From Elioraea thermophila (ex Habib et al. 2022) (GTDB taxonomy: Bacteria > Pseudomonadota > Alphaproteobacteria > Acetobacterales > Acetobacteraceae), in the NCBI RefSeq assembly GCF_003336755.1, contig NZ_QMDI01000006.1, positions 248,001 through 312,000 of the forward strand: a stretch of 64,000 nt of DNA, read 5' to 3'. This document shows, in pieces, positions 1 to 64,000 of the stretch. The notes below the pieces were generated by a model. It was not told the origin of the DNA. It searched no databases and was given only the letters and a program-made list of their open reading frames with translations. The translations under genes were made by a program, and so were the position numbers. Numbering within the stretch: the first letter of the stretch is position 1; each line of letters begins with the position of its first letter.

Positions 1-723
1 GGCGGCGAGGGGCAGGCCCCAGGCAGGGCGGAGAGCACCGAGCCACGGCGACGGACGGCGGGCAAGCCGATCGCCCGCCCACAGCGCGAGGGCGGCGAGC
101 CCCGCCACCATCGGCGCCACCGGCCCCTTGAGCAAGGTGCCGACCCCGAGGGCGAGCCAGAACCCCGCCGCCGCCCCCGAGCCGAAGCGTTCGGGTGCGA
201 CCACCGCCCGCCCGAACAGCCCCATCATCACCGCGATGCTGCCCAAGAGAGCGGCATCCGTCTTCGCGATGTGCATCTCCACGGTGACGACGAGGGTGGC
301 GGGGAGAAGCACCGCGGCGATGAGCGCCGCCTCGCGGCCGACAAGTGCGCGGCCGAGCCAGAAGGTGGCGAGCGCGGCAACAAGGCCACCGAGCGCGGAG
401 GGCACGCGATAGGGCCAGATGTCGGTGCGCTCGGCCAAGCCAAGCGCCTCGGCGGCCGACACGGTTGCCGCCTGCGCCCAGTGGATCCCCACCGGCTTCT
501 TGTTGCGCGCGACGTCGCCGAAGCGGATCTCGATGAAGTCCCCCGTCTCCAGCATCTGCTTCGTCGCCTGGGCGAAGCGGGACTCGTCGCGATCCGACGG
601 CGGGATCGCGAACAAGCCCGGCGCGGCGAACAGGGCCCAGACGAGCAGGATGAGGAGGAGCGGCCGCCGGGTGGCGGTGAGGCGGGCGAAGAGGTCCGGC
701 GGGGCCGGCTGTGTCGCGATCAT
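1..723 (-). CDS. ArnT/PMT-family membrane glycosyltransferase (partial, C-terminus outside window)
   Basis: Only the first 241 codons are present; the gene runs off the left edge. The start is the ATG whose complement lies at 721-723. Residues 1-20 are cytoplasmic, a first membrane helix follows at about 22-42, and then comes the loop with IPPSDRDESRFAQ, the acidic first-loop signature of the ArnT/PMT (GT83-like) family, in which this Asp pair is thought to be catalytic. Further helices rich in Ala, Leu and Val follow. Family members transfer a sugar from undecaprenyl or dolichyl phosphate to lipid A or other surface acceptors. The acceptor here cannot be told. It is divergent from rsmB with an 80-base gap. 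Confidence 0.8.
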   Translation of the reverse strand, partial: MIATQPAPPDLFARLTATRRPLLLILLVWALFAAPGLFAIPPSDRDESRFAQATKQMLETGDFIEIRFGDVARNKKPVGIHWAQAATVSAAEALGLAERTDIWPYRVPSALGGLVAALATFWLGRALVGREAALIAAVLLPATLVVTVEMHIAKTDAALLGSIAVMMGLFGRAVVAPERFGSGAAAGFWLALGVGTLLKGPVAPMVAGLAALALWAGDRLARRPSPWLGALRPAWGLPLAA

Positions 724-765
724 GCCGGGCTTGGGCGACCGGGCGGGCCGGAAGTCAAGCCCGGC
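724..765. repeat. Inverted repeat in the divergent arnT-like/rsmB intergenic region
   Basis: GCCGGGCTTG at 724-733 is the exact reverse complement of CAAGCCCGGC at 756-765, with a 22-base spacer. The left arm touches the start codon of the glycosyltransferase gene. No T-run follows, so a terminator is unlikely. A -35-like TTGACA sits at 770-775 toward rsmB, but no convincing -10 accompanies it. It could be an operator or an RNA hairpin over the leader. Confidence 0.45.
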
Positions 766-803
766 CGGCTTGACAGGGACCAGGGCGGGGCGAGGAAGGG
801 GCG

Positions 804-2111
804 ATGGCCCCCCCTTCCCCAGCCCATCGTCCCCTCCCCGCTGGCGCCGCGCCGCGCTCGGCCGCCATCGCGCTGCTCGAGGCCGTGGTGGGGCGGCGGC
901 GCACGCTCGAGGAGGCGCTCGACTCCCTCCCGCCGCTCGATCCTCGCGATCGCGCCTTCGCCCACCTGCTCGCCGCCACCGTGCTGCGCCGCCTCGGCAC
1001 CCTCGATGCCGTGCTCGAGCCCTTCCTCCGCCGCCCGCCGCCCGAGGCGGTGCGGCACGCGCTCAGGCTCGGCGCGGCCCAGCTCCTCCTCCTCGGCACG
1101 CCGCCGCACGCCGCCGTCTCCGCCACCGTCGCCGCCGTGCGGGGCTTGCCGAAGGGCACGGCCTTCGCCGGGCTCGCCAACGCCGTGCTGCGGCGGATCG
1201 CCGGCGAAGGTCCCGCCGCCCTCGCCGGGCTCGATGCCCCGCGCCTCGACACCCCGGACTGGCTCTGGCGGGCCTGGCACGCCGCCTACGGGCCCGCCAC
1301 CGCGCGGGCGATCGCCGAGGCCCATGCGCGCGAAGCCCCGCTCGACCTCACCCTGAAACCCGGCCTCGACGCCGCGACGTGGGCGGAGCGGCTGGAGGCC
1401 AAGCTTCTCCCCACCGGCTCGCTTCGCCTCGCCTCCGCCGACCGTCCGGTTCCTTCCCTCCCCGGCTACGACGAGGGGGCGTGGTGGGTGCAGGACGCCG
1501 CCGCCGCCCTGCCCGCCCGTCTTCTTCGCCCTGCCGCTGGTGAACGGATCGCCGATCTTTGCGCCGCCCCCGGTGGCAAGACGGCGCAGCTCGCTGCCGC
1601 CGGCGCGGCGGTCACCGCCGTCGAGGCCTCGGCCGAACGCGCCAAGCGGCTGGCCGACAACCTCGGTCGCCTCGGCCTTGCCGCCGAGCTTGTCGTCGGC
1701 GACGCGCTCGCCTGGACCCCGGCCGACGCCTTCGACGCCGTGCTGCTCGATGCCCCCTGCACCGCGACCGGCACGATCCGCCGCCACCCGGACATTCCGC
1801 ACCTGAAGCGCCCGCGCGACCTCGGCCCGCTGGTGCAAGCGCAGAAGGCCCTGCTCGCCGCTGCCGCGCGCGTCACCCGCCCGGGCGGGCGCCTCGTCTA
1901 CGCCGTCTGCAGCCTGCAGCCGGAGGAGGGCGAGGGCGTGGTCGCCGAAGCCCCCTCGCTCGGCCTCGCGCCGGACCCCATTCGACCCGAGGAGGTAGCG
2001 GGCCTCGCCGAGGCGGTCACGCCGGCGGGGCACCTGCGCACCCTGCCCTGCCACTGGGCGGAGCGCGGCGGCCTCGATGGCTTCTTCGTCGCCCGGTTTC
2101 GACGCGGCTGA
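804..2111 (+). CDS. rsmB: 16S rRNA m5C967 methyltransferase RsmB family
   Basis: A 435-residue SAM-dependent RNA cytosine-C5 methyltransferase. Residues about 20-150 form a NusB-like helical RNA-binding domain. The Rossmann methyltransferase domain follows, with SAM motif DLCAAPGGKT, motif DAPCTATG (the Cys that helps product release, near residue 318) and VYAVCSLQPEE, which carries the nucleophilic Cys near residue 369. This two-domain order is that of RsmB (Fmu/Sun), which modifies C967 of 16S rRNA. Length matches the family (about 430). The ATG at 804 follows a purine-rich AGGAAGGGG stretch. The end lies six bases from the convergent PfkB kinase gene. Confidence 0.9.
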   Translation: MAPPSPAHRPLPAGAAPRSAAIALLEAVVGRRRTLEEALDSLPPLDPRDRAFAHLLAATVLRRLGTLDAVLEPFLRRPPPEAVRHALRLGAAQLLLLGTPPHAAVSATVAAVRGLPKGTAFAGLANAVLRRIAGEGPAALAGLDAPRLDTPDWLWRAWHAAYGPATARAIAEAHAREAPLDLTLKPGLDAATWAERLEAKLLPTGSLRLASADRPVPSLPGYDEGAWWVQDAAAALPARLLRPAAGERIADLCAAPGGKTAQLAAAGAAVTAVEASAERAKRLADNLGRLGLAAELVVGDALAWTPADAFDAVLLDAPCTATGTIRRHPDIPHLKRPRDLGPLVQAQKALLAAAARVTRPGGRLVYAVCSLQPEEGEGVVAEAPSLGLAPDPIRPEEVAGLAEAVTPAGHLRTLPCHWAERGGLDGFFVARFRRG

Positions 2112-2116
2112 AGCCT

Positions 2117-3037
2117 CTACGGCGCTGGTAGGGCGAGATTGTCGGGCGGCAGGCTGCCCTCGGTCGCCACCTGCTTCGCCGCCCACTCCGCCCCCCGCGC
2201 CAGCGCCTGCGCGATGTCGCCGGTGCGCAAGAGCCCGTCGATCAATCCGGCAGCGAACACGTCGCCTGCCCCGGTGGTGTCGACGACCTTGGCCGCGGGG
2301 GCGGCGACGCGGTGGAAAGACCCGTCCGCCCCGAACGCCTCGGCCCCGTTGGCGCCCCGCGTGACCACCACCCACTCCAGGGCGGCGCCGCAGATGGTGC
2401 GGCCCAAGCTGAGGGGGTCGTCGCGTTCGCGCCCCTCGAGGTCTTGCTCGGAGGCGATCAGCACCCGCGCGGCGAGCGGCGCGCGGCCGTGGCGGGCGAG
2501 CACGGCGACGGTGAGCGCTCCCTTCGCCCAGTGCGCGGCGACGATCTTCGGCACGATGGGGGCGTGCAGCTTGGTCAGCACCGCGTCGTAGGCCCCGCCC
2601 AGGAGCCCTTGACCCTCGAGTTCGATCGCGCGGTAGCCGCCCACCGCGATCAGCGTGCGTTCGCCCGCAGGATCGATCAGCACCAGCACGCGCGTGGTCG
2701 GTCCCGGTCTCGTCTCCAGCGCCGAGACGTCGATGCCGCGCGCGGCCAGCACCTCGCGCAGCATGGCACCGTGCGCGTCGTCGCCGATCACCCCGGCCAC
2801 CGTCACCCGGTAGCCGGCCTGGGCCAGCGCCGCCGCGGCGATCGCGGCCCCCCCACCCGGGCGCAGGCCGAGGCTGGCCCCGACCGTGCCCTCGCCGGGT
2901 TCGAGCGGGCTCTCGAGCCGGATCGCCTCGTCGAGATTGACCCCGCCGACGCAGAGGATGCGTGCCGGTCTCGCCCTAGATGACCGAGAGCGGACGCTTT
3001 CGCGTAGGCGGCGGAAAGGCCCGGTCGAGCGTGGCAT
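2117..3037 (-). CDS. PfkB-family carbohydrate kinase (ribokinase-like)
   Basis: About 306 residues. The N-terminal ILCVGGVNLDEA strand, the LRPGGGAAIAAAALAQAG glycine-rich substrate motif and the C-terminal signature VDTTGAGDVFAAGLIDG, with its catalytic Asp and anion hole, identify the ribokinase/PfkB fold. It phosphorylates a sugar or nucleoside with ATP; the substrate is not evident. No ATG, GTG or TTG lies close to the first family strand, so I chose the ATG at 3035-3037. This makes the gene overlap the 3' end of the aldo/keto reductase gene by about 60 bases. Another in-frame ATG at 3088 would add 17 residues of unlikely composition. Confidence 0.8.
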   Translation of the reverse strand: MPRSTGPFRRLRESVRSRSSRARPARILCVGGVNLDEAIRLESPLEPGEGTVGASLGLRPGGGAAIAAAALAQAGYRVTVAGVIGDDAHGAMLREVLAARGIDVSALETRPGPTTRVLVLIDPAGERTLIAVGGYRAIELEGQGLLGGAYDAVLTKLHAPIVPKIVAAHWAKGALTVAVLARHGRAPLAARVLIASEQDLEGRERDDPLSLGRTICGAALEWVVVTRGANGAEAFGADGSFHRVAAPAAKVVDTTGAGDVFAAGLIDGLLRTGDIAQALARGAEWAAKQVATEGSLPPDNLALPAP

Positions 3038-3812
3038 GGTCCTCCTCGGTGAGCGCGAGGGAGAGGGCGGCGGCGTTCTCGCGCACATGATCGGGTTCGA
3101 CCGCCTTCGGAATGGCGATGACGGACGGGTGGCGGATCGCCCAGGCCAGCGCGACCTGGGCGGGACTCGCGCCGTGCCGCTCCGCCACCGTGCGCAGGGC
3201 CGGGTGGCGCAGGAGCTTGCCCCCCTGCCCGACCGGGGAGTAGGCCATCACCGGCAGCCCGCGTGCCGCGCACCACGGCAGGAGGTCGAACTCGATCCCG
3301 CGCTGCTGCGGGTTGTAGAGGACCTGGTTGGTGGCGCAGGCCGAGCCGCGCGGGATGTCCCACAGTTCGGCCATGTCGTCGGCGTCGAAGTTGCTCACCC
3401 CCCAGCGTGCGATCAGCCCGTCCTCGCGCAGGGCCTCGAACCCTTCGACCACCTCGGGAAGACGGGTGCCGCCGCGCCAGTGCAGCAGGTAGAGGTCGAG
3501 GCGGTCGATGCCGAGGCGGGCGAGGCTTCGTTCGCAGGCCCGACGCAGCTCGCCCTTGCCGGCGTTGTGCGGGTAGACCTTGGAGACGACGAACACGCGG
3601 GCGCGGCAGTCGCGGATCGCCTCGCCCACCACCTCCTCCGCCCCGCCCTCGCCGTACATCTCGGCGGTGTCGATCAGGGTGAGGCCGAGTTCGATGCCGA
3701 GGCGCAGCGCGGCAACCTCGCGGGCACGCTCGCGCCTCTCTTCCCCCATGCGCCACGTGCCCTGGCCGAGGGCGGGCACCGAAACCCCGTCTGGCAACCG
3801 GACCGTGCGCAT
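2976..3812 (-). CDS. Aldo/keto reductase
   Basis: About 278 residues in a TIM-barrel NADPH-dependent carbonyl reductase family. The catalytic tetrad is visible: Asp and Tyr in LIDTAEMYGEGGAE, Lys in VVSKVYP and His in LLHWRGG. GVSNFD and the C-terminal AIPKAVEPDHVRENAAA cofactor motif fit the bacterial AKR5/YvgN-like group. I preferred the ATG at 3812 (MRTVRLPDG) over the upstream one at 3845, because homologues begin with this strand. It is probably co-transcribed with the downstream PfkB kinase gene, which starts inside its 3' end. The physiological substrate is unknown. Confidence 0.85.
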   Translation of the reverse strand: MRTVRLPDGVSVPALGQGTWRMGEERRERAREVAALRLGIELGLTLIDTAEMYGEGGAEEVVGEAIRDCRARVFVVSKVYPHNAGKGELRRACERSLARLGIDRLDLYLLHWRGGTRLPEVVEGFEALREDGLIARWGVSNFDADDMAELWDIPRGSACATNQVLYNPQQRGIEFDLLPWCAARGLPVMAYSPVGQGGKLLRHPALRTVAERHGASPAQVALAWAIRHPSVIAIPKAVEPDHVRENAAALSLALTEEDHATLDRAFPPPTRKRPLSVI

Positions 3813-3893
3813 CGCCGTCGCCTCCCGCCCGGCAGAGTGGCGCAAGGACGGTGTGAGGCCAAGCCCGGCCGCCGGCGCGGCGACCGGGCGGGA

Positions 3894-4088
3894 TCAGGCG
3901 GAGGGGGCCGAGGGAGCCTCTTCGCCCCCGGAGGCGCGCGGTGGCTCGGATGCCGGGGGCGGCGTCCCTTGCGCTTTCGCCTTCTCCCTCTCCTCCCGCT
4001 CCAACGCCCGCAGCGCGAACACCGCAGCGATGCCGAGTGCGATGCCCTTCACCACGGCGTACGGCAGGACAAGCAGGAACTTCAGCAT
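3894..4088 (-). CDS. Small single-pass membrane protein, unknown function
   Basis: A 64-residue frame. Residues 1-27 form one hydrophobic helix (LVLPYAVVKGIALGIAAVFAL), followed by a charged segment LEREEREKAKA and a Pro/Ala/Glu-rich tail. Its ATG shares one base with the stop of the upstream 44-residue gene (TGATG), so the two are probably translationally coupled. I do not recognise the family. The helix, the coupling and normal codon use support a real gene, but the small size keeps confidence moderate. Confidence 0.5.
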   Translation of the reverse strand: MLKFLLVLPYAVVKGIALGIAAVFALRALEREEREKAKAQGTPPPASEPPRASGGEEAPSAPSA

Positions 4089-4222
4089 CAGCGTCGCGCC
4101 CCGCGCATCCGCTCCGCGCAGCGCGCGAGGCAGCACTCGCCGCGCATCGCCATCGCCGCCACACCGAGGGCGACGCCGAGCACGGTCGCCTTCATCGCCA
4201 GCCCGCAGGTGAAAAGGGTCAT
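4088..4222 (-). CDS. Very small cysteine-containing membrane peptide, unknown function
   Basis: A 44-residue frame. It starts at the ATG complement 4220-4222 behind a strong GGAGGCGAGG ribosome-binding site. One hydrophobic helix spans about residues 3-26, followed by MRGECCLARCAERMRGARR with three Cys in a basic tail. It overlaps the next gene by one base in TGATG. I recognise no family. The good ribosome-binding site and the coupling argue that it is translated. The cysteine cluster could bind a metal, but that is a guess. Confidence 0.45.
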   Translation of the reverse strand: MTLFTCGLAMKATVLGVALGVAAMAMRGECCLARCAERMRGARR

Positions 4223-4381
4223 CCTCGCCTCCACAGGTCGGACGCGGATAACAGGAGGATGCCCGTCCGACACACCAGAGCATGTGTCGATGACGGTGCG
4301 GCGACACGCAAGCCCGCCGCACTTGCCTCACGCCAGCGGCTCGCGGAGTGTGATGCTCGAACGCGCCACGGAGGACGTGCC

Positions 4382-5011
4382 ATGCCGGTTTCCGGCCTTG
4401 TCCTGATCGCCACCCTCGCCGCTGTGACCGCCGCGCAGGCACCGACCGTCGCCCCCAGCGCGCAGGAGCGGACAATCGGCTCCTGGGTGCTGGCCTGCGC
4501 GGTCGACCCGATGACCGATCGCGGCGACTGCGTGCTGCGTCACCGCTTGTGGATCGTGCCCCCGGCGGACGGAGCGGGTGGGATCGCGCTCGAGATCGTG
4601 CTGCGCGAGGACAAGGCGCTGCCGGCGGTGACGGCGCGGCGTCTTTCCATCGCCGACACCAAGCGCGCCGCGCTCGCGCTCGGGGCTTCGGCGGAACTCA
4701 GGGTGGGGGCGGAGCGGATGGTCGAAGCACCCTGCGGCCTCGAGGGGCGCGATGCCATCTGCCTGCCGGCGGGTGAGGCGGTGGACCGCATCGCCGCTGC
4801 CCTGCCGGAGGCGAACCGCATCCTGGTGCGCCTGCGCACGGCGGCGACGGTGGCGGGCGGTGGCGGAGAGATCTATGCCCTCGACCTCGACGACACGCGC
4901 GCGGCGATCGCGGCCTTGCGCGAGCAGGTGGCACGTCACCCACCACGCGAAGCCCCCCCGCCGGCGCGCGGGCTGATGGAGCAGCTCGAGCGGCTCCTGC
5001 GCGGCGGCTGA
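4382..5011 (+). CDS. Secreted protein with possible IalB-like fold
   Basis: 209 residues. Residues 1-18 look like a signal peptide (MPVSGLVLIATLAAVTAAQA). The mature part starts with an IGSWVLACAVDPMTDRGDC segment, a W-x-x-x-C...C layout that recalls the invasion-associated locus B family. Two further Cys follow (EAPCGLEGRDAICLP). The match is by overall layout only, and the usual IalB sequence blocks are weak. A helical tail with several prolines ends the protein. It is convergent with gyrB, 23 bases away. The product is probably periplasmic with two disulfides; function unknown. Confidence 0.7.
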   Translation: MPVSGLVLIATLAAVTAAQAPTVAPSAQERTIGSWVLACAVDPMTDRGDCVLRHRLWIVPPADGAGGIALEIVLREDKALPAVTARRLSIADTKRAALALGASAELRVGAERMVEAPCGLEGRDAICLPAGEAVDRIAAALPEANRILVRLRTAATVAGGGGEIYALDLDDTRAAIAALREQVARHPPREAPPPARGLMEQLERLLRGG

Positions 5012-5034
5012 GCGAGCCTGCGAGTGCGCCGCGG

Positions 5035-7536
<2,502 letters not shown>

Positions 7537-8709
7537 TTATAGCGCGGCGCGCCGCCTTTGGGCAGGGCCGAACGGCAGGGCAGACACCCTTCCGGGCTCG
7601 ACGGCGAAAGCCTCGGCGAGCCCCGCGAGAGCGGCGAAGGGTGCCGGCTCCGTCCCGGTGAGCAGCACCTGCGAGGGGAGTGCGGCGAGGACGGCGAACA
7701 GCGCCTCGCGCCGGCGGGGGTCGAGATGGGCGGCGACCTCGTCGAGCAGCAGAAGCGGGCCGAAGCCGCGCGCAGTCCCGATCAACGCGGCGTGGGCGAG
7801 GATGACGGAGACGAGCAGCGCCTTCTGCTCCCCGGTCGAGCAGAGCCCCGCCGGCATGCCGGACTCGGCGTGGATGAGGGCGAGGTCGGCGCGATGCGGC
7901 CCCGACCGCGTGACGCGGGCCTCCGCATCGCCCGCGCGGTCCGCGGCGAGCCGCGCCTTCAGCGCCTCCTCGACCGCGAGGGCGGGGTCGCGATCGAGCG
8001 CCTCCGCCCAGGGGCAGGCGCAGGCAAGCACGGCACGCGGGAAGTCCCCCGCCACACCGCGTTCGAGCGTGCGATTGAGGGCCGCGATCAGGCTTCGCCG
8101 CGCCGCCGCCACCGCCACCCCATGGCGCGCGAGCGAATCCTCGAGCCCCGCGAGCCAGGCGGGATCGGGCCGTCCGGCGGCGAGCAGGCGGTTCCGTTCG
8201 GCGAGCGCCGTCTCGTAGGCGGCAAGCTCGCGCGCATGGGTGGGTTCGAGGGCGAAGACGAGGCGATCGAGAAACCGACGCCGCTCCGACGCCCCCTCCT
8301 GGAAGAGCGCGCCCATCTGCGGGGTGAGCCAGACCATCGCCACCCGGGCGGCGACCTCGGCCTGGCTACGCGCCTGAGCCCCGTCGACCAGGAAGGTGCG
8401 GCGCGGCACCTCGGTGCCCTCCATGCCGGTGCCGACCTCGAGCGGGCCGAGCGGGGTGGCGAAGCGTCCCGCCACCGCCCACGAGCCGGGCGTGGCTTCA
8501 CCGGGCGCACGCCGCGCGAGGTCGGCGAGCCGCGCCCCGCGCAGGCCACGCCCCGGGGCGAGCAGGCTCACCGCCTCCAGCAGGTTGGTCTTGCCCGCAC
8601 CGTTCGGCCCGACGAAGAGCGCGATGGGCGCGTCGAGAGAGAGCGCGAGCGCCGCGTAGGAACGGTAGCGCGCGAGCGTCAGCCGTTCGAGGCGGAACGA
8701 GGGAGCCAT
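7537..8709 (-). CDS. recF: DNA replication and repair protein RecF
   Basis: 390 residues of an SMC-like ABC ATPase that loads RecA at gaps with RecO and RecR. The Walker A is FVGPNGAGKTNLLEAV near residues 32-47. The signature motif is STGEQKALLVSVILAHA, and Walker B with D-loop is LLLLDEVAAHLDPRRRE. Length is typical (about 360-390). It starts 31 bases downstream of the dnaN stop codon, so co-transcription with dnaN is likely. The gene order matches the conserved replication block of many bacteria. Confidence 0.95.
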   Translation of the reverse strand: MAPSFRLERLTLARYRSYAALALSLDAPIALFVGPNGAGKTNLLEAVSLLAPGRGLRGARLADLARRAPGEATPGSWAVAGRFATPLGPLEVGTGMEGTEVPRRTFLVDGAQARSQAEVAARVAMVWLTPQMGALFQEGASERRRFLDRLVFALEPTHARELAAYETALAERNRLLAAGRPDPAWLAGLEDSLARHGVAVAAARRSLIAALNRTLERGVAGDFPRAVLACACPWAEALDRDPALAVEEALKARLAADRAGDAEARVTRSGPHRADLALIHAESGMPAGLCSTGEQKALLVSVILAHAALIGTARGFGPLLLLDEVAAHLDPRRREALFAVLAALPSQVLLTGTEPAPFAALAGLAEAFAVEPGRVSALPFGPAQRRRAAL

Positions 8710-8740
8710 GGCGCGCTCGCGGCGGGGCGCACGGCCCCGC

Positions 8741-9877
8741 TCACACCCGCATCGGCATCAGCACGTAGAGCGCGGAGGCGTCGCCCTCGGCGCGGATGAG
8801 GGTGGGGGCGGTGTGGTCGTGGAAGGCAAACTCCACACGGCCCGAATCGCCGATCGTTTCGGTGATGTCACGCAGGTAGCGGGCCTGGAAGCCGATCTCG
8901 ATCGGGGTCGAGTCGTATTCGAGACGATCCTTCTCGATCTCCTCCTCCGTCCGGCCCGTTTCCGGGCTCGCCGCCGAGAGGGTGAGCCCCTCGCGGGCGA
9001 TGGCGAGCTTGACGGGGCGGGAACGTTCGGAGGAGATCGCCGCCACGCGCTCCACCGCCTCGGCGAAGTCCTTCTTCGCGATCCGCAGGCGCTTGTCGTT
9101 GTCGCGCGGGATCACCCGCTCGTAGTCGGGGAAGGTGCCGTCGATCAGCTTGCTGGTCAAAGTCACCGTACCGAAGGCGAACCGGATGCGCGTCTCGGAG
9201 AGGGAGATCTCCACGCTCTCCTGAGCGGGGAGTTCCTCGATCAGCTTGCGCAGTTCGAGCACCGTCTTGCGCGGCACGATCACGCCCGGCATGCCTTCCG
9301 CCCCCTCGGGCAGCGGCTCCTCGACGCGGGCGAGACGATGGCCGTCCGTCGCCACCGCGCGCAGCACCTTCACCCCGTCCGAGACCGTCGTGTGCAGGTA
9401 GATGCCGTTGAGGTAGTAGCGCGTCTCTTCGGTGGAGATCGCGAACTTGGTCTTGTCGATCAGCTCGCGCAGCGTGCCGGCCTTCAGCTGGAACCGATGC
9501 GGCAGCTGGCCGTCCTGCAGCGAGGGGAAGTCCTCGACCGGAAGGACGTTCAGCGAGGTGGCGAAGCGGCCGCAGCGCAGCGCGAGCGGCGCGTCCCCGC
9601 CCGGATGGTCGAGCTCGATCTGCGCCCCCTCGGGCAGGCGGCGAACGATGTCGTACAGGGTCGCGGCCGGCGCGGTCGTCGCCCCGTTCTCGCGCACCTC
9701 CGCCGGCACCCGTTCGACGGCCGACAGTTCCATGTCGGTGGCGGCGAGGGTGAGCACCCCGTCCTTCGCGCGGATCAACACGTTGGCGAGGATGGGGATG
9801 GTGTTGCGCCGCTCGACGACGTTCTGCACGTGCGCGAGCGCCTTCAAGAGCGTGGCGCGATCGACGGTGATCTTCAT
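8741..9877 (-). CDS. dnaN: DNA polymerase III sliding clamp (beta subunit)
   Basis: 378 residues. The start at MKITVDRATLLKALAHVQNVVERRNTIPIL is the standard DnaN N-terminus, so the longer upstream frame is discarded. Three repeated clamp domains follow, ending in the canonical C-terminus with VLMPMRV, part of the hydrophobic cleft that binds clamp-binding peptides. The dimer encircles DNA and gives processivity to Pol III. It is first gene of the dnaN-recF-gyrB block. A good promoter lies 55-83 bases upstream. No dnaA gene is adjacent; the upstream neighbour is a divergent outer-membrane protein gene. Confidence 0.97.
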   Translation of the reverse strand: MKITVDRATLLKALAHVQNVVERRNTIPILANVLIRAKDGVLTLAATDMELSAVERVPAEVRENGATTAPAATLYDIVRRLPEGAQIELDHPGGDAPLALRCGRFATSLNVLPVEDFPSLQDGQLPHRFQLKAGTLRELIDKTKFAISTEETRYYLNGIYLHTTVSDGVKVLRAVATDGHRLARVEEPLPEGAEGMPGVIVPRKTVLELRKLIEELPAQESVEISLSETRIRFAFGTVTLTSKLIDGTFPDYERVIPRDNDKRLRIAKKDFAEAVERVAAISSERSRPVKLAIAREGLTLSAASPETGRTEEEIEKDRLEYDSTPIEIGFQARYLRDITETIGDSGRVEFAFHDHTAPTLIRAEGDASALYVLMPMRV

Positions 9878-9931
9878 GGCCACTCCAGTGGTGGGGCGAA
9901 CCAAGTCTTGCCCCCGGGAATCGGGCCGCGG

Positions 9932-9960
9932 ACTATAGCAACGGCGCAACAGGGGGTTAA
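9932..9960 (-). promoter_or_regulatory. Candidate sigma-70-type promoter of dnaN-recF-gyrB
   Basis: On the minus strand the -35 is TTAACC (9955-9960) and the -10 is TATAGT (9932-9937), with an exact 17-base spacer. The -10 matches consensus at five of six positions. Transcription would begin about 50 bases before the dnaN ATG. No DnaA box (TTATCCACA-like) was seen around it. Confidence 0.55.
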
Positions 9961-10045
9961 GCCAGCGCCCTCCTGGCGCGGACGTGATGGCGAGCAGGCC
10001 GGCGCGGCTCTCGGTTGGCGTGCGGGCGGGACTTAGGTCGGAAGC

Positions 10046-10876
10046 ATGACACCGCGTCCGCTCCGCCTCCTCACCGCCCTCGTCGCCGCCGCCATCGCCT
10101 CGGTGGCGCAGGCGCAAGCGCCCGACCGCGGCACCGCCCCCGCCGTCGGCATCGGCGCCGAACCGGGCTTCCTGGGCCCCGGCTGGCGCGTCTCGCTCGG
10201 CGCCGGCGCCCTCGTTCGGCCCGACTACCCGGGCTCGAGCGACTACGACGTCACCCCCATCCCCTTCCTCGAGGTGGTGTGGAACGACCGCGTCTTCGCC
10301 ACCACGCGGCAAGGTGCGGAGATCGGCGTCTTCCTGACCCGCGATCGGCTGTTTCGCAGCGGCATCGCGCTCGACTACGCCTTCGGGCGGGATCAGGACG
10401 ACAACGCGCGGCTGAAGGGCCTCGGCGACATCGACGGCACGGTGCGCGGGCGCGCCTTCGCCTCCACCGGCATCGGGCCCTTCACCCTCTCCGCCTTCGT
10501 CACCCAGGACTTGGCGAACAACGGCCACGGCCTCACCCTCGGCGCCGATCTGGAATACCGCGCCCGCCTCACCCCGCGCCTTTCCGTCTTCGGCGGCCCG
10601 GGCGTGACCTGGGCCGACGACACGCACATGGAGACCTTCTTCGGCGTCAGCCCAGCGCAGGCCGCGCGCTCCGCCGCCAGGCTTCCCCGCTACGACGCCC
10701 GGGCCGGGTTCCGCGACGTGCGCTTCACCCTCGGCGCGATCGCCCTCATCACCGACAGCACCTTCCTCCAGCCGCGCGTCATCGTCTCCCAGCTCGTCGG
10801 CGATGCCGCCGACTCGCCGCTCACCACCAGCGAGACCCAGGTGACGGCCTTCCTGATCGGCGGCATCCGCTTCTGA
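10046..10876 (+). CDS. MipA/OmpV-family outer-membrane protein
   Basis: 276 residues with a signal peptide cleaved after about residue 24 (AIASVAQAQA). The mature chain has the MipA/OmpV pattern: GWRVSLGAGALVRPDYPGSSDYDVTPIPFLEV near the start, alternating beta strands, and a terminal strand ending in GGIRF with a C-terminal Phe, the signal for BAM-dependent insertion. MipA scaffolds peptidoglycan enzymes in E. coli, while other members are porin-like. The exact role here is unknown. It is divergent from dnaN; its 3' end faces a small minus-strand gene. Confidence 0.85.
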   Translation: MTPRPLRLLTALVAAAIASVAQAQAPDRGTAPAVGIGAEPGFLGPGWRVSLGAGALVRPDYPGSSDYDVTPIPFLEVVWNDRVFATTRQGAEIGVFLTRDRLFRSGIALDYAFGRDQDDNARLKGLGDIDGTVRGRAFASTGIGPFTLSAFVTQDLANNGHGLTLGADLEYRARLTPRLSVFGGPGVTWADDTHMETFFGVSPAQAARSAARLPRYDARAGFRDVRFTLGAIALITDSTFLQPRVIVSQLVGDAADSPLTTSETQVTAFLIGGIRF

Positions 10877-10901
10877 AGCGGTGCTGCCGCGCCGGAGGGG
10901 T

Positions 10902-11096
10902 TCAGAGCGAAACGATCATCCGCCAGGACAGGCGCCTCTTCACCTCGGCACGCGGCAACTGCACGACGATCTTCCGCCCGTCATCGGAGGAGAGCACGAC
11001 GGTGACGTGGTCTGGGTCGTCGGTCGAGACGTCGAGGTGCTCGAAGCGGTGCGTCTCGGTCTTGCGCCCGAGTGCGAGGGTCACGGTGGTGACCAA
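10902..11096 (-). CDS. Small hypothetical protein
   Basis: 64 residues from a TTG at 11094-11096, or 60 from an in-frame GTG at 11082-11084. Both follow a GGCGAGGGGGGCGAGGGG stretch. The sequence (HRFEHLDVSTDDPDHVTVVL, then DGRKIVVQLPRAEVKRRL) reads as a compact beta-alpha protein without signal peptide or membrane helix. I recognise no family. The frame stays open upstream, but that part has a shadow-like composition. It is convergent with the MipA gene and divergent from the DUF5132 gene. The real start is undecided. Confidence 0.45.
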   Translation of the reverse strand: MVTTVTLALGRKTETHRFEHLDVSTDDPDHVTVVLSSDDGRKIVVQLPRAEVKRRLSWRMIVSL

Positions 11097-11232
11097 CCCC
11101 TCGCCCCCCTCGCCTTCCGTCTTCCCTCGCGACACGCTCGTCCCCGCTTCCTCGCCTGCGCGCGCGAGGCTACCGTCGCGCCGGCTGCGCGGGCAATGCG
11201 CCCGCGTCCCCTTTGAGCCGAAAGAACGACCG

Positions 11233-11577
11233 ATGCCGCCCTTCGCCGTTTTCCTTGCGGGTCTCGCCACCGGAGCCGGGGTCGCGCTGCTCGCTCCCGT
11301 GCTCGCGCCCGAGGCCACGCGCAACGTCCGCCCCGTGCTGCGGGCAGGGTTGAAGCTCGCCATCGCCGCCGGCGGCGCGCTGAGGGTGGCGGCGGCGGAA
11401 GCGGTGGAGACGCTCGAGGATCTGTACGCCGAGGCCGAAGCCGAACTGGCGGCCGAGACCAAGGTCACCGCCGCGGCGGAAGCAGCCGCAGAGGGGCCGG
11501 TGGCGGCGCCAGCGCCCGCGAAGGGCCGAGGTGGTGCGAAGCGTGGAGCCAAGCCCCGTGCCGCGCGCGCGGCCTGA
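11233..11577 (+). CDS. DUF5132-like membrane-associated protein
   Basis: 114 residues. An N-terminal hydrophobic segment rich in Gly and Ala (FAVFLAGLATGAGVALLAPVLAP) leads into TRNVRPVLRAGLKLAIAAGG, then an acidic amphipathic helix AAEAVETLEDLYAEAEAEL, and ends in a Lys/Arg/Ala-rich tail. This architecture fits DUF5132, whose members are known to me mainly next to HMA_2-domain proteins and cation P-type ATPases. That same context is present here. The function is unknown. The downstream HMA_2 gene starts inside its last codons, so the two are probably co-transcribed. Confidence 0.65.
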   Translation: MPPFAVFLAGLATGAGVALLAPVLAPEATRNVRPVLRAGLKLAIAAGGALRVAAAEAVETLEDLYAEAEAELAAETKVTAAAEAAAEGPVAAPAPAKGRGGAKRGAKPRAARAA

Positions 11578-11983
11578 GCCTCCGCTCGCCCGGCTCGCCT
11601 CCGTCGCACCCGGGAGGGTGCGGCTGAACCTCGGCCCAGCTGGGCGCGACCCCGCGCGTGCCGCTGCCCTCGTTCGCGAGTCCGTGCTGCTGCCCGGTGT
11701 GGTGTCGGCGGCGGCCAACCCGCTGACGGGAAGTCTTCTCCTGCGCTTCCGCGGCGAGGCGGAAACCGTGTTCGCCGCAGCCGCGCGGCAGGGGCTGTTC
11801 CGCGTCGACACGACACCGCAGCGACCCGCGGCGCCCGCCCGCGCAGCACCGATCGCAGCGGCCGCGCTCGGCCTGCTCGCTGCCGTCCAGGCGCTGCGCG
11901 GCGCCATTCTGCCTCCCGCCGTCACGTTGCTGTGGTACGCGGCGAGCCTCGCTCGGCGAGGCGACGACCGAGCCGGCGACTGA
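11531..11983 (+). CDS. Stand-alone HMA_2-domain protein with a C-terminal membrane helix
   Basis: Up to 150 residues. The start is uncertain: GTG codons at 11531, 11543 and 11558 are all in frame and all overlap the DUF5132 gene. The core SVAPGRVRLNLG ... LLPGVVSAAANPLTGSLLLRF is a ferredoxin-like heavy-metal-associated domain of the HMA_2 type. It lacks the CXXC metal motif. A hydrophobic segment follows (IAAAALGLLAAVQALRG and further). The N-terminus of the nearby P-type ATPase has the same domain, with the matching phrase PGVLSARANPVTGSVLVR. It may act as an accessory or regulatory subunit of that pump. It is convergent with the MetK-like gene, nine bases apart. Confidence 0.7.
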   Translation: MVRSVEPSPVPRARPEPPLARLASVAPGRVRLNLGPAGRDPARAAALVRESVLLPGVVSAAANPLTGSLLLRFRGEAETVFAAAARQGLFRVDTTPQRPAAPARAAPIAAAALGLLAAVQALRGAILPPAVTLLWYAASLARRGDDRAGD

Positions 11984-11992
11984 GCGCGCCGC

Positions 11993-13177
11993 TCAGCGCA
12001 GCGCCTCCGCCTCGGCGACACTCTCCCACGGCACGGCGAGATCCTCGCGCCCCATCTGCCCGTAGACGGCGAGCGGGCGGAAGAAGCCGCGCTCCTCGTC
12101 CGCCGCGTGCGCCCGCGCGCGCAAGCCGAAGCGACGCTCGATCGCGGCCGGGCGGAAGTCGAAACAGGCGCGCAGGCGGCGGGCGATCTCCTCCTCGTCG
12201 ACCCGCGCGGTGCCGAAGCACTCCACCCCGATGCTGAGCGGGCGCGCATGCCCGATCACGTAGCCGAGATGCACCTCGCAGCGCCGCGCGAGCCCGGCGG
12301 CGACCACGCATTTCGCCGCGTGCCGCGCGGCATAGGCGGCGACGCGATCGATGCGCGAGGGGTCCTTGCCGGAGAGGGCGGCGCCCGATTGGCGCGCCGC
12401 CTCGCCATAGGTGTCGATGCCGTTCTTCCGCCCCGTGAGCCCCGCGTGCCGCGAGGGACCGCCGATGGCGAACGGCCCGCCGGCGTTCACATGGATCTCG
12501 GTGCGCGGGCCGAGCGGCGGCTCGAGCCCGGCGAGAGCGGGTTCGATCACCGCCTCGCGCAACGCCCTCTCCATCGTCCGTTGCGGTGGCGTTCCCTCCA
12601 GCGTGGCGACGGTGAGCGAGACGGTGGCGAGTTCCGCCGGCCGCCCGCCGCGATACACCACGCCCGCCTGCGTCTTGCCGTCCGGCCCGAGCCAGGGCAG
12701 ATCGGCCCGCGCGGCGTCGAGGGCGCGCGCAAGCGCGTGCGCGAGCACGATCGGGCTCGGCATCAGCGAGGGCGTCTCGTCGCAGGCGTAGCCGAACACG
12801 TTCGCCTGCTCCGTCGCCGCCCAAGCCGCGATCTCGTCCTCATCGTCGAGCGCCTCCGGATGCGGGACGCGGTCGGCCGGCGGCAGTTCGGAGACCGAGG
12901 TGAGGATGGAACAGGTGCGGGCGTCGAAGCCTTCGCCGACATAGCCCGCTTCCGCGATCACCCGCCGCGCGAGCCCCGGCAGGTCGACCACCGCTTCGGC
13001 GGCGAAACGGGCGGCGATGAACACGATTCCCGTCGCCACCGCGCATTCGACGATGGCGCGCGCCCGCGCATCCTGGCGCAGGAAGGCATCGATCGCGGCG
13101 TCCGAAATGCGGTCGCAGAGCTTGTCGGGATGGCCCGGAGTGACCGACTCCGAGATCAGGATGGTGCCGTCACGCAT
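11993..13177 (-). CDS. Divergent S-adenosylmethionine synthetase (MetK-like) paralog
   Basis: 394 residues along the whole MetK fold: ISESVTPGHPDKLCDRISDA at the N-terminus, VFGYACDETPSLMPSP in the middle and GLTGRKNGIDTYG with SGKDPSRIDRVAAYAARH toward the end. Residues for ATP and metal are kept (His16, Asp18, Lys168, Arg250, Lys251, Lys271, Asp277). Several that bind methionine in the E. coli enzyme differ: the Asp of GPxGDxGLTGRK is His244, the Lys of SGKDPxK is Arg275, and the QSxDIAQG loop is replaced by TSVSELPPADR. It may make SAM poorly or use another substrate. Its start overlaps the ATPase stop by eight bases, so it is the third gene of the mgtE-ATPase operon. Confidence 0.8.
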   Translation of the reverse strand: MRDGTILISESVTPGHPDKLCDRISDAAIDAFLRQDARARAIVECAVATGIVFIAARFAAEAVVDLPGLARRVIAEAGYVGEGFDARTCSILTSVSELPPADRVPHPEALDDEDEIAAWAATEQANVFGYACDETPSLMPSPIVLAHALARALDAARADLPWLGPDGKTQAGVVYRGGRPAELATVSLTVATLEGTPPQRTMERALREAVIEPALAGLEPPLGPRTEIHVNAGGPFAIGGPSRHAGLTGRKNGIDTYGEAARQSGAALSGKDPSRIDRVAAYAARHAAKCVVAAGLARRCEVHLGYVIGHARPLSIGVECFGTARVDEEEIARRLRACFDFRPAAIERRFGLRARAHAADEERGFFRPLAVYGQMGREDLAVPWESVAEAEALR

Positions 13178-16061
13178 CGGGGGTGCGCTCCTGGCGCGCG
13201 CGGAGGATGGCGTCGATGGTCGCGTTGAGCAGCGTGGGGGCGGCGGCGGTGGCGGCGATGCCGAGGAGCCCCGCCGGCGACAGGGGAGCGAGGCCGAGCA
13301 GGGCCCGGAGCGGCGGGACGGCCTGGGCCGCCACCTGCAGCCCGAAGCAGAGCCCCAAGGCGCCGAGCAGTTTCGGGTTGCGACCGAGCCGCGGATCGAA
13401 CGGTCCGTGCAGTTCGGAGCGGCAGAGGAGGGCGTGCAGGAGCTGGGCCGCGGTCAGGCCGTGGAAGGCGACACCGGGCGGAGCGGTGAGCGCGGCGGCG
13501 AGGGCGGCGGCGCCGATCACCGCCCCTTCGCGCAAGGTGCGGCGAAAATCGTCCCGGGTCAGGATCGGCGCGCGCGCATCATGCGGCGGCACGTCCAGCA
13601 CGTCGGCCTCGGCCGGCTCGAGCCCGAGGGCGAGTGCGGGCAAGGGATCGGAGACGAGGTTGAGCCAGAGGAGCTGGATCGGGTTCAGCGGCTCGGGCAG
13701 GCCGGCGAGTGCCGCACCGAGCATGACCATCGTCTCCGACGCGTTCGTTCCGACCAAGTAACGCAACACCTTGCGGATGTTGGCATACGTCGCGCGGCCG
13801 AGCCGGATCGCCTCCAGGATGCCGCCCAGGTCGTCGTCGGCGAGCACGATGGCCGCGACCTCGCGCGCGACATCCGTGCCCGCCCCGCCCATGGCGATGC
13901 CGATCTCGGCCGCACGCAAGGCCGGCCCGTCGTTGATGCCGTCGCCGGTCATCGCCACGATCTGCCCCGAAGCCTGCAGCGCACGCACGATCTCGAGCTT
14001 GTTCGCGGGCGAAACGCGAGCGAACACGTCGGCCTGCGGGGCGAGCGCGGCGAGGGTGTCGGGTGGGAGGTCGCGCAAGGCGCCCGATTCCAGCACGCGC
14101 ACCTCGCCCGCGCGCGCCAGCCCGAGCCGCTTGGCGATGGCGTAGGCGGTGGCACTCTGATCGCCGGTGATCATCACCGTGCGGATTCCCGCCCGATGCA
14201 GGCGGCGGATCGCCTCCTCCGCACCCTCGCGCAACGGGTCGGCCAGCCCGGCGAGACCGAGCCAAATCAAGCCCCGCTCGTCGTGCGGATCAGCGCCTCG
14301 GCCGCGCGCGACGCCGAGCACGCGCAGCGCCTCGCCCGCCATGCGATCGTTGGCGGCGATGATGGCGCGGCGGGCTTCGCCGTCGAGCGGCAGGATGCCG
14401 CGCGCGGTGAGGCGATGCGTGCAGCGGGCGAGCACCTCCAGCGGGTCGCCCTTCACCGCGAGCAAGGTGGTGCCGTCCGGCAGGCGATGCAGCGTGCTCA
14501 TCCGCTTGCGTCCCTCCGCGCGGCGGGCGACGGCGAGACGGGGGAAGCGGGCGGCAAGGTCGGCGAGCCGCCCGCCGAGCGCGAGATGGCCGCGCACGAG
14601 CGCGGTCTCGGTCGGGCTGCCGATGAGCGCGCCGTCGCGCTCCTCGACGTCGCTGCAGAGGGCGGCGGTCTCGAACAGCACGCGCGCGAGATCGCGTTCG
14701 GTTTCGGACAGATCGGCGAGCGGAACGAAGCGGCCGTCGAGATGCAGCGCGACGCAGTCCATGCGGTTCGCCGTCAGCGTGCCGGTCTTGTCGAGCGCGA
14801 TCACCTGCACCGCCCCCAGCGTCTCCACCGCATCCAGGCGTCGCACGAGGATGCGCCGCCGCTTCATGTCCTGGATCCCCAAGGCGAGGGTGGTGGTGGC
14901 AACGGCGGGCAGGCCCTCGGGCACGGCGGCCACCGCGAGGCTGATCGCGCTGCGCAGGATCTGCGGCCAGGGCTGGCCGCGGGCGAGGCCGATCGCGGCG
15001 ACGAGGCCGCAGATCGCGCCGTTGATCAGCACGAGTTCGCGGCCCACTTCGCCCAACTGGCGCTCGATCGGGGTCTCGGGCGGGCGGACGGTGCCGAGCA
15101 GCGCCTGCACGCGGCCGATCTCCGTCGCCGCCCCCGTCGCCACCACCACCGCCTCGCCTGAGCCGCCCGTCACGGCGGTGCCGCGAAACACCATGCTGGT
15201 GCGGTCGGCAAGCGGGGCATCGACCGGTACGGGGGCGGCGGCGTCCTTGTGCACGGGCAGGCTTTCGCCGGTGAGCGCGCTCTCGTTCACGGTGAGGTCG
15301 TGGGCGGAGACGAGGCGGGCATCGGCGGGAACGAGCACGCCGGGTTCGAGCAGGATCACGTCGCCGGGCACGAGGGAGGCGACGGGCAACATGAGGCGCC
15401 GGCCGGCGCGGCGGACCGGAACGGGGGCGGGGGCGGCGTCGGCGAGGCCGCGGATCGTCGCCTCCGCGTTCCGTTCCGTCGCCGTGGCGATGCCGGCGTT
15501 GAGCAGCACCACCGCGCCGATCGCCGCCGCATCCGCCACCCCGCCGGTGGCGAGCGAGACGGCGGCGGAGGCGCCGAGCAGCGCGACCGGGACGGAGGCG
15601 AGCTGGTCGAGGAAGATGGCGAGAACCGAACGCGGTTCGGCACGCGGCAGCTCGTTCGGGCCGAAGCGGGCCAGGCGATCGGCCGCTTCGGTCGGGGAGA
15701 GGCCGCGGGCGGCGTCGACGCGGAGAATGGCGAGCACCGACCCGTGCGGCATCGCATGCCAAGCGTGCGCCGCGAGGTCGTCCCACGCCTCCGCGGCGGC
15801 GGCGGAAAGAGGACGGGGGCGTGGGGGGTCACCCAACGCGCGGCCGAGAATGGCGCGCAGCGTGCGCGGCGAGACCGAGGGTGCGGCGCGCACCAGCACG
15901 CTGCCGGTGACCGGGTTGGCGCGGGCGGACAGGACGCCGGGCAGGCCAGCGAGCGCGGCCTCGGCACGCCGGGCGGCGCGCGCATCGCGCTGCAGGCGAT
16001 CATCGCGCAGCCGGTAGCGCCCGGGCAGGGCGTGCACGATCTCGGGGTTAGAGCGGGACAC
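13170..16061 (-). CDS. Ca2+-type (P2A) cation-transporting P-type ATPase with N-terminal HMA_2 domain
   Basis: 963 residues. Residues about 5-60 are an HMA_2 domain without CXXC; a cation-ATPase N domain follows at about 95-140. TGES lies at 264-267, PEGLPA of helix M4 at 381-386 (Glu382), the phosphorylated Asp424 in DKTGTLT, KGDPLEVL in the nucleotide domain, and TGDGINDGPAL at the hinge. M5 has NASE and M6 has LLWLNLVSD, so the Glu, Asn and Asp ligands of SERCA site II are all kept. This points to Ca2+ or Mn2+ export rather than Na+/K+ or soft metals. It lies 43 bases after mgtE and overlaps the MetK-like gene by eight bases. Confidence 0.9.
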   Translation of the reverse strand: MSRSNPEIVHALPGRYRLRDDRLQRDARAARRAEAALAGLPGVLSARANPVTGSVLVRAAPSVSPRTLRAILGRALGDPPRPRPLSAAAAEAWDDLAAHAWHAMPHGSVLAILRVDAARGLSPTEAADRLARFGPNELPRAEPRSVLAIFLDQLASVPVALLGASAAVSLATGGVADAAAIGAVVLLNAGIATATERNAEATIRGLADAAPAPVPVRRAGRRLMLPVASLVPGDVILLEPGVLVPADARLVSAHDLTVNESALTGESLPVHKDAAAPVPVDAPLADRTSMVFRGTAVTGGSGEAVVVATGAATEIGRVQALLGTVRPPETPIERQLGEVGRELVLINGAICGLVAAIGLARGQPWPQILRSAISLAVAAVPEGLPAVATTTLALGIQDMKRRRILVRRLDAVETLGAVQVIALDKTGTLTANRMDCVALHLDGRFVPLADLSETERDLARVLFETAALCSDVEERDGALIGSPTETALVRGHLALGGRLADLAARFPRLAVARRAEGRKRMSTLHRLPDGTTLLAVKGDPLEVLARCTHRLTARGILPLDGEARRAIIAANDRMAGEALRVLGVARGRGADPHDERGLIWLGLAGLADPLREGAEEAIRRLHRAGIRTVMITGDQSATAYAIAKRLGLARAGEVRVLESGALRDLPPDTLAALAPQADVFARVSPANKLEIVRALQASGQIVAMTGDGINDGPALRAAEIGIAMGGAGTDVAREVAAIVLADDDLGGILEAIRLGRATYANIRKVLRYLVGTNASETMVMLGAALAGLPEPLNPIQLLWLNLVSDPLPALALGLEPAEADVLDVPPHDARAPILTRDDFRRTLREGAVIGAAALAAALTAPPGVAFHGLTAAQLLHALLCRSELHGPFDPRLGRNPKLLGALGLCFGLQVAAQAVPPLRALLGLAPLSPAGLLGIAATAAAPTLLNATIDAILRARQERTPDA

Positions 16062-16104
16062 GGAGGGAGGGATTGCCGCGCGCGTGGCCGATCCGCAACC
16101 GCGC

Positions 16105-17097
16105 TCAGAGCACGATCAGCCGCACCAGCGCGAAATAGACGGCGATCGACAGCACGTCCTGGATCACGGTGGCGAGCGGGCCCGACCCATAGGCGGGGTC
16201 GAGCCCCGCCCGCTGGAAGCCCCAGGGCAGCAGGAAACCGATGCCGGTGGCGATGGTGCCGGCGGCGGCGAGCGCCAACGCGACCGCGGCGGCGAGGCGG
16301 AGATCGGCGAAGACGAGGGCGACACCGAGGAAGGCGAGCACGGCCAACGCCGCGCCGAGCAGGGCCCCGGTGCCGACCTCGCCGAGCAGGAGACGCAGCG
16401 CCCCACCACCCGAGATCGACAGGCCGCGCACCGCCACCGCCTCGGCCTGAGTGCCGATCGCGTCCGCGAGATAGACGAGAGCGGGGATGAAGAAGGCGAC
16501 CGCGATGTTGGCGGCGAGGATCGCCTCCGCTTCCGCCATCAGGGCGGTGGCGGCCCCCGAACCGGCGAGCCCGACCAGCAGCCAAGGCAGGCGGAAGAGC
16601 GCCCGGCGATGCGGGGCCGCCGTCAGCGCCTCCTTCGCCGCTTCGCTGCGCCCGAGAATGCCGACCATCAGATGCAGGTCCTCGAGATGCTCGTCGCGCA
16701 GGATCGCCATCAGCGCCTCCGGCGTGAGCGCGCCGAGGAAGGCGCCGGCGTGGTCGGTGACGGCAAGCGCGGGCGTGCGGGTGCGGATGGCGAGCGAGGC
16801 CGCCTCCTCGCAGGAGAGGGTGGCGGGGACGGCCGGCCAGTCGGTGCGGGCGAGGCTCTCGATCGCCACCTCGTCCGCCGCACCAAGCAGCACGGTGAGC
16901 GGCACCGCGCCCAGCAAGCACCGTCCGGGGCCGAGCACGAACACCGGATCGACGGCGGCGAAGCGGTCGGCGGCGAGGCGGGCGCGCACGGCGGCGGCGC
17001 TTTCGCCGGCGGCGGCGGTCGGCACGGCGGCGTCAAGATAGCCGGCCAGGCTGCGCGGTATGGCGAGGGGATCGGCGGAGAGGGCGACGTCGGGCAT
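16105..17097 (-). CDS. mgtE: MgtE-family Mg2+ channel/transporter, short form
   Basis: 330 residues, against about 450 for the usual MgtE. The superhelical N domain is missing; residues 1-160 hold a degenerate CBS-type pair. The membrane domain keeps the key motifs IPALVYLADAIGTQAEAVAVRGL and LDPAYGSGPLATVIQDVLSIAVYFALV, which line the Mg2+ pore and carry the Asp of the selectivity site. MgtE lets Mg2+ (and Co2+) flow inward and is gated by cytosolic Mg2+ through the N and CBS domains. Loss of the N domain suggests altered gating. It is first gene of an operon with the Ca2+-type ATPase and the MetK-like protein. I saw no M-box riboswitch in the 97 bases upstream. Confidence 0.85.
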   Translation of the reverse strand: MPDVALSADPLAIPRSLAGYLDAAVPTAAAGESAAAVRARLAADRFAAVDPVFVLGPGRCLLGAVPLTVLLGAADEVAIESLARTDWPAVPATLSCEEAASLAIRTRTPALAVTDHAGAFLGALTPEALMAILRDEHLEDLHLMVGILGRSEAAKEALTAAPHRRALFRLPWLLVGLAGSGAATALMAEAEAILAANIAVAFFIPALVYLADAIGTQAEAVAVRGLSISGGGALRLLLGEVGTGALLGAALAVLAFLGVALVFADLRLAAAVALALAAAGTIATGIGFLLPWGFQRAGLDPAYGSGPLATVIQDVLSIAVYFALVRLIVL

Positions 17098-17194
17098 GCA
17101 CCGACCATGGCACGATCGGCCCTGCCAGCGCAGGCTGGTGCGCGGGGCGGTTTCCGGGCATGGAAGGAGCCTCGTTTCGCCTGGAGGATTGTCG

Positions 17195-18121
17195 ATGCCC
17201 CGGTTCAGCCTCTCCTTGCTCGCGCTGGTGATCGCCCTGCCGGCTGCTGCGGCCCCATCGGAGCCGACGGTCTATCTCTGCGGAACGGAGCGGATCGCGG
17301 TTCGCTTCGAGAACGACACGGCGCGACTTCGCCTCGGGGCGGAGGAGATGACCCTTTCCCTGACGCCGGCCGCGTCGGGCGCGCGGTACGAGGGGGTCGG
17401 GGCAGCCGGGGCGGTGGTGTTCTGGGAGCGCGGGGGGCTGGCCACGGTGAGCGTAGACGGCCGCCGGCTCCCCGAGTGCCGGCGCATCGCCGATGCCGCG
17501 CCGCTGCGGCTGCGAGCGCAGGGCAACGAGCCGTTCTGGGCGGTCGAGGTGACCGGCGAGCGGCTGCGGCTGATGCGGCCGGGGACGGAGGAAGCGGAAA
17601 TGCCCGTGGTCGCGGTCGACGCGGCGGAGGGCGAGCTGCGTTTTCTCGGCGAGCGTGACGGCGCGACGGTGGCGCTGACCCTCTCACCCGGCCCCTGCCG
17701 CGACACCATGGCGGACCAGGTCTGGCCGGAGCGCGCGCGGCTCGCGATCGCCGGTGCGGTGGTGGGGGAAGGTTGCGCCGGCACGGCGGAAGGGCGCCTC
17801 CTTGGCCCCGCGTGGCGGATCGAGGCCATCGCCGGCGAGGCGGCGATGGGGCGGCGGCCGGTGACGATCGAGTTCCGCCCCGGCGGGCGGGTGGGCGGTC
17901 AGGGCCCGTGCAACCGGTTCATGGGCCCGTGGCGCATGGAGGAGGGCGCGCTGCGCTTCGGCCCCCTCGCCGCCACGATGATGATGTGCGAGGACCCCGC
18001 CATGCGGCAGGAGCAGGCGCTGCACGAGGTGCTGGGTGGCGCGCTGCGCCACCGCTTCGGCGAAGACGGGGCGCTGGTGATCGAAGCGAGCGAGGGGCGC
18101 GTCATCACCGCGCGGCGCTGA
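17195..18121 (+). CDS. Secreted three-domain protein: MliC-like, COG3650-like and META (HslJ) domains
   Basis: 308 residues. The ATG at 17195 is chosen because it opens a clear signal peptide (MPRFSLSLLALVIALPAAAA) behind GGAGG. Residues about 25-100 resemble MliC, the C-type lysozyme inhibitor domain, with its Cys pair (VYLCGTERIAVRF ... LPECRR). The middle part begins with RLRAQGNEPFWAVEVTGERL, as in the COG3650 family. Residues about 200-308 are a META/HslJ domain (GPCNRFMGPWRMEEGALRFGPLAATMMMCED). These domains usually occur alone or in pairs in envelope proteins of stressed cells. The product is probably periplasmic. Binding of lysozyme is possible but untested. Confidence 0.8.
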   Translation: MPRFSLSLLALVIALPAAAAPSEPTVYLCGTERIAVRFENDTARLRLGAEEMTLSLTPAASGARYEGVGAAGAVVFWERGGLATVSVDGRRLPECRRIADAAPLRLRAQGNEPFWAVEVTGERLRLMRPGTEEAEMPVVAVDAAEGELRFLGERDGATVALTLSPGPCRDTMADQVWPERARLAIAGAVVGEGCAGTAEGRLLGPAWRIEAIAGEAAMGRRPVTIEFRPGGRVGGQGPCNRFMGPWRMEEGALRFGPLAATMMMCEDPAMRQEQALHEVLGGALRHRFGEDGALVIEASEGRVITARR

Positions 18122-18221
18122 CGCGGCGGGGCGCGCCGCGCCGTCGCGCAGCGTCCCCTCTGCACCGAAAGATCGTCGTTGTGCCGCTCGGGCAGCCGTC
18201 GGGGGCGAACCGCGCGCCGCC

Positions 18222-19228
18222 TCAGCCCCTCAGGTGGCAGGCGACGAAGTGACCCGGCCGCGCCTCGCGTAAGCCCGGCACCTCGACCGAACAGATATCC
18301 TTCTTCGCGATCGGACACCGGGTGTGGAAAGCGCAGCCGGAAGGCGGGCGAAGCGGCGAGGGTGGGTCGCCCTCGAGCCGGATGCGGGTTCGTTTCACGG
18401 TCGGATCGGGGATCGGCACCGCGGACAGGAGCGCCTCGGTGTAGGGATGAAGCGGGGCGGAGTAGAGGTCGTGCGCGGAAGCGATCTCGACGATGCGACC
18501 GAGATACATCACCGCCACGCGATGGCTGATGTGCTCGACCACGGAGAGGTCGTGGGCGATGAACAGGTAGGAGAGCCCGAACTTCTCCTGCAGGTCCTCG
18601 AGCAGGTTCACCACCTGCGCCTGGATGGAAACGTCGAGGGCGGAGACGGGTTCGTCGCAGACGATCAGCTTGGGCGAGACGGCGAGCGCGCGCGCAATCC
18701 CGATCCGCTGCCTCTGCCCGCCCGAGAATTCGTGCGGGAAGCGGCGCATGTGATCGGCCCTCAGGCCCACCGTCTCGAGGAGTTCGACCACGCGGTCCTC
18801 GCGCTGGCGTTGCGACTTGGCAAGCCCGTGGATGATCAGCGCCTCGCCGATGATCGCGCCCACCGTCATGCGCGGATTGAGCGAGGCGAAGGGGTCCTGG
18901 AAGATGATCTGCATGTCTCGCCGCAGCGCCAGCAGTTGGTGCCGATCGAGCGCGGTGACGTTGCGCCCCTCGAACCACACCGTGCCCGAGGTCGGCTCGA
19001 TCAGACGCAGGATCAGCCGACCCGTCGTCGATTTGCCGCAGCCCGATTCGCCGACCAGGCCCAAGGTCTCGGCCCTGCCGAGGGTGAAGGAGACGCCGGA
19101 GACGGCGTGCACCTCGTCGATGGTCCGGCGCAGGATGCCGCCCTTGACGGGGAAGCGCTTCACCAGCGTGTCGACGCGGAGCAGTGGCTCCGCCCCGTTG
19201 CGCGTCACGGTGCCGGCAGGTGCGTCGC

Positions 19229-19241
<13 letters not shown>
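18222..19241 (-). CDS. Dipeptide/oligopeptide ABC importer ATPase, DppF/OppF type
   Basis: About 339 residues. Walker A is [16 protein letters not shown]-loop [17 protein letters not shown], signature [15 protein letters not shown] and Walker [15 protein letters not shown]. The C-terminal oligopeptide-transporter extension has GCAFHTRCP and further Cys (FeS or structural). The ATG at 19239-19241 overlaps the end of the DppD gene by 13 bases. It is last gene of a five-gene minus-strand operon (binding protein, two permeases, two ATPases). It energises import of short peptides or related compounds with its DppD partner. Confidence 0.9.
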
Positions 19242-20241
<1,000 letters not shown>

Positions 20242-20245
<4 letters not shown>

Positions 20246-21192
20246 ACCACCCTCCGCGGATCGAGCGCGTCGCGCAGCCCGTCGCCGACGAAGTTGATCG
20301 TCAGCACGGTGAGGAAGATGGCGAGCCCGGGGAACAGCGCCCAGTGCGGCGCGTAATCGAGCTGGTCCTTGGCGTCGTAGAGCAGCCTTCCCCAGGTCGG
20401 CACGTCGGGCGGGAAACCGAGGCCGAGGAAGGAGAGGGTGGATTCCGCGATGATCGCGGCGGCGATGTCGATGGTGGCGGCGACGATCACCGGGCCGAGC
20501 GCATTGGGCAGGATGTGGCGCACCACGAGGCGCGGCGTGGAGGCGCCGAGCGCGCGCGCCGCCTCGACGAACTCCTTCTCGCGCAGCGAGAAGAACTGCG
20601 CGCGCACGAGGCGCGCGACGGGCATCCAGCGGAAACCGCCGATCACCGCGACGATGAGGATGAAGATCCCCATCTCCGGCCCCACAAGCGCGCGCAGCGG
20701 CTCGCGGAAGAGGTAGATCACCAAGAGAAGGAGCGGCAATTCGGGTAGGGAGAGGAAGAGGTCGGTCACCCACATCAGCGCGGCATCCACCGGCCCCGAG
20801 GCGATGCCCGCGACCGCCCCCACCGTGGTGCCGATCAGCACCGCCACCAGCATGGCGGCGAAGCCAACGGCGAGCGAGATTCGCCCCCCGTAGAGCATGC
20901 GGGCGAGCAGGTCCTGGCCGAGATCGTCCGTGCCGAGCGGATGGTCCCAGGACGGACCCTGCAGCCGGGCGCGGAAGTCGATCTCGTTGATCGGCACCGT
21001 CCAGATGAACGGGCCAAACAGCACGGCGAGGATGATGAAGGCGAGGATGACCGCCGAGACGACGGCGAGACGGTGCTTGCGGAAGCGACGCCAGGCTTCC
21101 GCCCAGGGCGAGACGAGCGGACGCTGGGCCGCCGCCGCGGCCGGGACGGGCGCGCCGTCAGCGGTAGCTGATGCGGGGATCGAGCCAGCCAT
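20242..21192 (-). CDS. Dipeptide-type ABC importer permease, DppC type
   Basis: 316 residues with a cytoplasmic N-terminus, a first membrane helix at about 45-67 and the OppC-like N-terminal region (LQGPSWDHPLGTDDLGQDLLARMLYGGR). Five further helices follow. The EAA loop that docks on the ATPase reads EFVEAARALGASTPRLVVRHILPN. It forms the pore with the DppB-type protein encoded upstream, whose gene it overlaps by 35 bases. A shorter start is possible but none is clearly better. Confidence 0.9.
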
Positions 21193-22117
21193 AGAGGATG
21201 TCGGCGACCAGGTTGAAGAACACGACGAGGCAGGCGAAGACGAAGGTGACCGCCATGATCACCGGCGTGTCGTTGGCGAGGATGGCGCTGATCAGGAGCG
21301 ATCCGATTCCCGGCACGCGGAAGATCTGCTCGGTGACGATCGCACCGCCGAACACGATCGGCATCTGCAGCGCAACAAGCGTGACGACGGGGATCATCGC
21401 GTTGCGCACCACGTGCTTGGTGATCACGACCCGCTCGGGCAGGCCCTTGGCGCGGGCGGTGGTGACGTAGTCGAGCCGGATCACGTCGAGCACGGCGGAG
21501 CGCACGAAGCGCGTCCAGGCCGCCCCCTGGAAGAGCCCCAGCACCATCACCGGCATGATGGTCTGCTTCACGTGCTCCCAGAACCACGCAAAGCCCGTGG
21601 CGTTGATCTCGGTTCGGTACACGAAGGGCAGCCAATCGAGATAGATCGAGAAGAACAGGATGAACAGCAGGCCCGTGAAGAAGGTCGGCAGCGAGAAGCC
21701 GACGAAGGCGAGCGTGTTGGCGATCTTGTCGAACAGCGAATAGGGGCGCGTCGCGGCGAGGATGCCGACGGGCAGCGCGATCGCGAGCGCGACGATCTGC
21801 GAACTCCCGATGACGATCAGCGTGGTCGGCAGGCGTTGCAGGATGAGCTGGTCGACATCGACGCGCGAGACGAAGGAGAAGCCCCACTCGCCGCGCAGCA
21901 TGGCGGTGAGCCAGGCGATGTAGCGGACATGGATCGGGTCATCGAGGCCGAGCGAGGCGCGAAGCTGCAGCCGCACCTCGGGCGGCACCGCCGGATTGGT
22001 GGCGAGCTCCTCGAACGGATCGCCCGGTGCGAGCGCCAGCACGGTGAACAGGATGACGCTGATCCCGAGCAAGGACGGGATCGCGATCAGCAACCGGCGG
22101 ATCAGGTATTGCGTCAC
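21158..22117 (-). CDS. Dipeptide-type ABC importer permease, DppB type
   Basis: About 319 residues from the GTG at 22115-22117 (VTQYLIRRLLIAIPSLLGIS), the standard DppB N-terminus. The next upstream ATG would add an unrelated charged stretch. It has six membrane helices, APGDPFEEL after the first helix, and the EAA loop DYVTTARAKGLPERVVITKHVVRN. It is the second gene of the operon, 70 bases after the binding protein gene. Together with the DppC-type permease it forms the translocation path in the inner membrane. Confidence 0.9.
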   Translation of the reverse strand: MTQYLIRRLLIAIPSLLGISVILFTVLALAPGDPFEELATNPAVPPEVRLQLRASLGLDDPIHVRYIAWLTAMLRGEWGFSFVSRVDVDQLILQRLPTTLIVIGSSQIVALAIALPVGILAATRPYSLFDKIANTLAFVGFSLPTFFTGLLFILFFSIYLDWLPFVYRTEINATGFAWFWEHVKQTIMPVMVLGLFQGAAWTRFVRSAVLDVIRLDYVTTARAKGLPERVVITKHVVRNAMIPVVTLVALQMPIVFGGAIVTEQIFRVPGIGSLLISAILANDTPVIMAVTFVFACLVVFFNLVADILYGWLDPRISYR

Positions 22118-22187
22118 GCGCGTCGATCGAAGGGGAACGGCACGGCACGGGCCGGCCCGGTGGCGGGCCGGCCCGGTGCGAGAGGCA

Positions 22188-23981
22188 TCAGGTCTCGCGG
22201 TACCAGTCGGAGAGCAGCCAGAGCGTGGTGTCCCAGCCCGAAAGCACGGGGCGGAGATTGACCGCGCTGCCGGAGACGAGCGGGCGCTGCACCACGGGGA
22301 TGATGTGGTTGGAGCCGACAACGAGGTCGTTCATGCGGATGAACAGGGCCGCCCGCTTGACGGGGTCGAGCTCCTGTTCGGCCTCGCGGTAGATCCGGTC
22401 GTACTCCTCGTTCCGCCAGCGCACGATGTTGCGCCCGGACCAGTTGTTCGCCTTCTGCGCGATCTCCCAGGAGACGAACTGGTTCATGAACCGGCCCGGA
22501 TCGGCCTGCGGCATGGTCGTCGTGTACATCTGCATGTCGGCGTAGAACTTGCCGTAGGTGTCCGGGTTGGCGACGTCGGAGGAGAAGAACACCGAGGCGA
22601 CGACCGACTTGATCTCGATCTCGATTCCCGCCCGGCGCGCCGCCTGCTGATAGATCTGCTGCGTGCGCTGGCGCGGCGCATTCACCGAGGTCTGGAACAC
22701 GAAGCGGAGCCGCACGCCGTCCTTCTGCCGGATGCCGTCGCGCCCGCGCGCCCAGCCGGCCTGATCGAGGATCTGGTTGGCGCGATCGACGTTGAACTCC
22801 ATCCGCATGTTCGGCGACCGGAAGCGCGGCGGCGCGTTGAGGAAGTTGGGCGTCGCCGGCCCGGTGCGGCCGTAGATGAACTCCTGGATCGACTGGCGAT
22901 CCAAGAGCAGCGCCATCGCCTGGCGCACAGCGGGGTCACGGAAGGCCGGGTGCTGGGTGGAGATGTGCGAGCGTTCGCCGTCCACCTCGCGGTTGGGGTC
23001 GGTGGCATTGAGCTGGATGTGCTCGATGTTGCCGCCCTCGACGATGTTGACGCGGCCGCGTCCCGCCGCCTCCAGCCGCCGCAGGGTCTCGTCGTCCACC
23101 TGCAGGTTCCAGGCGAAGTCGAAGTCGCCGGTCTGCAGCACCGCCCGCGCGGCCGAGACGGCGTCGCCCCCACCCTTGATCTCGACCTGGTCGAAGAAGG
23201 GACGGTTCGGCAGATGGTAGTTCGGATTGGCCTCGGCCCGGACCGTGTCGCCCGCCGCGAAGGAGACGAAACGATAGGCCCCGGTGCCCACCGGGCGCAG
23301 GTTGGTCGGCGCGTCGCGCGAATTGGCCCCCGCATAGTCCTTGAACAGGTGCTTGGGGATGAGCTGGCCCGTAGCGGCGACGAAGGCATCGGCCCAGAAC
23401 GGCGTGGGGCGAGGGAACTCCACGCGCACTGTATAGTCGTCGACCTTCACCACGTTGATGTCGCGGTAGGAGCCGGAGGTGACGGCGGCGACCGCCGGGT
23501 TGCGCGCATACTCCCAGTTGAACACCACGTCGTCGGCGGTGAACTCCTGGCCGTCGTGCCACTTCACGCCGCGCTTCAATTTCCAGGTGACGGAGCGGCC
23601 GTCCTCGGCGAGCCCCTTGTTGTCGATCGAGGGGATCTCGGCGGCGAGGATGGGGTGCAGCGTGCCGTCCGCCGCCCAGCCGGCGAGCGGTTCGTAGAAC
23701 ACGCGCGAGGCGTCCTGGTCCTTCGTCCCCGTCGCGAAGTGCGGGTTCAACAGCGTGGGCGCCTGCCAGTAGAGGATCTTCAGTTGCCCCCCACCGCGCC
23801 TGGTCGGGCGGTAGGGCGGCACACTCTGCGCCGCGGCGGGCGAAATGCCGTAGAGGGCGAGAAGCTGGGTGCACATCGGCGCGGTGAAGCCGACCGCCGC
23901 CATGCGGCGGATGAAGCCGCGGCGCGACAGCGTGCCGCGGCGCACGCGCCCGATCAGCTCGCGAAGCTGGTCTTCCGTCAT
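22188..23981 (-). CDS. Periplasmic peptide-binding protein of the ABC importer (SBP_bac_5 family)
   Basis: About 597 residues. The ATG at 23979-23981 opens MTEDQLRELIGRVRRG followed by a twin-arginine signal SRRGFIRRMAAVGF, so export is probably by the Tat path. The mature part has the family-5 pattern (EIPSIDNKGLAEDGRSVTWKL, GVKWHDGQEFTADDVVFNWEY). It is larger than E. coli DppA (535), as in related alphaproteobacterial proteins. It captures the substrate and delivers it to the DppBC pore. First gene of the operon; the M20 amidohydrolase gene lies 106 bases upstream on the same strand, which suggests amides, acylated amino acids or short peptides. Confidence 0.88.
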   Translation of the reverse strand: MTEDQLRELIGRVRRGTLSRRGFIRRMAAVGFTAPMCTQLLALYGISPAAAQSVPPYRPTRRGGGQLKILYWQAPTLLNPHFATGTKDQDASRVFYEPLAGWAADGTLHPILAAEIPSIDNKGLAEDGRSVTWKLKRGVKWHDGQEFTADDVVFNWEYARNPAVAAVTSGSYRDINVVKVDDYTVRVEFPRPTPFWADAFVAATGQLIPKHLFKDYAGANSRDAPTNLRPVGTGAYRFVSFAAGDTVRAEANPNYHLPNRPFFDQVEIKGGGDAVSAARAVLQTGDFDFAWNLQVDDETLRRLEAAGRGRVNIVEGGNIEHIQLNATDPNREVDGERSHISTQHPAFRDPAVRQAMALLLDRQSIQEFIYGRTGPATPNFLNAPPRFRSPNMRMEFNVDRANQILDQAGWARGRDGIRQKDGVRLRFVFQTSVNAPRQRTQQIYQQAARRAGIEIEIKSVVASVFFSSDVANPDTYGKFYADMQMYTTTMPQADPGRFMNQFVSWEIAQKANNWSGRNIVRWRNEEYDRIYREAEQELDPVKRAALFIRMNDLVVGSNHIIPVVQRPLVSGSAVNLRPVLSGWDTTLWLLSDWYRET

Positions 23982-24087
23982 CGCTCTCGTCTCCCGATCC
24001 CGACACAAGGCGGCATCGGCCGCCCCGACATTTGTTTCAATGCTAACGAACCCTCGCGCGCACGGCACGCCCTTTTTTGCGACCGGT

Positions 24088-25287
24088 TCATGGAGAACCG
24101 ACACCGAGTTCGCGTTCGACCACCGACACCCAGTAGGCGACGCCGAGCGGGATCGTCTCGTCGTTGAAGTCGAACTCGGGCGTGTGCAGCCCGGGCGAGG
24201 TGCCGTCCGGCCCCGCACCGCCGCCGATGAACATGAAGTTGCCGGGGCGGGCCTCGAGCATCAGCGCGAAGTCCTCCGCCCCCGTCACCGGGGAGATCGC
24301 GCCGTCCACCGCGTCCTCGCCGACGACATCCGCCGCGGCCGCGAGCGCGAGCCTGGTCTGGTCCGGGTGGTTCACGGTGGCTGGCGTGCCGCGCCGGTAC
24401 TCGACCTCGGCCCGCGCCCCGTAGAGCGCGGCGAGCCCGTGCGCGAGCTCGCCCACCCGGCGCTCCAGCAGGTCGCGCACGGCGGGCGAGAAGCTGCGCG
24501 CGGTGCCGGAGAGGACGATCTCCGCCGGCATCACGTTCGGCGCCTCGAGCACCCCACCCGCGATCGCGCCGATGGAGAGCACGGCGGGCTCGACGGGTGG
24601 CACGTTGCGGCCGACGATTTCCTGCAGGCCGAGCACGAAGTGCGCCTGCACCACGGTGAGGTCGACGGCGCGATGGGGGGTCGAGCCGCCATGGCCGCCG
24701 GTGCCGAGGAAGCGGACCCGGAACCGATCGGCCGCGGCGAGCGCGGGGCCGGGACGGGTGGCGAACCGGCCGGCCGGCAGGTCGGGCCTCGTGTGCAGGC
24801 CATAGACGGCGTCGCAGGGAAAGCGGTCGAACAGCCCGTCGGCGAGCATGGCCCGAGCCCCGCCCAGGCCTTCCTCGGCGGGCTGGAAGATCACGTGCAC
24901 GGTGCCGGCGAAGTCCCGGTGCTGCGCCAGCCAGCGCGCCGCGCCGAGCAGCATTGCCGTGTGCCCATCGTGGCCACAGGCGTGCATGATGCCTGGCCGG
25001 GTGGAGGCCCAGGGCTTGCCGGTCGCCTCGTGGATGGGCAGCGCATCCATGTCGGCGCGCAGGCCGATCGCCCGGTTGCCCGGCCGGCGGCCCTCGATCG
25101 TGCCGACCACGCCGAACCGTCCGACCCCCTCCGTCACCCGGATCCCAAGGTCGCGCAAGAAGCGGGCGACGAGAGCGGAGGTGCGCGCTTCCGTCATGCC
25201 GAGTTCCGGGTGGGCATGGATGTCGCGCCGGATCGCGACCAATTCGTCGGCGAAGGCGCGCACCCCTTGCACAACCGGATGGGTCAT
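24088..25287 (-). CDS. M20D-family amidohydrolase (hippurate/N-acyl-amino-acid hydrolase type)
   Basis: 399 residues of a zinc/manganese amidohydrolase. The metal site is visible in GLRADMDALPIHE, HACGHDGHTAML (near residue 103) and FQPAEEGLGGARAM. The dimerisation or lid domain holds GHGGSTPHRAVDL, and GAEDFALML gives the last ligand. Members remove acyl groups from N-acyl amino acids, indole-acetyl conjugates or hippurate in the cytoplasm. It stands just before the binding-protein gene of the ABC importer on the same strand, so it probably cleaves what that importer brings in. The exact acyl donor is not visible. Confidence 0.88.
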   Translation of the reverse strand: MTHPVVQGVRAFADELVAIRRDIHAHPELGMTEARTSALVARFLRDLGIRVTEGVGRFGVVGTIEGRRPGNRAIGLRADMDALPIHEATGKPWASTRPGIMHACGHDGHTAMLLGAARWLAQHRDFAGTVHVIFQPAEEGLGGARAMLADGLFDRFPCDAVYGLHTRPDLPAGRFATRPGPALAAADRFRVRFLGTGGHGGSTPHRAVDLTVVQAHFVLGLQEIVGRNVPPVEPAVLSIGAIAGGVLEAPNVMPAEIVLSGTARSFSPAVRDLLERRVGELAHGLAALYGARAEVEYRRGTPATVNHPDQTRLALAAAADVVGEDAVDGAISPVTGAEDFALMLEARPGNFMFIGGGAGPDGTSPGLHTPEFDFNDETIPLGVAYWVSVVERELGVGSP

Positions 25288-25349
25288 GTCCCCGATCCTC
25301 CCGCAGATGACGTCCGTGTCGAGACCATGACCGCAGATTCGCGTCCGCG

Positions 25350-25763
25350 CTAGCCCGCCGAACGATCACGACCGCGCTCGGCGAGGCAGGCCTCGACGGC
25401 GGCGAGGAGGTCGGCCCGCTCGAACGGCTTGGCCAGGGTGCGGGTGGCGCCGAGCTGGCGCGCCATGCGCAGGTAGTCGGCGCTGATCCCGCTCGCGGCG
25501 GCGCGTTCGGGCGGGAAGCCGCCGGAGATCACCAGGACGGGAAGGCCAGGATGGCGCCGCCGGGCGGCGGTCAGCACCTCGATCCCTTCGACCTCCGGCA
25601 TCAGCAGGTCGGTGACGATGAGGTCGATCTCGGTCCGATCGATGCGGGCGAGCGCCTCGCCGCCATGCGCGACGTCGATCACGGCGTGCCCGGCTCCTTC
25701 CAGCACCCGCCGGATGGCAGCCCGCACCAGGGAATCATCTTCGATCAGCAGGATCAACGCCAA
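25350..25763 (-). CDS. Orphan single-domain response regulator (CheY-like receiver)
   Basis: 137 residues with only a receiver domain. The acidic pocket is Glu-Asp-Asp at residues 8-10 (LIEDDSLVR), the phosphorylated Asp52 lies in DLIVTDLLMPEVEG, a Ser at about 80 (LVISGGFP) and the conserved Lys112 in TLAKPF. There is no output domain. No histidine kinase gene is near. It is 62 bases upstream of the M20 gene on the same strand, so it could be co-transcribed, but a functional link is not evident. The receiver resembles those found fused to hybrid kinases. Confidence 0.85.
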   Translation of the reverse strand: MALILLIEDDSLVRAAIRRVLEGAGHAVIDVAHGGEALARIDRTEIDLIVTDLLMPEVEGIEVLTAARRRHPGLPVLVISGGFPPERAAASGISADYLRMARQLGATRTLAKPFERADLLAAVEACLAERGRDRSAG

Positions 25764-25896
25764 GGGGCCCCGACCCCGAGGCGTTCACCGTCACACCCCA
25801 CGGCCGCCCCCATCTCAAGACGCGCCTCGAGTGTGACAGAAACAGACGGATGTCGGCAACCCGGCGGCTGGCCCCGCCGGGCGCCGGAAGAACGAT

Positions 25897-26310
25897 TTAA
25901 CGGGCGGCGTAGGCGTCCCGGCCGGTCCGCGCCGGGGCGGCGGCGGCATCATCCTCCTCCGCCGGCGCCTTGGCGATGCCGAGCACGCCGAGCAGGGCGT
26001 AAACGCCGATGGTCGTGCCGACGAAGCCCGCGACGAAGATGCCGACCGCGAGCAGCCAGTCGATCGGCCCGCCGAGATCGACGAAGCGGCTGTTGGTCAC
26101 CGCCATCATGATCACAAGCGCGGCCACCCCGCCGGCGAGACCGGCGAGCTCCGACCAGACCAAGCGGCGCGAGGCGATCCCGCCCTCGCGCACCAGGACC
26201 CAGACGAAGGCCAGGGTGGCGATGGTTGCGCCGGCGATGATCACCCAGAGCCAAGAGCCGAGCATCTCCTGGAAGACGGCCCAGAAGACGAGGGGGTCGA
26301 GTTCCTTCAT
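25897..26310 (-). CDS. DUF5368-family membrane protein
   Basis: 137 residues with four predicted membrane helices (about 16-40, 52-72, 82-102 and 105-115) and an acidic Ala-rich tail. The N-terminus MKELDPLVFWAVFQEMLGSWLW matches the DUF5368 pattern. These proteins have no defined function, but I know them mostly from sulfur-oxidising bacteria near sulfide-oxidising flavoproteins. That matches the gene just upstream here, 18 bases away on the same strand. A role in membrane docking or electron transfer of that enzyme is inference. Confidence 0.75.
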   Translation of the reverse strand: MKELDPLVFWAVFQEMLGSWLWVIIAGATIATLAFVWVLVREGGIASRRLVWSELAGLAGGVAALVIMMAVTNSRFVDLGGPIDWLLAVGIFVAGFVGTTIGVYALLGVLGIAKAPAEEDDAAAAPARTGRDAYAAR

Positions 26311-26328
26311 GGTTTCCTCCCGTTTCGG

Positions 26329-27651
26329 TCAGGCACGCCCGCGCAGCATCGCGAGGTAGGTCGGCTTCAGCGCGATTTCCTTCATCACCCAGGAGATCCA
26401 GAGCTCCTCGAGGGGCGCGATGATGCCTGGGAAGGACGGCGTGAGATTGTCGTTGTAGTCGAACTCCACCAGCATGGCGCGACCGATGCGGGTGATCAGC
26501 GGACACGACGTGTAGCCGTTGTAGCTCTCGGACGAGCGGGTGCCCGCGATGTCGGCGACCAGGTGATCGACCGCGACCGGAACCTGCCACTTCACCGAGG
26601 CCGCCGTCTTGCCCTTCGGCACGCCGGCGACGTCGCCGACCGCGAACACCTCCGGGAAGCGCTTGTGGCGCATGGTGTGGCGATCGACATCGACCCAGCC
26701 TTCGGCCGCCCACGGCCCGGTCTGCCAGGGCAGGGGCGAGTTGCGCACCACCTCGGGCGCCTTCATCGGGGGGACGACGTTGATGAAGTCGTAGCCCACC
26801 TCCTTCAACCCATCCGGCGTGCGGAAGGTGGCGATGCGTCGATCGAGGTCGAGCTTGGTCAGGGTGTGCTGATAGTTCACCTTGACGTCGCGATCGCCGA
26901 ACAGCATGCGCACCTTCTCGTGCACGATCGGCACGCTGAACAGCACCCGGGTCGGCGCGAAGTAGTTGAGTTCGGCCTTCGCCCGGTTGCCGCGGCGGCG
27001 CAGCACGTCGTCGGTGATGAAGGTGTACTTCAGCGGCGCGCCGGCGCATTTCATTTCGGTGGCGGGGCGAAGGAACAGGCCCACGCCCCCCTTGTCGGCG
27101 AAAGCGCTCATCGCCCGCCAGGTCGCCGCCGCCGCTTCCGGCCCTGCATAGACCGAGCCCATGCCGTTGCTGCCGATGCGGCGCACATCCATGCCCTCGA
27201 TCGCGCCGTAATCAAGCTCCAGCCCCGGGGCGACGATCAGGAAGTCGTAGGCGAGGCGACGGCCCGTGTCGGTCACCACCGTCTTCGCCACCGGGTCGAT
27301 CTCGGCCGCCCGCTCCTCGATCCAGCGCACCGGCTCGGACAGCCACTCGGCCGTGGTGCTGACCGTGTAGGAGGGCGGCTTCAGCCCGGCGGCGACCAGG
27401 GTGTAGCCCGGCTGGTAGAGGTGCTCGCGGCGACGGTCGAGCAGGATGATCTCCGCCCCCTCGAGCCGATCGGCCAGGCGGTTGGCGGCGGCAAGCCCGG
27501 CGGCACCCGCCCCGATGATGACGATCTTCGCTTTCGTCCGCACTGCGGCGGCGCGCGCCCGCGGCAGGAAGGCCGGAACGAGCCCCGCAGCCGCGGCGGC
27601 GGCGATCAGGCCGCGCCGGCCGAGGGTGGCGAGCTTGGGATCGATGGGCAT
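26329..27651 (-). CDS. FAD-dependent sulfide:quinone oxidoreductase-like protein (Tat-exported)
   Basis: 440 residues from ATG 27649-27651, behind GGGAGG. A Tat-like leader (TLGRRGLIAAAAAAG ... PRARA) precedes the FAD motif IVIIGAGAAGLAAANRLADRL. Two redox-type Cys are seen in the SQR pattern: EMKCAGAPLKY and SYNGYTSCPL. AVGDVAGVPKGKTAA is the second FAD motif, and the C-terminal amphipathic helix (ELWISWVMKEIALKPTYL) fits membrane docking. It likely oxidises sulfide in or near the periplasm and passes electrons to quinone; flavocytochrome c-type FccB is the alternative. It sits between a TDT-family transporter and a DUF5368 protein. Confidence 0.85.
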   Translation of the reverse strand: MPIDPKLATLGRRGLIAAAAAAGLVPAFLPRARAAAVRTKAKIVIIGAGAAGLAAANRLADRLEGAEIILLDRRREHLYQPGYTLVAAGLKPPSYTVSTTAEWLSEPVRWIEERAAEIDPVAKTVVTDTGRRLAYDFLIVAPGLELDYGAIEGMDVRRIGSNGMGSVYAGPEAAAATWRAMSAFADKGGVGLFLRPATEMKCAGAPLKYTFITDDVLRRRGNRAKAELNYFAPTRVLFSVPIVHEKVRMLFGDRDVKVNYQHTLTKLDLDRRIATFRTPDGLKEVGYDFINVVPPMKAPEVVRNSPLPWQTGPWAAEGWVDVDRHTMRHKRFPEVFAVGDVAGVPKGKTAASVKWQVPVAVDHLVADIAGTRSSESYNGYTSCPLITRIGRAMLVEFDYNDNLTPSFPGIIAPLEELWISWVMKEIALKPTYLAMLRGRA

Positions 27652-27683
27652 TCCTCCCTCCCGTTGTTGGGCTCTCGGGTTGG

Positions 27684-28694
27684 TCATCCCTCGGGCGCGA
27701 GCAGGGCGCCGGAGGCGGCGAGCTTGGCCGTGCGCACCGAGACGAGGCCGACGATCACGGTCGTGAGCGCGAGCAGGGCCCACAGAAGGGGCGCATGCCA
27801 AACGGCCGGATAGGCGTGCGAGGCGGCGAGTGCGGCCACCGTGAAGGCGGCGACCGGGAAGGTCCAGGCCCAGGCGGAGAGCGCGAAGGGGGCGCGCACG
27901 AGGTCGCGGGCGAGGAGCGCGATCACCAGCGCAACGAAGCCGGCGAAGCCGAACACGGCGAGCGAGACCGGCCCGAAACCACCGGTGAGCTGGGCCAAGG
28001 CGAGCGCCCCCACGGCGGGCGGGGCGAGCAGGATGACGATGGTCGGCCGCAGCTTGGGCGGCAGCGGCGCCCCGGTCATCAGGCGCAGGAACAAGAGCGG
28101 CTGCAGGAACAGCCAGAGCGCCGTGCCGAGCCCGAACATCAGGAGCGAGGCGGTCTCGAAGCCCATCTTCATGCCGAAGAGCGGGGCGAGGATGTTGCCG
28201 ACCAGCGGGATCAGCAGGGGCGGGGTCAGCGCAGCCGGCTCGCGCGGCGAGACGAGCAGGTCGCGCACCGTCCAGGCGGCGATGGCGAGGTGGCCGAGGA
28301 CAGCGACGATCCACACCGCCCGGGCAAGGCCGAGCGCATGCGGGAGGAGCGCGGCGGAGGCGATCATCAGCCCGATCGTCACCGCCCCGGCGAAGGCCGA
28401 GCGCACGGGGTGCTTCAGATCGGCCGCCACCGCCTCGGGGTGGCGAACGAGCCGGACGGCATGCAGGGCGAGGATGACGACCCAGAGCACGACGGAGAGG
28501 CCGAGCAGCGCCTCGCCCACCGCACCCGGTGCACCGAGCACCCGCCCCGCCTCACGCCAGGCGAGGCCGAGCCCCCCCACCCCCATCGGCACCGCGAACA
28601 GCGGCAGGGGCAGATGCGCGAGCCCCGCCGCGTGTGCGGTGGATGGCACCGTGGCCTGCGGCATGCCCTGGGACGGCATGGAGACGCTCGACAT
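27684..28694 (-). CDS. TDT/SLAC1-family transporter (TehA/Ssu1-like)
   Basis: 336 residues with about ten membrane helices, the fold of the tellurite-resistance/dicarboxylate transporter family. Motifs include LPLPLFAVPMGVGGLGLAWR at the first helix and PLVGNILAPLFGMKMG in the middle. Known members export sulfite (yeast Ssu1) or conduct small anions (TehA, SLAC1). Here it is first gene of an operon with the sulfide-oxidising flavoprotein, so export of sulfite or another sulfur anion is a reasonable inference. The ATG at 28694 lies 33 bases from a palindrome and 45 from the putative operator. Confidence 0.85.
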   Translation of the reverse strand: MSSVSMPSQGMPQATVPSTAHAAGLAHLPLPLFAVPMGVGGLGLAWREAGRVLGAPGAVGEALLGLSVVLWVVILALHAVRLVRHPEAVAADLKHPVRSAFAGAVTIGLMIASAALLPHALGLARAVWIVAVLGHLAIAAWTVRDLLVSPREPAALTPPLLIPLVGNILAPLFGMKMGFETASLLMFGLGTALWLFLQPLLFLRLMTGAPLPPKLRPTIVILLAPPAVGALALAQLTGGFGPVSLAVFGFAGFVALVIALLARDLVRAPFALSAWAWTFPVAAFTVAALAASHAYPAVWHAPLLWALLALTTVIVGLVSVRTAKLAASGALLAPEG

Positions 28695-28726
28695 CGGCCG
28701 GCCCTCAGCCTTTCTTCCTGCCCGGA

Positions 28727-28739
28727 TAAGAATTTCTTA
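28727..28739. repeat. Small palindrome upstream of the TDT-SQR operon
   Basis: TAAGAATTTCTTA is a perfect 6+1+6 palindrome. It stands directly beside the ACCTTCG...CGAAGGT repeat and shares its last base. AT-rich sequence of this kind is rare in this genome, which marks the stretch as regulatory. It may be a second binding site of the same regulator or part of the promoter. Confidence 0.4.
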
Positions 28740-28758
28740 CCTTCGCATATACGAAGGT
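28739..28758. promoter_or_regulatory. Candidate SqrR/BigR-type (ArsR-family) sulfide-responsive operator
   Basis: ACCTTCG (28739-28745), a six-base AT-rich spacer CATATA, then CGAAGGT (28752-28758): a perfect seven-base inverted repeat. Its core fits TTC-N8-GAA, close to ATTC-N8-GAAT known for SqrR, which represses sulfide-quinone reductase genes until persulfide is present. It lies 45-64 bases before the ATG of the TDT-SQR-DUF5368 operon. A -35-like TTGCCA occurs just upstream on the minus strand. The regulator gene itself is not in this window. Confidence 0.5.
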
Positions 28759-28972
28759 TATTCCCATGGCAAGGCCCGATGGGCCGCCTCGGCGATCGAC
28801 CCAGCATGGTCAGACTGGCGTTCCCACGCCTTGATCCAGCGCAAGAGTCAGGAATGGGGCCGAAGCGGCGGACAGGACTTGCGCCCTCGGCCCCTGCGGA
28901 CGGACGGAACGACCGCCGCACGCGCGCGACGGGCCGCCCGCTCTGCAACGCGCACCTGCTGGATGATGGTGA
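28759..28972. other. Intergenic stretch between the putative operator and tRNA-Val
   Basis: About 214 bases without a credible gene. An ATG at 28766 opens a frame of about 22 codons only. I see no hairpin with T-run, no repeat and no sign of an integrated element at the 3' side of the tRNA. Confidence 0.5.
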
Positions 28973-29047
28973 TGGTGGGCGCGGTAGGGATTGAACCTAC
29001 GACCCCTGCCGTGTGAAGGCAGTGCTCTCCCGCTGAGCTACACGCCC
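28973..29047 (-). tRNA. tRNA-Val (anticodon CAC)
   Basis: The minus strand folds as a full cloverleaf. The acceptor stem GGGCGTG pairs with CGCGCCC (one G-T pair). The D-arm is GCTCAGCGGGAGAGC. The anticodon arm is CTGCC-TTCACAC-GGCAG, which places CAC at positions 34-36 and reads the codon GTG. The T-arm is GTAGG-TTCAATC-CCTAC. A discriminator A and an encoded CCA (28973-28975) end the gene. GTG is a frequent valine codon in this GC-rich window. Confidence 0.95.
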
Positions 29048-29060
29048 ACGCCACTGGTGC

Positions 29061-29089
29061 TGATAGGGTGCCCGGCGGGCCACCGTCAA
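29061..29089 (-). promoter_or_regulatory. Candidate promoter of tRNA-Val
   Basis: On the minus strand TTGACG (29084-29089) and CTATCA (29061-29066) are 17 bases apart. The -10 ends 13 bases before the first tRNA base, which leaves room for a short 5' leader. Confidence 0.5.
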
Positions 29090-29139
29090 GCCGAGGCGCC
29101 GTCTTGCCGCCCGGGCCGCCGCTTCCCACACTTCAGGGT

Positions 29140-29922
29140 ATGCGTCTGGCGCTTGCCACCGCCGCCCTGCTGGTTGCCGCAGCGCCGGCCTTCGGCGCCG
29201 CGGTCGAGGCGCAGTACACGGCGCGGGTCGGCGCGTTTCGCGTGATGACGATCGACGTCGCCGCCGACCTGCGCGAGGACGCCTATCGCGTCCGCGCCCG
29301 CGCCCGCTCCTCCGGCGTCGCCACCCTCGCCACCCGGTTCGATCAGACCGCCACCGCCGAGGGCCGCTTCACCCCGGCAGGGCTCCGTCCCGTGCTGTTC
29401 CGCGCCGAGGGCGACTGGCAGGGCGAACGCCGCCTCGTGGAGATCGCACTGACCGAGCCCGCGCCGCGGATCCGGCTCGAGCCGCCCGAGGTGCCGGAGC
29501 GCGAGCCCGTGCCGCCCAGCCTCGCCCAGGGCGGCATCGACACCCTCACCGCCCTCGTTGCCGTCTCCCGCGCGGTCGCCGCCCGCGGGGAGGCGGGCTG
29601 CGCCATGACCCTGACCGTGTTCGACGGTCGGCGGCTGAAGCGGATCGCGCTCGCTCCCGCCGGCACCGGGCCCGTGCCCGACCGGCCCGGCGTGGAGGCG
29701 GTGCGCTGCCGCCTCGAAGGGCGCCAGATCGCGGGCTTCTGGCGCGACTGGGACCGGGCGGAGGCCGAAAAACCGCAGTTCGGCTCGGTCTGGATCGCGC
29801 CCCCCTACGCCGGCGCGCCGGCGATGCCGCTCAGGCTCGAGATGGGCATCGACTGGCTCGGCACCCTCGTCGTCTCCCTCACCCGCGCCGCTCCCGCCGC
29901 CACCCGGCAGGCGGCGCGATGA
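29140..29922 (+). CDS. DUF3108 periplasmic protein (first of a tandem pair)
   Basis: About 260 residues from the ATG at 29140, which opens the signal peptide MRLALATAALLVAAAPAFGA. The upstream in-frame ATG at 29068 gives a proline-rich shadow. The mature part has the DUF3108 pattern: YTARVGAFRVMTIDVAADL at the start, a central EREPVPPSLAQGGIDTLTAL and the C-terminal MPLRLEMGIDWLGTLVVSL strands. Family members are predicted envelope beta-barrel-like proteins of unknown role. The stop overlaps the start of a second copy (ATGA). Confidence 0.8.
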   Translation: MRLALATAALLVAAAPAFGAAVEAQYTARVGAFRVMTIDVAADLREDAYRVRARARSSGVATLATRFDQTATAEGRFTPAGLRPVLFRAEGDWQGERRLVEIALTEPAPRIRLEPPEVPEREPVPPSLAQGGIDTLTALVAVSRAVAARGEAGCAMTLTVFDGRRLKRIALAPAGTGPVPDRPGVEAVRCRLEGRQIAGFWRDWDRAEAEKPQFGSVWIAPPYAGAPAMPLRLEMGIDWLGTLVVSLTRAAPAATRQAAR

Positions 29923-30785
29923 CGCGAACGCGTCTTGCCCGCACGACGCGCGCGGGCGAGAGGCTGCGCATGCTCCGCGCCCTCGCCCTCGCCGCCCTCG
30001 CCCTCGCCCCCGCCCTGCCCGCCCAGGCGGCGGAACCGGTGCTCGCCTCCTACACCGTCTACTTCTCCGGCTTCCGGGTGGTGGAGCTCGACGCCTCCCT
30101 CGACCTCGCCCCCGAGCGCTATCGCGCGGTGGCACGGCTGCGCACGGCGGGGCTGCTCGCCACCTTCGTGCGCGGCGAACAGGTCTCCGAAGTGGAGGGG
30201 AGGGTCGCGCCCGCCACCGCCCTCGGCCTCGCCCCCGACCGCTACGCCATGGAAGGCCGCTGGCGCGACCGCGTGCGGCGCATCGCGCTGCGCTGGGACG
30301 GCGCCACCCCGGAAGTGCTCGCCCTCCTCCCGGCCAACGACGAGGAACGCGAGCCCGTTCCACCCGAACTGCAACGCGGCACGGTGGACACGATGTCCGC
30401 CCTGGTCGCTCTCATCGCCCGCGTCTCGGCGAGCGGGCGCTGCGACGGCGCGGCGGCGGTGTTCGACGGCCGGCGGCGCAGCGACTTCACCGCCGTCACC
30501 GAAGGCGAGGAGACGCTCGCCCCCCATCGCTGGGGTCTCTACGCCGGCCCGGCCCTGAAGTGCCGCTTCGAGGGCCGCCAGGTGGCCGGGTTCTGGCGCG
30601 AGGCAGACCCCGCTCAGGCGCGCGAACCGCGCACCGGGGCCGCCTGGCTCGCCCGCCCCGGCCCCGACCTACCGGTGATCCCGGTGCGGATCGACGCCGA
30701 GACGAACTGGGGCACCATCCACATCCACCTGACCAAGGTCGGCCGCGGCGAGGTGCCGCTTCCCCTGCGCGAGAGCCGCAACTGA
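29919..30785 (+). CDS. DUF3108 periplasmic protein (second of a tandem pair)
   Basis: 288 residues from the ATG in the ATGA overlap; a second ATG at residue 18 (MLRALALAALALAPALPAQA) would give a cleaner signal peptide. It matches its upstream neighbour across the whole length: YTVYFSGFRVVELDASLDL, EREPVPPELQRGTVDTMSAL, VFDGRR, and a C-terminal INWGT-like strand (AETNWGTIHIHLTKV). The pair therefore arose by duplication. Function unknown. glmU follows after 96 bases. Confidence 0.8.
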   Translation: MTRTRLARTTRAGERLRMLRALALAALALAPALPAQAAEPVLASYTVYFSGFRVVELDASLDLAPERYRAVARLRTAGLLATFVRGEQVSEVEGRVAPATALGLAPDRYAMEGRWRDRVRRIALRWDGATPEVLALLPANDEEREPVPPELQRGTVDTMSALVALIARVSASGRCDGAAAVFDGRRRSDFTAVTEGEETLAPHRWGLYAGPALKCRFEGRQVAGFWREADPAQAREPRTGAAWLARPGPDLPVIPVRIDAETNWGTIHIHLTKVGRGEVPLPLRESRN

Positions 30786-30843
30786 CCGCTCGGCCCGGCA
30801 GCACCCCACGCGCGGAGCGATTTCGCGACGATGCGATGACGTT

Positions 30844-30872
30844 TTGACAAGCGAGGCTCGCGCGCGGCACAA
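30844..30872 (+). promoter_or_regulatory. Candidate promoter of glmU-glmS (weak -10)
   Basis: A consensus -35, TTGACA, lies at 30844-30849. Seventeen bases later is GCACAA, a poor -10. Transcription would start only one to three bases before the GTG of glmU at 30882. No ribosome-binding site precedes that GTG, so a leaderless message is possible. Confidence 0.3.
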
Positions 30873-30881
30873 CCCGCCGCC

Positions 30882-32225
30882 GTGCCCGACCACCCGTCCC
30901 TCGCCGTCATCCTGGCCGCAGGCCTCGGCACGCGCATGGGCTCGCGCCTGCCGAAACCCCTCCACCCCCTCGCCGGGCGGCCGATGGTCGCGCACGTGTT
31001 GGACGCCGCCCGCGCGGCCGGCTTCGCCGAGGCGGCGGTGGTGATCGGGCCGGAGCCGGCCTTCGAGGCGATGCGCCGCGCCGTCGCCCCGGCATCGTGC
31101 TTCGTGCAGGAGGAGCGGCTCGGCACCGCCCACGCCGTGCTCGCCGCCGCCCCCGCCCTTGAGGCGACCGCAGGCGAGGCGATGATCCTCTACGGCGACG
31201 TTCCGTTCGTCCGCCCCGAAACCATGCGGATGCTGGCCGCCCGCCGCCGCGAGAGCCGGGCCGCGCTCGCTTTGCTCGCCTTCCGCCCCCGTGATGCCGC
31301 GCAATACGGCCGCGTCGTGCTCGACGCGGAGGGCATCGTCTCCCGCATCGTCGAGTGGCGCGATGCGACGGCCGAGGAACGCGCCATCGGCCTCTGCAAC
31401 GCTGGCCTCTTCTGCGCCCCCGCCGCCGAGCTGTTGCGCTGGTTGCGCCGGGTCGGCAACGCCAACGCCAAGGGCGAATACTACCTCACCGACATCGTCG
31501 CCATCGCCCGTGCCGAAGGGGCGCGCGTGGTTGCGGCCGAAGCCGCGGAGGACGAGGTGGTGGGGGTGAACTCGCGCGCCGAACTCGCCGCCGCCGAAGC
31601 GATCCTGCAGGCGCGCCTGCGCGCCCGCGCCATGGAGGGGGGAGCGACCCTGATCGCCCCCGAAACGGTTTTTCTCGCCTGGGACACGGTGCTCGCTCCC
31701 GACGTCGTCGTTCACCCGCACGTCGTGTTCGGCCCAGGCGTCGTCGTCGAGGAGGGGGCGGAAATCCGCTCCTTCTCCCACCTCGAGGGCTGCGTGGTGC
31801 GCGCGGGCGCGACAATCGGCCCCTTCGCCCGGCTGCGGCCGGGGGCGGATGTGGGCCCCGGCGCCCATGTCGGCAACTTCGTCGAACTCAAGAACACCAG
31901 CCTCGGCGCGAGGGCGAAGGCGAACCACCTCGCCTATCTCGGCGATGCGACCATCGGCGCGGCGACCAACATCGGCGCCGGTACCATCACCTGCAACTAC
32001 GACGGGGTGGCGAAGCACCGCACCGTCATCGGGGCGGGCGTGTTCGTCGGCTCCAACGCCACCCTCGTCGCACCGCTGACCCTCGGCGACGGCGCGTTCA
32101 TCGCCGCCGGCTCCACCATCACCGACGACGTGGCAGCGGAGGCGATGGCCTTCGGCCGCGCCCGCCAGGTGGAGAAGCCGGGCCGAGCGGCCGCTTACCT
32201 CAAGTCGCGCAAGGAGCAAGGTTGA
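30882..32225 (+). CDS. glmU: Bifunctional GlmU: GlcN-1-P N-acetyltransferase / GlcNAc-1-P uridyltransferase
   Basis: 447 residues. The N-terminal pyrophosphorylase domain (1-225) has LAAGLGTRMGSRLPKPLHPLAGRPM, with Arg and Lys that bind UTP, and YGDVPF with the metal Asp. The C-terminal left-handed beta-helix (about 250-447) shows hexapeptide repeats and GAGTITCNYDGVAKHRT, the acetyltransferase active site with the catalytic His. It makes UDP-GlcNAc for peptidoglycan and lipid A. The start is GTG. Its stop overlaps the glmS ATG by one base (TGATG), so the two consecutive pathway steps are coupled. Confidence 0.95.
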   Translation: MPDHPSLAVILAAGLGTRMGSRLPKPLHPLAGRPMVAHVLDAARAAGFAEAAVVIGPEPAFEAMRRAVAPASCFVQEERLGTAHAVLAAAPALEATAGEAMILYGDVPFVRPETMRMLAARRRESRAALALLAFRPRDAAQYGRVVLDAEGIVSRIVEWRDATAEERAIGLCNAGLFCAPAAELLRWLRRVGNANAKGEYYLTDIVAIARAEGARVVAAEAAEDEVVGVNSRAELAAAEAILQARLRARAMEGGATLIAPETVFLAWDTVLAPDVVVHPHVVFGPGVVVEEGAEIRSFSHLEGCVVRAGATIGPFARLRPGADVGPGAHVGNFVELKNTSLGARAKANHLAYLGDATIGAATNIGAGTITCNYDGVAKHRTVIGAGVFVGSNATLVAPLTLGDGAFIAAGSTITDDVAAEAMAFGRARQVEKPGRAAAYLKSRKEQG

Positions 32226-34048
32226 TGTGCGGCATCGTCGGCGTGGTCGGGCGTGGCGAGGCGGCACCCCTCCTGCTCGAGGCGCTGAAGCGGCTCGAGT
32301 ACCGCGGTTACGACAGCGCGGGCATCGCGACGCTGGTGAACGGCGGCATCGCGCGCCGCCGCGCCGAGGGCAAGCTCGTGCGGCTGGCGGAACGTCTCGC
32401 CGCCGAACCGCTCGCCGGCACCACCGGCATCGGCCACACGCGCTGGGCCACCCACGGCCGCCCGTCGGAGGCGAACGCCCACCCCATCGCGACCCCCCGT
32501 GTGGCCGTGGTGCACAACGGCATCATCGAGAACCACGCCGAGCTGCGCGCCGAACTCGAGGCCGAAGGTGCCGCGTTCGAGTCCGAGACCGACACCGAGA
32601 CGGTGGTGCGCCTCCTCGACCACGCGCTCGCCCGGGGGGCTTCGCCGGAGGAGGCGATGGCGGCCACCCTGCCGCGGCTGCAGGGCGCCTTCGCGTTGGC
32701 CGTCCTGTTCGCTGGCCGAAACGACATCATCATGGCCGCGCGCCGCGGCTCCCCGCTCGCCATCGGCTTCGGCGACGGCGAGATGTACGTGGGCTCCGAT
32801 GCGCTGGCGCTGGCGCCGCTGACGGAACGCATCTGCTACCTCGAGGAGGGCGACTGGGCGGTGGTGCGCGGGGAGGGCGCGACCATCTTCGACTCCGCGG
32901 GCCGCCCCGTGGAGCGTGCGATCAGGCGCACCGCGATCTCCGGCGCCATGGTGGGCAAGGGCAACTACCGCCACTTCATGGAGAAGGAGATCCACGAACA
33001 ACCGGCCGTCATCGGCGACACGCTGAAGAGCTACCTCGACCCCGCCTCGCGCCGCATCACGCTCCCCGATCTCGGCGTCGATCTCGCCGCCGTCTCGCGC
33101 GCGGCCCTCGTCGCCTGCGGCACCTCGTTCTACGCGGGCCAGGTGGCGCGGGATTGGTTCGAGCAGGTCGCGCGGCTGCCCGCCACCGCCGACATCGCCT
33201 CCGAATTCCGCTATCGCGAGCCGGTGCTCGACCCCGCGGGGATCGTGCTCGGCATCAGCCAGTCGGGCGAGACGGTCGACACGCTGGCCGCGCTGCGCTG
33301 GGCGAAGGCGCAAGGCGCACGCGTGCTCGCCATCGTCAACGTGCGCGAGAGCGCGATGGCGCGCGAGGCGGACGCCGCCCTGCTCACCCTCGCCGGGCCG
33401 GAGATCGGGGTCGCCTCCACCAAGGCCTTCACCACCCAGCTCGCCGCCCTCGCCTGCCTCGTCATCGCGACCGGCGAGGCGCGCGGGGCGCTCACGCGCG
33501 AGGCGGCCTCCGCCCTCGCCCAGGCGCTGATCGAGGTGCCGAGCCAGACGGCGGAGGCGCTCGAGCTCGAACGCCGCATCGCCGCCATCGCGGACGATGT
33601 CGCCGCGGCGCGCGACGTGCTCTATCTCGGCCGCGGCACGGCCTGGACCCTCGCCATGGAAGGCGCGCTGAAGCTGAAGGAGATCAGCTACATCCACGCG
33701 GAAGGGTATCCCGCGGGCGAAATGAAGCACGGTCCCATCGCGCTGATCGACGAGCACGTGCCGGTAATCGTGCTCGCCCCGCCCGGGCCCCTGTTCGAGA
33801 AGACCGCCTCCAACGTGCAGGAGGTGCATGCGCGCGGCGGGCGGGTGATCCTCGTCTCCGACCGCGCGGGCTGCGAACGCCTCGCGCCCCTCTGCGCACA
33901 CACCGTGCCGATGCCCGCCGTGCACCCCTTCGCCGCCCCCATCGTGTACGCGATCCCCGTGCAGCTGCTCGCCTACCATGTCGCGGTGCTGAAGGGGACG
34001 GACGTGGATCAGCCGCGCAATCTCGCCAAGAGCGTGACGGTGGAGTGA
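32225..34048 (+). CDS. glmS: Glucosamine-6-phosphate synthase (glutamine-fructose-6-P aminotransferase)
   Basis: 607 residues, the usual length. The N-terminal class II glutaminase domain begins at the nucleophile Cys2 (MCGIVGVVGRG) and has EYRGYDSAGIA and HTRWATHG. Two SIS sugar-isomerase domains follow, with ACGTSFYAG, GISQSGETVDTLAAL and TKAFTTQLAA. The terminus DQPRNLAKSVTVE carries the conserved Lys that reacts with fructose-6-P. It supplies GlcN-6-P, two steps before GlmU. Start ATG in TGATG with glmU. Confidence 0.96.
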   Translation: MCGIVGVVGRGEAAPLLLEALKRLEYRGYDSAGIATLVNGGIARRRAEGKLVRLAERLAAEPLAGTTGIGHTRWATHGRPSEANAHPIATPRVAVVHNGIIENHAELRAELEAEGAAFESETDTETVVRLLDHALARGASPEEAMAATLPRLQGAFALAVLFAGRNDIIMAARRGSPLAIGFGDGEMYVGSDALALAPLTERICYLEEGDWAVVRGEGATIFDSAGRPVERAIRRTAISGAMVGKGNYRHFMEKEIHEQPAVIGDTLKSYLDPASRRITLPDLGVDLAAVSRAALVACGTSFYAGQVARDWFEQVARLPATADIASEFRYREPVLDPAGIVLGISQSGETVDTLAALRWAKAQGARVLAIVNVRESAMAREADAALLTLAGPEIGVASTKAFTTQLAALACLVIATGEARGALTREAASALAQALIEVPSQTAEALELERRIAAIADDVAAARDVLYLGRGTAWTLAMEGALKLKEISYIHAEGYPAGEMKHGPIALIDEHVPVIVLAPPGPLFEKTASNVQEVHARGGRVILVSDRAGCERLAPLCAHTVPMPAVHPFAAPIVYAIPVQLLAYHVAVLKGTDVDQPRNLAKSVTVE

Positions 34049-34052
34049 GGGG

Positions 34053-34931
34053 GTGGTCGGGCGTCGCGCACTGCTTGCGGGGGTGGCAGGCGCGGTCGCG
34101 GCGACGGCTTCCGGTTCCGCGCGCGAGTGGCGCGTGCTGCCGGATGGCTGCGTCACCGCGGACGGCACGTGGCTCGCCTACAACGTGTTCCTGCCCCCGG
34201 GTTTCGATCCCGCGGGCGGGCCCTATCCCTTGCTCGTGCTGCTGCACGGGGCGGGGGCGGACGAGCAGTTCTGGGCCGGCAAGATCCGGCTGTGGAGCGC
34301 GGTGGAGCGCGGCATGGCGGACGGGCGGGTGGCGGCCCCGATCGCGGTGATGCCGGGCGCGCGCGACACCTGGTGGGTGGACAGCCCGATGGCGCGGGCG
34401 GAGTCCTGGGTGGTGCGCGACCTGCTCACCGACGTGGCGCTGAAGTACCCGGTGGCGCAGACGCGCGCAGGGCGGGCGGTCGCGGGCTACTCGGCGGGCG
34501 GCTTCGGCGCGCTCAGGTTGGCCTTGCGCCGGCCCGACCTCTTCTCGCGCGCCGCGCTGTGGGCGCCGGCGTGCTACGCCGACCTGCCGCCGGCGACCTC
34601 GGGTGCGCGGCGCAGTGCGGCGTTTCGCGGCGCGGATGGGCGGTTCGACGAGGCCGCCTGGCGGGCGGTCGCTTGGCCCGCGGCGTTGGCGGGCTACCTC
34701 GCCCAGCCGCTTCGGGTGCCGTTCTTCCTCGCCGCCGGAGACGCCGACCCGCTCGGGATCGCGCAGGAGACGCTGCGGCTTGCCGAGGTGCTGGAGCGCG
34801 CCCAGCCGGGGCAGGTGACGCTGCGCCTGATCGCCACCGGCCACACGATGCGGGTGTGGGAGGAGACGGCCGACGAGGCCTTGGCCTTCCTGCTGCCGGT
34901 GGCGGCGGGGGTCACGGCGCGGGCGGGGTGA
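34053..34931 (+). CDS. Secreted alpha/beta-hydrolase (esterase D-like)
   Basis: 292 residues from GTG 34053, four bases after the glmS stop. A Tat- or Sec-type leader GRRALLAGVAGAVAATASGSA precedes LLVLLHGAGADEQFWAG with the oxyanion-hole HG. The nucleophile elbow is GYSAGGFGALRLA. The Asp lies in FLAAGDADPLG and the His in IATGHTMRVWEE. This is the catalytic order of the putative esterase family (PF00756) that includes feruloyl and mycolyl esterases. The substrate is not known. It may be co-transcribed with glmUS. Confidence 0.82.
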   Translation: MVGRRALLAGVAGAVAATASGSAREWRVLPDGCVTADGTWLAYNVFLPPGFDPAGGPYPLLVLLHGAGADEQFWAGKIRLWSAVERGMADGRVAAPIAVMPGARDTWWVDSPMARAESWVVRDLLTDVALKYPVAQTRAGRAVAGYSAGGFGALRLALRRPDLFSRAALWAPACYADLPPATSGARRSAAFRGADGRFDEAAWRAVAWPAALAGYLAQPLRVPFFLAAGDADPLGIAQETLRLAEVLERAQPGQVTLRLIATGHTMRVWEETADEALAFLLPVAAGVTARAG

Positions 34932-35034
34932 GACGCTCGGCTGCAGTGGCGCGACCTTGCGCCGATACACGTTTTCGTAATCGTCCGCCTGCACCTTCCG
35001 CGGCGAAGGAAAGAATGTCGAGGAGGGTCGCGGC

Positions 35035-36711
35035 GTGTCGTTCCTGTCGTCCTTGCGCATCACCGGCAAGCTCGGGGTCTTTGCCGCCGCGCCTGTCATC
35101 GCCGTGCTTGTTATTGGCGGAACGTCCCTGCTCGCCGTGCGCGGGCTTCAGGAGGCCTTGGTCCGCGTGGATACGGAGGCTGGTGCGGCAACTTACGCCG
35201 CTCGTGTCAAGGCGCAGTTCTCCGAACTGCGGCGGCGGGAGCTGAGTTTGGCCTTGGATCGTGCGAGCGACGTCGGCGAGGTTCGCCGCCTTGTCGAGCG
35301 CGAAGTCCCACAGTTCCGAGACGCTGTGCGCCGCGTGCGGGAGGTGGCGGGGCCGGCGCGTCGCGAGATCCTCGACCGGCTTGTGCCGGCAGCCGAAAGC
35401 TACATCGCCGGCCTGCAGCGGTCCTTGGCTGCTGCTGAACGCCGCGATCCCGACCTTTCCGCGGTGGTCATGGCGAATCGCGATGCCATCCGCACCGTGG
35501 ATCGCTTGACCTTGGAGCTCGAACGCGCGGCTCAAGCGGCTTCGGATCGCGTGCGAGCCGAGGCGGAGGCTGACGCTGCAGCCAAGGAACTCCTCGTCAT
35601 CGCCGGCGTCGTCGCCTCCCTCCTCCTCGCCGCCCTGATGGTGTGGCTGATCGGCGCCCGCGGCATCGCCCGCCCTGTGGCCGAGTCCGTCGCCCGGCTC
35701 CGCGCGCTCGCCGAAGGCGACACCACCACCCCCATCCCAGGCGTCGGGCGGAAGGACGAGATCGGCGACCTCGCCGCCGCCATGCAGACCTTCCGCGACA
35801 AGCTGATCGCCGAGCGCGAACGCGAGGCGCGCGACCGCGCCGAAGCCGAAGCCAAGGCCGCCCGCGCGGCGAAGATGGCCGAGGCCACCGCTCGTTTTGA
35901 ACGCGAAACGGGCGGCGTGGTGAAGGCCGTCGCCTCCGCCTCGACCGAACTGGAGGCCACCGCCTCCGGCCTCGCCGCCGGAGCGGAGGAGACCTCGCGC
36001 CAGGCCACCGCCGTCGCCGCCGCCGCCGAGCAGGCCTCCGCCAACGTGCAGACGGTCGCCGCCGCCGCCGAGGAACTCGCCGCCTCGATCCGAGAGATCA
36101 GCCGCCAAGTGACGGAAAGCACGCGGATGGCGCAGGAGGCGGTGAGCGAAGCCACCCGCACCAACGCCACCGTGGAAAGCCTCGCCGCCGCCGCACAGAA
36201 GATCGGCGACGTGGTGCGGCTGATCAACGACATCGCGGGGCAGACGAACCTGCTTGCCCTGAACGCCACCATCGAGGCCGCGCGTGCCGGCGAAGCGGGC
36301 AAGGGCTTCGCCGTCGTCGCCTCCGAAGTGAAGAACCTCGCGAGCCAGACAGCCAAGGCGACCGACGAGATCGCCGCCCAGATCGACGCCGTGCAGGCGG
36401 AAGTGGGCAAGGTGGTGGAGGCCATCCGCGCCATCGGCGGCACCATCGAGAAGATCAGCAGCGTTTCCGCCTCCATCGCCGCCGCGGTGGAGGAGCAAGG
36501 GGCGGCCACCGCCGAGATCGCGCGCAACGTGCAGCAGGCCGCCCAGGGCACGGGCGTGGTGTCGGCCAACATCGGCTCGGTGCAGCAGGTGGCGCAGAAC
36601 GCCGGAGCGGATGCCGCCCAGGTGCAGAAGGCCGCCGAGGAACTGAGCCGCAACGCCGAGGAACTCCGCCGCCAGGTCGAGGCCTTCCTCGCCGAGGTGA
36701 AGGCGGCCTGA
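35035..36711 (+). CDS. Methyl-accepting chemotaxis protein
   Basis: 558 residues. A first membrane helix lies at about 15-37; a periplasmic helical sensor region of the four-helix-bundle kind spans about 38-182; the second membrane helix is at about 183-205, followed by HAMP (to about 260). The signalling domain has the hairpin tip [31 protein letters not shown] region, which contacts CheA and CheW, and methylation helices rich in Ala, Glu and Gln. No C-terminal pentapeptide for CheR is seen. The start is GTG. No che genes are near. The ligand is unknown. Confidence 0.93.
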
Positions 36712-36748
36712 GCCCGGGCTGAGCGCCCCCCCATTCCTCCCTCGCCTC

Positions 36749-36776
36749 GGGGCCGCGTCGGCGACGGCGCGGCCCC
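36749..36776 (+). terminator. GC-rich hairpin after the chemoreceptor gene
   Basis: GGGGCCGCG (36749-36757) and CGCGGCCCC (36768-36776) form a perfect nine-base stem around a ten-base loop. It starts 38 bases after the stop codon. Only TTCC follows, so it is a weak intrinsic terminator at best. Confidence 0.4.
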
Positions 36777-36835
36777 TTCCGGCCGCGCCCGCCCGGGTCT
36801 AGGCTCCGCCCCGCACTGACCACGGGAGGACGCCG

Positions 36836-38314
36836 ATGCTGAACCCGACCGCACCGCTGCCGCTGAAGGACCCCTCGCTGTTCCGCCAAGCCTGCCTCGT
36901 CGACGGCAAGTGGGTCGAGGCCGCCTCCGGCAAGACGCTTCCCGTGCGCAACCCCGCCACCGGCGAGGTGCTCGGCACCGTTCCGGCCTTCGGCGCGGCG
37001 GAGACCCGTGCGGCCATCGAGGCCGCGCACCGCGCCTTCCCGGCCTGGCGCGCGCTGACCGCGAAGGAGCGCGCGGCGATGCTGCGCCGTCTCTACGAGC
37101 TGATGCTCGCCAATGCCGACGACCTCGCCCTGATCATGACCTCCGAACAGGGCAAGCCGCTGGCGGAGGCGAAGGGCGAGGTGCTGTACGCCGCCGCCTT
37201 CGTCGAGTGGTTCGCCGAGGAAGGCAAGCGTGCCTACGGCGAGATGATCCCGACCAACGCCAAGGGCCGGCGCATCCTGGTGATGAAGGAGCCCGTCGGC
37301 GTGTTCGCCGCCATCACGCCATGGAACTTCCCCGCCGCGATGATCACCCGCAAATGCGCCCCAGGCCTGGCGGTGGGCTGCACCGGGGTGGTTCGTCCCG
37401 CCTCGCAGACGCCTTTCACCGCGCTCGCCATCGGCGTGCTCGCCGAACGCGCTGGGATTCCCGCCGGCGTGCTCAACATCGTCACCGGCCCCTCCGGCGA
37501 GGTCGGCGGCGAACTCACGGGCAACCCGCTCGTGCGCAAGGTGTCCTTCACCGGCTCGACGGAGGTGGGCAAGGTGATCCTCGCCCAGTGCGCCGCGACC
37601 GTGAAGCGCGTCAGCATGGAGCTTGGCGGCAATGCACCCTTCATCGTGTTCGACGACGCCGATCTCGACGCCGCGGTGGCCGGCGCGCTCGCCTCGAAGT
37701 ATCGCAACACCGGCCAGACCTGCGTCTGCGCCAACCGCATCCTGGTGCAGGAGGGGGTGTACGAGGCCTTCGCGCAGAAATTCGCCGAGGCCGCGCGGGC
37801 GATGAAGGTGGGCCCCGGCGTCGAGCCAGGCGTGGTGCAGGGCCCGCTGATCAACGAGGACGCCGTGCGCAAGGTGGAGGAGCACATCGCCGATGCGGTG
37901 GCGCAAGGCGCGCGCGTGCTGACGGGCGGCAAGCGTCATGCCTTGGGCGGAACGTTCTTCGAACCGACCGTGCTCGCCGACGTGCCGCCTTCCGCCCGCA
38001 TCTTCCGCGAGGAGACGTTCGGGCCCGTCGCCCCCCTGTTCAGGTTCAGGACGGAGGAGGAGGCGATCCGTCTCGCCAACGACACGCCCTACGGGCTCGC
38101 CGCCTACTTCTACGCCCGCGACGTCGGCCGCATCATGCGCGTGGCCGAGGCGCTCGAGTACGGCATCATCGGCGTCAACGAGGGCATCATCTCGACCGAA
38201 GTGGCACCCTTCGGCGGCTACAAGGAGAGCGGGCTCGGCCGCGAAGGGGCGCATCACGGCCTCGAGGAGTATCTCGAAGTGAAGTACGTCGCCCTCGGCG
38301 GCATCGGCACCTGA
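36836..38314 (+). CDS. gabD: NAD(P)-dependent succinate-semialdehyde dehydrogenase
   Basis: 492 residues of the ALDH superfamily, closest by motif to GabD (SEQGKPLAEAKGEVLYAAAF). Catalytic residues are Cys296 in NTGQTCVCANR, Glu262 in MELGGNAPF and Asn164 in TPWNFPAAM. One unusual change is at residue 187: the usual Lys of the VVKPAxxTP motif, which contacts the cofactor's adenosine ribose, is Arg (VVRPASQTP), and the preceding residues read GCTGVV. The codon is CGT at 37394-37396. It would oxidise succinate semialdehyde to succinate (GABA shunt). A 42-base gap separates it from gor. Confidence 0.88.
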   Translation: MLNPTAPLPLKDPSLFRQACLVDGKWVEAASGKTLPVRNPATGEVLGTVPAFGAAETRAAIEAAHRAFPAWRALTAKERAAMLRRLYELMLANADDLALIMTSEQGKPLAEAKGEVLYAAAFVEWFAEEGKRAYGEMIPTNAKGRRILVMKEPVGVFAAITPWNFPAAMITRKCAPGLAVGCTGVVRPASQTPFTALAIGVLAERAGIPAGVLNIVTGPSGEVGGELTGNPLVRKVSFTGSTEVGKVILAQCAATVKRVSMELGGNAPFIVFDDADLDAAVAGALASKYRNTGQTCVCANRILVQEGVYEAFAQKFAEAARAMKVGPGVEPGVVQGPLINEDAVRKVEEHIADAVAQGARVLTGGKRHALGGTFFEPTVLADVPPSARIFREETFGPVAPLFRFRTEEEAIRLANDTPYGLAAYFYARDVGRIMRVAEALEYGIIGVNEGIISTEVAPFGGYKESGLGREGAHHGLEEYLEVKYVALGGIGT

Positions 38315-38356
38315 CGGGGCCGGGGCGGGGGTTCAGCGACGAACCGCGGGACGCGC

Positions 38357-39721
38357 GTGGATTTCGACCTGTTCGTCATCGGCGGCGGCTCGGCCGGCGT
38401 GCGCTGCGCGCGCATCAGCGCGGGCCACGGCGCGCGCGTCGCCATCGCCGAATCGCGCCACTGGGGCGGCACCTGCGTCAATGTCGGTTGCGTGCCGAAG
38501 AAGATCATGGTGCAGGCGGCCGAGTATCGCGGCGCGTTCGAGGACGCGCGCGCCTTCGGCTGGGATCTCGAGGTGCGCGGCCACGATTGGGCGAAGCTGA
38601 AGGCGCGCCGCGACGCCGAGGTGGCGCGCCTCTCGACGCTCTACCGCCACCTGCTCGAGGGCGCCGGCGTCACCCTGTTCGAGGGCCACGCTGCACTGAT
38701 CGACGCCCATACGGTGGAGATCGGTGGCAGGCGCGTCACCGCCCGCTTCATCGTCATCGCCACCGGGGGCGAGCCGGTACGCCCGACCATTCCGGGGGCG
38801 GAGCATTGCCTTCTCTCCGACGATCTCTTCGCGCTTCCCGAGAAGCCGAAGCGGGTGGTGGTGCTGGGCGGTGGTTACATCGCCTGCGAGTTCGCCGCCC
38901 TGCTGAACGGGCTCGGCGCGGAGGTGCACCAGCTCTATCGCGGGCCTTTGTTCCTGCGCGGCTTCGATCGCGACCTCCGCGACGCGCTCGCCGAGGAGAT
39001 GCGGGCGGAGGGGATCGATCTCCGTTTCGATGCCGATGCGGAGCGGATCGAGCGGACGCGCGATGGGTTCCTGGTCGTCTCCTCGGACGGGCGCGCGATC
39101 GAAGCGGATGCCGTGTTCGCCACCATCGGCCGTCGCCCCAACGTCGCCGGGCTCGGGCTCGAACGCGCCGGCGTGCAGGTGTCCGCCAAGGGCGCGATCG
39201 TGGTCGACGAGGCGATGCGCACCTCCGTCCCCTCCATCTACGCCCTCGGCGACGTGACGGATCGGCTCAACCTCACCCCCGTCGCCACCGCGCAGGGCCA
39301 TGCGCTGGCGGATACGCTGTTCGGCGGCCGCCCGCGCCGGGTGAGCCTGGAGAACGTGCCCACGGCGATCTTCACCATCCCGCCCATCGGCACGGTTGGG
39401 CTCGCCGAGGAGGAGGCGGCCAAGCGGGGGCCGGTCGACGTCTACCTCGCCCGCTTCCGCCCTCTCCGCCACACCATCACCGGCCGGCAGCGGCGCACCC
39501 TGATGAAACTTGTGGTCGAGCGCGCGTCGGGGCGCGTGCTTGGCGCCCACATGCTGGGCGAGGATGCGCCCGAGATCATCCAGGGCATCGCCATCGCCCT
39601 CGTGATGGGCGCGACCAAGGCCGATTTCGACCGCACGATCGGCGTGCACCCGACCGCGGCGGAGGAGTTCGTCACCATGCGCACCCGCCGGCCGGACCCG
39701 CTGGCCGAGGCGGCCGATTAG
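38357..39721 (+). CDS. gor: Glutathione-disulfide reductase
   Basis: 454 residues with GTG start. The FAD motif is FVIGGGSAGVRCARISA. The redox-active disulfide is in WGGTCVNVGCVPKK, the form typical of glutathione reductase. The NADPH motif GGGYIACEFAALLNGLGAEV is followed by LYRG, whose Arg favours NADPH. The C-terminal HPTAAEEFVTMR supplies the catalytic His-Glu pair to the other subunit. It keeps glutathione reduced in the cytoplasm. It follows the semialdehyde dehydrogenase on the same strand. Confidence 0.93.
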   Translation: MDFDLFVIGGGSAGVRCARISAGHGARVAIAESRHWGGTCVNVGCVPKKIMVQAAEYRGAFEDARAFGWDLEVRGHDWAKLKARRDAEVARLSTLYRHLLEGAGVTLFEGHAALIDAHTVEIGGRRVTARFIVIATGGEPVRPTIPGAEHCLLSDDLFALPEKPKRVVVLGGGYIACEFAALLNGLGAEVHQLYRGPLFLRGFDRDLRDALAEEMRAEGIDLRFDADAERIERTRDGFLVVSSDGRAIEADAVFATIGRRPNVAGLGLERAGVQVSAKGAIVVDEAMRTSVPSIYALGDVTDRLNLTPVATAQGHALADTLFGGRPRRVSLENVPTAIFTIPPIGTVGLAEEEAAKRGPVDVYLARFRPLRHTITGRQRRTLMKLVVERASGRVLGAHMLGEDAPEIIQGIAIALVMGATKADFDRTIGVHPTAAEEFVTMRTRRPDPLAEAAD

Positions 39722-39806
39722 GCCCGCGCGGCGTACGCGGTGGCGTTTGCCCTCCTGCTGTGGTTAATGTCGCCCCGCAACGTGTGACCGTTTTGAGGAC
39801 AACGCC

Positions 39807-41189
39807 ATGTCAGCGCCCTGGAGCCCGGAGTCCTGGCGAACGAAGCCGGTGGCGCAGATGCCGCAGTACCCCGACGAGGCGGAACTCGCCGTCGTGCTGG
39901 AGCGGATCAAGCGCTACCCGCCGCTCGTCTTCGCCGGCGAGGCCCGGCGGCTGAAGGCCGCACTCGCCGCCGCCGCCGAGGGCAGGGCCTTCGTCCTGCA
40001 GGGCGGAGATTGCGCCGAATCCTTCGCCGACCTCACCGCCAACGTCATCCGCGACAGTTTCCGCGTGCTCCTGCAGATGGCGGTGGTGCTCACCTACGGC
40101 GGGCAGGTGCCGGTGGTGAAGATCGGCCGCATGGCGGGCCAGTTCGCCAAGCCGCGCAGTGCGGAGACCGAAACGATCGACGGCGTGACCCTCCCCGCCT
40201 ATCGCGGCGACAACATCAACGGTGCGGAATTCACCGCCCAAGCGCGCAGGCCCGACCCCGCACGGATGGAGCGCGGGTACTTCCACGCCGCCTCAACGCT
40301 CAACCTGCTGCGCGCCTTCGCGCAAGGCGGCTATGCCGACCTGCACGAGGTGCATCGCTGGAACCTCGGTTTCGTCGAACGGAGCCCCGCGGCCGAGCGC
40401 TACCGCGACCTCGCCGATCGGCTCGACCAGACCCTCGCCTTCATGGCGGCCTGCGGCCTCACCTCCGACACCACGCCGCAGATCCGCGAGACCGACTTCT
40501 ACGTCTCGCACGAGGCGCTGCTGCTGCCGTTCGAGCAGGCGATGACGCGCATCGATTCCACCTCCGGCGACTGGTACTGCACTTCCGCCCATCTGCTCTG
40601 GATCGGTGAGCGCACGCGTCAGCACGACCATGCGCATGTCGAGTTCCTGCGCGGGGTGAAGAACCCGATCGGCATCAAGTGCGGGCCCTCGATGCAGCCG
40701 GATGACGTGCTGCGCCTGCTCGACATCCTCAATCCGCAGAACGAGCCCGGCCGCATCACGCTGATTTCCCGCATGGGGGCGGACGCGATCAGCGCGCGCC
40801 TGCCCCCCCTCGTGCGCGCGGTCGCGCGCGAGGGGCGCAAGGTCGTTTGGCTCACCGACCCGATGCACGGCAACACCGTGAAGGCGTCGAACGGCTACAA
40901 GACCCGCCGCTTCGAGGCGATCCTCACCGAAGTCAGGGGATTCTTCGACGTGCATGAGGCGGAAGGAACCTGGCCTGGCGGCGTGCACATCGAGATGACC
41001 GGGCAGGACGTGACGGAATGCCTCGGCGGCTCGCGCCCCGTCACCGAAGCCTCGCTCGCCGCCCGCTACCACACCTTCTGCGACCCGCGGCTGAATGCGG
41101 AGCAGGCGCTCGAGCTCGCCTTCCTGGTGGCGGACGAGCTGCGCAGCCGCCGCGGTGCGGATCGTTCCCGACGTGTCGCCGCGCAATAG
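39807..41189 (+). CDS. Class II 3-deoxy-7-phosphoheptulonate synthase (DAHP synthase)
   Basis: 460 residues of the plant-like type II enzyme, first step of the shikimate pathway (PEP plus erythrose-4-P). Landmarks are the N-terminal [29 protein letters not shown] with the metal Cys, [49 protein letters not shown] with the metal His, and [16 protein letters not shown]. All catalytic segments are present. Class II enzymes often carry aromatic-amino-acid inhibition sites. It stands just upstream of pncB, with a ten-base gap. Confidence 0.94.
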
Positions 41190-41199
41190 GCCGGCGGCG

Positions 41200-42339
41200 A
41201 TGCTGCGCGCCGTCGCCACACCGGCGGCGGAGGAGATCCCCCGCCACACGGACTCCTACTTCACCCGCACGCGCCGCATCGTCGAACGCTTCGGCGACTG
41301 CACCGTAACCTATGCGGTGTTCATGCGCCGCCCCGTCGTCTCCGCTCCACGCATCGCCATCGACTGGCTGCGTGCGGTGCGCGGCGATGCGGTCAGCATC
41401 GAGGTGATGCACCCGGAGGGCGCGGTCGTCGGCGCCGGGGATCCGATCCTCTACATCAGCGGCTCCTTCGCCGAACTCGCCGAACTGGAGACCATCCTGC
41501 TGCAGAAGCTCGGGCCCACCTGTGTCGCGGCCTGGAACGCCTGGGCGATGTGCCTCGAGCTTCCGCATGTGCCGTTCCTCGCCATGGATGCGCGCCACTG
41601 CGCCGGCACCGAGATGGCGGAGATGATGGCCTATGCGGCCTCGGTGGGGTCGCGGGCGGCCCAAGCGCAAGGGGCGAAGGGCTTCATCGGCAACGCGAAT
41701 GATGCGACCGCGCATTGGTTCGGCGCCAATCGCGGCCGTGGCACGATGCCGCACGCGCTGATCGGCTATGCCGGCTCCACCGTGCGGGCGGCCGAAATGT
41801 TCAGGGAGACATTTCCGGAGGATGATCTGACCGTGCTCGTGGATTATTTCGGCAAGGAGGTGACGGACGCGATCGCCGTCGCCAGACGCTTCCCCGACCT
41901 CGCCGCCGAAGGGCGTCTTGCCGTGCGGCTCGACACCCATGGCGGTCGCTACATGGAGGGGCTTGATCCGCCCTCCTCCTACGCGGTGCTCGAACGCCAC
42001 GCACCGCACGCGATCAGGCGGTACCGGTCGGAGACGGAACTGAAATGGCTGGTCGGCACCGGCGTCTCGGCGGCCGCCATCTGGCGCATGCGCGAGGCGC
42101 TCGACGAGGCGGGCTTCCCGCGCGTTCGCATCGTCGGCTCCTCCGGGTTCTCGGTCGAGAAGTGCCGGGTGATGGCGGATGCCAAGGCCCCGCTCGATCT
42201 GGTCGGCACCGGTTCCTTCCTGCCCGAGATCTGGAGCGAGACCTACGCCACCGCCGACATCATCGCCTATGACGGTGTCGCCCGCGTCAAGGTCGGGCGA
42301 GAGTTCCTGTTCCGGAAGAATGGCGCGCGCACTCCGTGA
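41200..42339 (+). CDS. pncB: Nicotinate phosphoribosyltransferase
   Basis: About 379 residues. The ATG at 41200 is chosen because the open frame upstream overlaps the DAHP synthase gene. The N-terminal HTDSYFTRTRRIVERFGD fits the NAPRTase family. LETILLQKLGPTCVAAWN, a domain carrying FLAMDARHCAGTEMAEMMAY with the phosphate-binding region, and FIGNANDATAH follow. It converts nicotinate and PRPP to nicotinate mononucleotide in NAD salvage. Its stop overlaps the GTG of the EamA transporter gene (GTGA), and nadE follows, so the three form an NAD-related unit. Confidence 0.85.
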   Translation: MLRAVATPAAEEIPRHTDSYFTRTRRIVERFGDCTVTYAVFMRRPVVSAPRIAIDWLRAVRGDAVSIEVMHPEGAVVGAGDPILYISGSFAELAELETILLQKLGPTCVAAWNAWAMCLELPHVPFLAMDARHCAGTEMAEMMAYAASVGSRAAQAQGAKGFIGNANDATAHWFGANRGRGTMPHALIGYAGSTVRAAEMFRETFPEDDLTVLVDYFGKEVTDAIAVARRFPDLAAEGRLAVRLDTHGGRYMEGLDPPSSYAVLERHAPHAIRRYRSETELKWLVGTGVSAAAIWRMREALDEAGFPRVRIVGSSGFSVEKCRVMADAKAPLDLVGTGSFLPEIWSETYATADIIAYDGVARVKVGREFLFRKNGARTP

Positions 42340-43259
42340 TCCGCGCGCTGTTCGCGCCGTCGGCTGACGAGGCGCAGGAGCGTCGCCTCGGCTTCCTGCT
42401 CGCCACCGGCGTGCTCGTCATCTGGACCGGTTTCATCCTGGCGAGCCGGGCGGGGGCGAAGGGGGCACTCACCTCGTGGGACATGGCGGCGCTGCGCTTC
42501 GGCGTGTCCTTCGTCGCCCTGCTGCCGGCCGCCCTGATGGGAGCGCTGCGCGGCGTCCCGTTGCCGCGCATCGCCGCCCTCACCGCCACGGCGGGCTACG
42601 GCTTCGCGCTGCTCGCCTATGCCGCCTTCGAAATCGCCCCCGCCGCGCACGGTGCCGTGCTGCTGCCGGGGGCGCTCCCGTTCGTCACCACGCTGCTCGC
42701 CTTCGTCTGGCTCGGCGAGCCGATTTCGCGCCGACGAAAACGCTCGCTCGCGCTGATTGCCATCGGCATCGTGTTGCTGGCGGGCCTTGGCTTCTTCGAC
42801 TCGCCGGGGGCGTGGCGCGGCGATGTGCTGTTCTTCCTGGCCACCTCGTCCTGGGCGGTGTTCACCATCCTGGTGCAACGCTGGCAGATCACCGCGCTTC
42901 AAGCCACGACTTCGATCGCCATCGGCTGCGCGCCCCTCTATCTCCCGCTGTGGTGGTTCGCCCTCCCGTCCAACATCCACCTCGCGTCCTGGGGCGAGAT
43001 CCTGTTCCAGGGCGTCTATCAGGGCCTGCTGGCGATGGCCTTCGCCTCGCTGATCTACAACCGTGCCCTGATCGCGCTCGGCCCCGTGCGCCTCTCCTTG
43101 TTCACCTCCGTGGTGCCGGCACTCGCCGCGGTGGCGGCTTGGCCCCTGCTCGGCGAGCCGCTGGGCTGGGGTGGCGCGCTCGGCGTGCTCGCCGTCACCG
43201 CCGGCATGATCCTGGGCGTGCGCGGCGGTCGCGTTGACGTCGCCCTGCCCCGCCCCTAG
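42336..43259 (+). CDS. EamA/DMT-family transporter
   Basis: 307 residues with ten predicted membrane helices in two EamA repeats. The first repeat ends with FVTTLLAFVWLGEPISRRRK and the second with VPALAAVAAWPLLGEPLGW, the typical ends of DMT domains. Start GTG in a GTGA overlap with pncB. Family members export or import metabolites. Its place between pncB and nadE suggests transport of nicotinate, nicotinamide or a related precursor, which is inference only. Confidence 0.85.
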   Translation: MIRALFAPSADEAQERRLGFLLATGVLVIWTGFILASRAGAKGALTSWDMAALRFGVSFVALLPAALMGALRGVPLPRIAALTATAGYGFALLAYAAFEIAPAAHGAVLLPGALPFVTTLLAFVWLGEPISRRRKRSLALIAIGIVLLAGLGFFDSPGAWRGDVLFFLATSSWAVFTILVQRWQITALQATTSIAIGCAPLYLPLWWFALPSNIHLASWGEILFQGVYQGLLAMAFASLIYNRALIALGPVRLSLFTSVVPALAAVAAWPLLGEPLGWGGALGVLAVTAGMILGVRGGRVDVALPRP

Positions 43260-43270
43260 CGTCGCGGCCC

Positions 43271-44931
<1,661 letters not shown>

Positions 44932-44935
<4 letters not shown>

Positions 44936-45297
44936 TGGAGTCCCTGTTCGCCCCGGCCGGAGGCTGGGTGGTGCGCATCGTCGACCTCTCGGGGGGAAGC
45001 GAGGGCGAGGTCGAGGAGGTGCGCGGCTTCGCGACCCTGATGCACGCCAACGCCTTCGCGCGCGCCTATGTGCGCGACAGCGTGGAGCGCTGCCGCCTGC
45101 CGGGGGCGAGCCCGCGCGACGTCGCGGCCGCTTGGCACGCCTTCGGCGAAGATGCCGAGGTGGTCGATGCCGGCGACCTCGCCTGGTCCTCCGCCGCCGA
45201 GCTCGCCTTCTTCGCCGCCAACCCTGCCCCGCCCGGCAGCGAGGAGCGCGACTGGCGAAGCCTGGATCCGCGCCGCTTCGCCGGGGCGGATGACTGA
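44932..45297 (+). CDS. Hypothetical protein between nadE and gltX
   Basis: 121 residues from the ATG in the ATGA overlap with nadE. The sequence is soluble, with no signal peptide and no membrane helix. Features are EVRGFATLMHANAFARAYVRD, a helical centre (SPRDVAAAWHAFGEDAEV) and an acidic C-terminal tail. It is similar in style to short alphaproteobacterial proteins placed before gltX, but I recognise no named family. Coupled translation with nadE makes it a real gene. Confidence 0.7.
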
Positions 45298-45309
45298 CGC
45301 AGCCCGCGC

Positions 45310-46647
45310 GTGCGCGTCCGTTTCGCCCCCTCGCCGACCGGCCACCTGCACGTCGGCAACGCCCGCATCGCGCTCATCAACTGGCTGTTCGCCCGCGCGG
45401 GCGGCGGATCGTTCCTGCTCCGACTCGACGACACCGACACGGCACGCTCGCGCGCCGAATACGCCGCCGCCATCGAGGAGGATCTGCGCTGGCTCGGGCT
45501 TGATTGGGACGAGGGCCCCCTCCGCCAGAGCGAGCGGCTCTCGCGCTACGCGGAGGTGGCCGAGGCGCTGAAGGCCGCCGGGCGGCTCTATCCGTGCTGG
45601 GAGAGCGAGGAGGAGCTGGCGGCGAAACGCAAGCAGCGCCTCGCCCGCGGCCTCGCCCCCGTGTACGACCGCGCCGCCCTCGCGCTCACCGAAGAGCAGC
45701 GCGCCCGCGCGCTCGCCTCCGGCAAGCCCCCCTATTGGCGCTTCCGTCTCTCCGACGGCGAGGTCGCCTGGGAGGATCTCGTCCTCGGACGGCGCGCGGT
45801 GAAACTTCCCGCCATCTCCGACCCCGTTCTCGTGCGCGCCGACGGCAGCCCCCTCTACACCTTCGCCTCGGCGGTCGACGATCTCGACTTCGGCGTCAGC
45901 CACATCATCCGCGGCGAGGACCACGTCACCAACACCGGCGTGCAGCTCGACATCCTCGCCGCTCTCGGTGCCGACACCGCCGGCTTGCGCTTCGCCCACC
46001 TGCCGCTTCTGGTCGACGAGGCGGGCGAGCCGCTCTCCAAGCGCCTCGGCTCGCTCTCCTTGCGCGCGCTGCGGGCCGACGGGGTGACGCCGGAGGCGCT
46101 GGCCGGCTACCTCGCCCGCCTCGGCACGCCCGACGAGGCCGTCCCCGGCCTGCCGCGCGAGCTCCTCGCCGGCTTCGACCTCGCCCGCTTCGGGAAGAGC
46201 CCCCCGCGTTTCGACATCCGCCAGCTCCTCGCCCTCAACCGTCGCGTGCTGCAGGCATTGCCGTTCGCTTCCGTGCAGGATCGACTGCCGGAGGGGGCGA
46301 CCGAGGCCTTCTGGCACGCCGTACGCGGCAATCTCGACCTGTTGTCCGAGGCGCGCGGGTGGTGGGAGGTCGTCGCCGGCCACATCGTGCCACCCCCCCT
46401 GCTCGAGGAGGCCCCATTCCTGCGCGCCGCCCTCGACACCCTCCCACCCGAACCCTGGGACGAGGCGACCGCGAAGGCCTGGGCGGCGACGCTTGCGGCG
46501 GCGACGGGACGGAAGGGCCGCGCACTCTGGCGCCCGCTGCGTCTTGCGCTCACCGGCGAGGAGCACGGGCCCGACATGGCCGCCCTGCTCCCCCTCATCG
46601 GCCGCGCCCGCGCCGCCGCACGGCTGCGTCTCGCCGCCGGCGTTTGA
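45310..46647 (+). CDS. gltX: Glutamyl-tRNA synthetase (class I)
   Basis: 445 residues from GTG 45310. The HIGH-type motif is in [18 protein letters not shown], the KMSKS-type motif is EPLSKRLGS, and DDTDTARS is the usual nearby segment. [15 protein letters not shown] is the second family signature. The length fits the shorter alphaproteobacterial GltX forms. Many alphaproteobacteria carry two copies, one charging tRNA-Gln as well; which one this is cannot be decided from the sequence by eye. cysS follows 34 bases later. Confidence 0.93.
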
Positions 46648-46681
46648 CGCAGCCCCCCGCGCGTCGCATATCGCCCCCGCC

Positions 46682-48037
46682 ATGCCGCACCTCGTGCTGC
46701 ACAACACGGCGACACGGCGCAAGGAGCCGTTCCGCCCGCTCGACCCCGGGCACGTTCGGCTTTACGTCTGCGGGCCCACCGTCTACGACCGCGCGCATAT
46801 CGGCAATGCGCGCCCCGTCGTCGTGTTCGACGTGCTGGTGCGGCTGCTGCGCCGTCTCTTTCCGCGCGTCACCTACGTGCGCAACATCACCGACGTCGAC
46901 GACAAGATCATGGCCGCCGCCCGCGAGCGCGGCGAGACGATCGAGCAGGTGACCGGGCGCACCACGCGCTGGTTCCACGAGGACATGGCCGCCCTCGGCG
47001 CCCTGCCGCCCGACGTGGAGCCGCGCGCGACCGAAACGATCGCCGAGATGATCGCGCTGATCGAGCGCCTCATCGCCTCCGGCCACGCCTACGAGGCGGA
47101 AGGCCACGTGCTGTTCCACGTGCCGTCCTTCCCGCGCTACGGTGCCTTGTCGAACCGTTCTCCGGAGGAAATGGAGGCCGGCGCTCGGGTCGAGGTCGCG
47201 CCCTACAAGCGGTCCCCGTACGACTTCGTGCTGTGGAAGCCCTCGACGCCGGATCAGCCTGGGTGGGCAAGTCCCTGGGGCCGCGGCCGCCCCGGCTGGC
47301 ACATCGAGTGCAGCGCGATGTCCTGGCGCCACTTGGGGACCGACTTCGACATCCACGGCGGCGGGATCGACCTGATCTTCCCCCACCACGAGAACGAGAT
47401 CGCGCAGTCGCTCTGCGCCTTTCCGGGCTCGGGCTTCGCCCGCACCTGGGTCCACAACGGCATGCTGCTCGTCAACGGCGAGAAGATGTCGAAGTCGCTC
47501 GGCAACTTCGTCACCGTCGCCGAAATCCTCGCGCACGGCGACTGGGCCGGGGAGGCGTTCCGCCTGCTGCTGCTCAAGACGCATTATCGCATGCCGCTCG
47601 ACTACACGGAGGCGGGGCTTCTCGAGGCGCGGCGAGAGCTCGACCGCTTCTACCGTGCCCTCGAGGCCGTGGGCGAACCGGCAGCCGCGCCCGACCTCCC
47701 GCACGCCGTGCTCGCCGCCTTGCTCGACGATCTGAACACGCCGGCGGCTCTCGCCGCCATGCACGGCCTTGCCGACCGGGCACTCGCCGGCGAGCGCGCG
47801 GCGGGGGCCGAGCTGCGCGCCGCCGCCGACCTGATGGGCCTTCTTCCCCGTACGGCCGCGGCCTGGTTCCGCGGCGGCATCGACAGTGCCGAGATCGAGG
47901 CGGCGATCGCCCGTCGCCTCGCCGCCCGCCGCGCGCGCGACTTCGCAACCGCCGACGCGATCCGCGCCGAACTCGCCGCCAAGGGCATCGTGCTCGAGGA
48001 CACGCCGGCCGGCACCACCTGGAGACGCGCGTCATGA
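46682..48037 (+). CDS. cysS: Cysteinyl-tRNA synthetase
   Basis: 451 residues from the ATG at 46682; the upstream open frame is a shadow of gltX. The first zinc Cys lies in [19 protein letters not shown] together with the HIGH motif (HIGN). Further zinc ligands are in GWHIECSAM and [10 protein letters not shown]. The KMSKS motif is [10 protein letters not shown]. The helical anticodon region and [17 protein letters not shown] end the protein. Its stop overlaps the cimA ATG (ATGA). Confidence 0.96.
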
Positions 48038-49614
48038 CGACCAGGATCCACCTCTACGACTGCACGCTGCGCGACGGGCAGCAGATGCAGGGCGTGGATT
48101 GGGGGGTGGCGGACAAGATCGCGATCGCGCGCGCGCTCGATGCCTTCGGCATCGACACCATCGAGGGCGGCTGGCCGGGCGCCAACCCGATCGACGATGC
48201 CTTCTTCGCCTCGCCCCCGCCGCTGCGCCACGCACGCCTCGCCGCCTTCGGCATGACGCGGCGGGCGGGTCGTTCCGCCGCCAACGACCCCGGCCTCGCC
48301 GCCGTCTTCGCCGCCCGCACGCCGATCATCACCCTCGTCGGCAAGACCTGGGACTACCACGCCGAGGTCGCACTCGGCGTGACGCTCGAAGAGAACCTCG
48401 CGATGATCGCCGAGAGTGTGGCGGAAGCGAAGCGCCGTGCGACGACGGTGATGTTCGACGCCGAACATTTCTTCGACGGCTTCAAGCGCAATCGCGACTA
48501 TGCGCTGGCGGCGATCCGCGCCGCGCACGAGGCGGGGGCGGAGTGGATCGTGCTCTGCGACACCAATGGCGGCACCCTGCCGCACGAGGTGGAGGAGATC
48601 GTGCGCGAGGTGACGCGCCTCATCCCCGGCGAGCGTCTCGGCTTCCACGGCCACGACGATACCGGCAACGGGGTGGCGAACAGCCTCGCCGCCGTGCGTG
48701 CGGGCTGCCGCATGGTGCAGGGCACGATCAACGGCATCGGGGAGCGCTGCGGCAACGCCAATCTCGTCTCCATCATCCCGACGCTGATGCTGAAGATGGG
48801 CTACACGACGGGGGTGAGCGAGGAGCAGCTCCGGGGCCTCACCAAGCTCTCGCGGCTGATCGACGAGCGGCTCAATCGCGCCCCCGCCCGCGGTGCGCCG
48901 TACGTCGGCGAATCGGCCTTCGCGCACAAGGGCGGCCTGCATGTCTCGGCGGTGGCGCGCGATCCCGCCACCTACGAGCACATCGCGCCCGAACGGGTCG
49001 GCAATCACCGCGTCATCGTCGTCTCCGACCAGGCGGGGCGATCCAACATCCTGGCCCGGCTGCGCGAGGCGGGGATCGAGATCGACCCGGAGGATGCGCG
49101 GGTGAAGCGCATTCTCGACGAGGTGAAGGCGCGCGAATTCGCGGGCTACGCCTATGACGGCGCTGAGGCCTCGTTCGAACTCCTCGCGCGGCGCGTGCTC
49201 GGCACGGTGCCGGAGTATTTCCGACTCGAATCGTTCCGCACGCTCGTGGAGCGGCGGCATGAGAGCGAAGAACCCCTCTCCGAGGCCACGCTCAAACTCA
49301 TCGTCAAAGGGGAGCGCGTGCTGACGGTGGCGGAAGGCAACGGGCCCGTGAACGCGCTCGATGCCGCGCTGCGCAAGGCGCTCGAGCCGCACTACCCGGA
49401 GGTACGGGCGCTCAGGCTCGTCGACTACAAGGTGCGCATCCTCACCCCCGACCAGGCGACCGCCGCCACCACGCGGGTGATGATCGAATCGGAAGGGCCC
49501 GATCAGGCGCGCTGGAGCACGGTCGGCGTGTCGGGCAACGTCATCGAGGCCTCGTTCGGTGCGCTCGCCGATGCGGTGACGTATCTGTTGCTGCGCGAGG
49601 GGGTCGCGGCCTGA
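48034..49614 (+). CDS. cimA: (R)-citramalate synthase
   Basis: About 526 residues. The HMGL-like catalytic barrel begins with [16 protein letters not shown] (metal Asp and Arg), has [29 protein letters not shown] and the metal motif [33 protein letters not shown] marks the alpha-IPM-synthase-like subdomain. The C-terminal LeuA regulatory domain spans about 400-526. It condenses pyruvate and acetyl-CoA to citramalate, opening a threonine-independent route to isoleucine. Homocitrate or isopropylmalate synthase is the alternative, but the TLRDGQQM form is that of CimA. It overlaps cysS by four bases. Confidence 0.88.
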
Positions 49615-49646
49615 GCGGACCGGGGACCCCTCCCCTCCAAGCACGC

Positions 49647-49674
49647 TTGACGATCCCCTCCTGGAGGATAGGAT
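49647..49674 (+). promoter_or_regulatory. Candidate promoter with internal inverted repeat before the metal-sensor gene
   Basis: TTGACG (49647-49652) and TAGGAT (49669-49674) are 16 bases apart. Between them CCTCC-T-GGAGG (49657-49667) is a perfect inverted repeat inside ATCC...GGAT. CsoR/RcnR-family operators are G/C tracts with such symmetry. One difficulty: this promoter would place the start of the RNA at or next to the ATG at 49681, so either the message is leaderless or GGAGG is really the ribosome-binding site. Confidence 0.35.
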
Positions 49675-49680
49675 GGTCGC

Positions 49681-49968
49681 ATGAAACACGACCCGCAGGC
49701 GGGCGGCATCCGCCACGCCAGCCATGGCGACGTCGTCAAGCGGCTGCGCCGCGCCGAAGGCCACCTGCGCGCCGTCGTCGGCATGATCGAGGCGGGCCGC
49801 CCGTGCCTCGAACTCGCCCAGCAACTGCATGCGATCGAACGCGCGATCGGCAACGCCAAGCGCGAACTCATCCAGGACCACATCGACCACTGCCTCGACC
49901 GCGCGATCGAGGAGGGCAAGGCGGAAGCGGCACTGGCCGAGTTCCGCGCGCTGACCAAGTTCCTCTGA
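49681..49968 (+). CDS. CsoR/RcnR/FrmR-family metal-sensing repressor
   Basis: 95 residues, all helical, with the family pattern VVKRLRRAEGHLRAVVGMIE. Candidate ligands are Cys42, His67 and Cys71, in exactly the spacing of CsoR (Cys36, His61, Cys65) and of the nickel sensor InrS. RcnR would have His at the last place. His12 and His15 near the N-terminus could complete a nickel site as in InrS. Apo-protein would repress, metal would release. The next gene is a NicO-family exporter, so nickel or cobalt is likely; copper stays possible. Confidence 0.88.
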   Translation: MKHDPQAGGIRHASHGDVVKRLRRAEGHLRAVVGMIEAGRPCLELAQQLHAIERAIGNAKRELIQDHIDHCLDRAIEEGKAEAALAEFRALTKFL

Positions 49969-49991
49969 GGCAGGGGCGAGGGGAGCGCGCG

Positions 49992-50783
49992 ATGGAGGGC
50001 GGCATCCTCCAGGCCCTCGCGGCGGGTGGGGCCGCACCCTGGCTGTGGCTGCCGGCCGCCTTCGCCCTCGGCGCCCTGCACGCCCTGGAGCCCGGGCATG
50101 CGAAATCGATGATGGCGGGCTTCGTCATCGCCACGCGCGGCACGCCGGCGCAAGGCGTGGTGCTCGGCGTCTGCGCCGCGGTGGCGCATTCGCTGGTCGT
50201 CTGGGGGCTGGTGCTCGCCGCCTTCGCGGTCGGGCTCGATCGCGTGCCGCCGAGTTGGCTGCCCTGGCTGTCGCTCGCCGGCGGCATCGTGGTGCTCGCG
50301 GTCGCCGCCTGGTTGGCGCGGGGCCTGGTGCGCGAGCAGGGACATCGCCACGACCACCATCACGGCGATCACCACGGCGCCGGGCACGATCACCGTCACC
50401 ACCACGAGCACGACCATGCGCCTCACCATGTCACCCCATCGGCGGAGCAGCGCGTCGGCTGGCGGACGGTGATCGCGACCGGTTTCGGCGGCGGTCTCGC
50501 GCCCTGTCCGGGCGCCCTCGTGGTGCTGGCGCTCGCCCTGCAGGCCGGGGCCGCTGCGCTCGGCGTGGCCATGGTCGCGGCCTTCTCGCTCGGCCTCGGC
50601 GTGGTGCTGAGCGGGGTGGCGCTCGCCGCCGCCCTCTCGCTTCGCCTCGCTTCCCCCGCCCGCGGCGGTTCTCGGTTCAGCCGCCTTGCCGCCGCCCTGC
50701 CCTGGGCCTCGGTGGCGGTGATGGCGGCAGCGGGCCTGTACACCCTCGGCCGCGCGGGGGCCGTGCTCGCTGCCGGCGGCTGA
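49992..50783 (+). CDS. NicO/RcnA-family nickel/cobalt efflux protein
   Basis: About 263 residues with six membrane helices. Helix 1 ends in ALGALHALEPGHAKSMMAGF, the NicO metal motif (HALEPGH). A cytosolic or periplasmic loop at about 118-150 is very rich in His (more than a dozen His within about 30 residues), as in RcnA. GFGGGLAPCPGALVVL is the second signature (APCPGA). It exports Ni2+ or Co2+. It starts 23 bases after the sensor gene on the same strand, so it is the likely target of that repressor. Confidence 0.87.
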   Translation: MEGGILQALAAGGAAPWLWLPAAFALGALHALEPGHAKSMMAGFVIATRGTPAQGVVLGVCAAVAHSLVVWGLVLAAFAVGLDRVPPSWLPWLSLAGGIVVLAVAAWLARGLVREQGHRHDHHHGDHHGAGHDHRHHHEHDHAPHHVTPSAEQRVGWRTVIATGFGGGLAPCPGALVVLALALQAGAAALGVAMVAAFSLGLGVVLSGVALAAALSLRLASPARGGSRFSRLAAALPWASVAVMAAAGLYTLGRAGAVLAAGG

Positions 50784-50879
50784 GCGCCGGCGGATCCTCC
50801 CCCCTTCCGGGCCACGGTCGACCCGGTATCCGCTGCCCCCGCGCGGAAGCCGCACGCTTCCGGGCAAGGAAGGGAGACG

Positions 50880-51245
50880 ATGATGGGCAGGACGATCCTC
50901 ACCCTCGCCCTCGGCGCGGTGCTCGGCGGCACCGTCGCCCTCGCCCAGCACGGGCCCCATCACGGCCACGGCCCGGCACCGGCCGCCGAGCCGGACAGCA
51001 CGCGGGCGTTCCGGGACGCGAACGAACGCATGCACCGCGCGATGGACATCCGCTTCAGCGGCAACGCCGACATCGACTTCCTGCGCGGCATGATCCCGCA
51101 CCACGAGGGGGCGGTGGAAATGGCCCGCATCGTGCTGCGCCACGGCAAGGATGCGGAGGTGCGCAAGCTCGCCGAGGAGATCATCCGCACCCAGGAGGCG
51201 GAGATCGCGCAGATGCGCGCCATGCTGCAGCGGCTGGGCGGATGA
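50880..51245 (+). CDS. DUF305 periplasmic protein
   Basis: 121 residues. A signal peptide ([17 protein letters not shown]) is followed by a His-rich start ([10 protein letters not shown]), then the DUF305 core [28 protein letters not shown] and a C-terminal helical pair. DUF305 proteins are ferritin-like small helical bundles; some, such as CopM, bind copper in the periplasm. It lies 96 bases after the NicO exporter gene on the same strand. A metal-buffering role in this small resistance cluster is likely but not shown. Confidence 0.85.
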
Positions 51246-51296
51246 GGCCGGGGCGAGGCTTGCCCCCAAGCCACCCGCCCGCCTAATCCCCGCCCC

Positions 51297-52115
51297 GTGG
51301 ACGAGGAGGTACGCAGCAAGGTCAGCGGGCCCGTCGGCGAGAACACGCCCGTCGTCGTGCTCGTTCGCCCTCAGCTCGCCGAGAACGTCGGGGCAGTGGC
51401 GCGGGCGATGGCGAACGGCGGATTGTTCCATCTTCGCCTCGTGACGCCGCGCGAGGACCCGCTGGCCGAGCGCGCCCGCCGCACCGCCTGCGGGGCGGAT
51501 GCCATCCTCGAGGCGGCGACCACGCACGCGACGGTTGCCGACGCGGTGGCCGATCTGCACCGGGTGTTCGCCACCTGCCCCCGCCCGCGCCACGTCATCA
51601 TCACCACCGTCACCGCCCGCGCCGCCGCCGGCATGCTGCGCGACGTCGCCGCGCGGGGGCTTCGGGCGGGGGTCCTGTTCGGGCCGGAGCGCAACGGCCT
51701 CACCGCCGACGATCTCGCCCACGCCGACACGCTGGTGCAGGTACCGCTCAACCCGGCCTTCAATTCCATGAACCTCGCCCAGGCGGTGATGGTGCTCGCC
51801 TACGAGTGGTGGATGGCGGGCGATACCACGCCGCCGGCGCGCCTCGTCACCAACGAGACGCGGGTGGCCACCAAGGGCGAGCTCGAGAACTTCCTCCGCC
51901 ACCTGACGATCGAGCTCGACGCCTGCGGCTTCCTGCGCAACCGCGAGAAGCGGCCCACGATGGTGCGCAACATCCGCCACTTCTTCCAGCGCGCCGAGGT
52001 GACGGAGCAGGAGCTGCGCACCCTGCACGGCGTGGTGACGGAACTGGCGCGCGGTCGGCGCGTGCGCGGCCGCATCGAGCCCGGTATGGAGGTGGAGCCG
52101 GACGAGGCGGTGTGA
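51297..52115 (+). CDS. trmJ: tRNA 2'-O-methyltransferase TrmJ (SPOUT family)
   Basis: 272 residues from GTG 51297. SPOUT motif 1 is VRPQLAENVGAVARAM, motif 2 is GVLFGPERNGLTADDL and motif 3 is VPLNPAFNSMNLAQAVMVLAYE, forming the trefoil-knot SAM site. A C-terminal extension of about 90 residues (FLRHLTIELDACGFLR and on) is typical for TrmJ, which methylates the ribose at position 32 of several tRNAs. It is convergent with a small membrane protein gene. Confidence 0.9.
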   Translation: MDEEVRSKVSGPVGENTPVVVLVRPQLAENVGAVARAMANGGLFHLRLVTPREDPLAERARRTACGADAILEAATTHATVADAVADLHRVFATCPRPRHVIITTVTARAAAGMLRDVAARGLRAGVLFGPERNGLTADDLAHADTLVQVPLNPAFNSMNLAQAVMVLAYEWWMAGDTTPPARLVTNETRVATKGELENFLRHLTIELDACGFLRNREKRPTMVRNIRHFFQRAEVTEQELRTLHGVVTELARGRRVRGRIEPGMEVEPDEAV

Positions 52116-52142
52116 GGGCGCGCGCGAGAGCGGGCGGCGACC

Positions 52143-52358
52143 TCAGTTCGGCTCGCGCGGCAGCTGGCGTGCGAGGCGCCGCGCAAGCAAAAGCCCGAGC
52201 ACGCCACCCAAGGGAGCGCCGGGCAGGGCAAGCAGCCACCCCACATGCGCCCCCTGCGCGATCAGCCCCATGCCGATCCCGAGCGTGAAGCCGCCGACCA
52301 GGCTGCCCACCACGCCGGCCGAGAGGCCGAGGATCAGCACGTCGCTCCGCGTCACCAT
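52143..52358 (-). CDS. Small two-helix membrane protein
   Basis: 71 residues from ATG 52356-52358 ([15 protein letters not shown]); the ATG at 52394 would add 12 polar residues. Two membrane segments rich in Gly are seen ([20 protein letters not shown] and [18 protein letters not shown]) with a basic tail [12 protein letters not shown]. No family recognised. It is divergent from rpsD, with its start 30 bases from the rpsD -35 element. Confidence 0.55.
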
Positions 52359-52387
52359 GCGCCGCCGATAAGGGGTGGCCCTGGGGT

Positions 52388-52416
52388 TTGACAAGCGGCG
52401 CCCGACCGCGTATCCG
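52388..52416 (+). promoter_or_regulatory. Candidate promoter of rpsD
   Basis: TTGACA (52388-52393), a 17-base spacer and TATCCG (52411-52416). The -35 is perfect; the -10 is degenerate, as usual in alphaproteobacteria. The leader would be about 105 bases. S4 can repress its own message in some bacteria, but I see no clear pseudoknot target by eye. Confidence 0.6.
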
Positions 52417-52528
52417 CGCGGGCCTTCCCGGGAACGCGAACGGAAGTTCCGCCCCGCCTCGCGCGGTGGCCTACCGGGACATCGAGCGGCCGACCTCGCG
52501 GGCGGCCCGACACCAAAGGACGAACCGC

Positions 52529-53143
52529 ATGACGAAGCGCCTTGCCAGCAAGTACAAGGTCAATCGACGCCTCGGCGTCAACCTCTGGGGCCGGCCGAAG
52601 AGCCCCGTCAACAAGCGCGACTATGGGCCCGGCCAGCACGGCCAGCGCCGCAAGAAGCCGACCGACTACGGCCTGCAGCTGATGGCCAAGCAGCGGCTGA
52701 AGATGTACTACGGCAACATCGGCGAACGTCAGTTCCGCCGCTATTACGAGGAGGCGGTGCGTCGGAAGGGCGACACCTCGGAGAACCTGATCGAACTCCT
52801 CGAGCGTCGGCTCGACACGGTGGTGTACCGGATGAAGTTCGCCATCACCCCCTTCGCCGCGCGCCAACTGGTCAATCACGGCCACGTCCTGGTCAACGGC
52901 AAGCGCGTCACCATTCCGTCCTTCTTGGTGCGCGACGGCGACCAGATCGAACTGAAGGATAAGGCGAAGCAGTTCGCCTCCGTCCTCGATGCCGCGCAGT
53001 CGGCCGAGCGTGATGTGCCCGAGTACGTCGAGGTCGATCACCGTGCCATGCGCGGGCGTTTCCTGCGCGCGCCGAAACTGACCGACGTGCCGTATCCGGT
53101 GCAGATGGAGCCCGCGCAGGTCGTCGAGTTCTACTCGCGCTGA
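52529..53143 (+). CDS. rpsD: 30S ribosomal protein S4
   Basis: 204 residues, standard length. The N-terminus [21 protein letters not shown] has no Cys, so it is the zinc-free form usual in this class. [37 protein letters not shown] and the S4 RNA-binding domain [35 protein letters not shown] are all typical. S4 nucleates 30S assembly on 16S rRNA. Start ATG 52529 behind AAAGGA. A strong intrinsic terminator follows, so the gene is probably monocistronic. Confidence 0.97.
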
Positions 53144-53178
53144 GCACGCGACACCGGACATCGTCCGGGTCCCTCACG

Positions 53179-53220
53179 GGCGCCCCGCCTGCCCTGCGCA
53201 GCGGGGCGCCGTCCGTTTTT
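53179..53220 (+). terminator. Rho-independent terminator of rpsD
   Basis: GGCGCCCCGC (53179-53188) pairs perfectly with GCGGGGCGCC (53201-53210) around a 12-base loop. GTCCGTTTTT follows directly. It begins 36 bases after the rpsD stop codon and is the clearest intrinsic terminator in the window. Confidence 0.88.
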
Positions 53221-53295
53221 GCGCGCAATGTGCGCCGACGCGCGCGCTTCACGCCACCCCGCGGTCGTCGGCGGGACTTGAGCCCGCCCAAGGAC

Positions 53296-53311
53296 TGGCA
53301 CACGCCGTGCT
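53296..53311 (+). promoter_or_regulatory. Candidate sigma-54 (-24/-12) promoter of the second peptide-ABC operon
   Basis: TGGCACACGCCGTGCT matches TGGCACRNNNNTTGCW except for the first T of TTGC. The GG (53297-53298) and GC (53309-53310) dinucleotides are exactly ten bases apart, as sigma-54 requires. It ends 77 bases before the ATG of the binding-protein gene. A second element with the same GTGC deviation stands before atuA, and a sigma-54 activator is encoded between them. Confidence 0.6.
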
Positions 53312-53388
53312 AGGCTCTCGCTGCATCCAGCGGCCGCGTCAGTCGCTGGAGCCTGCGACGAGGCGAACGAACAGACCGGGAGACGACC

Positions 53389-54936
53389 ATGCTTCGACGC
53401 CGCCAGCTTCTCGCCACGGCCGCCGCCGCGACACTCGCCCCCACCGTCGCCCGCGCGCAGGGGCGCACGCGCGACGTGCGCGTCGGCTTCAGCCAGGACG
53501 CGCTCACCCTCGATCCCGCCAACCACCGCAACCGCGAGACGCAGACCATCATTCGCAACATCCACGATGGTCTGCTGACGCGCGACCCCGACATGCGCAT
53601 CGTGCCCGAGATCGCCGAGGCCTGGCGTGCGGTGGACGCCAGGACCTACGAGTTCCGCCTCCGCCCCAACATCCGCTTCCATTCGGGCGACCCGCTGACC
53701 GCCGAGGACGTCGCCTTCACCTTCAACCGCCTGGTGAAGGACGGCGCGATGGGCGGGCAGACGAGCCCGCGCAAGGGCCTGCTCGGCCCGATGCAGGAGG
53801 CGGTGGTGGTGGATGAGCGCACCGTGCGCCTCATCCTCGGCGAGCCTTGGCCGATCCTGCCCGCCATGCTGCCGTTCCAGGAGGTGGTGAACCGCCGCCA
53901 CGTCGAACGCGTCGGCCAGGAGGGTATGCAGACCCGGCCCGACGGCTGCGGCCCCTTCCGCCTGGTCGAATGGCGTCGCGGCGAGGCGATCATCCTCGAA
54001 CGCTTCGCCGAGTACTACGGCGGCTCGCCCGACATCCCGCCCGCCGGCCCCGCCCAGGTCGATCGGGTGATCTTCCGCATCCTGCCCGAGAACGCCGCCC
54101 GCGTGGCCGCCCTGCTCGCCGGCGAGGTCGACATCATCAACGAACTGCCGCCCTCGGCCATGCGCCAGGTCGAGGCGAGCCCCAACGCGGTGGTGGCGAA
54201 GGTCAACGGCACCCGCACCTTCTTCGTCGCGCTGAACAACGCCAAGGCGCCGTTCAGCGACGTGCGCGTCCGCCGCGCCCTCAATCACGCCCTCGACAAG
54301 CAGGCGATCATCGCGCGCATCCTCAACAACACCGCCACCCCGCTGCGCGGCGTGATGAGCCCCGACGCCTTCGCCTTCAACCCCGACCTCCCGGAGTATC
54401 GCCACGACCTCGCCCGCGCGCGCGCCTTGCTTGCCGAAGCCGGGGTGGCGGAAGGCACGGAGCTGGTGCTCGACACCACCGCTGCCCTGAAGGAGGTGGC
54501 GGAGGCGATCGCCGCCCTCCTGTCGCGCACGGGGCTGCGCGTGCGCGCGCAGGTCTGGGAAGGCGCCGTGCTGACCCCGATGTGGCAGGACCCCGCCCGG
54601 CGTCGCGAGCGCGACATGCTGCTCACCTCCTGGGGCAACGGCTCCCTCGACCCCTCCGACATCATGGTGCCCACGCTGCGCACGGGCGGGCGTGGCAACA
54701 CCGCTGGCTTCTCCCACCCGGAGGTCGACCGCCTGCTCGACGCCGCCGAGACCGAACTCGACCAAGCCAAGCGCGCCGAGATGTACAAGCGCGCCCAGGC
54801 CATCGTCACCGATCAGGCGCCCTGGATCTTCCTCTGGCTCCCGCAGGACATCTACGGCGTGTCGCGGCGCATCGCCGGCTGGCGGCCGCAGGCGGACAGC
54901 CGGATCAACCTTCACCGCGTGCGCATCGTGGCGTGA
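53389..54936 (+). CDS. Periplasmic peptide-binding protein of a second ABC importer (SBP_bac_5)
   Basis: 515 residues. The N-terminus MLRRRQLLATAAAATLAPTVARA is a signal peptide with an RR that may use Tat. Family-5 features are TRDPDMRIVPEIAEAWRAVD, FHSGDPLTAEDVAFTFNRLV and PDGCGPFRLVEWRRGEAI. It is closer in length to DppA/OppA than the 597-residue protein of the first importer. It binds the imported compound in the periplasm. It is first gene of the operon that ends with the sigma-54 activator, and the permease genes start 102 bases later. Confidence 0.9.
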   Translation: MLRRRQLLATAAAATLAPTVARAQGRTRDVRVGFSQDALTLDPANHRNRETQTIIRNIHDGLLTRDPDMRIVPEIAEAWRAVDARTYEFRLRPNIRFHSGDPLTAEDVAFTFNRLVKDGAMGGQTSPRKGLLGPMQEAVVVDERTVRLILGEPWPILPAMLPFQEVVNRRHVERVGQEGMQTRPDGCGPFRLVEWRRGEAIILERFAEYYGGSPDIPPAGPAQVDRVIFRILPENAARVAALLAGEVDIINELPPSAMRQVEASPNAVVAKVNGTRTFFVALNNAKAPFSDVRVRRALNHALDKQAIIARILNNTATPLRGVMSPDAFAFNPDLPEYRHDLARARALLAEAGVAEGTELVLDTTAALKEVAEAIAALLSRTGLRVRAQVWEGAVLTPMWQDPARRRERDMLLTSWGNGSLDPSDIMVPTLRTGGRGNTAGFSHPEVDRLLDAAETELDQAKRAEMYKRAQAIVTDQAPWIFLWLPQDIYGVSRRIAGWRPQADSRINLHRVRIVA

Positions 54937-55038
54937 GTGAGCGGCCAGCGCGGCCTGTCCGACCCGTGACGCAAATCGAATGATCGGCCCAGCCGACGCA
55001 CTGCGCCGGCCCCGACAAACGGCGGAGACGCGCCCGGC

Positions 55039-56046
55039 GTGACCGCGACCCGCCTCGTCGAACGCCTCCTCCAGCTCCTCCCCGTGCTGTTCGGGGTGAG
55101 CCTGATCGTCTTCCTGATGATCACCCTCACCCCGGGCGACCCGGTGGAGATCATGCTCGCCGACCAGCGCGTGACACCGGAGCAGGTCGCGGCGCTGCGG
55201 CGCGACTTGGGGCTCGACCGCCCGCTCGTCGAACGCTTCCTCGTCTTCCTCGGCAACGCCGTGCAGGGCGACTTCGGCATCTCCTTCTTCCATCGCCGCC
55301 CCGTCTGGGACGTGATCGTGGAGCGCCTGCCGGCGACGATCGAACTCACCCTGTTCGCGCTGCTGGTCGCGATCGTTGTCGCCATCCCGCTCGGAGTGAT
55401 CGCGGCGGTGAAGCGCGACACCTGGCTCGATCGCGCGCTCTCCGCCGCCTCGCTGTTCGGCGTCTCGCTGCCCGGGTTCTGGTTCGGCATCCTGCTGATC
55501 CTGCTGTTCGCGGTCGAACTCCGCCTGCTCCCCGTGAGCGGGCGGATCGGATTCGGCTTCGACGTGCCGCGCGTCACGGGCTTCCTGCTGATCGACACGC
55601 TGGTCGCCGGCGACCTCGCCGCGTTGCGCAACGTGCTTGCGCATCTCACCCTCCCCGCCGTCACCCTCGGCCTGCCCACGGCCGCCCTGCTCGCGCGCGT
55701 CGTGCGTTCCTCGATGGCGGAGGTGCTCGCCGCCGACTACGTGCTGTTCGCCGAAGCGAAGGGCCTGCCCCGCCGGCGGGTGCTTCTGCTGCACGCGCTG
55801 AAGAATGCGCTCATTCCGGCCGTCACCGTCACTGCGATCGAAACCGGCCAGCTCTTGGGCGGCAACATGATCGTCGAGACGGTGTTCGGCTGGCCGGGCT
55901 TGGGGCGTCTCGTCGTCGAGAGCATCTTCGCCCGCAACTACCCGCTCGTGCAGGCGGCGGTGCTGCTCTACGCCGTCACCTACGTCACGCTCAATTTCGC
56001 CGCCGATCTGCTCTACACGGCGCTGAACCCGAAGGTGCGGCTGTGA
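55039..56046 (+). CDS. Peptide-type ABC importer permease, DppB type
   Basis: 335 residues from GTG 55039. The first membrane helix is followed by LTPGDPVEIML, as in DppB. Six helices in all. The EAA loop reads DYVLFAEAKGLPRRRVLLLHALKN, with NALIPAVTVTAIETGQLLGG after it. Its stop codon overlaps the GTG of the DppC-type gene (GTGA). With that partner it forms the membrane channel. Confidence 0.92.
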   Translation: MTATRLVERLLQLLPVLFGVSLIVFLMITLTPGDPVEIMLADQRVTPEQVAALRRDLGLDRPLVERFLVFLGNAVQGDFGISFFHRRPVWDVIVERLPATIELTLFALLVAIVVAIPLGVIAAVKRDTWLDRALSAASLFGVSLPGFWFGILLILLFAVELRLLPVSGRIGFGFDVPRVTGFLLIDTLVAGDLAALRNVLAHLTLPAVTLGLPTAALLARVVRSSMAEVLAADYVLFAEAKGLPRRRVLLLHALKNALIPAVTVTAIETGQLLGGNMIVETVFGWPGLGRLVVESIFARNYPLVQAAVLLYAVTYVTLNFAADLLYTALNPKVRL

Positions 56047-56948
56047 GCGCGCCCTCCGTCGCTCCCTTCGAGGGCGAACTCCGTCCCGTCTCCCCGCTCC
56101 GCCTTGGCCTCGCGCGCTTCGCCGCCAACCGCACCGCCCTCGCCTCGGCCGGCGTCATCCTCGCCTTCGTCCTCCTCGCCCTCGCCGCGCCGTGGGTCGC
56201 CCCGCACGACCCGGCCGAGGCCGACCTGTTCCGGCGCCTGCAACCCCCGGCATGGGCGGAGGGGGGCGAGTGGTCCTTCCTCCTCGGCTGTGACGGGCTC
56301 GGTCGCGACATCTTCTCGCGCCTCATCTGGGGGGCGCGGATCTCGCTCTTCGTCGCCCTGATGGTGATCGGGCTCGCCGCCGTCATCGGCACCCTCGCCG
56401 GGCTTGCCGCCGGCTATTTCCGCGGCTGGGTCGATACGCTCGTCTCGCGCCTGGTCGATACGCTGCTCGGCTTTCCCTACCTCGTCTTCGCCATCGGGCT
56501 GATGGCGATGATGGGCCCCGGCCTGCACAACATCGTGCTCGCCCTGGTCTACAAGGAATGGGTGTTCACCTGCCGCGTGGTGCGCGGTGAGACGCTGGCC
56601 GCGCGCGAGCAGGACTATGTGGAGGCCGCGCGCGCCCTCGGCTGCGGGCCGGCCCACATCATGCTGCGCGAGATCCTGCCCAACGTGCTCTCGCCCGTGC
56701 TCGTCGTCGCCACCTTCCGCATGGCCTACGTGATCATCATGGAGGCCTCGCTCTCCTTCCTCGGCCTCGGCGTGCAGCCGCCCACCCCCTCCTGGGGCGC
56801 GATGGTGGCGGATGGGCGGGATTTCCTGGTCGATGCCTGGTGGGTCTCCACCATCCCGGGGCTCGCCATCCTCGCCCTCGTGCTCGCCATCAACCTCGCG
56901 AGCCAGGGCCTGCGCGACGCCTTCGACCCGAGGCTGCATCCGTCATGA
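56043..56948 (+). CDS. Peptide-type ABC importer permease, DppC type
   Basis: 301 residues from GTG in GTGA with dppB. The N-terminal OppC-like part has APHDPAEADLFRRL and LLGCDGLGRDIFSRLIWGAR. Six membrane helices follow. The EAA loop is DYVEAARALGCGPAHIMLREILPN, followed by EASLSFLGLGVQPPTPSWGAM. Its stop overlaps the ATG of the DppD-type ATPase gene (ATGA). Confidence 0.92.
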   Translation: MSAPSVAPFEGELRPVSPLRLGLARFAANRTALASAGVILAFVLLALAAPWVAPHDPAEADLFRRLQPPAWAEGGEWSFLLGCDGLGRDIFSRLIWGARISLFVALMVIGLAAVIGTLAGLAAGYFRGWVDTLVSRLVDTLLGFPYLVFAIGLMAMMGPGLHNIVLALVYKEWVFTCRVVRGETLAAREQDYVEAARALGCGPAHIMLREILPNVLSPVLVVATFRMAYVIIMEASLSFLGLGVQPPTPSWGAMVADGRDFLVDAWWVSTIPGLAILALVLAINLASQGLRDAFDPRLHPS

Positions 56949-57925
56949 CGGGGGCGGAACCGTTGCTCGCCGTGCGCGGCCTGCGCACGGTGTTCCCCAC
57001 GCGCCGTGGCCTGCTCGCCGCCTGCGATGGGGTCGATCTCCGCCTCGCCGCCGGCGAGGCGCTCGGCATCGTCGGCGAATCGGGGTCGGGCAAGAGCGTC
57101 ACCTTCCTCTCCGTGCTCGGCCTCATCCGTCCGCCCGGCCGCATCGAGGCGGGCGAAATCCTGTTCGAGGGCCGCGACCTGATCAGGCTTCCCGCCGCGG
57201 CCCGTCGCGCGCTGCGCGGCCGGGCCATGGCGTTGGCCATGCAGGACAGCCTCTCGGCGCTCAACCCGGCACTCACCATCGGCACGCAGATCGTCGAGAC
57301 CATCCTCGCCCACGGCCTCGCTCGCACGCGGGCCGCCGCGCGCGACCGTGCGGTCGAGCTCCTGCGCCGGGTCGGCATCCCCGCGCCGGAACGCCGTCTC
57401 GACGACTATCCGCACCAGTTCTCGGGCGGGATGCGCCAGCGCGCGATGATCGCGATCGCGCTCGCCGCCGAACCGAAACTCCTGGTCGCAGACGAACCGA
57501 CCACCGCGCTCGACGTCACCATCCGCGCCCAGGTGCTCGACCTGATCGACCGGCTGCGGCGCGAGAGCGGCCTTGCCGTGGCGATGATCACGCACGATCT
57601 CGGCGTGGTGGCGGAACGATGCGCCCGCGTGATGGTGATGTATGCGGGCCAAGTGGTGGAGGAGGGCCCGACGGCGGAGGTGATCGCCCGCCCGCGCCAC
57701 CCCTACACGCGGGGCCTGCTCGCCTCGCTCCCCTCGCTCGACGACCCAGACCGGCCGATCGACGCCATCCCCGGCCAGGTGCCGGACCTCACCCGTGTCG
57801 ATGCCGGCTGCCGCTTCCGCAACCGTTGCCCGTTCGCGGTGGAACTCTGCTCCCGGCCCGTCGATCTTCGCCCGCTGGGACCGACCCGCCGCTCCCGCTG
57901 CATCCGCGCCGAGGAGGTGGCGTGA
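56945..57925 (+). CDS. Peptide-type ABC importer ATPase, DppD type
   Basis: 326 residues. Walker A GIVGESGSGKSVTFLS, signature [15 protein letters not shown], Walker [15 protein letters not shown] and H-loop MITHDLGVV are complete. The Q-loop reads LAMQDSLSALNP, where most relatives have FQDP or FQEP; the Gln itself is kept. The C-terminus holds the family Cys set (GCRFRNRCPFAVELC). ATGA overlap with dppC, GTGA overlap with the DppF-type gene. Confidence 0.91.
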   Translation: MTGAEPLLAVRGLRTVFPTRRGLLAACDGVDLRLAAGEALGIVGESGSGKSVTFLSVLGLIRPPGRIEAGEILFEGRDLIRLPAAARRALRGRAMALAMQDSLSALNPALTIGTQIVETILAHGLARTRAAARDRAVELLRRVGIPAPERRLDDYPHQFSGGMRQRAMIAIALAAEPKLLVADEPTTALDVTIRAQVLDLIDRLRRESGLAVAMITHDLGVVAERCARVMVMYAGQVVEEGPTAEVIARPRHPYTRGLLASLPSLDDPDRPIDAIPGQVPDLTRVDAGCRFRNRCPFAVELCSRPVDLRPLGPTRRSRCIRAEEVA

Positions 57926-58917
57926 GCGCGCTCGTCGAGGCGGTCGGGCTCGCCAAGACCTATGCCCTTCGCCGCAGCATCGGCCAGCGCCTCGCCCGCC
58001 GTCCCGCGCCCTGCGTGCGCGCGGTCGCCGGGGTCGATCTCGCGGTGAGGCGGGGCGAGACTCTCGGCCTGATCGGCGAGTCGGGCTGCGGCAAGTCGAC
58101 CCTCGGGCGGCTCCTGCTTCGCCTGCACGAGCCGAGCGAGGGGACCATCCGGTTCGACGGCGTCGACATCACGCACGCCCCCGAACGCGCGCTGCGCCCG
58201 CTGAGGCCGCGCATGCAGATCATCTTCCAGGACCCCTATTCCTCGCTCAACCCGCGCCGCACGGTGCGCGAGATCCTCGCCCTGCCGCTTGCGCTGCACG
58301 CCGGGCTGAAGGGGGCGGAGATCGAGGCGCGCATTCGGCTCATGCTCGATCGCGTGGGGCTCGCGCGCGCCCATCTCGATCGTTACCCGCACCAGTTCTC
58401 GGGGGGGCAAAGGCAGCGCATCGGCATCGCGCGCGCGCTGATCCTTCGCCCCGAGTTCGTCGTCTGCGACGAGCCGGTCTCCGCACTCGACGTCTCGGTG
58501 CAGGCGCAGGTGTTGTCGCTGTTGCGCGAGCTGCGGGCGGAGATGGGGCTCACGCTTCTCTTCATCAGCCACGACCTCGCCGTGGTGGCGCATCTCGCGC
58601 ACCGCATCGCGGTGATGTACCTGGGCCGCATCGTCGAGGAGGGGCCGCGCGACGCGGTCATCCGCCGCCCCGCCCATCCGTACACGCGGGCGCTGCTCGC
58701 CGCCGTGCCGCGGCTCGATCGACCGGGCGCACCGGCCCCGCGCCACCTCGGCGGTGAACTTCCTTCGCCGCTCGCGCCCCCGCCCGGTTGCCCCTTCCAC
58801 CCGCGCTGCCCCGAGGCGGGGCCACGGTGCGCGCGCGAAACGGCCTCCCTTGTTGCCGTATCGGGGTCGAACGCGCACCGCGCCGCCTGTCACCTGCTCG
58901 CCGGAGGAGTGGCGTGA
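57922..58917 (+). CDS. Peptide-type ABC importer ATPase, DppF type
   Basis: 331 residues from GTG in GTGA. Walker [18 protein letters not shown]-loop [17 protein letters not shown], signature [15 protein letters not shown], Walker [16 protein letters not shown]-loop FISHDLAVV. The C-terminal extension has [15 protein letters not shown]. Its stop overlaps the GTG of the C45 hydrolase gene, so transporter and hydrolase are translated as a unit. Confidence 0.92.
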
Positions 58918-59936
58918 GCGAGGTGATCGTTCTCGAGGGCGATCCCTACGCGCGCGGTCTCGCGCAGGCGCGTGCCTGTCCGGAGCTGGCGGATGCCGTG
59001 CGGCGCGCGATCCGCAGCCGGCTTGCCGAAGTGCCGTGCGCGAGCCCTGCCTCGCGGGAGTTCCTCGCCGCCCAGCGCGCCTGGACCGAGCGGCACGCGC
59101 CGGAAGCGATGGCCGAGGTCGCCGGCATCGCCGAGGGCTTCGGGCTCGACCCCGCGGAGGTGTTCGCGCATCTGCACGCCAACATCCTCGCCGATCTCGC
59201 CGCCGCCACCGCCGTGGCGGATGGCTGTTCCGCCTTCGCCTGCGACGGTGTCGTCGCCAAGAACCGCGACGTGCGCGCTGAGCTTGCGCCGCTGCAGCGG
59301 CTGTTCGTCCTGCGCGACCCGGCTTGGGGAGGGCGAAGCGTGCTCGCCCTCGGTTCGCTCGGCGCACCCGGCGCCTGGTCGTCGGGGATGAACAGCGACG
59401 GGCTTGCGCTGGCCGATACGCAGATCCCGACCGCCGACCATGGGCCCGGGATGCTGCGCTATGTCCTGATGAACCGGCTGCTCGCCAGCTGTTCGCGCGT
59501 GGCGGAGGCGCTCGGCGCGATCGCCGCCCTGCCGCACGCCGGTGGCGGGGCGCTCGTTCTCGCCGACGCCACGGGGGCGTCAGCCGCGGTGGAACTCCGC
59601 CATCGCCGCGTGGATGTCGAACAGGCGGCGTGGGTCGCGCGCACCAACCACTACACGGCGGCGGCCGATCGCCTGCCCCCCGTGCCGCACTCCCAGGCCC
59701 GGCTCGCCGTGCTGCGCGCCCTGGTCGCCGCCGGCGCGCCGCCCGAGACCATCCTCGCCCATCGGGGCCCTGGCGAGGCCCTCTGCCGGCCCGCCGGCGA
59801 TGCCGCCCCGACCATCTCGGGCGCGATCTGGGACACGCGGGCGCTCGCCGCCCGCATCGCCTTCGGCCCTCCCGGCACCGCGCCGTGGCGGGAGTTCCGC
59901 CTCCTCGACGGGGAATGGCGCGAAACGCACGCCTGA
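58914..59936 (+). CDS. C45-family Ntn hydrolase (acyl-CoA:6-APA acyltransferase-like)
   Basis: 340 residues from GTG 58914. The N-terminal part ([21 protein letters not shown]) resembles the propeptide of the AAT/C45 family. The likely self-cleavage site and nucleophile is Cys105 in [39 protein letters not shown] and [10 protein letters not shown] are further family segments. No signal peptide is seen, so it should act in the cytoplasm. Members hydrolyse or form amide bonds of acylated amines, such as penicillins. It overlaps the DppF-type gene by four bases, which suggests it cleaves the imported compound. Confidence 0.8.
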
Positions 59937-60970
59937 GCGTAGACTTCACGCCGGAGGCGGCGGGGCCGGCGCCCATGGCGTATGCGGAGCTGATCGGGGA
60001 ACACGAGAGCATCAAGGCGGTGCGCGCCCTCGTCGCGCGCATCGCGCAAAGCCCCGTCCGCCAGGTGCTGCTCTACGGCGAGACGGGCACCGGCAAGGGC
60101 CTGGTCGCACGCCTCATCCACCGCCTGTCGCCGCGCGCGGCGCGACCCTTCGTCGACGTCAACTGCGCCGCCATCCCCGCCACGCTGATGGAGAGCGAGC
60201 TCTTCGGCCACGAACGCGGCGCCTTCACCGGCGCGCAAGGCGTCAAGCCGGGGCTGATCGAGGCCGCGCAGGGCGGCACGCTCTTCCTCGACGAGATCCG
60301 CGAGATGGACCTGCAGCTGCAGGCCAAGCTCCTCACCCTGCTCGACACGCACGAGTTCCGCCGTCTCGGCGCGATCAAGTCGACCCGGGTCGATGTGCGC
60401 TTCATCGCCTCCACCAACCGCATCCTCCTGTCCGAGGTGAAGGCCGGGCGTTTCCGCGACGACCTCTATTGGCGCCTGCAGGTGGTGGCGGTGAACATCC
60501 CGCCTTTGCGGGAACGCGGCGACGACGTGCTGCTCCTCGCCGAAGCGTTCCTGCGCGACCACGGAGCTCGGGTCGGACGGACGATCAGGGGGCTCGAGCC
60601 GCGCGTGGCCGAAATCTTCCGCCTCTATTCCTGGCCCGGCAATGTGCGCGAACTCGAGAACCTGATCGAGCGCATCGCCATCCTCGAGCGCGAGGACGTG
60701 GTGCTGGTGAAGCACTTGCCGGATCGGATCCTGCGCGAGGTCGAGGGCCGCGCCCCGCCCGGCGCTCTTGCCGCCGATGGCCTCGTGGCCGCCCTCGGCC
60801 GCGGCTTCCATGAGGCGACGGAGGACTTCCAGCGCGCGCTGATCGCGGAGGCGCTGAAGCGTGCGGGCGGCAAGCACGGCCGGGCGGCGCGCCTGTTGCG
60901 CCTCTCGCGCCATGCGCTGCGGCATCAGATGCTGAAGCTCGGTCTCGCCACCGCGCAGGCCGGCGACTGA
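59915..60970 (+). CDS. Sigma-54-dependent transcriptional activator (AAA+ plus Fis-type HTH, no sensor domain)
   Basis: About 351 residues from ATG 59915, or 331 from ATG 59975. The AAA+ domain starts almost at once: Walker [16 protein letters not shown], the sigma-54 contact loop [10 protein letters not shown]-like [15 protein letters not shown], Walker [10 protein letters not shown], and the arginine finger region [28 protein letters not shown] follows, and the C-terminus has a Fis-type helix-turn-helix ([21 protein letters not shown]). No receiver, PAS or GAF domain precedes it, as in PspF. It is the last gene of the ABC operon and lies directly before a sigma-54 promoter element. Confidence 0.92.
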
Positions 60971-60974
60971 GCCC

Positions 60975-60990
60975 TGGCACGACACGTGCA
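60975..60990 (+). promoter_or_regulatory. Candidate sigma-54 (-24/-12) promoter of atuA-DUF4387
   Basis: TGGCACGACACGTGCA matches TGGCACRNNNNTTGCW except for one base (GTGC for TTGC). GG at 60976-60977 and GC at 60988-60989 are ten bases apart. It begins four bases after the stop of the sigma-54 activator gene and 71 bases before the atuA ATG. The deviation is the same as in the element at 53296-53311. Confidence 0.62.
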
Positions 60991-61045
60991 GGACCGCGCT
61001 CACACGGGCGCCGACCGTGCCGGTCGCCCTGTGGGAGAGTCGCCG

Positions 61046-62434
61046 ATGACCGCCGTCACCATCCTCTGCCCCACCGGGCATCTCGGCTTCACGCCGTTCG
61101 AGAAGGCCTCCTTCCTCGCCGGGTGCGAGCACGCGCCGGATTTCATCGTCGCCGACTCGGGTTCCTGCGACATCGGGCCCTATCCCTTGGGTGCCGACTC
61201 GCAGGCCTCGCCGCCCGCCTGGCAACGGCACGACCTGGAGGCGATGCTGCTCGCCGCCCGGCGGCTCGGCGTGCCGATGATCGTCGGGTCCGCCTCCGAT
61301 ACCGGAACCGATCGCGGGGTCGAGCAGTTCGCCGCGATGATCCGCGACATCGCCGCCGAGCACGGCCTCGCCCCTTTCCGCCTTGCCACCATCAAGTCGG
61401 AGCAGACGCGCGAGTTCCTGCAAGCGCGCCTGGCGGCCGGCACGCCGATCAAGGGTCTCGATGGGCGGGCGGATGCCGACGCGGCGCTCCTTTCGCGGAC
61501 GGATCGGATCGTCGCCGTGATGGATGCCGAACCGATCGCGGCCGCCTTGCGGGAGGGGGCGGAGGTGGTGATCGCCGGCCGGGCTTCCGACTGCGCCCTC
61601 TTCGCCGCGCCCCTGCTCAATGCCGGGCTCTCGCCGGCCACCGCCTACTACGCGGGCAAGCTGATGGAATGCGCCTCGTTCTGCTGCGAACCCTTCATGG
61701 GCAAGGAATCGATCCTCGGCCGCATCGCCGAGGACGACATCCGCATCACCGCCCTCCATCCCGGGCAGCGCTGCACGCCCGCCTCGCTCGCCGGCCACGC
61801 GATGTATGAGCGGCGGAACCCGTTCTACGAACACGTCGTCTCCGGCACGGTCGACATGCGCGACTGCCGCTATGAGGCGGTGGATGAACGCACGGCCCGG
61901 GCGAGCGGAGCTCGCTTCATTCCCGCCGTCACCCCGATGGTGAAGCTGGAAGGCGCGGGCAAGGTGGGTGAACGGCGGCTCGCCGTGGTCGGCATCCGAG
62001 ACCCGTACGTGATCGAAAACATCGATGCCGCGATCGCCTGGGCGAGAGCCCGTCTCGCCGAACGCTTCGGCGCACCCGATGCGGCCGGTTGGTCGGTGCA
62101 CTACCACCTGTTCGGCCGCAACGGCGTGATGGGCGAGCTCGAACCGAGCCCACCGGCCCATCCGCACGAGCTCGGCATCGTGGTCGAGACGGTCTGCCGG
62201 GACGCAGCGAGGGCCGAAGAGATTTGTGCTCTGGCCGCGCGCAACCTGTTCTACGCCCGGCTGCCCGAGGTGAAGGGCACGGCCGGGGCGGCGGCGCTGA
62301 TGGCGGACGAGATCCTGATCGGCAAACCCGGCTACGAGTGGACGCTGAACCACGTGATGCCGGTGCGCGATGCCTGCGAGCTGTTCCGGACCGAATTCCA
62401 TCTCGTCGATGGACGCGCGCGGAGGGCCGCCTGA
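61046..62434 (+). CDS. AtuA-family protein (DUF1446, acyclic terpene utilization type)
   Basis: About 462 residues. It starts MTAVTILCPTGHLGFTPFEKASF and has VADSGSCDIGPYPLGAD, MIVGSASDTGTDRGVEQF, VIAGRASDCALFAAPLL and CCEPFMGKESILGRI, the DUF1446/AtuA pattern. AtuA is required for citronellol and geraniol breakdown in Pseudomonas, but most relatives lie outside terpene clusters and the reaction is unknown. No atuC, atuF or other terpene genes are here. The next gene encodes DUF4387, the usual partner. Expression is probably under the sigma-54 element upstream. Confidence 0.85.
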   Translation: MTAVTILCPTGHLGFTPFEKASFLAGCEHAPDFIVADSGSCDIGPYPLGADSQASPPAWQRHDLEAMLLAARRLGVPMIVGSASDTGTDRGVEQFAAMIRDIAAEHGLAPFRLATIKSEQTREFLQARLAAGTPIKGLDGRADADAALLSRTDRIVAVMDAEPIAAALREGAEVVIAGRASDCALFAAPLLNAGLSPATAYYAGKLMECASFCCEPFMGKESILGRIAEDDIRITALHPGQRCTPASLAGHAMYERRNPFYEHVVSGTVDMRDCRYEAVDERTARASGARFIPAVTPMVKLEGAGKVGERRLAVVGIRDPYVIENIDAAIAWARARLAERFGAPDAAGWSVHYHLFGRNGVMGELEPSPPAHPHELGIVVETVCRDAARAEEICALAARNLFYARLPEVKGTAGAAALMADEILIGKPGYEWTLNHVMPVRDACELFRTEFHLVDGRARRAA

Positions 62435-62435
62435 G

Positions 62436-62759
62436 ATGCTGCGCAACCGCACCACGCTGCGCGACCTCGCCTCCACCATCCGCAGCAAGAATGCCGGGGT
62501 CGATCACATCACCTTCGACGTGATCTTCAAGGATCGCACGGCCTTCGAGCGGGTGCGCGAGTCGGGTGTGCTCTCCCCCGAGACCGTCGCCGCGCTCTAC
62601 CGCATCCCGCGCGAGCGCATCACCGATTTCGTCGTCTTCGAGCCCGCGAACGCGATCAAGTTCACCCTTCGCCGCGCGCGCCCCTCCGGCAGCCCGGGCG
62701 AATCCGACGTGTTCGGCTCGCAGCACTACGCGCCGCTGTTCGAGGTCGAAGTGCCGTGA
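62436..62759 (+). CDS. DUF4387 protein, partner of AtuA
   Basis: 107 residues from ATG 62436, one base after the atuA stop. TLRDLASTIRSKNAGVDHITFDVIF is the N-terminal signature of DUF4387; ITDFVVFEPANAIKFTLRR and QHYAPLFEVEV complete it. In many genomes this domain is fused to, or follows, the DUF1446 protein, so both are likely subunits of one enzyme. The function is not known. The longer frame starting at 62370 overlaps atuA and is not preferred. Confidence 0.88.
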   Translation: MLRNRTTLRDLASTIRSKNAGVDHITFDVIFKDRTAFERVRESGVLSPETVAALYRIPRERITDFVVFEPANAIKFTLRRARPSGSPGESDVFGSQHYAPLFEVEVP

Positions 62760-62848
62760 CGAGCTTTCTGAAGTAGCGCACGCAAGGGTTGCAGACGTCG
62801 CCCCGCTCGCGGCATCGTTCACGCCAGGAGCGTGGGGCGGAAGCAGGC

Positions 62849-63598
62849 GTGACGAAGCGGCGCGACTTGGCCGAAGCGCAAGGGTTGTTCGCCGAGGCTG
62901 GTGCGACGGTCGCGGCCGATGGCGAGGCGGCGGCGGGGCATCTCGGCCATCGCGCCCGTCTGCGCGCCCGCTTTCTCAAGGGCGGGGCGGAGGCGGTGGC
63001 CGACTACGAACTCCTGGAACTCCTGCTGTTCGCCATCCCTCGTCTCGACACCAAGCCGCTCGCCAAGGCGTTGATCGCGCGCTTCGGCTCCTTCGCCGGC
63101 GTGCTCGCCGCCCCGCCCGAAGCGCTGCGGTCCGTGCCCGGCGTAGGCGATGCGGTGGTGGTCACGCTGAAGGTGGCGCATGCCGCGGCCCTGAAGCTCG
63201 CCGCCGCCGAGGTGCGCGAGGCGCCGGTGCTGAACGCCTGGGACAAGCTCGTCGCCTACCTGCACGCCGCGCTGGCGCGCGAGCCGGTCGAGCACGTGCG
63301 CGTTCTCTATCTCGATGCGAAGAACCGGCTGAAGGCGGACGAGGCGCACGGCCGCGGCACGGTGAACCACACGCCGCTCTATCCGCGCGAGATCGTCCGC
63401 CGCGCGCTCGAACTCCAGGCCACCGCCCTGATCCTCGTGCACAACCATCCCTCCGGCGACCCGACCCCCTCGCGCGCCGACATCGACCTCACGCGCGAGG
63501 TTCGCGAGGCAGCCGCCCTGTTGGGCATCGCGCTGCACGACCACGTGATCGTCGGCAACGGCCGGGTCGCCTCGTTCCGTCAGCTCGGCCTGCTCTGA
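62849..63598 (+). CDS. radC: RadC-family JAB/MPN+ protein
   Basis: About 249 residues from GTG 62849 (VTKRRDLAEAQG); the ATG at 62789 is possible. The N-terminal helix-hairpin-helix part has HRARLRARFLKGGAEAVADYELLELLLFAIPRLDTKPLAK. The C-terminal JAMM metalloprotease-like site is complete: the Glu side EHVRVLYLD, then HNHPSGDPTPSRAD with two His and an Asp for zinc. RadC was long called a repair protein, but its role is unsettled. A second copy begins 93 bases downstream. Confidence 0.9.
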   Translation: MTKRRDLAEAQGLFAEAGATVAADGEAAAGHLGHRARLRARFLKGGAEAVADYELLELLLFAIPRLDTKPLAKALIARFGSFAGVLAAPPEALRSVPGVGDAVVVTLKVAHAAALKLAAAEVREAPVLNAWDKLVAYLHAALAREPVEHVRVLYLDAKNRLKADEAHGRGTVNHTPLYPREIVRRALELQATALILVHNHPSGDPTPSRADIDLTREVREAAALLGIALHDHVIVGNGRVASFRQLGLL

Positions 63599-63691
63599 TC
63601 GGGCAGCCGCCGGAGGTCGCTCACCTCTTGCAACTATTGCGCGTTTGATGGCACATCGCCACAACCACGCAATCGTCTGCGGGGGCGCGGC

Positions 63692-64000
63692 ATGGGGCTG
63701 CTGCGACGGCTGTTCGGCAAGGACGCGGAGGGGCTTCGCTTCCCCGAGCCGCCCGTCCCGCGCTCGCGGGGTTTCGCCGAAGCCCCGGCCGGTCTCACCC
63801 CGCCGTCGGACGGCAGCGCTTCTCCTGCCCCTGCGGCCGAAGCCGCCTGGCCGCGGGCGCCGGCTGAAGTGCAGTTCCCCTCCACCGGGCCGCACGGCCA
63901 CCGCGCGCGGCTGCGCGACAAGCTCCTCACCCGCGGCCCCGACGCCCTCGCCGATTACGAGCTCCTCGAGATGCTCCTGTTCTTCGCCATGCCGAAGGGC
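63692..64000 (+). CDS. radC: Second RadC-family protein (partial, C-terminus outside window)
   Basis: The first 103 codons are present, reading open to the window edge. The start is ATG 63692 after GGGGGCG. Residues 1-65 are a poorly conserved Pro/Ala-rich leader ([20 protein letters not shown] and on). Then [36 protein letters not shown] matches the start of the RadC domain and its upstream neighbour. The JAMM site lies beyond the window, so catalytic status cannot be judged. A tandem paralog of the preceding gene. Confidence 0.8.

Follow-up and report, generated by a model that had tools for sequence, protein, structure and literature searches.

The TDT-SQR-DUF5368 operon of the window, the whole 64,000-nucleotide stretch of DNA analysed here (C6:248001-312000), raised the question of which regulator acts on the AT-rich island in front of its first gene. 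An earlier note on this DNA had read the island as a persulfide-responsive operator, and this reading was supported by a gene for a SqrR-type regulator with both cysteines, by the first rank of the island with a promoter motif, and by a composite operator at the promoter of the regulator. With a probability of about 0.85, the sequence evidence points to the island at 28727-28758 as a persulfide-responsive operator of the SqrR/BigR/SoxR-type ArsR repressor encoded at C6:228032-228361. The site, its kin in other promoters, the arms in an orthologous operon, and the regulator with its cysteines were all read from the DNA itself. The gene assignments of the earlier note also held (Table 1): TDT matched PF03595, DUF5368 matched PF17336, and SQR matched the PDB chains of mitochondrial SQOR (E 1.7e-66) with the KCAGAP and YTSCPL motifs, presumably the carriers of the active-site cysteines, aligned. 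Against NF049943, SQR scored 200.7 bits, below the cut-off of 525. A twin-arginine-like leader, GRRGLIAAAAAAGLVPAFLPRARA, was seen by eye at the N-terminus of SQR (window 27570-27690) and may suggest export. On the other side of the promoter region, a tandem pair of DUF3108 paralogues (260 and 288 aa as translated, 38% identical) was located beside tRNA-Val (window 29140-30785).

Table 1. Coordinates in the window of the operon genes, the upstream tRNA gene and the elements of the candidate operator
Feature	Position	Strand	Evidence or remark
TDT / SLAC1-TehA family transporter, operon gene 1	27684..28694	-	PF03595 E 1.6e-45; SLAH3, TehA, SLAC1 chains
Sulfide:quinone oxidoreductase (SQR), mitochondrial SQOR kind, operon gene 2	26329..27690	-	start overlaps TDT end
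DUF5368 protein, frequent partner of SQR of this kind	25897..26310	-	PF17336 E 1e-35
tRNA-Val(cac), upstream of operon on the same strand; promoter-region boundary	28973..29047	-	ARAGORN
Core palindrome ACCTTCG-CATATA-CGAAGGT, main predicted repressor site	28739..28758	.	rank 1 in the 64-kb window
TAAGAATTTCTTA, second palindrome of the earlier note; probable source of the outer TTC half-site	28727..28739	.	
Second, overlapping predicted repressor site AATTTCTTACCTTCGCATAT, offset 8 bp	28731..28750	.	rank 2 in the window
Composite operator TTC-N5-TTC-GCA-N5-GAA (+ strand reading)	28734..28755	.	two overlapping TTC-N8-GAA-like sites, offset 8 bp

Both repeats of the island had the letters and coordinates given to them earlier, and the island was located 33-64 bases upstream of the first gene as described, with the start codon of TDT at 28694. 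The window contained 13 perfect 7-6-7 inverted repeats, and only the one at 28739 had at least 11 A/T among its 20 bases. When the 32-base island was shuffled in 100,000 trials, a 7-6-7 repeat arose in 0.17% of them and TTC-N8-GAA in 0.8%. The claimed fit to TTC-N8-GAA was correct in that the core was present (28742-28755), but it carried no weight as evidence by itself because the window held 20 matches against 6.0 expected. The longer CCTTC-N8-GAAGG was also common, with 25 exact places genome-wide (counted from the listed exact places). Such frequencies are what a chance AT-rich palindrome without function would draw on, and an independent predictor of the site was therefore sought. A sigma-70-like promoter was looked for and none was found, which counts against the operator reading.

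The predictor was built from the promoters of SqrR homologues. Homologues were matched in 61 of 150 genomes and loci were taken from 30; with the own genome left out, 29 promoters remained as donors, each from a different genome, although one of these (G097) was of the same genus, a point against the operator. A palindromic de novo search yielded the motif ATATTCGTAATTACGAATAT; it covered at most 205 bp about the start of each of the 29 homologues, all from other genomes of the family. Sites of at least 12 bits were present in 23 of the 29 donors; the six below this value (L045, L056, L059, L068, L069, and L072; 1.4 to 11.5 bits) were kept in the motif, and the promoter alignment and covariance model were built from the 23 only. 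The motif was scanned over the window plus 478 kb. Within the window, the site at 28739 came first (17.1 bits) and that at 28731 second (16.2 bits), followed by a site of 8.9 bits. None of 100 Markov-simulated windows (highest 16.5) and none of 1000 column-permuted motifs (highest 13.0) reached 17.1 bits, and base composition alone therefore does not explain the score. Control DNA of 20 stretches of 20 kb (400 kb) had no site of at least 15 bits, two of at least 13 and four of at least 11, with the top four at 14.1, 14.0, 11.2, and 11.0 bits. The first rank with a motif from other genomes, the lack of an equally good site in the 400 kb of control DNA, and the arms kept in genome G153 made a chance palindrome extremely unlikely. 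Run unfiltered on the window only, the covariance model matched nothing but the candidate operator, once per strand (E 0.26 and 0.83). Its scan of two whole genomes gave no match, which speaks against the operator, in a search whose filters may miss a model of this shortness. By eye, several SqrR-homologue promoters had half-sites every 8 bp after a TTGACA-like box, as in L070, where TTCGTATT TTCGTAGG TTCGCAAG TATGAA followed just after such a box at 8-bp spacing.

The earlier note had named a genome search for a SqrR/BigR homologue with paired cysteines as a check on its reading. At E <= 1e-18, this search found exactly one SqrR/BigR-type ArsR gene, and its product has both C35 and C101. It was the best of eight PF01022 matches, six of which were over the cut-off, and was located about 20 kb before the window and about 48 kb from the operon. 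Its best PDB matches were 6o8k and 13ct/6o8l-6o8o (E about 3e-23), listed there as 'Transcriptional regulator, ArsR family' and taken by us to be SqrR of Rhodobacter capsulatus, followed by BigR 3pqj (1.3e-19). C35 and C101, 66 residues apart, were the only cysteines of the protein, and both positions were Cys in all 34 homologues examined, a count that leaves out L137 and L138. Against the NCBIfam BigR equivalog NF040642 the regulator scored 83.7 bits, below the cut-off of 155; this counts against the preferred reading, and the protein is therefore called SqrR/BigR/SoxR-type, with no narrower assignment. The gene was divergent from two genes matching halves of PF04143 (Sulf_transp), which we take to be the YeeE/YedE family, and the NCBIfam matches of these two neighbours to YedE and TsuA/YeeE were weak and under the cut-off. 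With eight PF01022 matches in the genome, a real operator might be read by another regulator. This is very unlikely, however, in view of the single protein that matched the SqrR-type query at E <= 1e-18, of the fusion of L002 to a methyltransferase-like part and the missing first cysteine of L003 (both by sequence reading), and of the origin of the motif in SqrR-homologue promoters, together with the composite operator in the regulator's own promoter.

In that promoter, the motif scored 11.5 and 11.4 bits in two registers 8 bp apart. The best control sites scored in the same range, a point against the preferred reading, and the standing of this operator therefore rests on conservation. When the promoter was aligned across six members of the genus, an invariant frame of CTTCA, TTCGAA, and CAAGAA emerged, equal to TTC-N5-TTCGAA-N5-GAA (TTCNNNNNTTCGAANNNNNGAA). 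An exact match to this pattern was found once in each of six of the seven genomes of the genus and nowhere else in them, and in all six its first base was 61-74 bp upstream of where the regulator match starts. Since the pattern was written after the promoter alignment and the window had been seen, the exact matches at the six regulators follow from the way it was made; what is informative is that it was absent from other places. A regulator-type match at E <= 1e-15 was present in all seven genomes; the sole match of G152 was a 45% relative, and the composite-pattern search with up to one mismatch gave a single place in G152, just upstream of its SQR gene.

In the window, positions 28734-28755 read TTC-TTACC-TTC-GCA-TATAC-GAA, one mismatch from the composite operator. 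With up to two mismatches, the pattern had two places in the window against 0.77 expected, the one at 28734 being the better. With up to one mismatch, it had four places in the own genome: the regulator, 28734-28755, C2:61643, and C6:633450. The match at C2:61643 was beside a repeated unit, with no called gene around; a 35-base unit starting TTTTGACCCCCTGAAGAACGGG flanked it on both sides (C2:61580-61740, L106:11580-11740). The backward control of the pattern gave no match in G000, G097, G151, and G152, one in G150, five in G153, and three in G154, which weighs against the operator reading, and a one-mismatch match alone is therefore no proof. The single mismatch makes the two palindromes of the earlier note look like parts of one operator; TAAGAATTTCTTA was indeed present, but is probably not a separate element and rather supplies the outer TTC half-site. 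It is conceivable, though doubtful, that the genus has in TTC-N5-TTCGAA-N5-GAA a composite operator of its own kind. The overlapping dyads, with TTCGAA in the middle as their common part, would then allow two repressor dimers (or alternative registers) to cooperate, and the response to persulfide would be graded or switch-like; the SQR promoters would use degenerate forms, opening at sulfide levels different from those that open the promoter of the regulator. Another pattern, TTCRNANNTNYGAA, had been written after the sites were seen and was rejected for its lack of independence; the sox sites do not match it. Its matches against those of the backward control were 3/0 in the own genome, 3/1 in G097, 0/3 in G125, and 1/1 in G045; two of the three places in the own genome were the sites already in hand, and the third was in a probable molybdopterin-biosynthesis frame (by eye).

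Around the own sox cluster and the regulator (78 kb), the motif reached at least 15 bits at two places. The first (L100:11936, 17.2 bits) was between two divergent cytochrome c genes, one on the plus strand at 12016 and the other with its start at 11918. The latter, in which CVGCHG was seen by eye, was followed by a flavoprotein gene and then by soxC, and the flavoprotein was 80% identical to a G097 protein matching PF21706 and PF09242, the domains of flavocytochrome c sulfide dehydrogenase (FCSD). The second (L100:18175, 16.2 bits) was upstream of soxY, at a distance of about 113-136 bp that varies with the start codon chosen. The soxB, soxC, soxY, and soxZ genes of the own genome were assigned with NCBIfam models, all over the cut-off. 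In G097, the equivalent sites scored 15.6 bits (between the orthologues of the cytochrome c and fcc genes) and 14.3 bits (before soxYZB), and a further place of 11.6 bits was inside the flavoprotein gene. Because like sites occurred at the regulator, soxYZB, and cytochrome/fcc, the TDT-SQR-DUF5368 operon looks like one regulon member. The SqrR-type repressor thus appears to have several targets, this operon among them, in a probable sox/fcc/SQR regulon.

The tRNA-Val end, TDT (80% identical), SQR (72-86% in pieces), and DUF5368 (69%) were found in the same order in G153, and the 3' part of tRNA-Val aligned at the same place. The intergenic DNA had diverged, but the corresponding place still carried CCTTC-N8-GAAG, at a distance of 33 bp upstream of TDT compared with 44 bp here. 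Neither the outer bases nor the second palindrome were conserved. The motif score of the G153 site was -1.6, which counts against the operator. The SQR frame of G153 was broken (L131, G153:C91; 88%-complete genome), owing to decay or assembly error, a further point on the same side. The island might instead act as an RNA hairpin, either an attenuator or a terminator for readthrough from tRNA-Val, which is upstream on the same strand; the 91-nt minus-strand RNA had a folding energy of -37.3 kcal/mol compared with -26.7 kcal/mol for shuffles (z -3.5), and only 1 of 200 shuffles was as good. The matching stretch of G153, however, folded ordinarily (z -0.55) and had only a 4-bp stem between the arms, although the arms were kept, and this difference disfavours a conserved hairpin. 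A terminator-like site was looked for in vain, and like sites were present in the regulator's and sox promoters, so that a hairpin in place of a protein-binding site is highly unlikely. As for the predicted operator at other SQR genes of the genus, the SQR proteins of G097, G154, and G152 were 55-56% identical, with TDT absent from the fetched stretches. Just upstream of SQR, an AT-rich stretch contained CTTCGAA in G097 and G154 and CCTTCGAA in G152, with motif scores of 12.0, 8.3, and 9.1 bits in G097, G154, and G152, respectively. TDT relatives were found in 12 of the 150 family genomes, the own genome among them; footprinting through them was given up, as SQR was present in the own genome's stretch alone among the 12 fetched.

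We infer binding, repression, persulfide sensing, and the transported anion as follows. A repressor dimer in the dithiol state would bind the TTC-N8-GAA dyad and block the transcription of TDT-SQR-DUF5368; TTC-N5-TTCGNA-N5-GAA may be occupied by two dimers or in two registers. On a rise in sulfide, cellular persulfide or polysulfide would bridge C35 and C101 and release the repressor; SQR would then be made and sulfide oxidised, and TDT would probably serve as the channel for a sulfur anion, for example sulfite. The same repressor would use the related sites at three further places: ahead of its own gene and the two neighbouring sulfur-transport genes, ahead of soxYZB, and between the cytochrome c gene and the FCSD-like pair.

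SQR is a target of SqrR in R. capsulatus. The system here shares with it an ArsR protein with a cysteine pair and the TTC-N8-GAA core. It differs in the second overlapping site at an 8-bp offset, in the position of the regulator about 48 kb from the operon and beside sulfur-transport genes, and in having a TDT transporter as the first gene of the target. The deduced RcSqrR site is ATTC-N8-GAAT according to PMC9774250, whereas CTTC-N8-GAAG was found here; only the core matched, which counts against the preferred reading. According to PMC10451225 and PMC12423496, SoxR and sHdrR of Hyphomicrobium denitrificans are dithiol sulfane-sulfur-responsive ArsR repressors on sox promoters, and SoxR gave two shifted bands on the soxXA-soxYZB region. 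Sites were predicted at sox promoters here too, but the predicted targets also included the SQR operon, and the genome yielded a single regulator of this type where Hyphomicrobium has two. The C35/C101 spacing equalled that of C50/C116 in SoxR and that of C34/C100 in Acinetobacter BigR, whose targets include a yeeE/yedE operon according to PMC7315123. The regulator shared the sequence family and the cysteine pair with BigR of Xylella and Acinetobacter, but was under the NCBIfam BigR cut-off. The island is well supported as a predicted operator whose kind is known and whose place is newly recognised, an ordinary extension of a known regulatory system.

The operon is in this way tied to a specific sensor, and a candidate regulon of the regulator with its sulfur-transport genes, soxYZB, cytochrome/fcc, and SQR is offered; for DUF5368, it gives a regulatory reason to place the protein in sulfide oxidation. 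In the literature library searched, the name DUF5368 and SqrR together with Acetobacteraceae each returned no paper. Among 17 related SQR loci from named genomes, DUF5368 followed SQR in 14, and the three without it were titled Campylobacterales or Sulfurospirillum; TDT was present in one of the 17 stretches (L078, downstream) and a SqrR-like gene in one (L088). The motif reached at least 12 bits near and upstream of SQR only in L074 (13.8 bits, at the likely SQR start) and L082 (13.5 bits, about 380 bp before the matched region), with L089 being without upstream DNA, and it was rejected as a general mark of SQR loci in named genomes, a further point against the operator. In the AT-richer L080, L084, and L086, scores of 14-18 bits occurred away from SQR, at chance or unknown sites. 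The SqrR-like gene of L088 (995-1344; Rhabdaerophilum calidifontis), 37% identical, was in the same stretch as SQR-DUF5368 and had the motif directly upstream at 16.3 and 14.2 bits, and the motif may therefore hold beyond the family.
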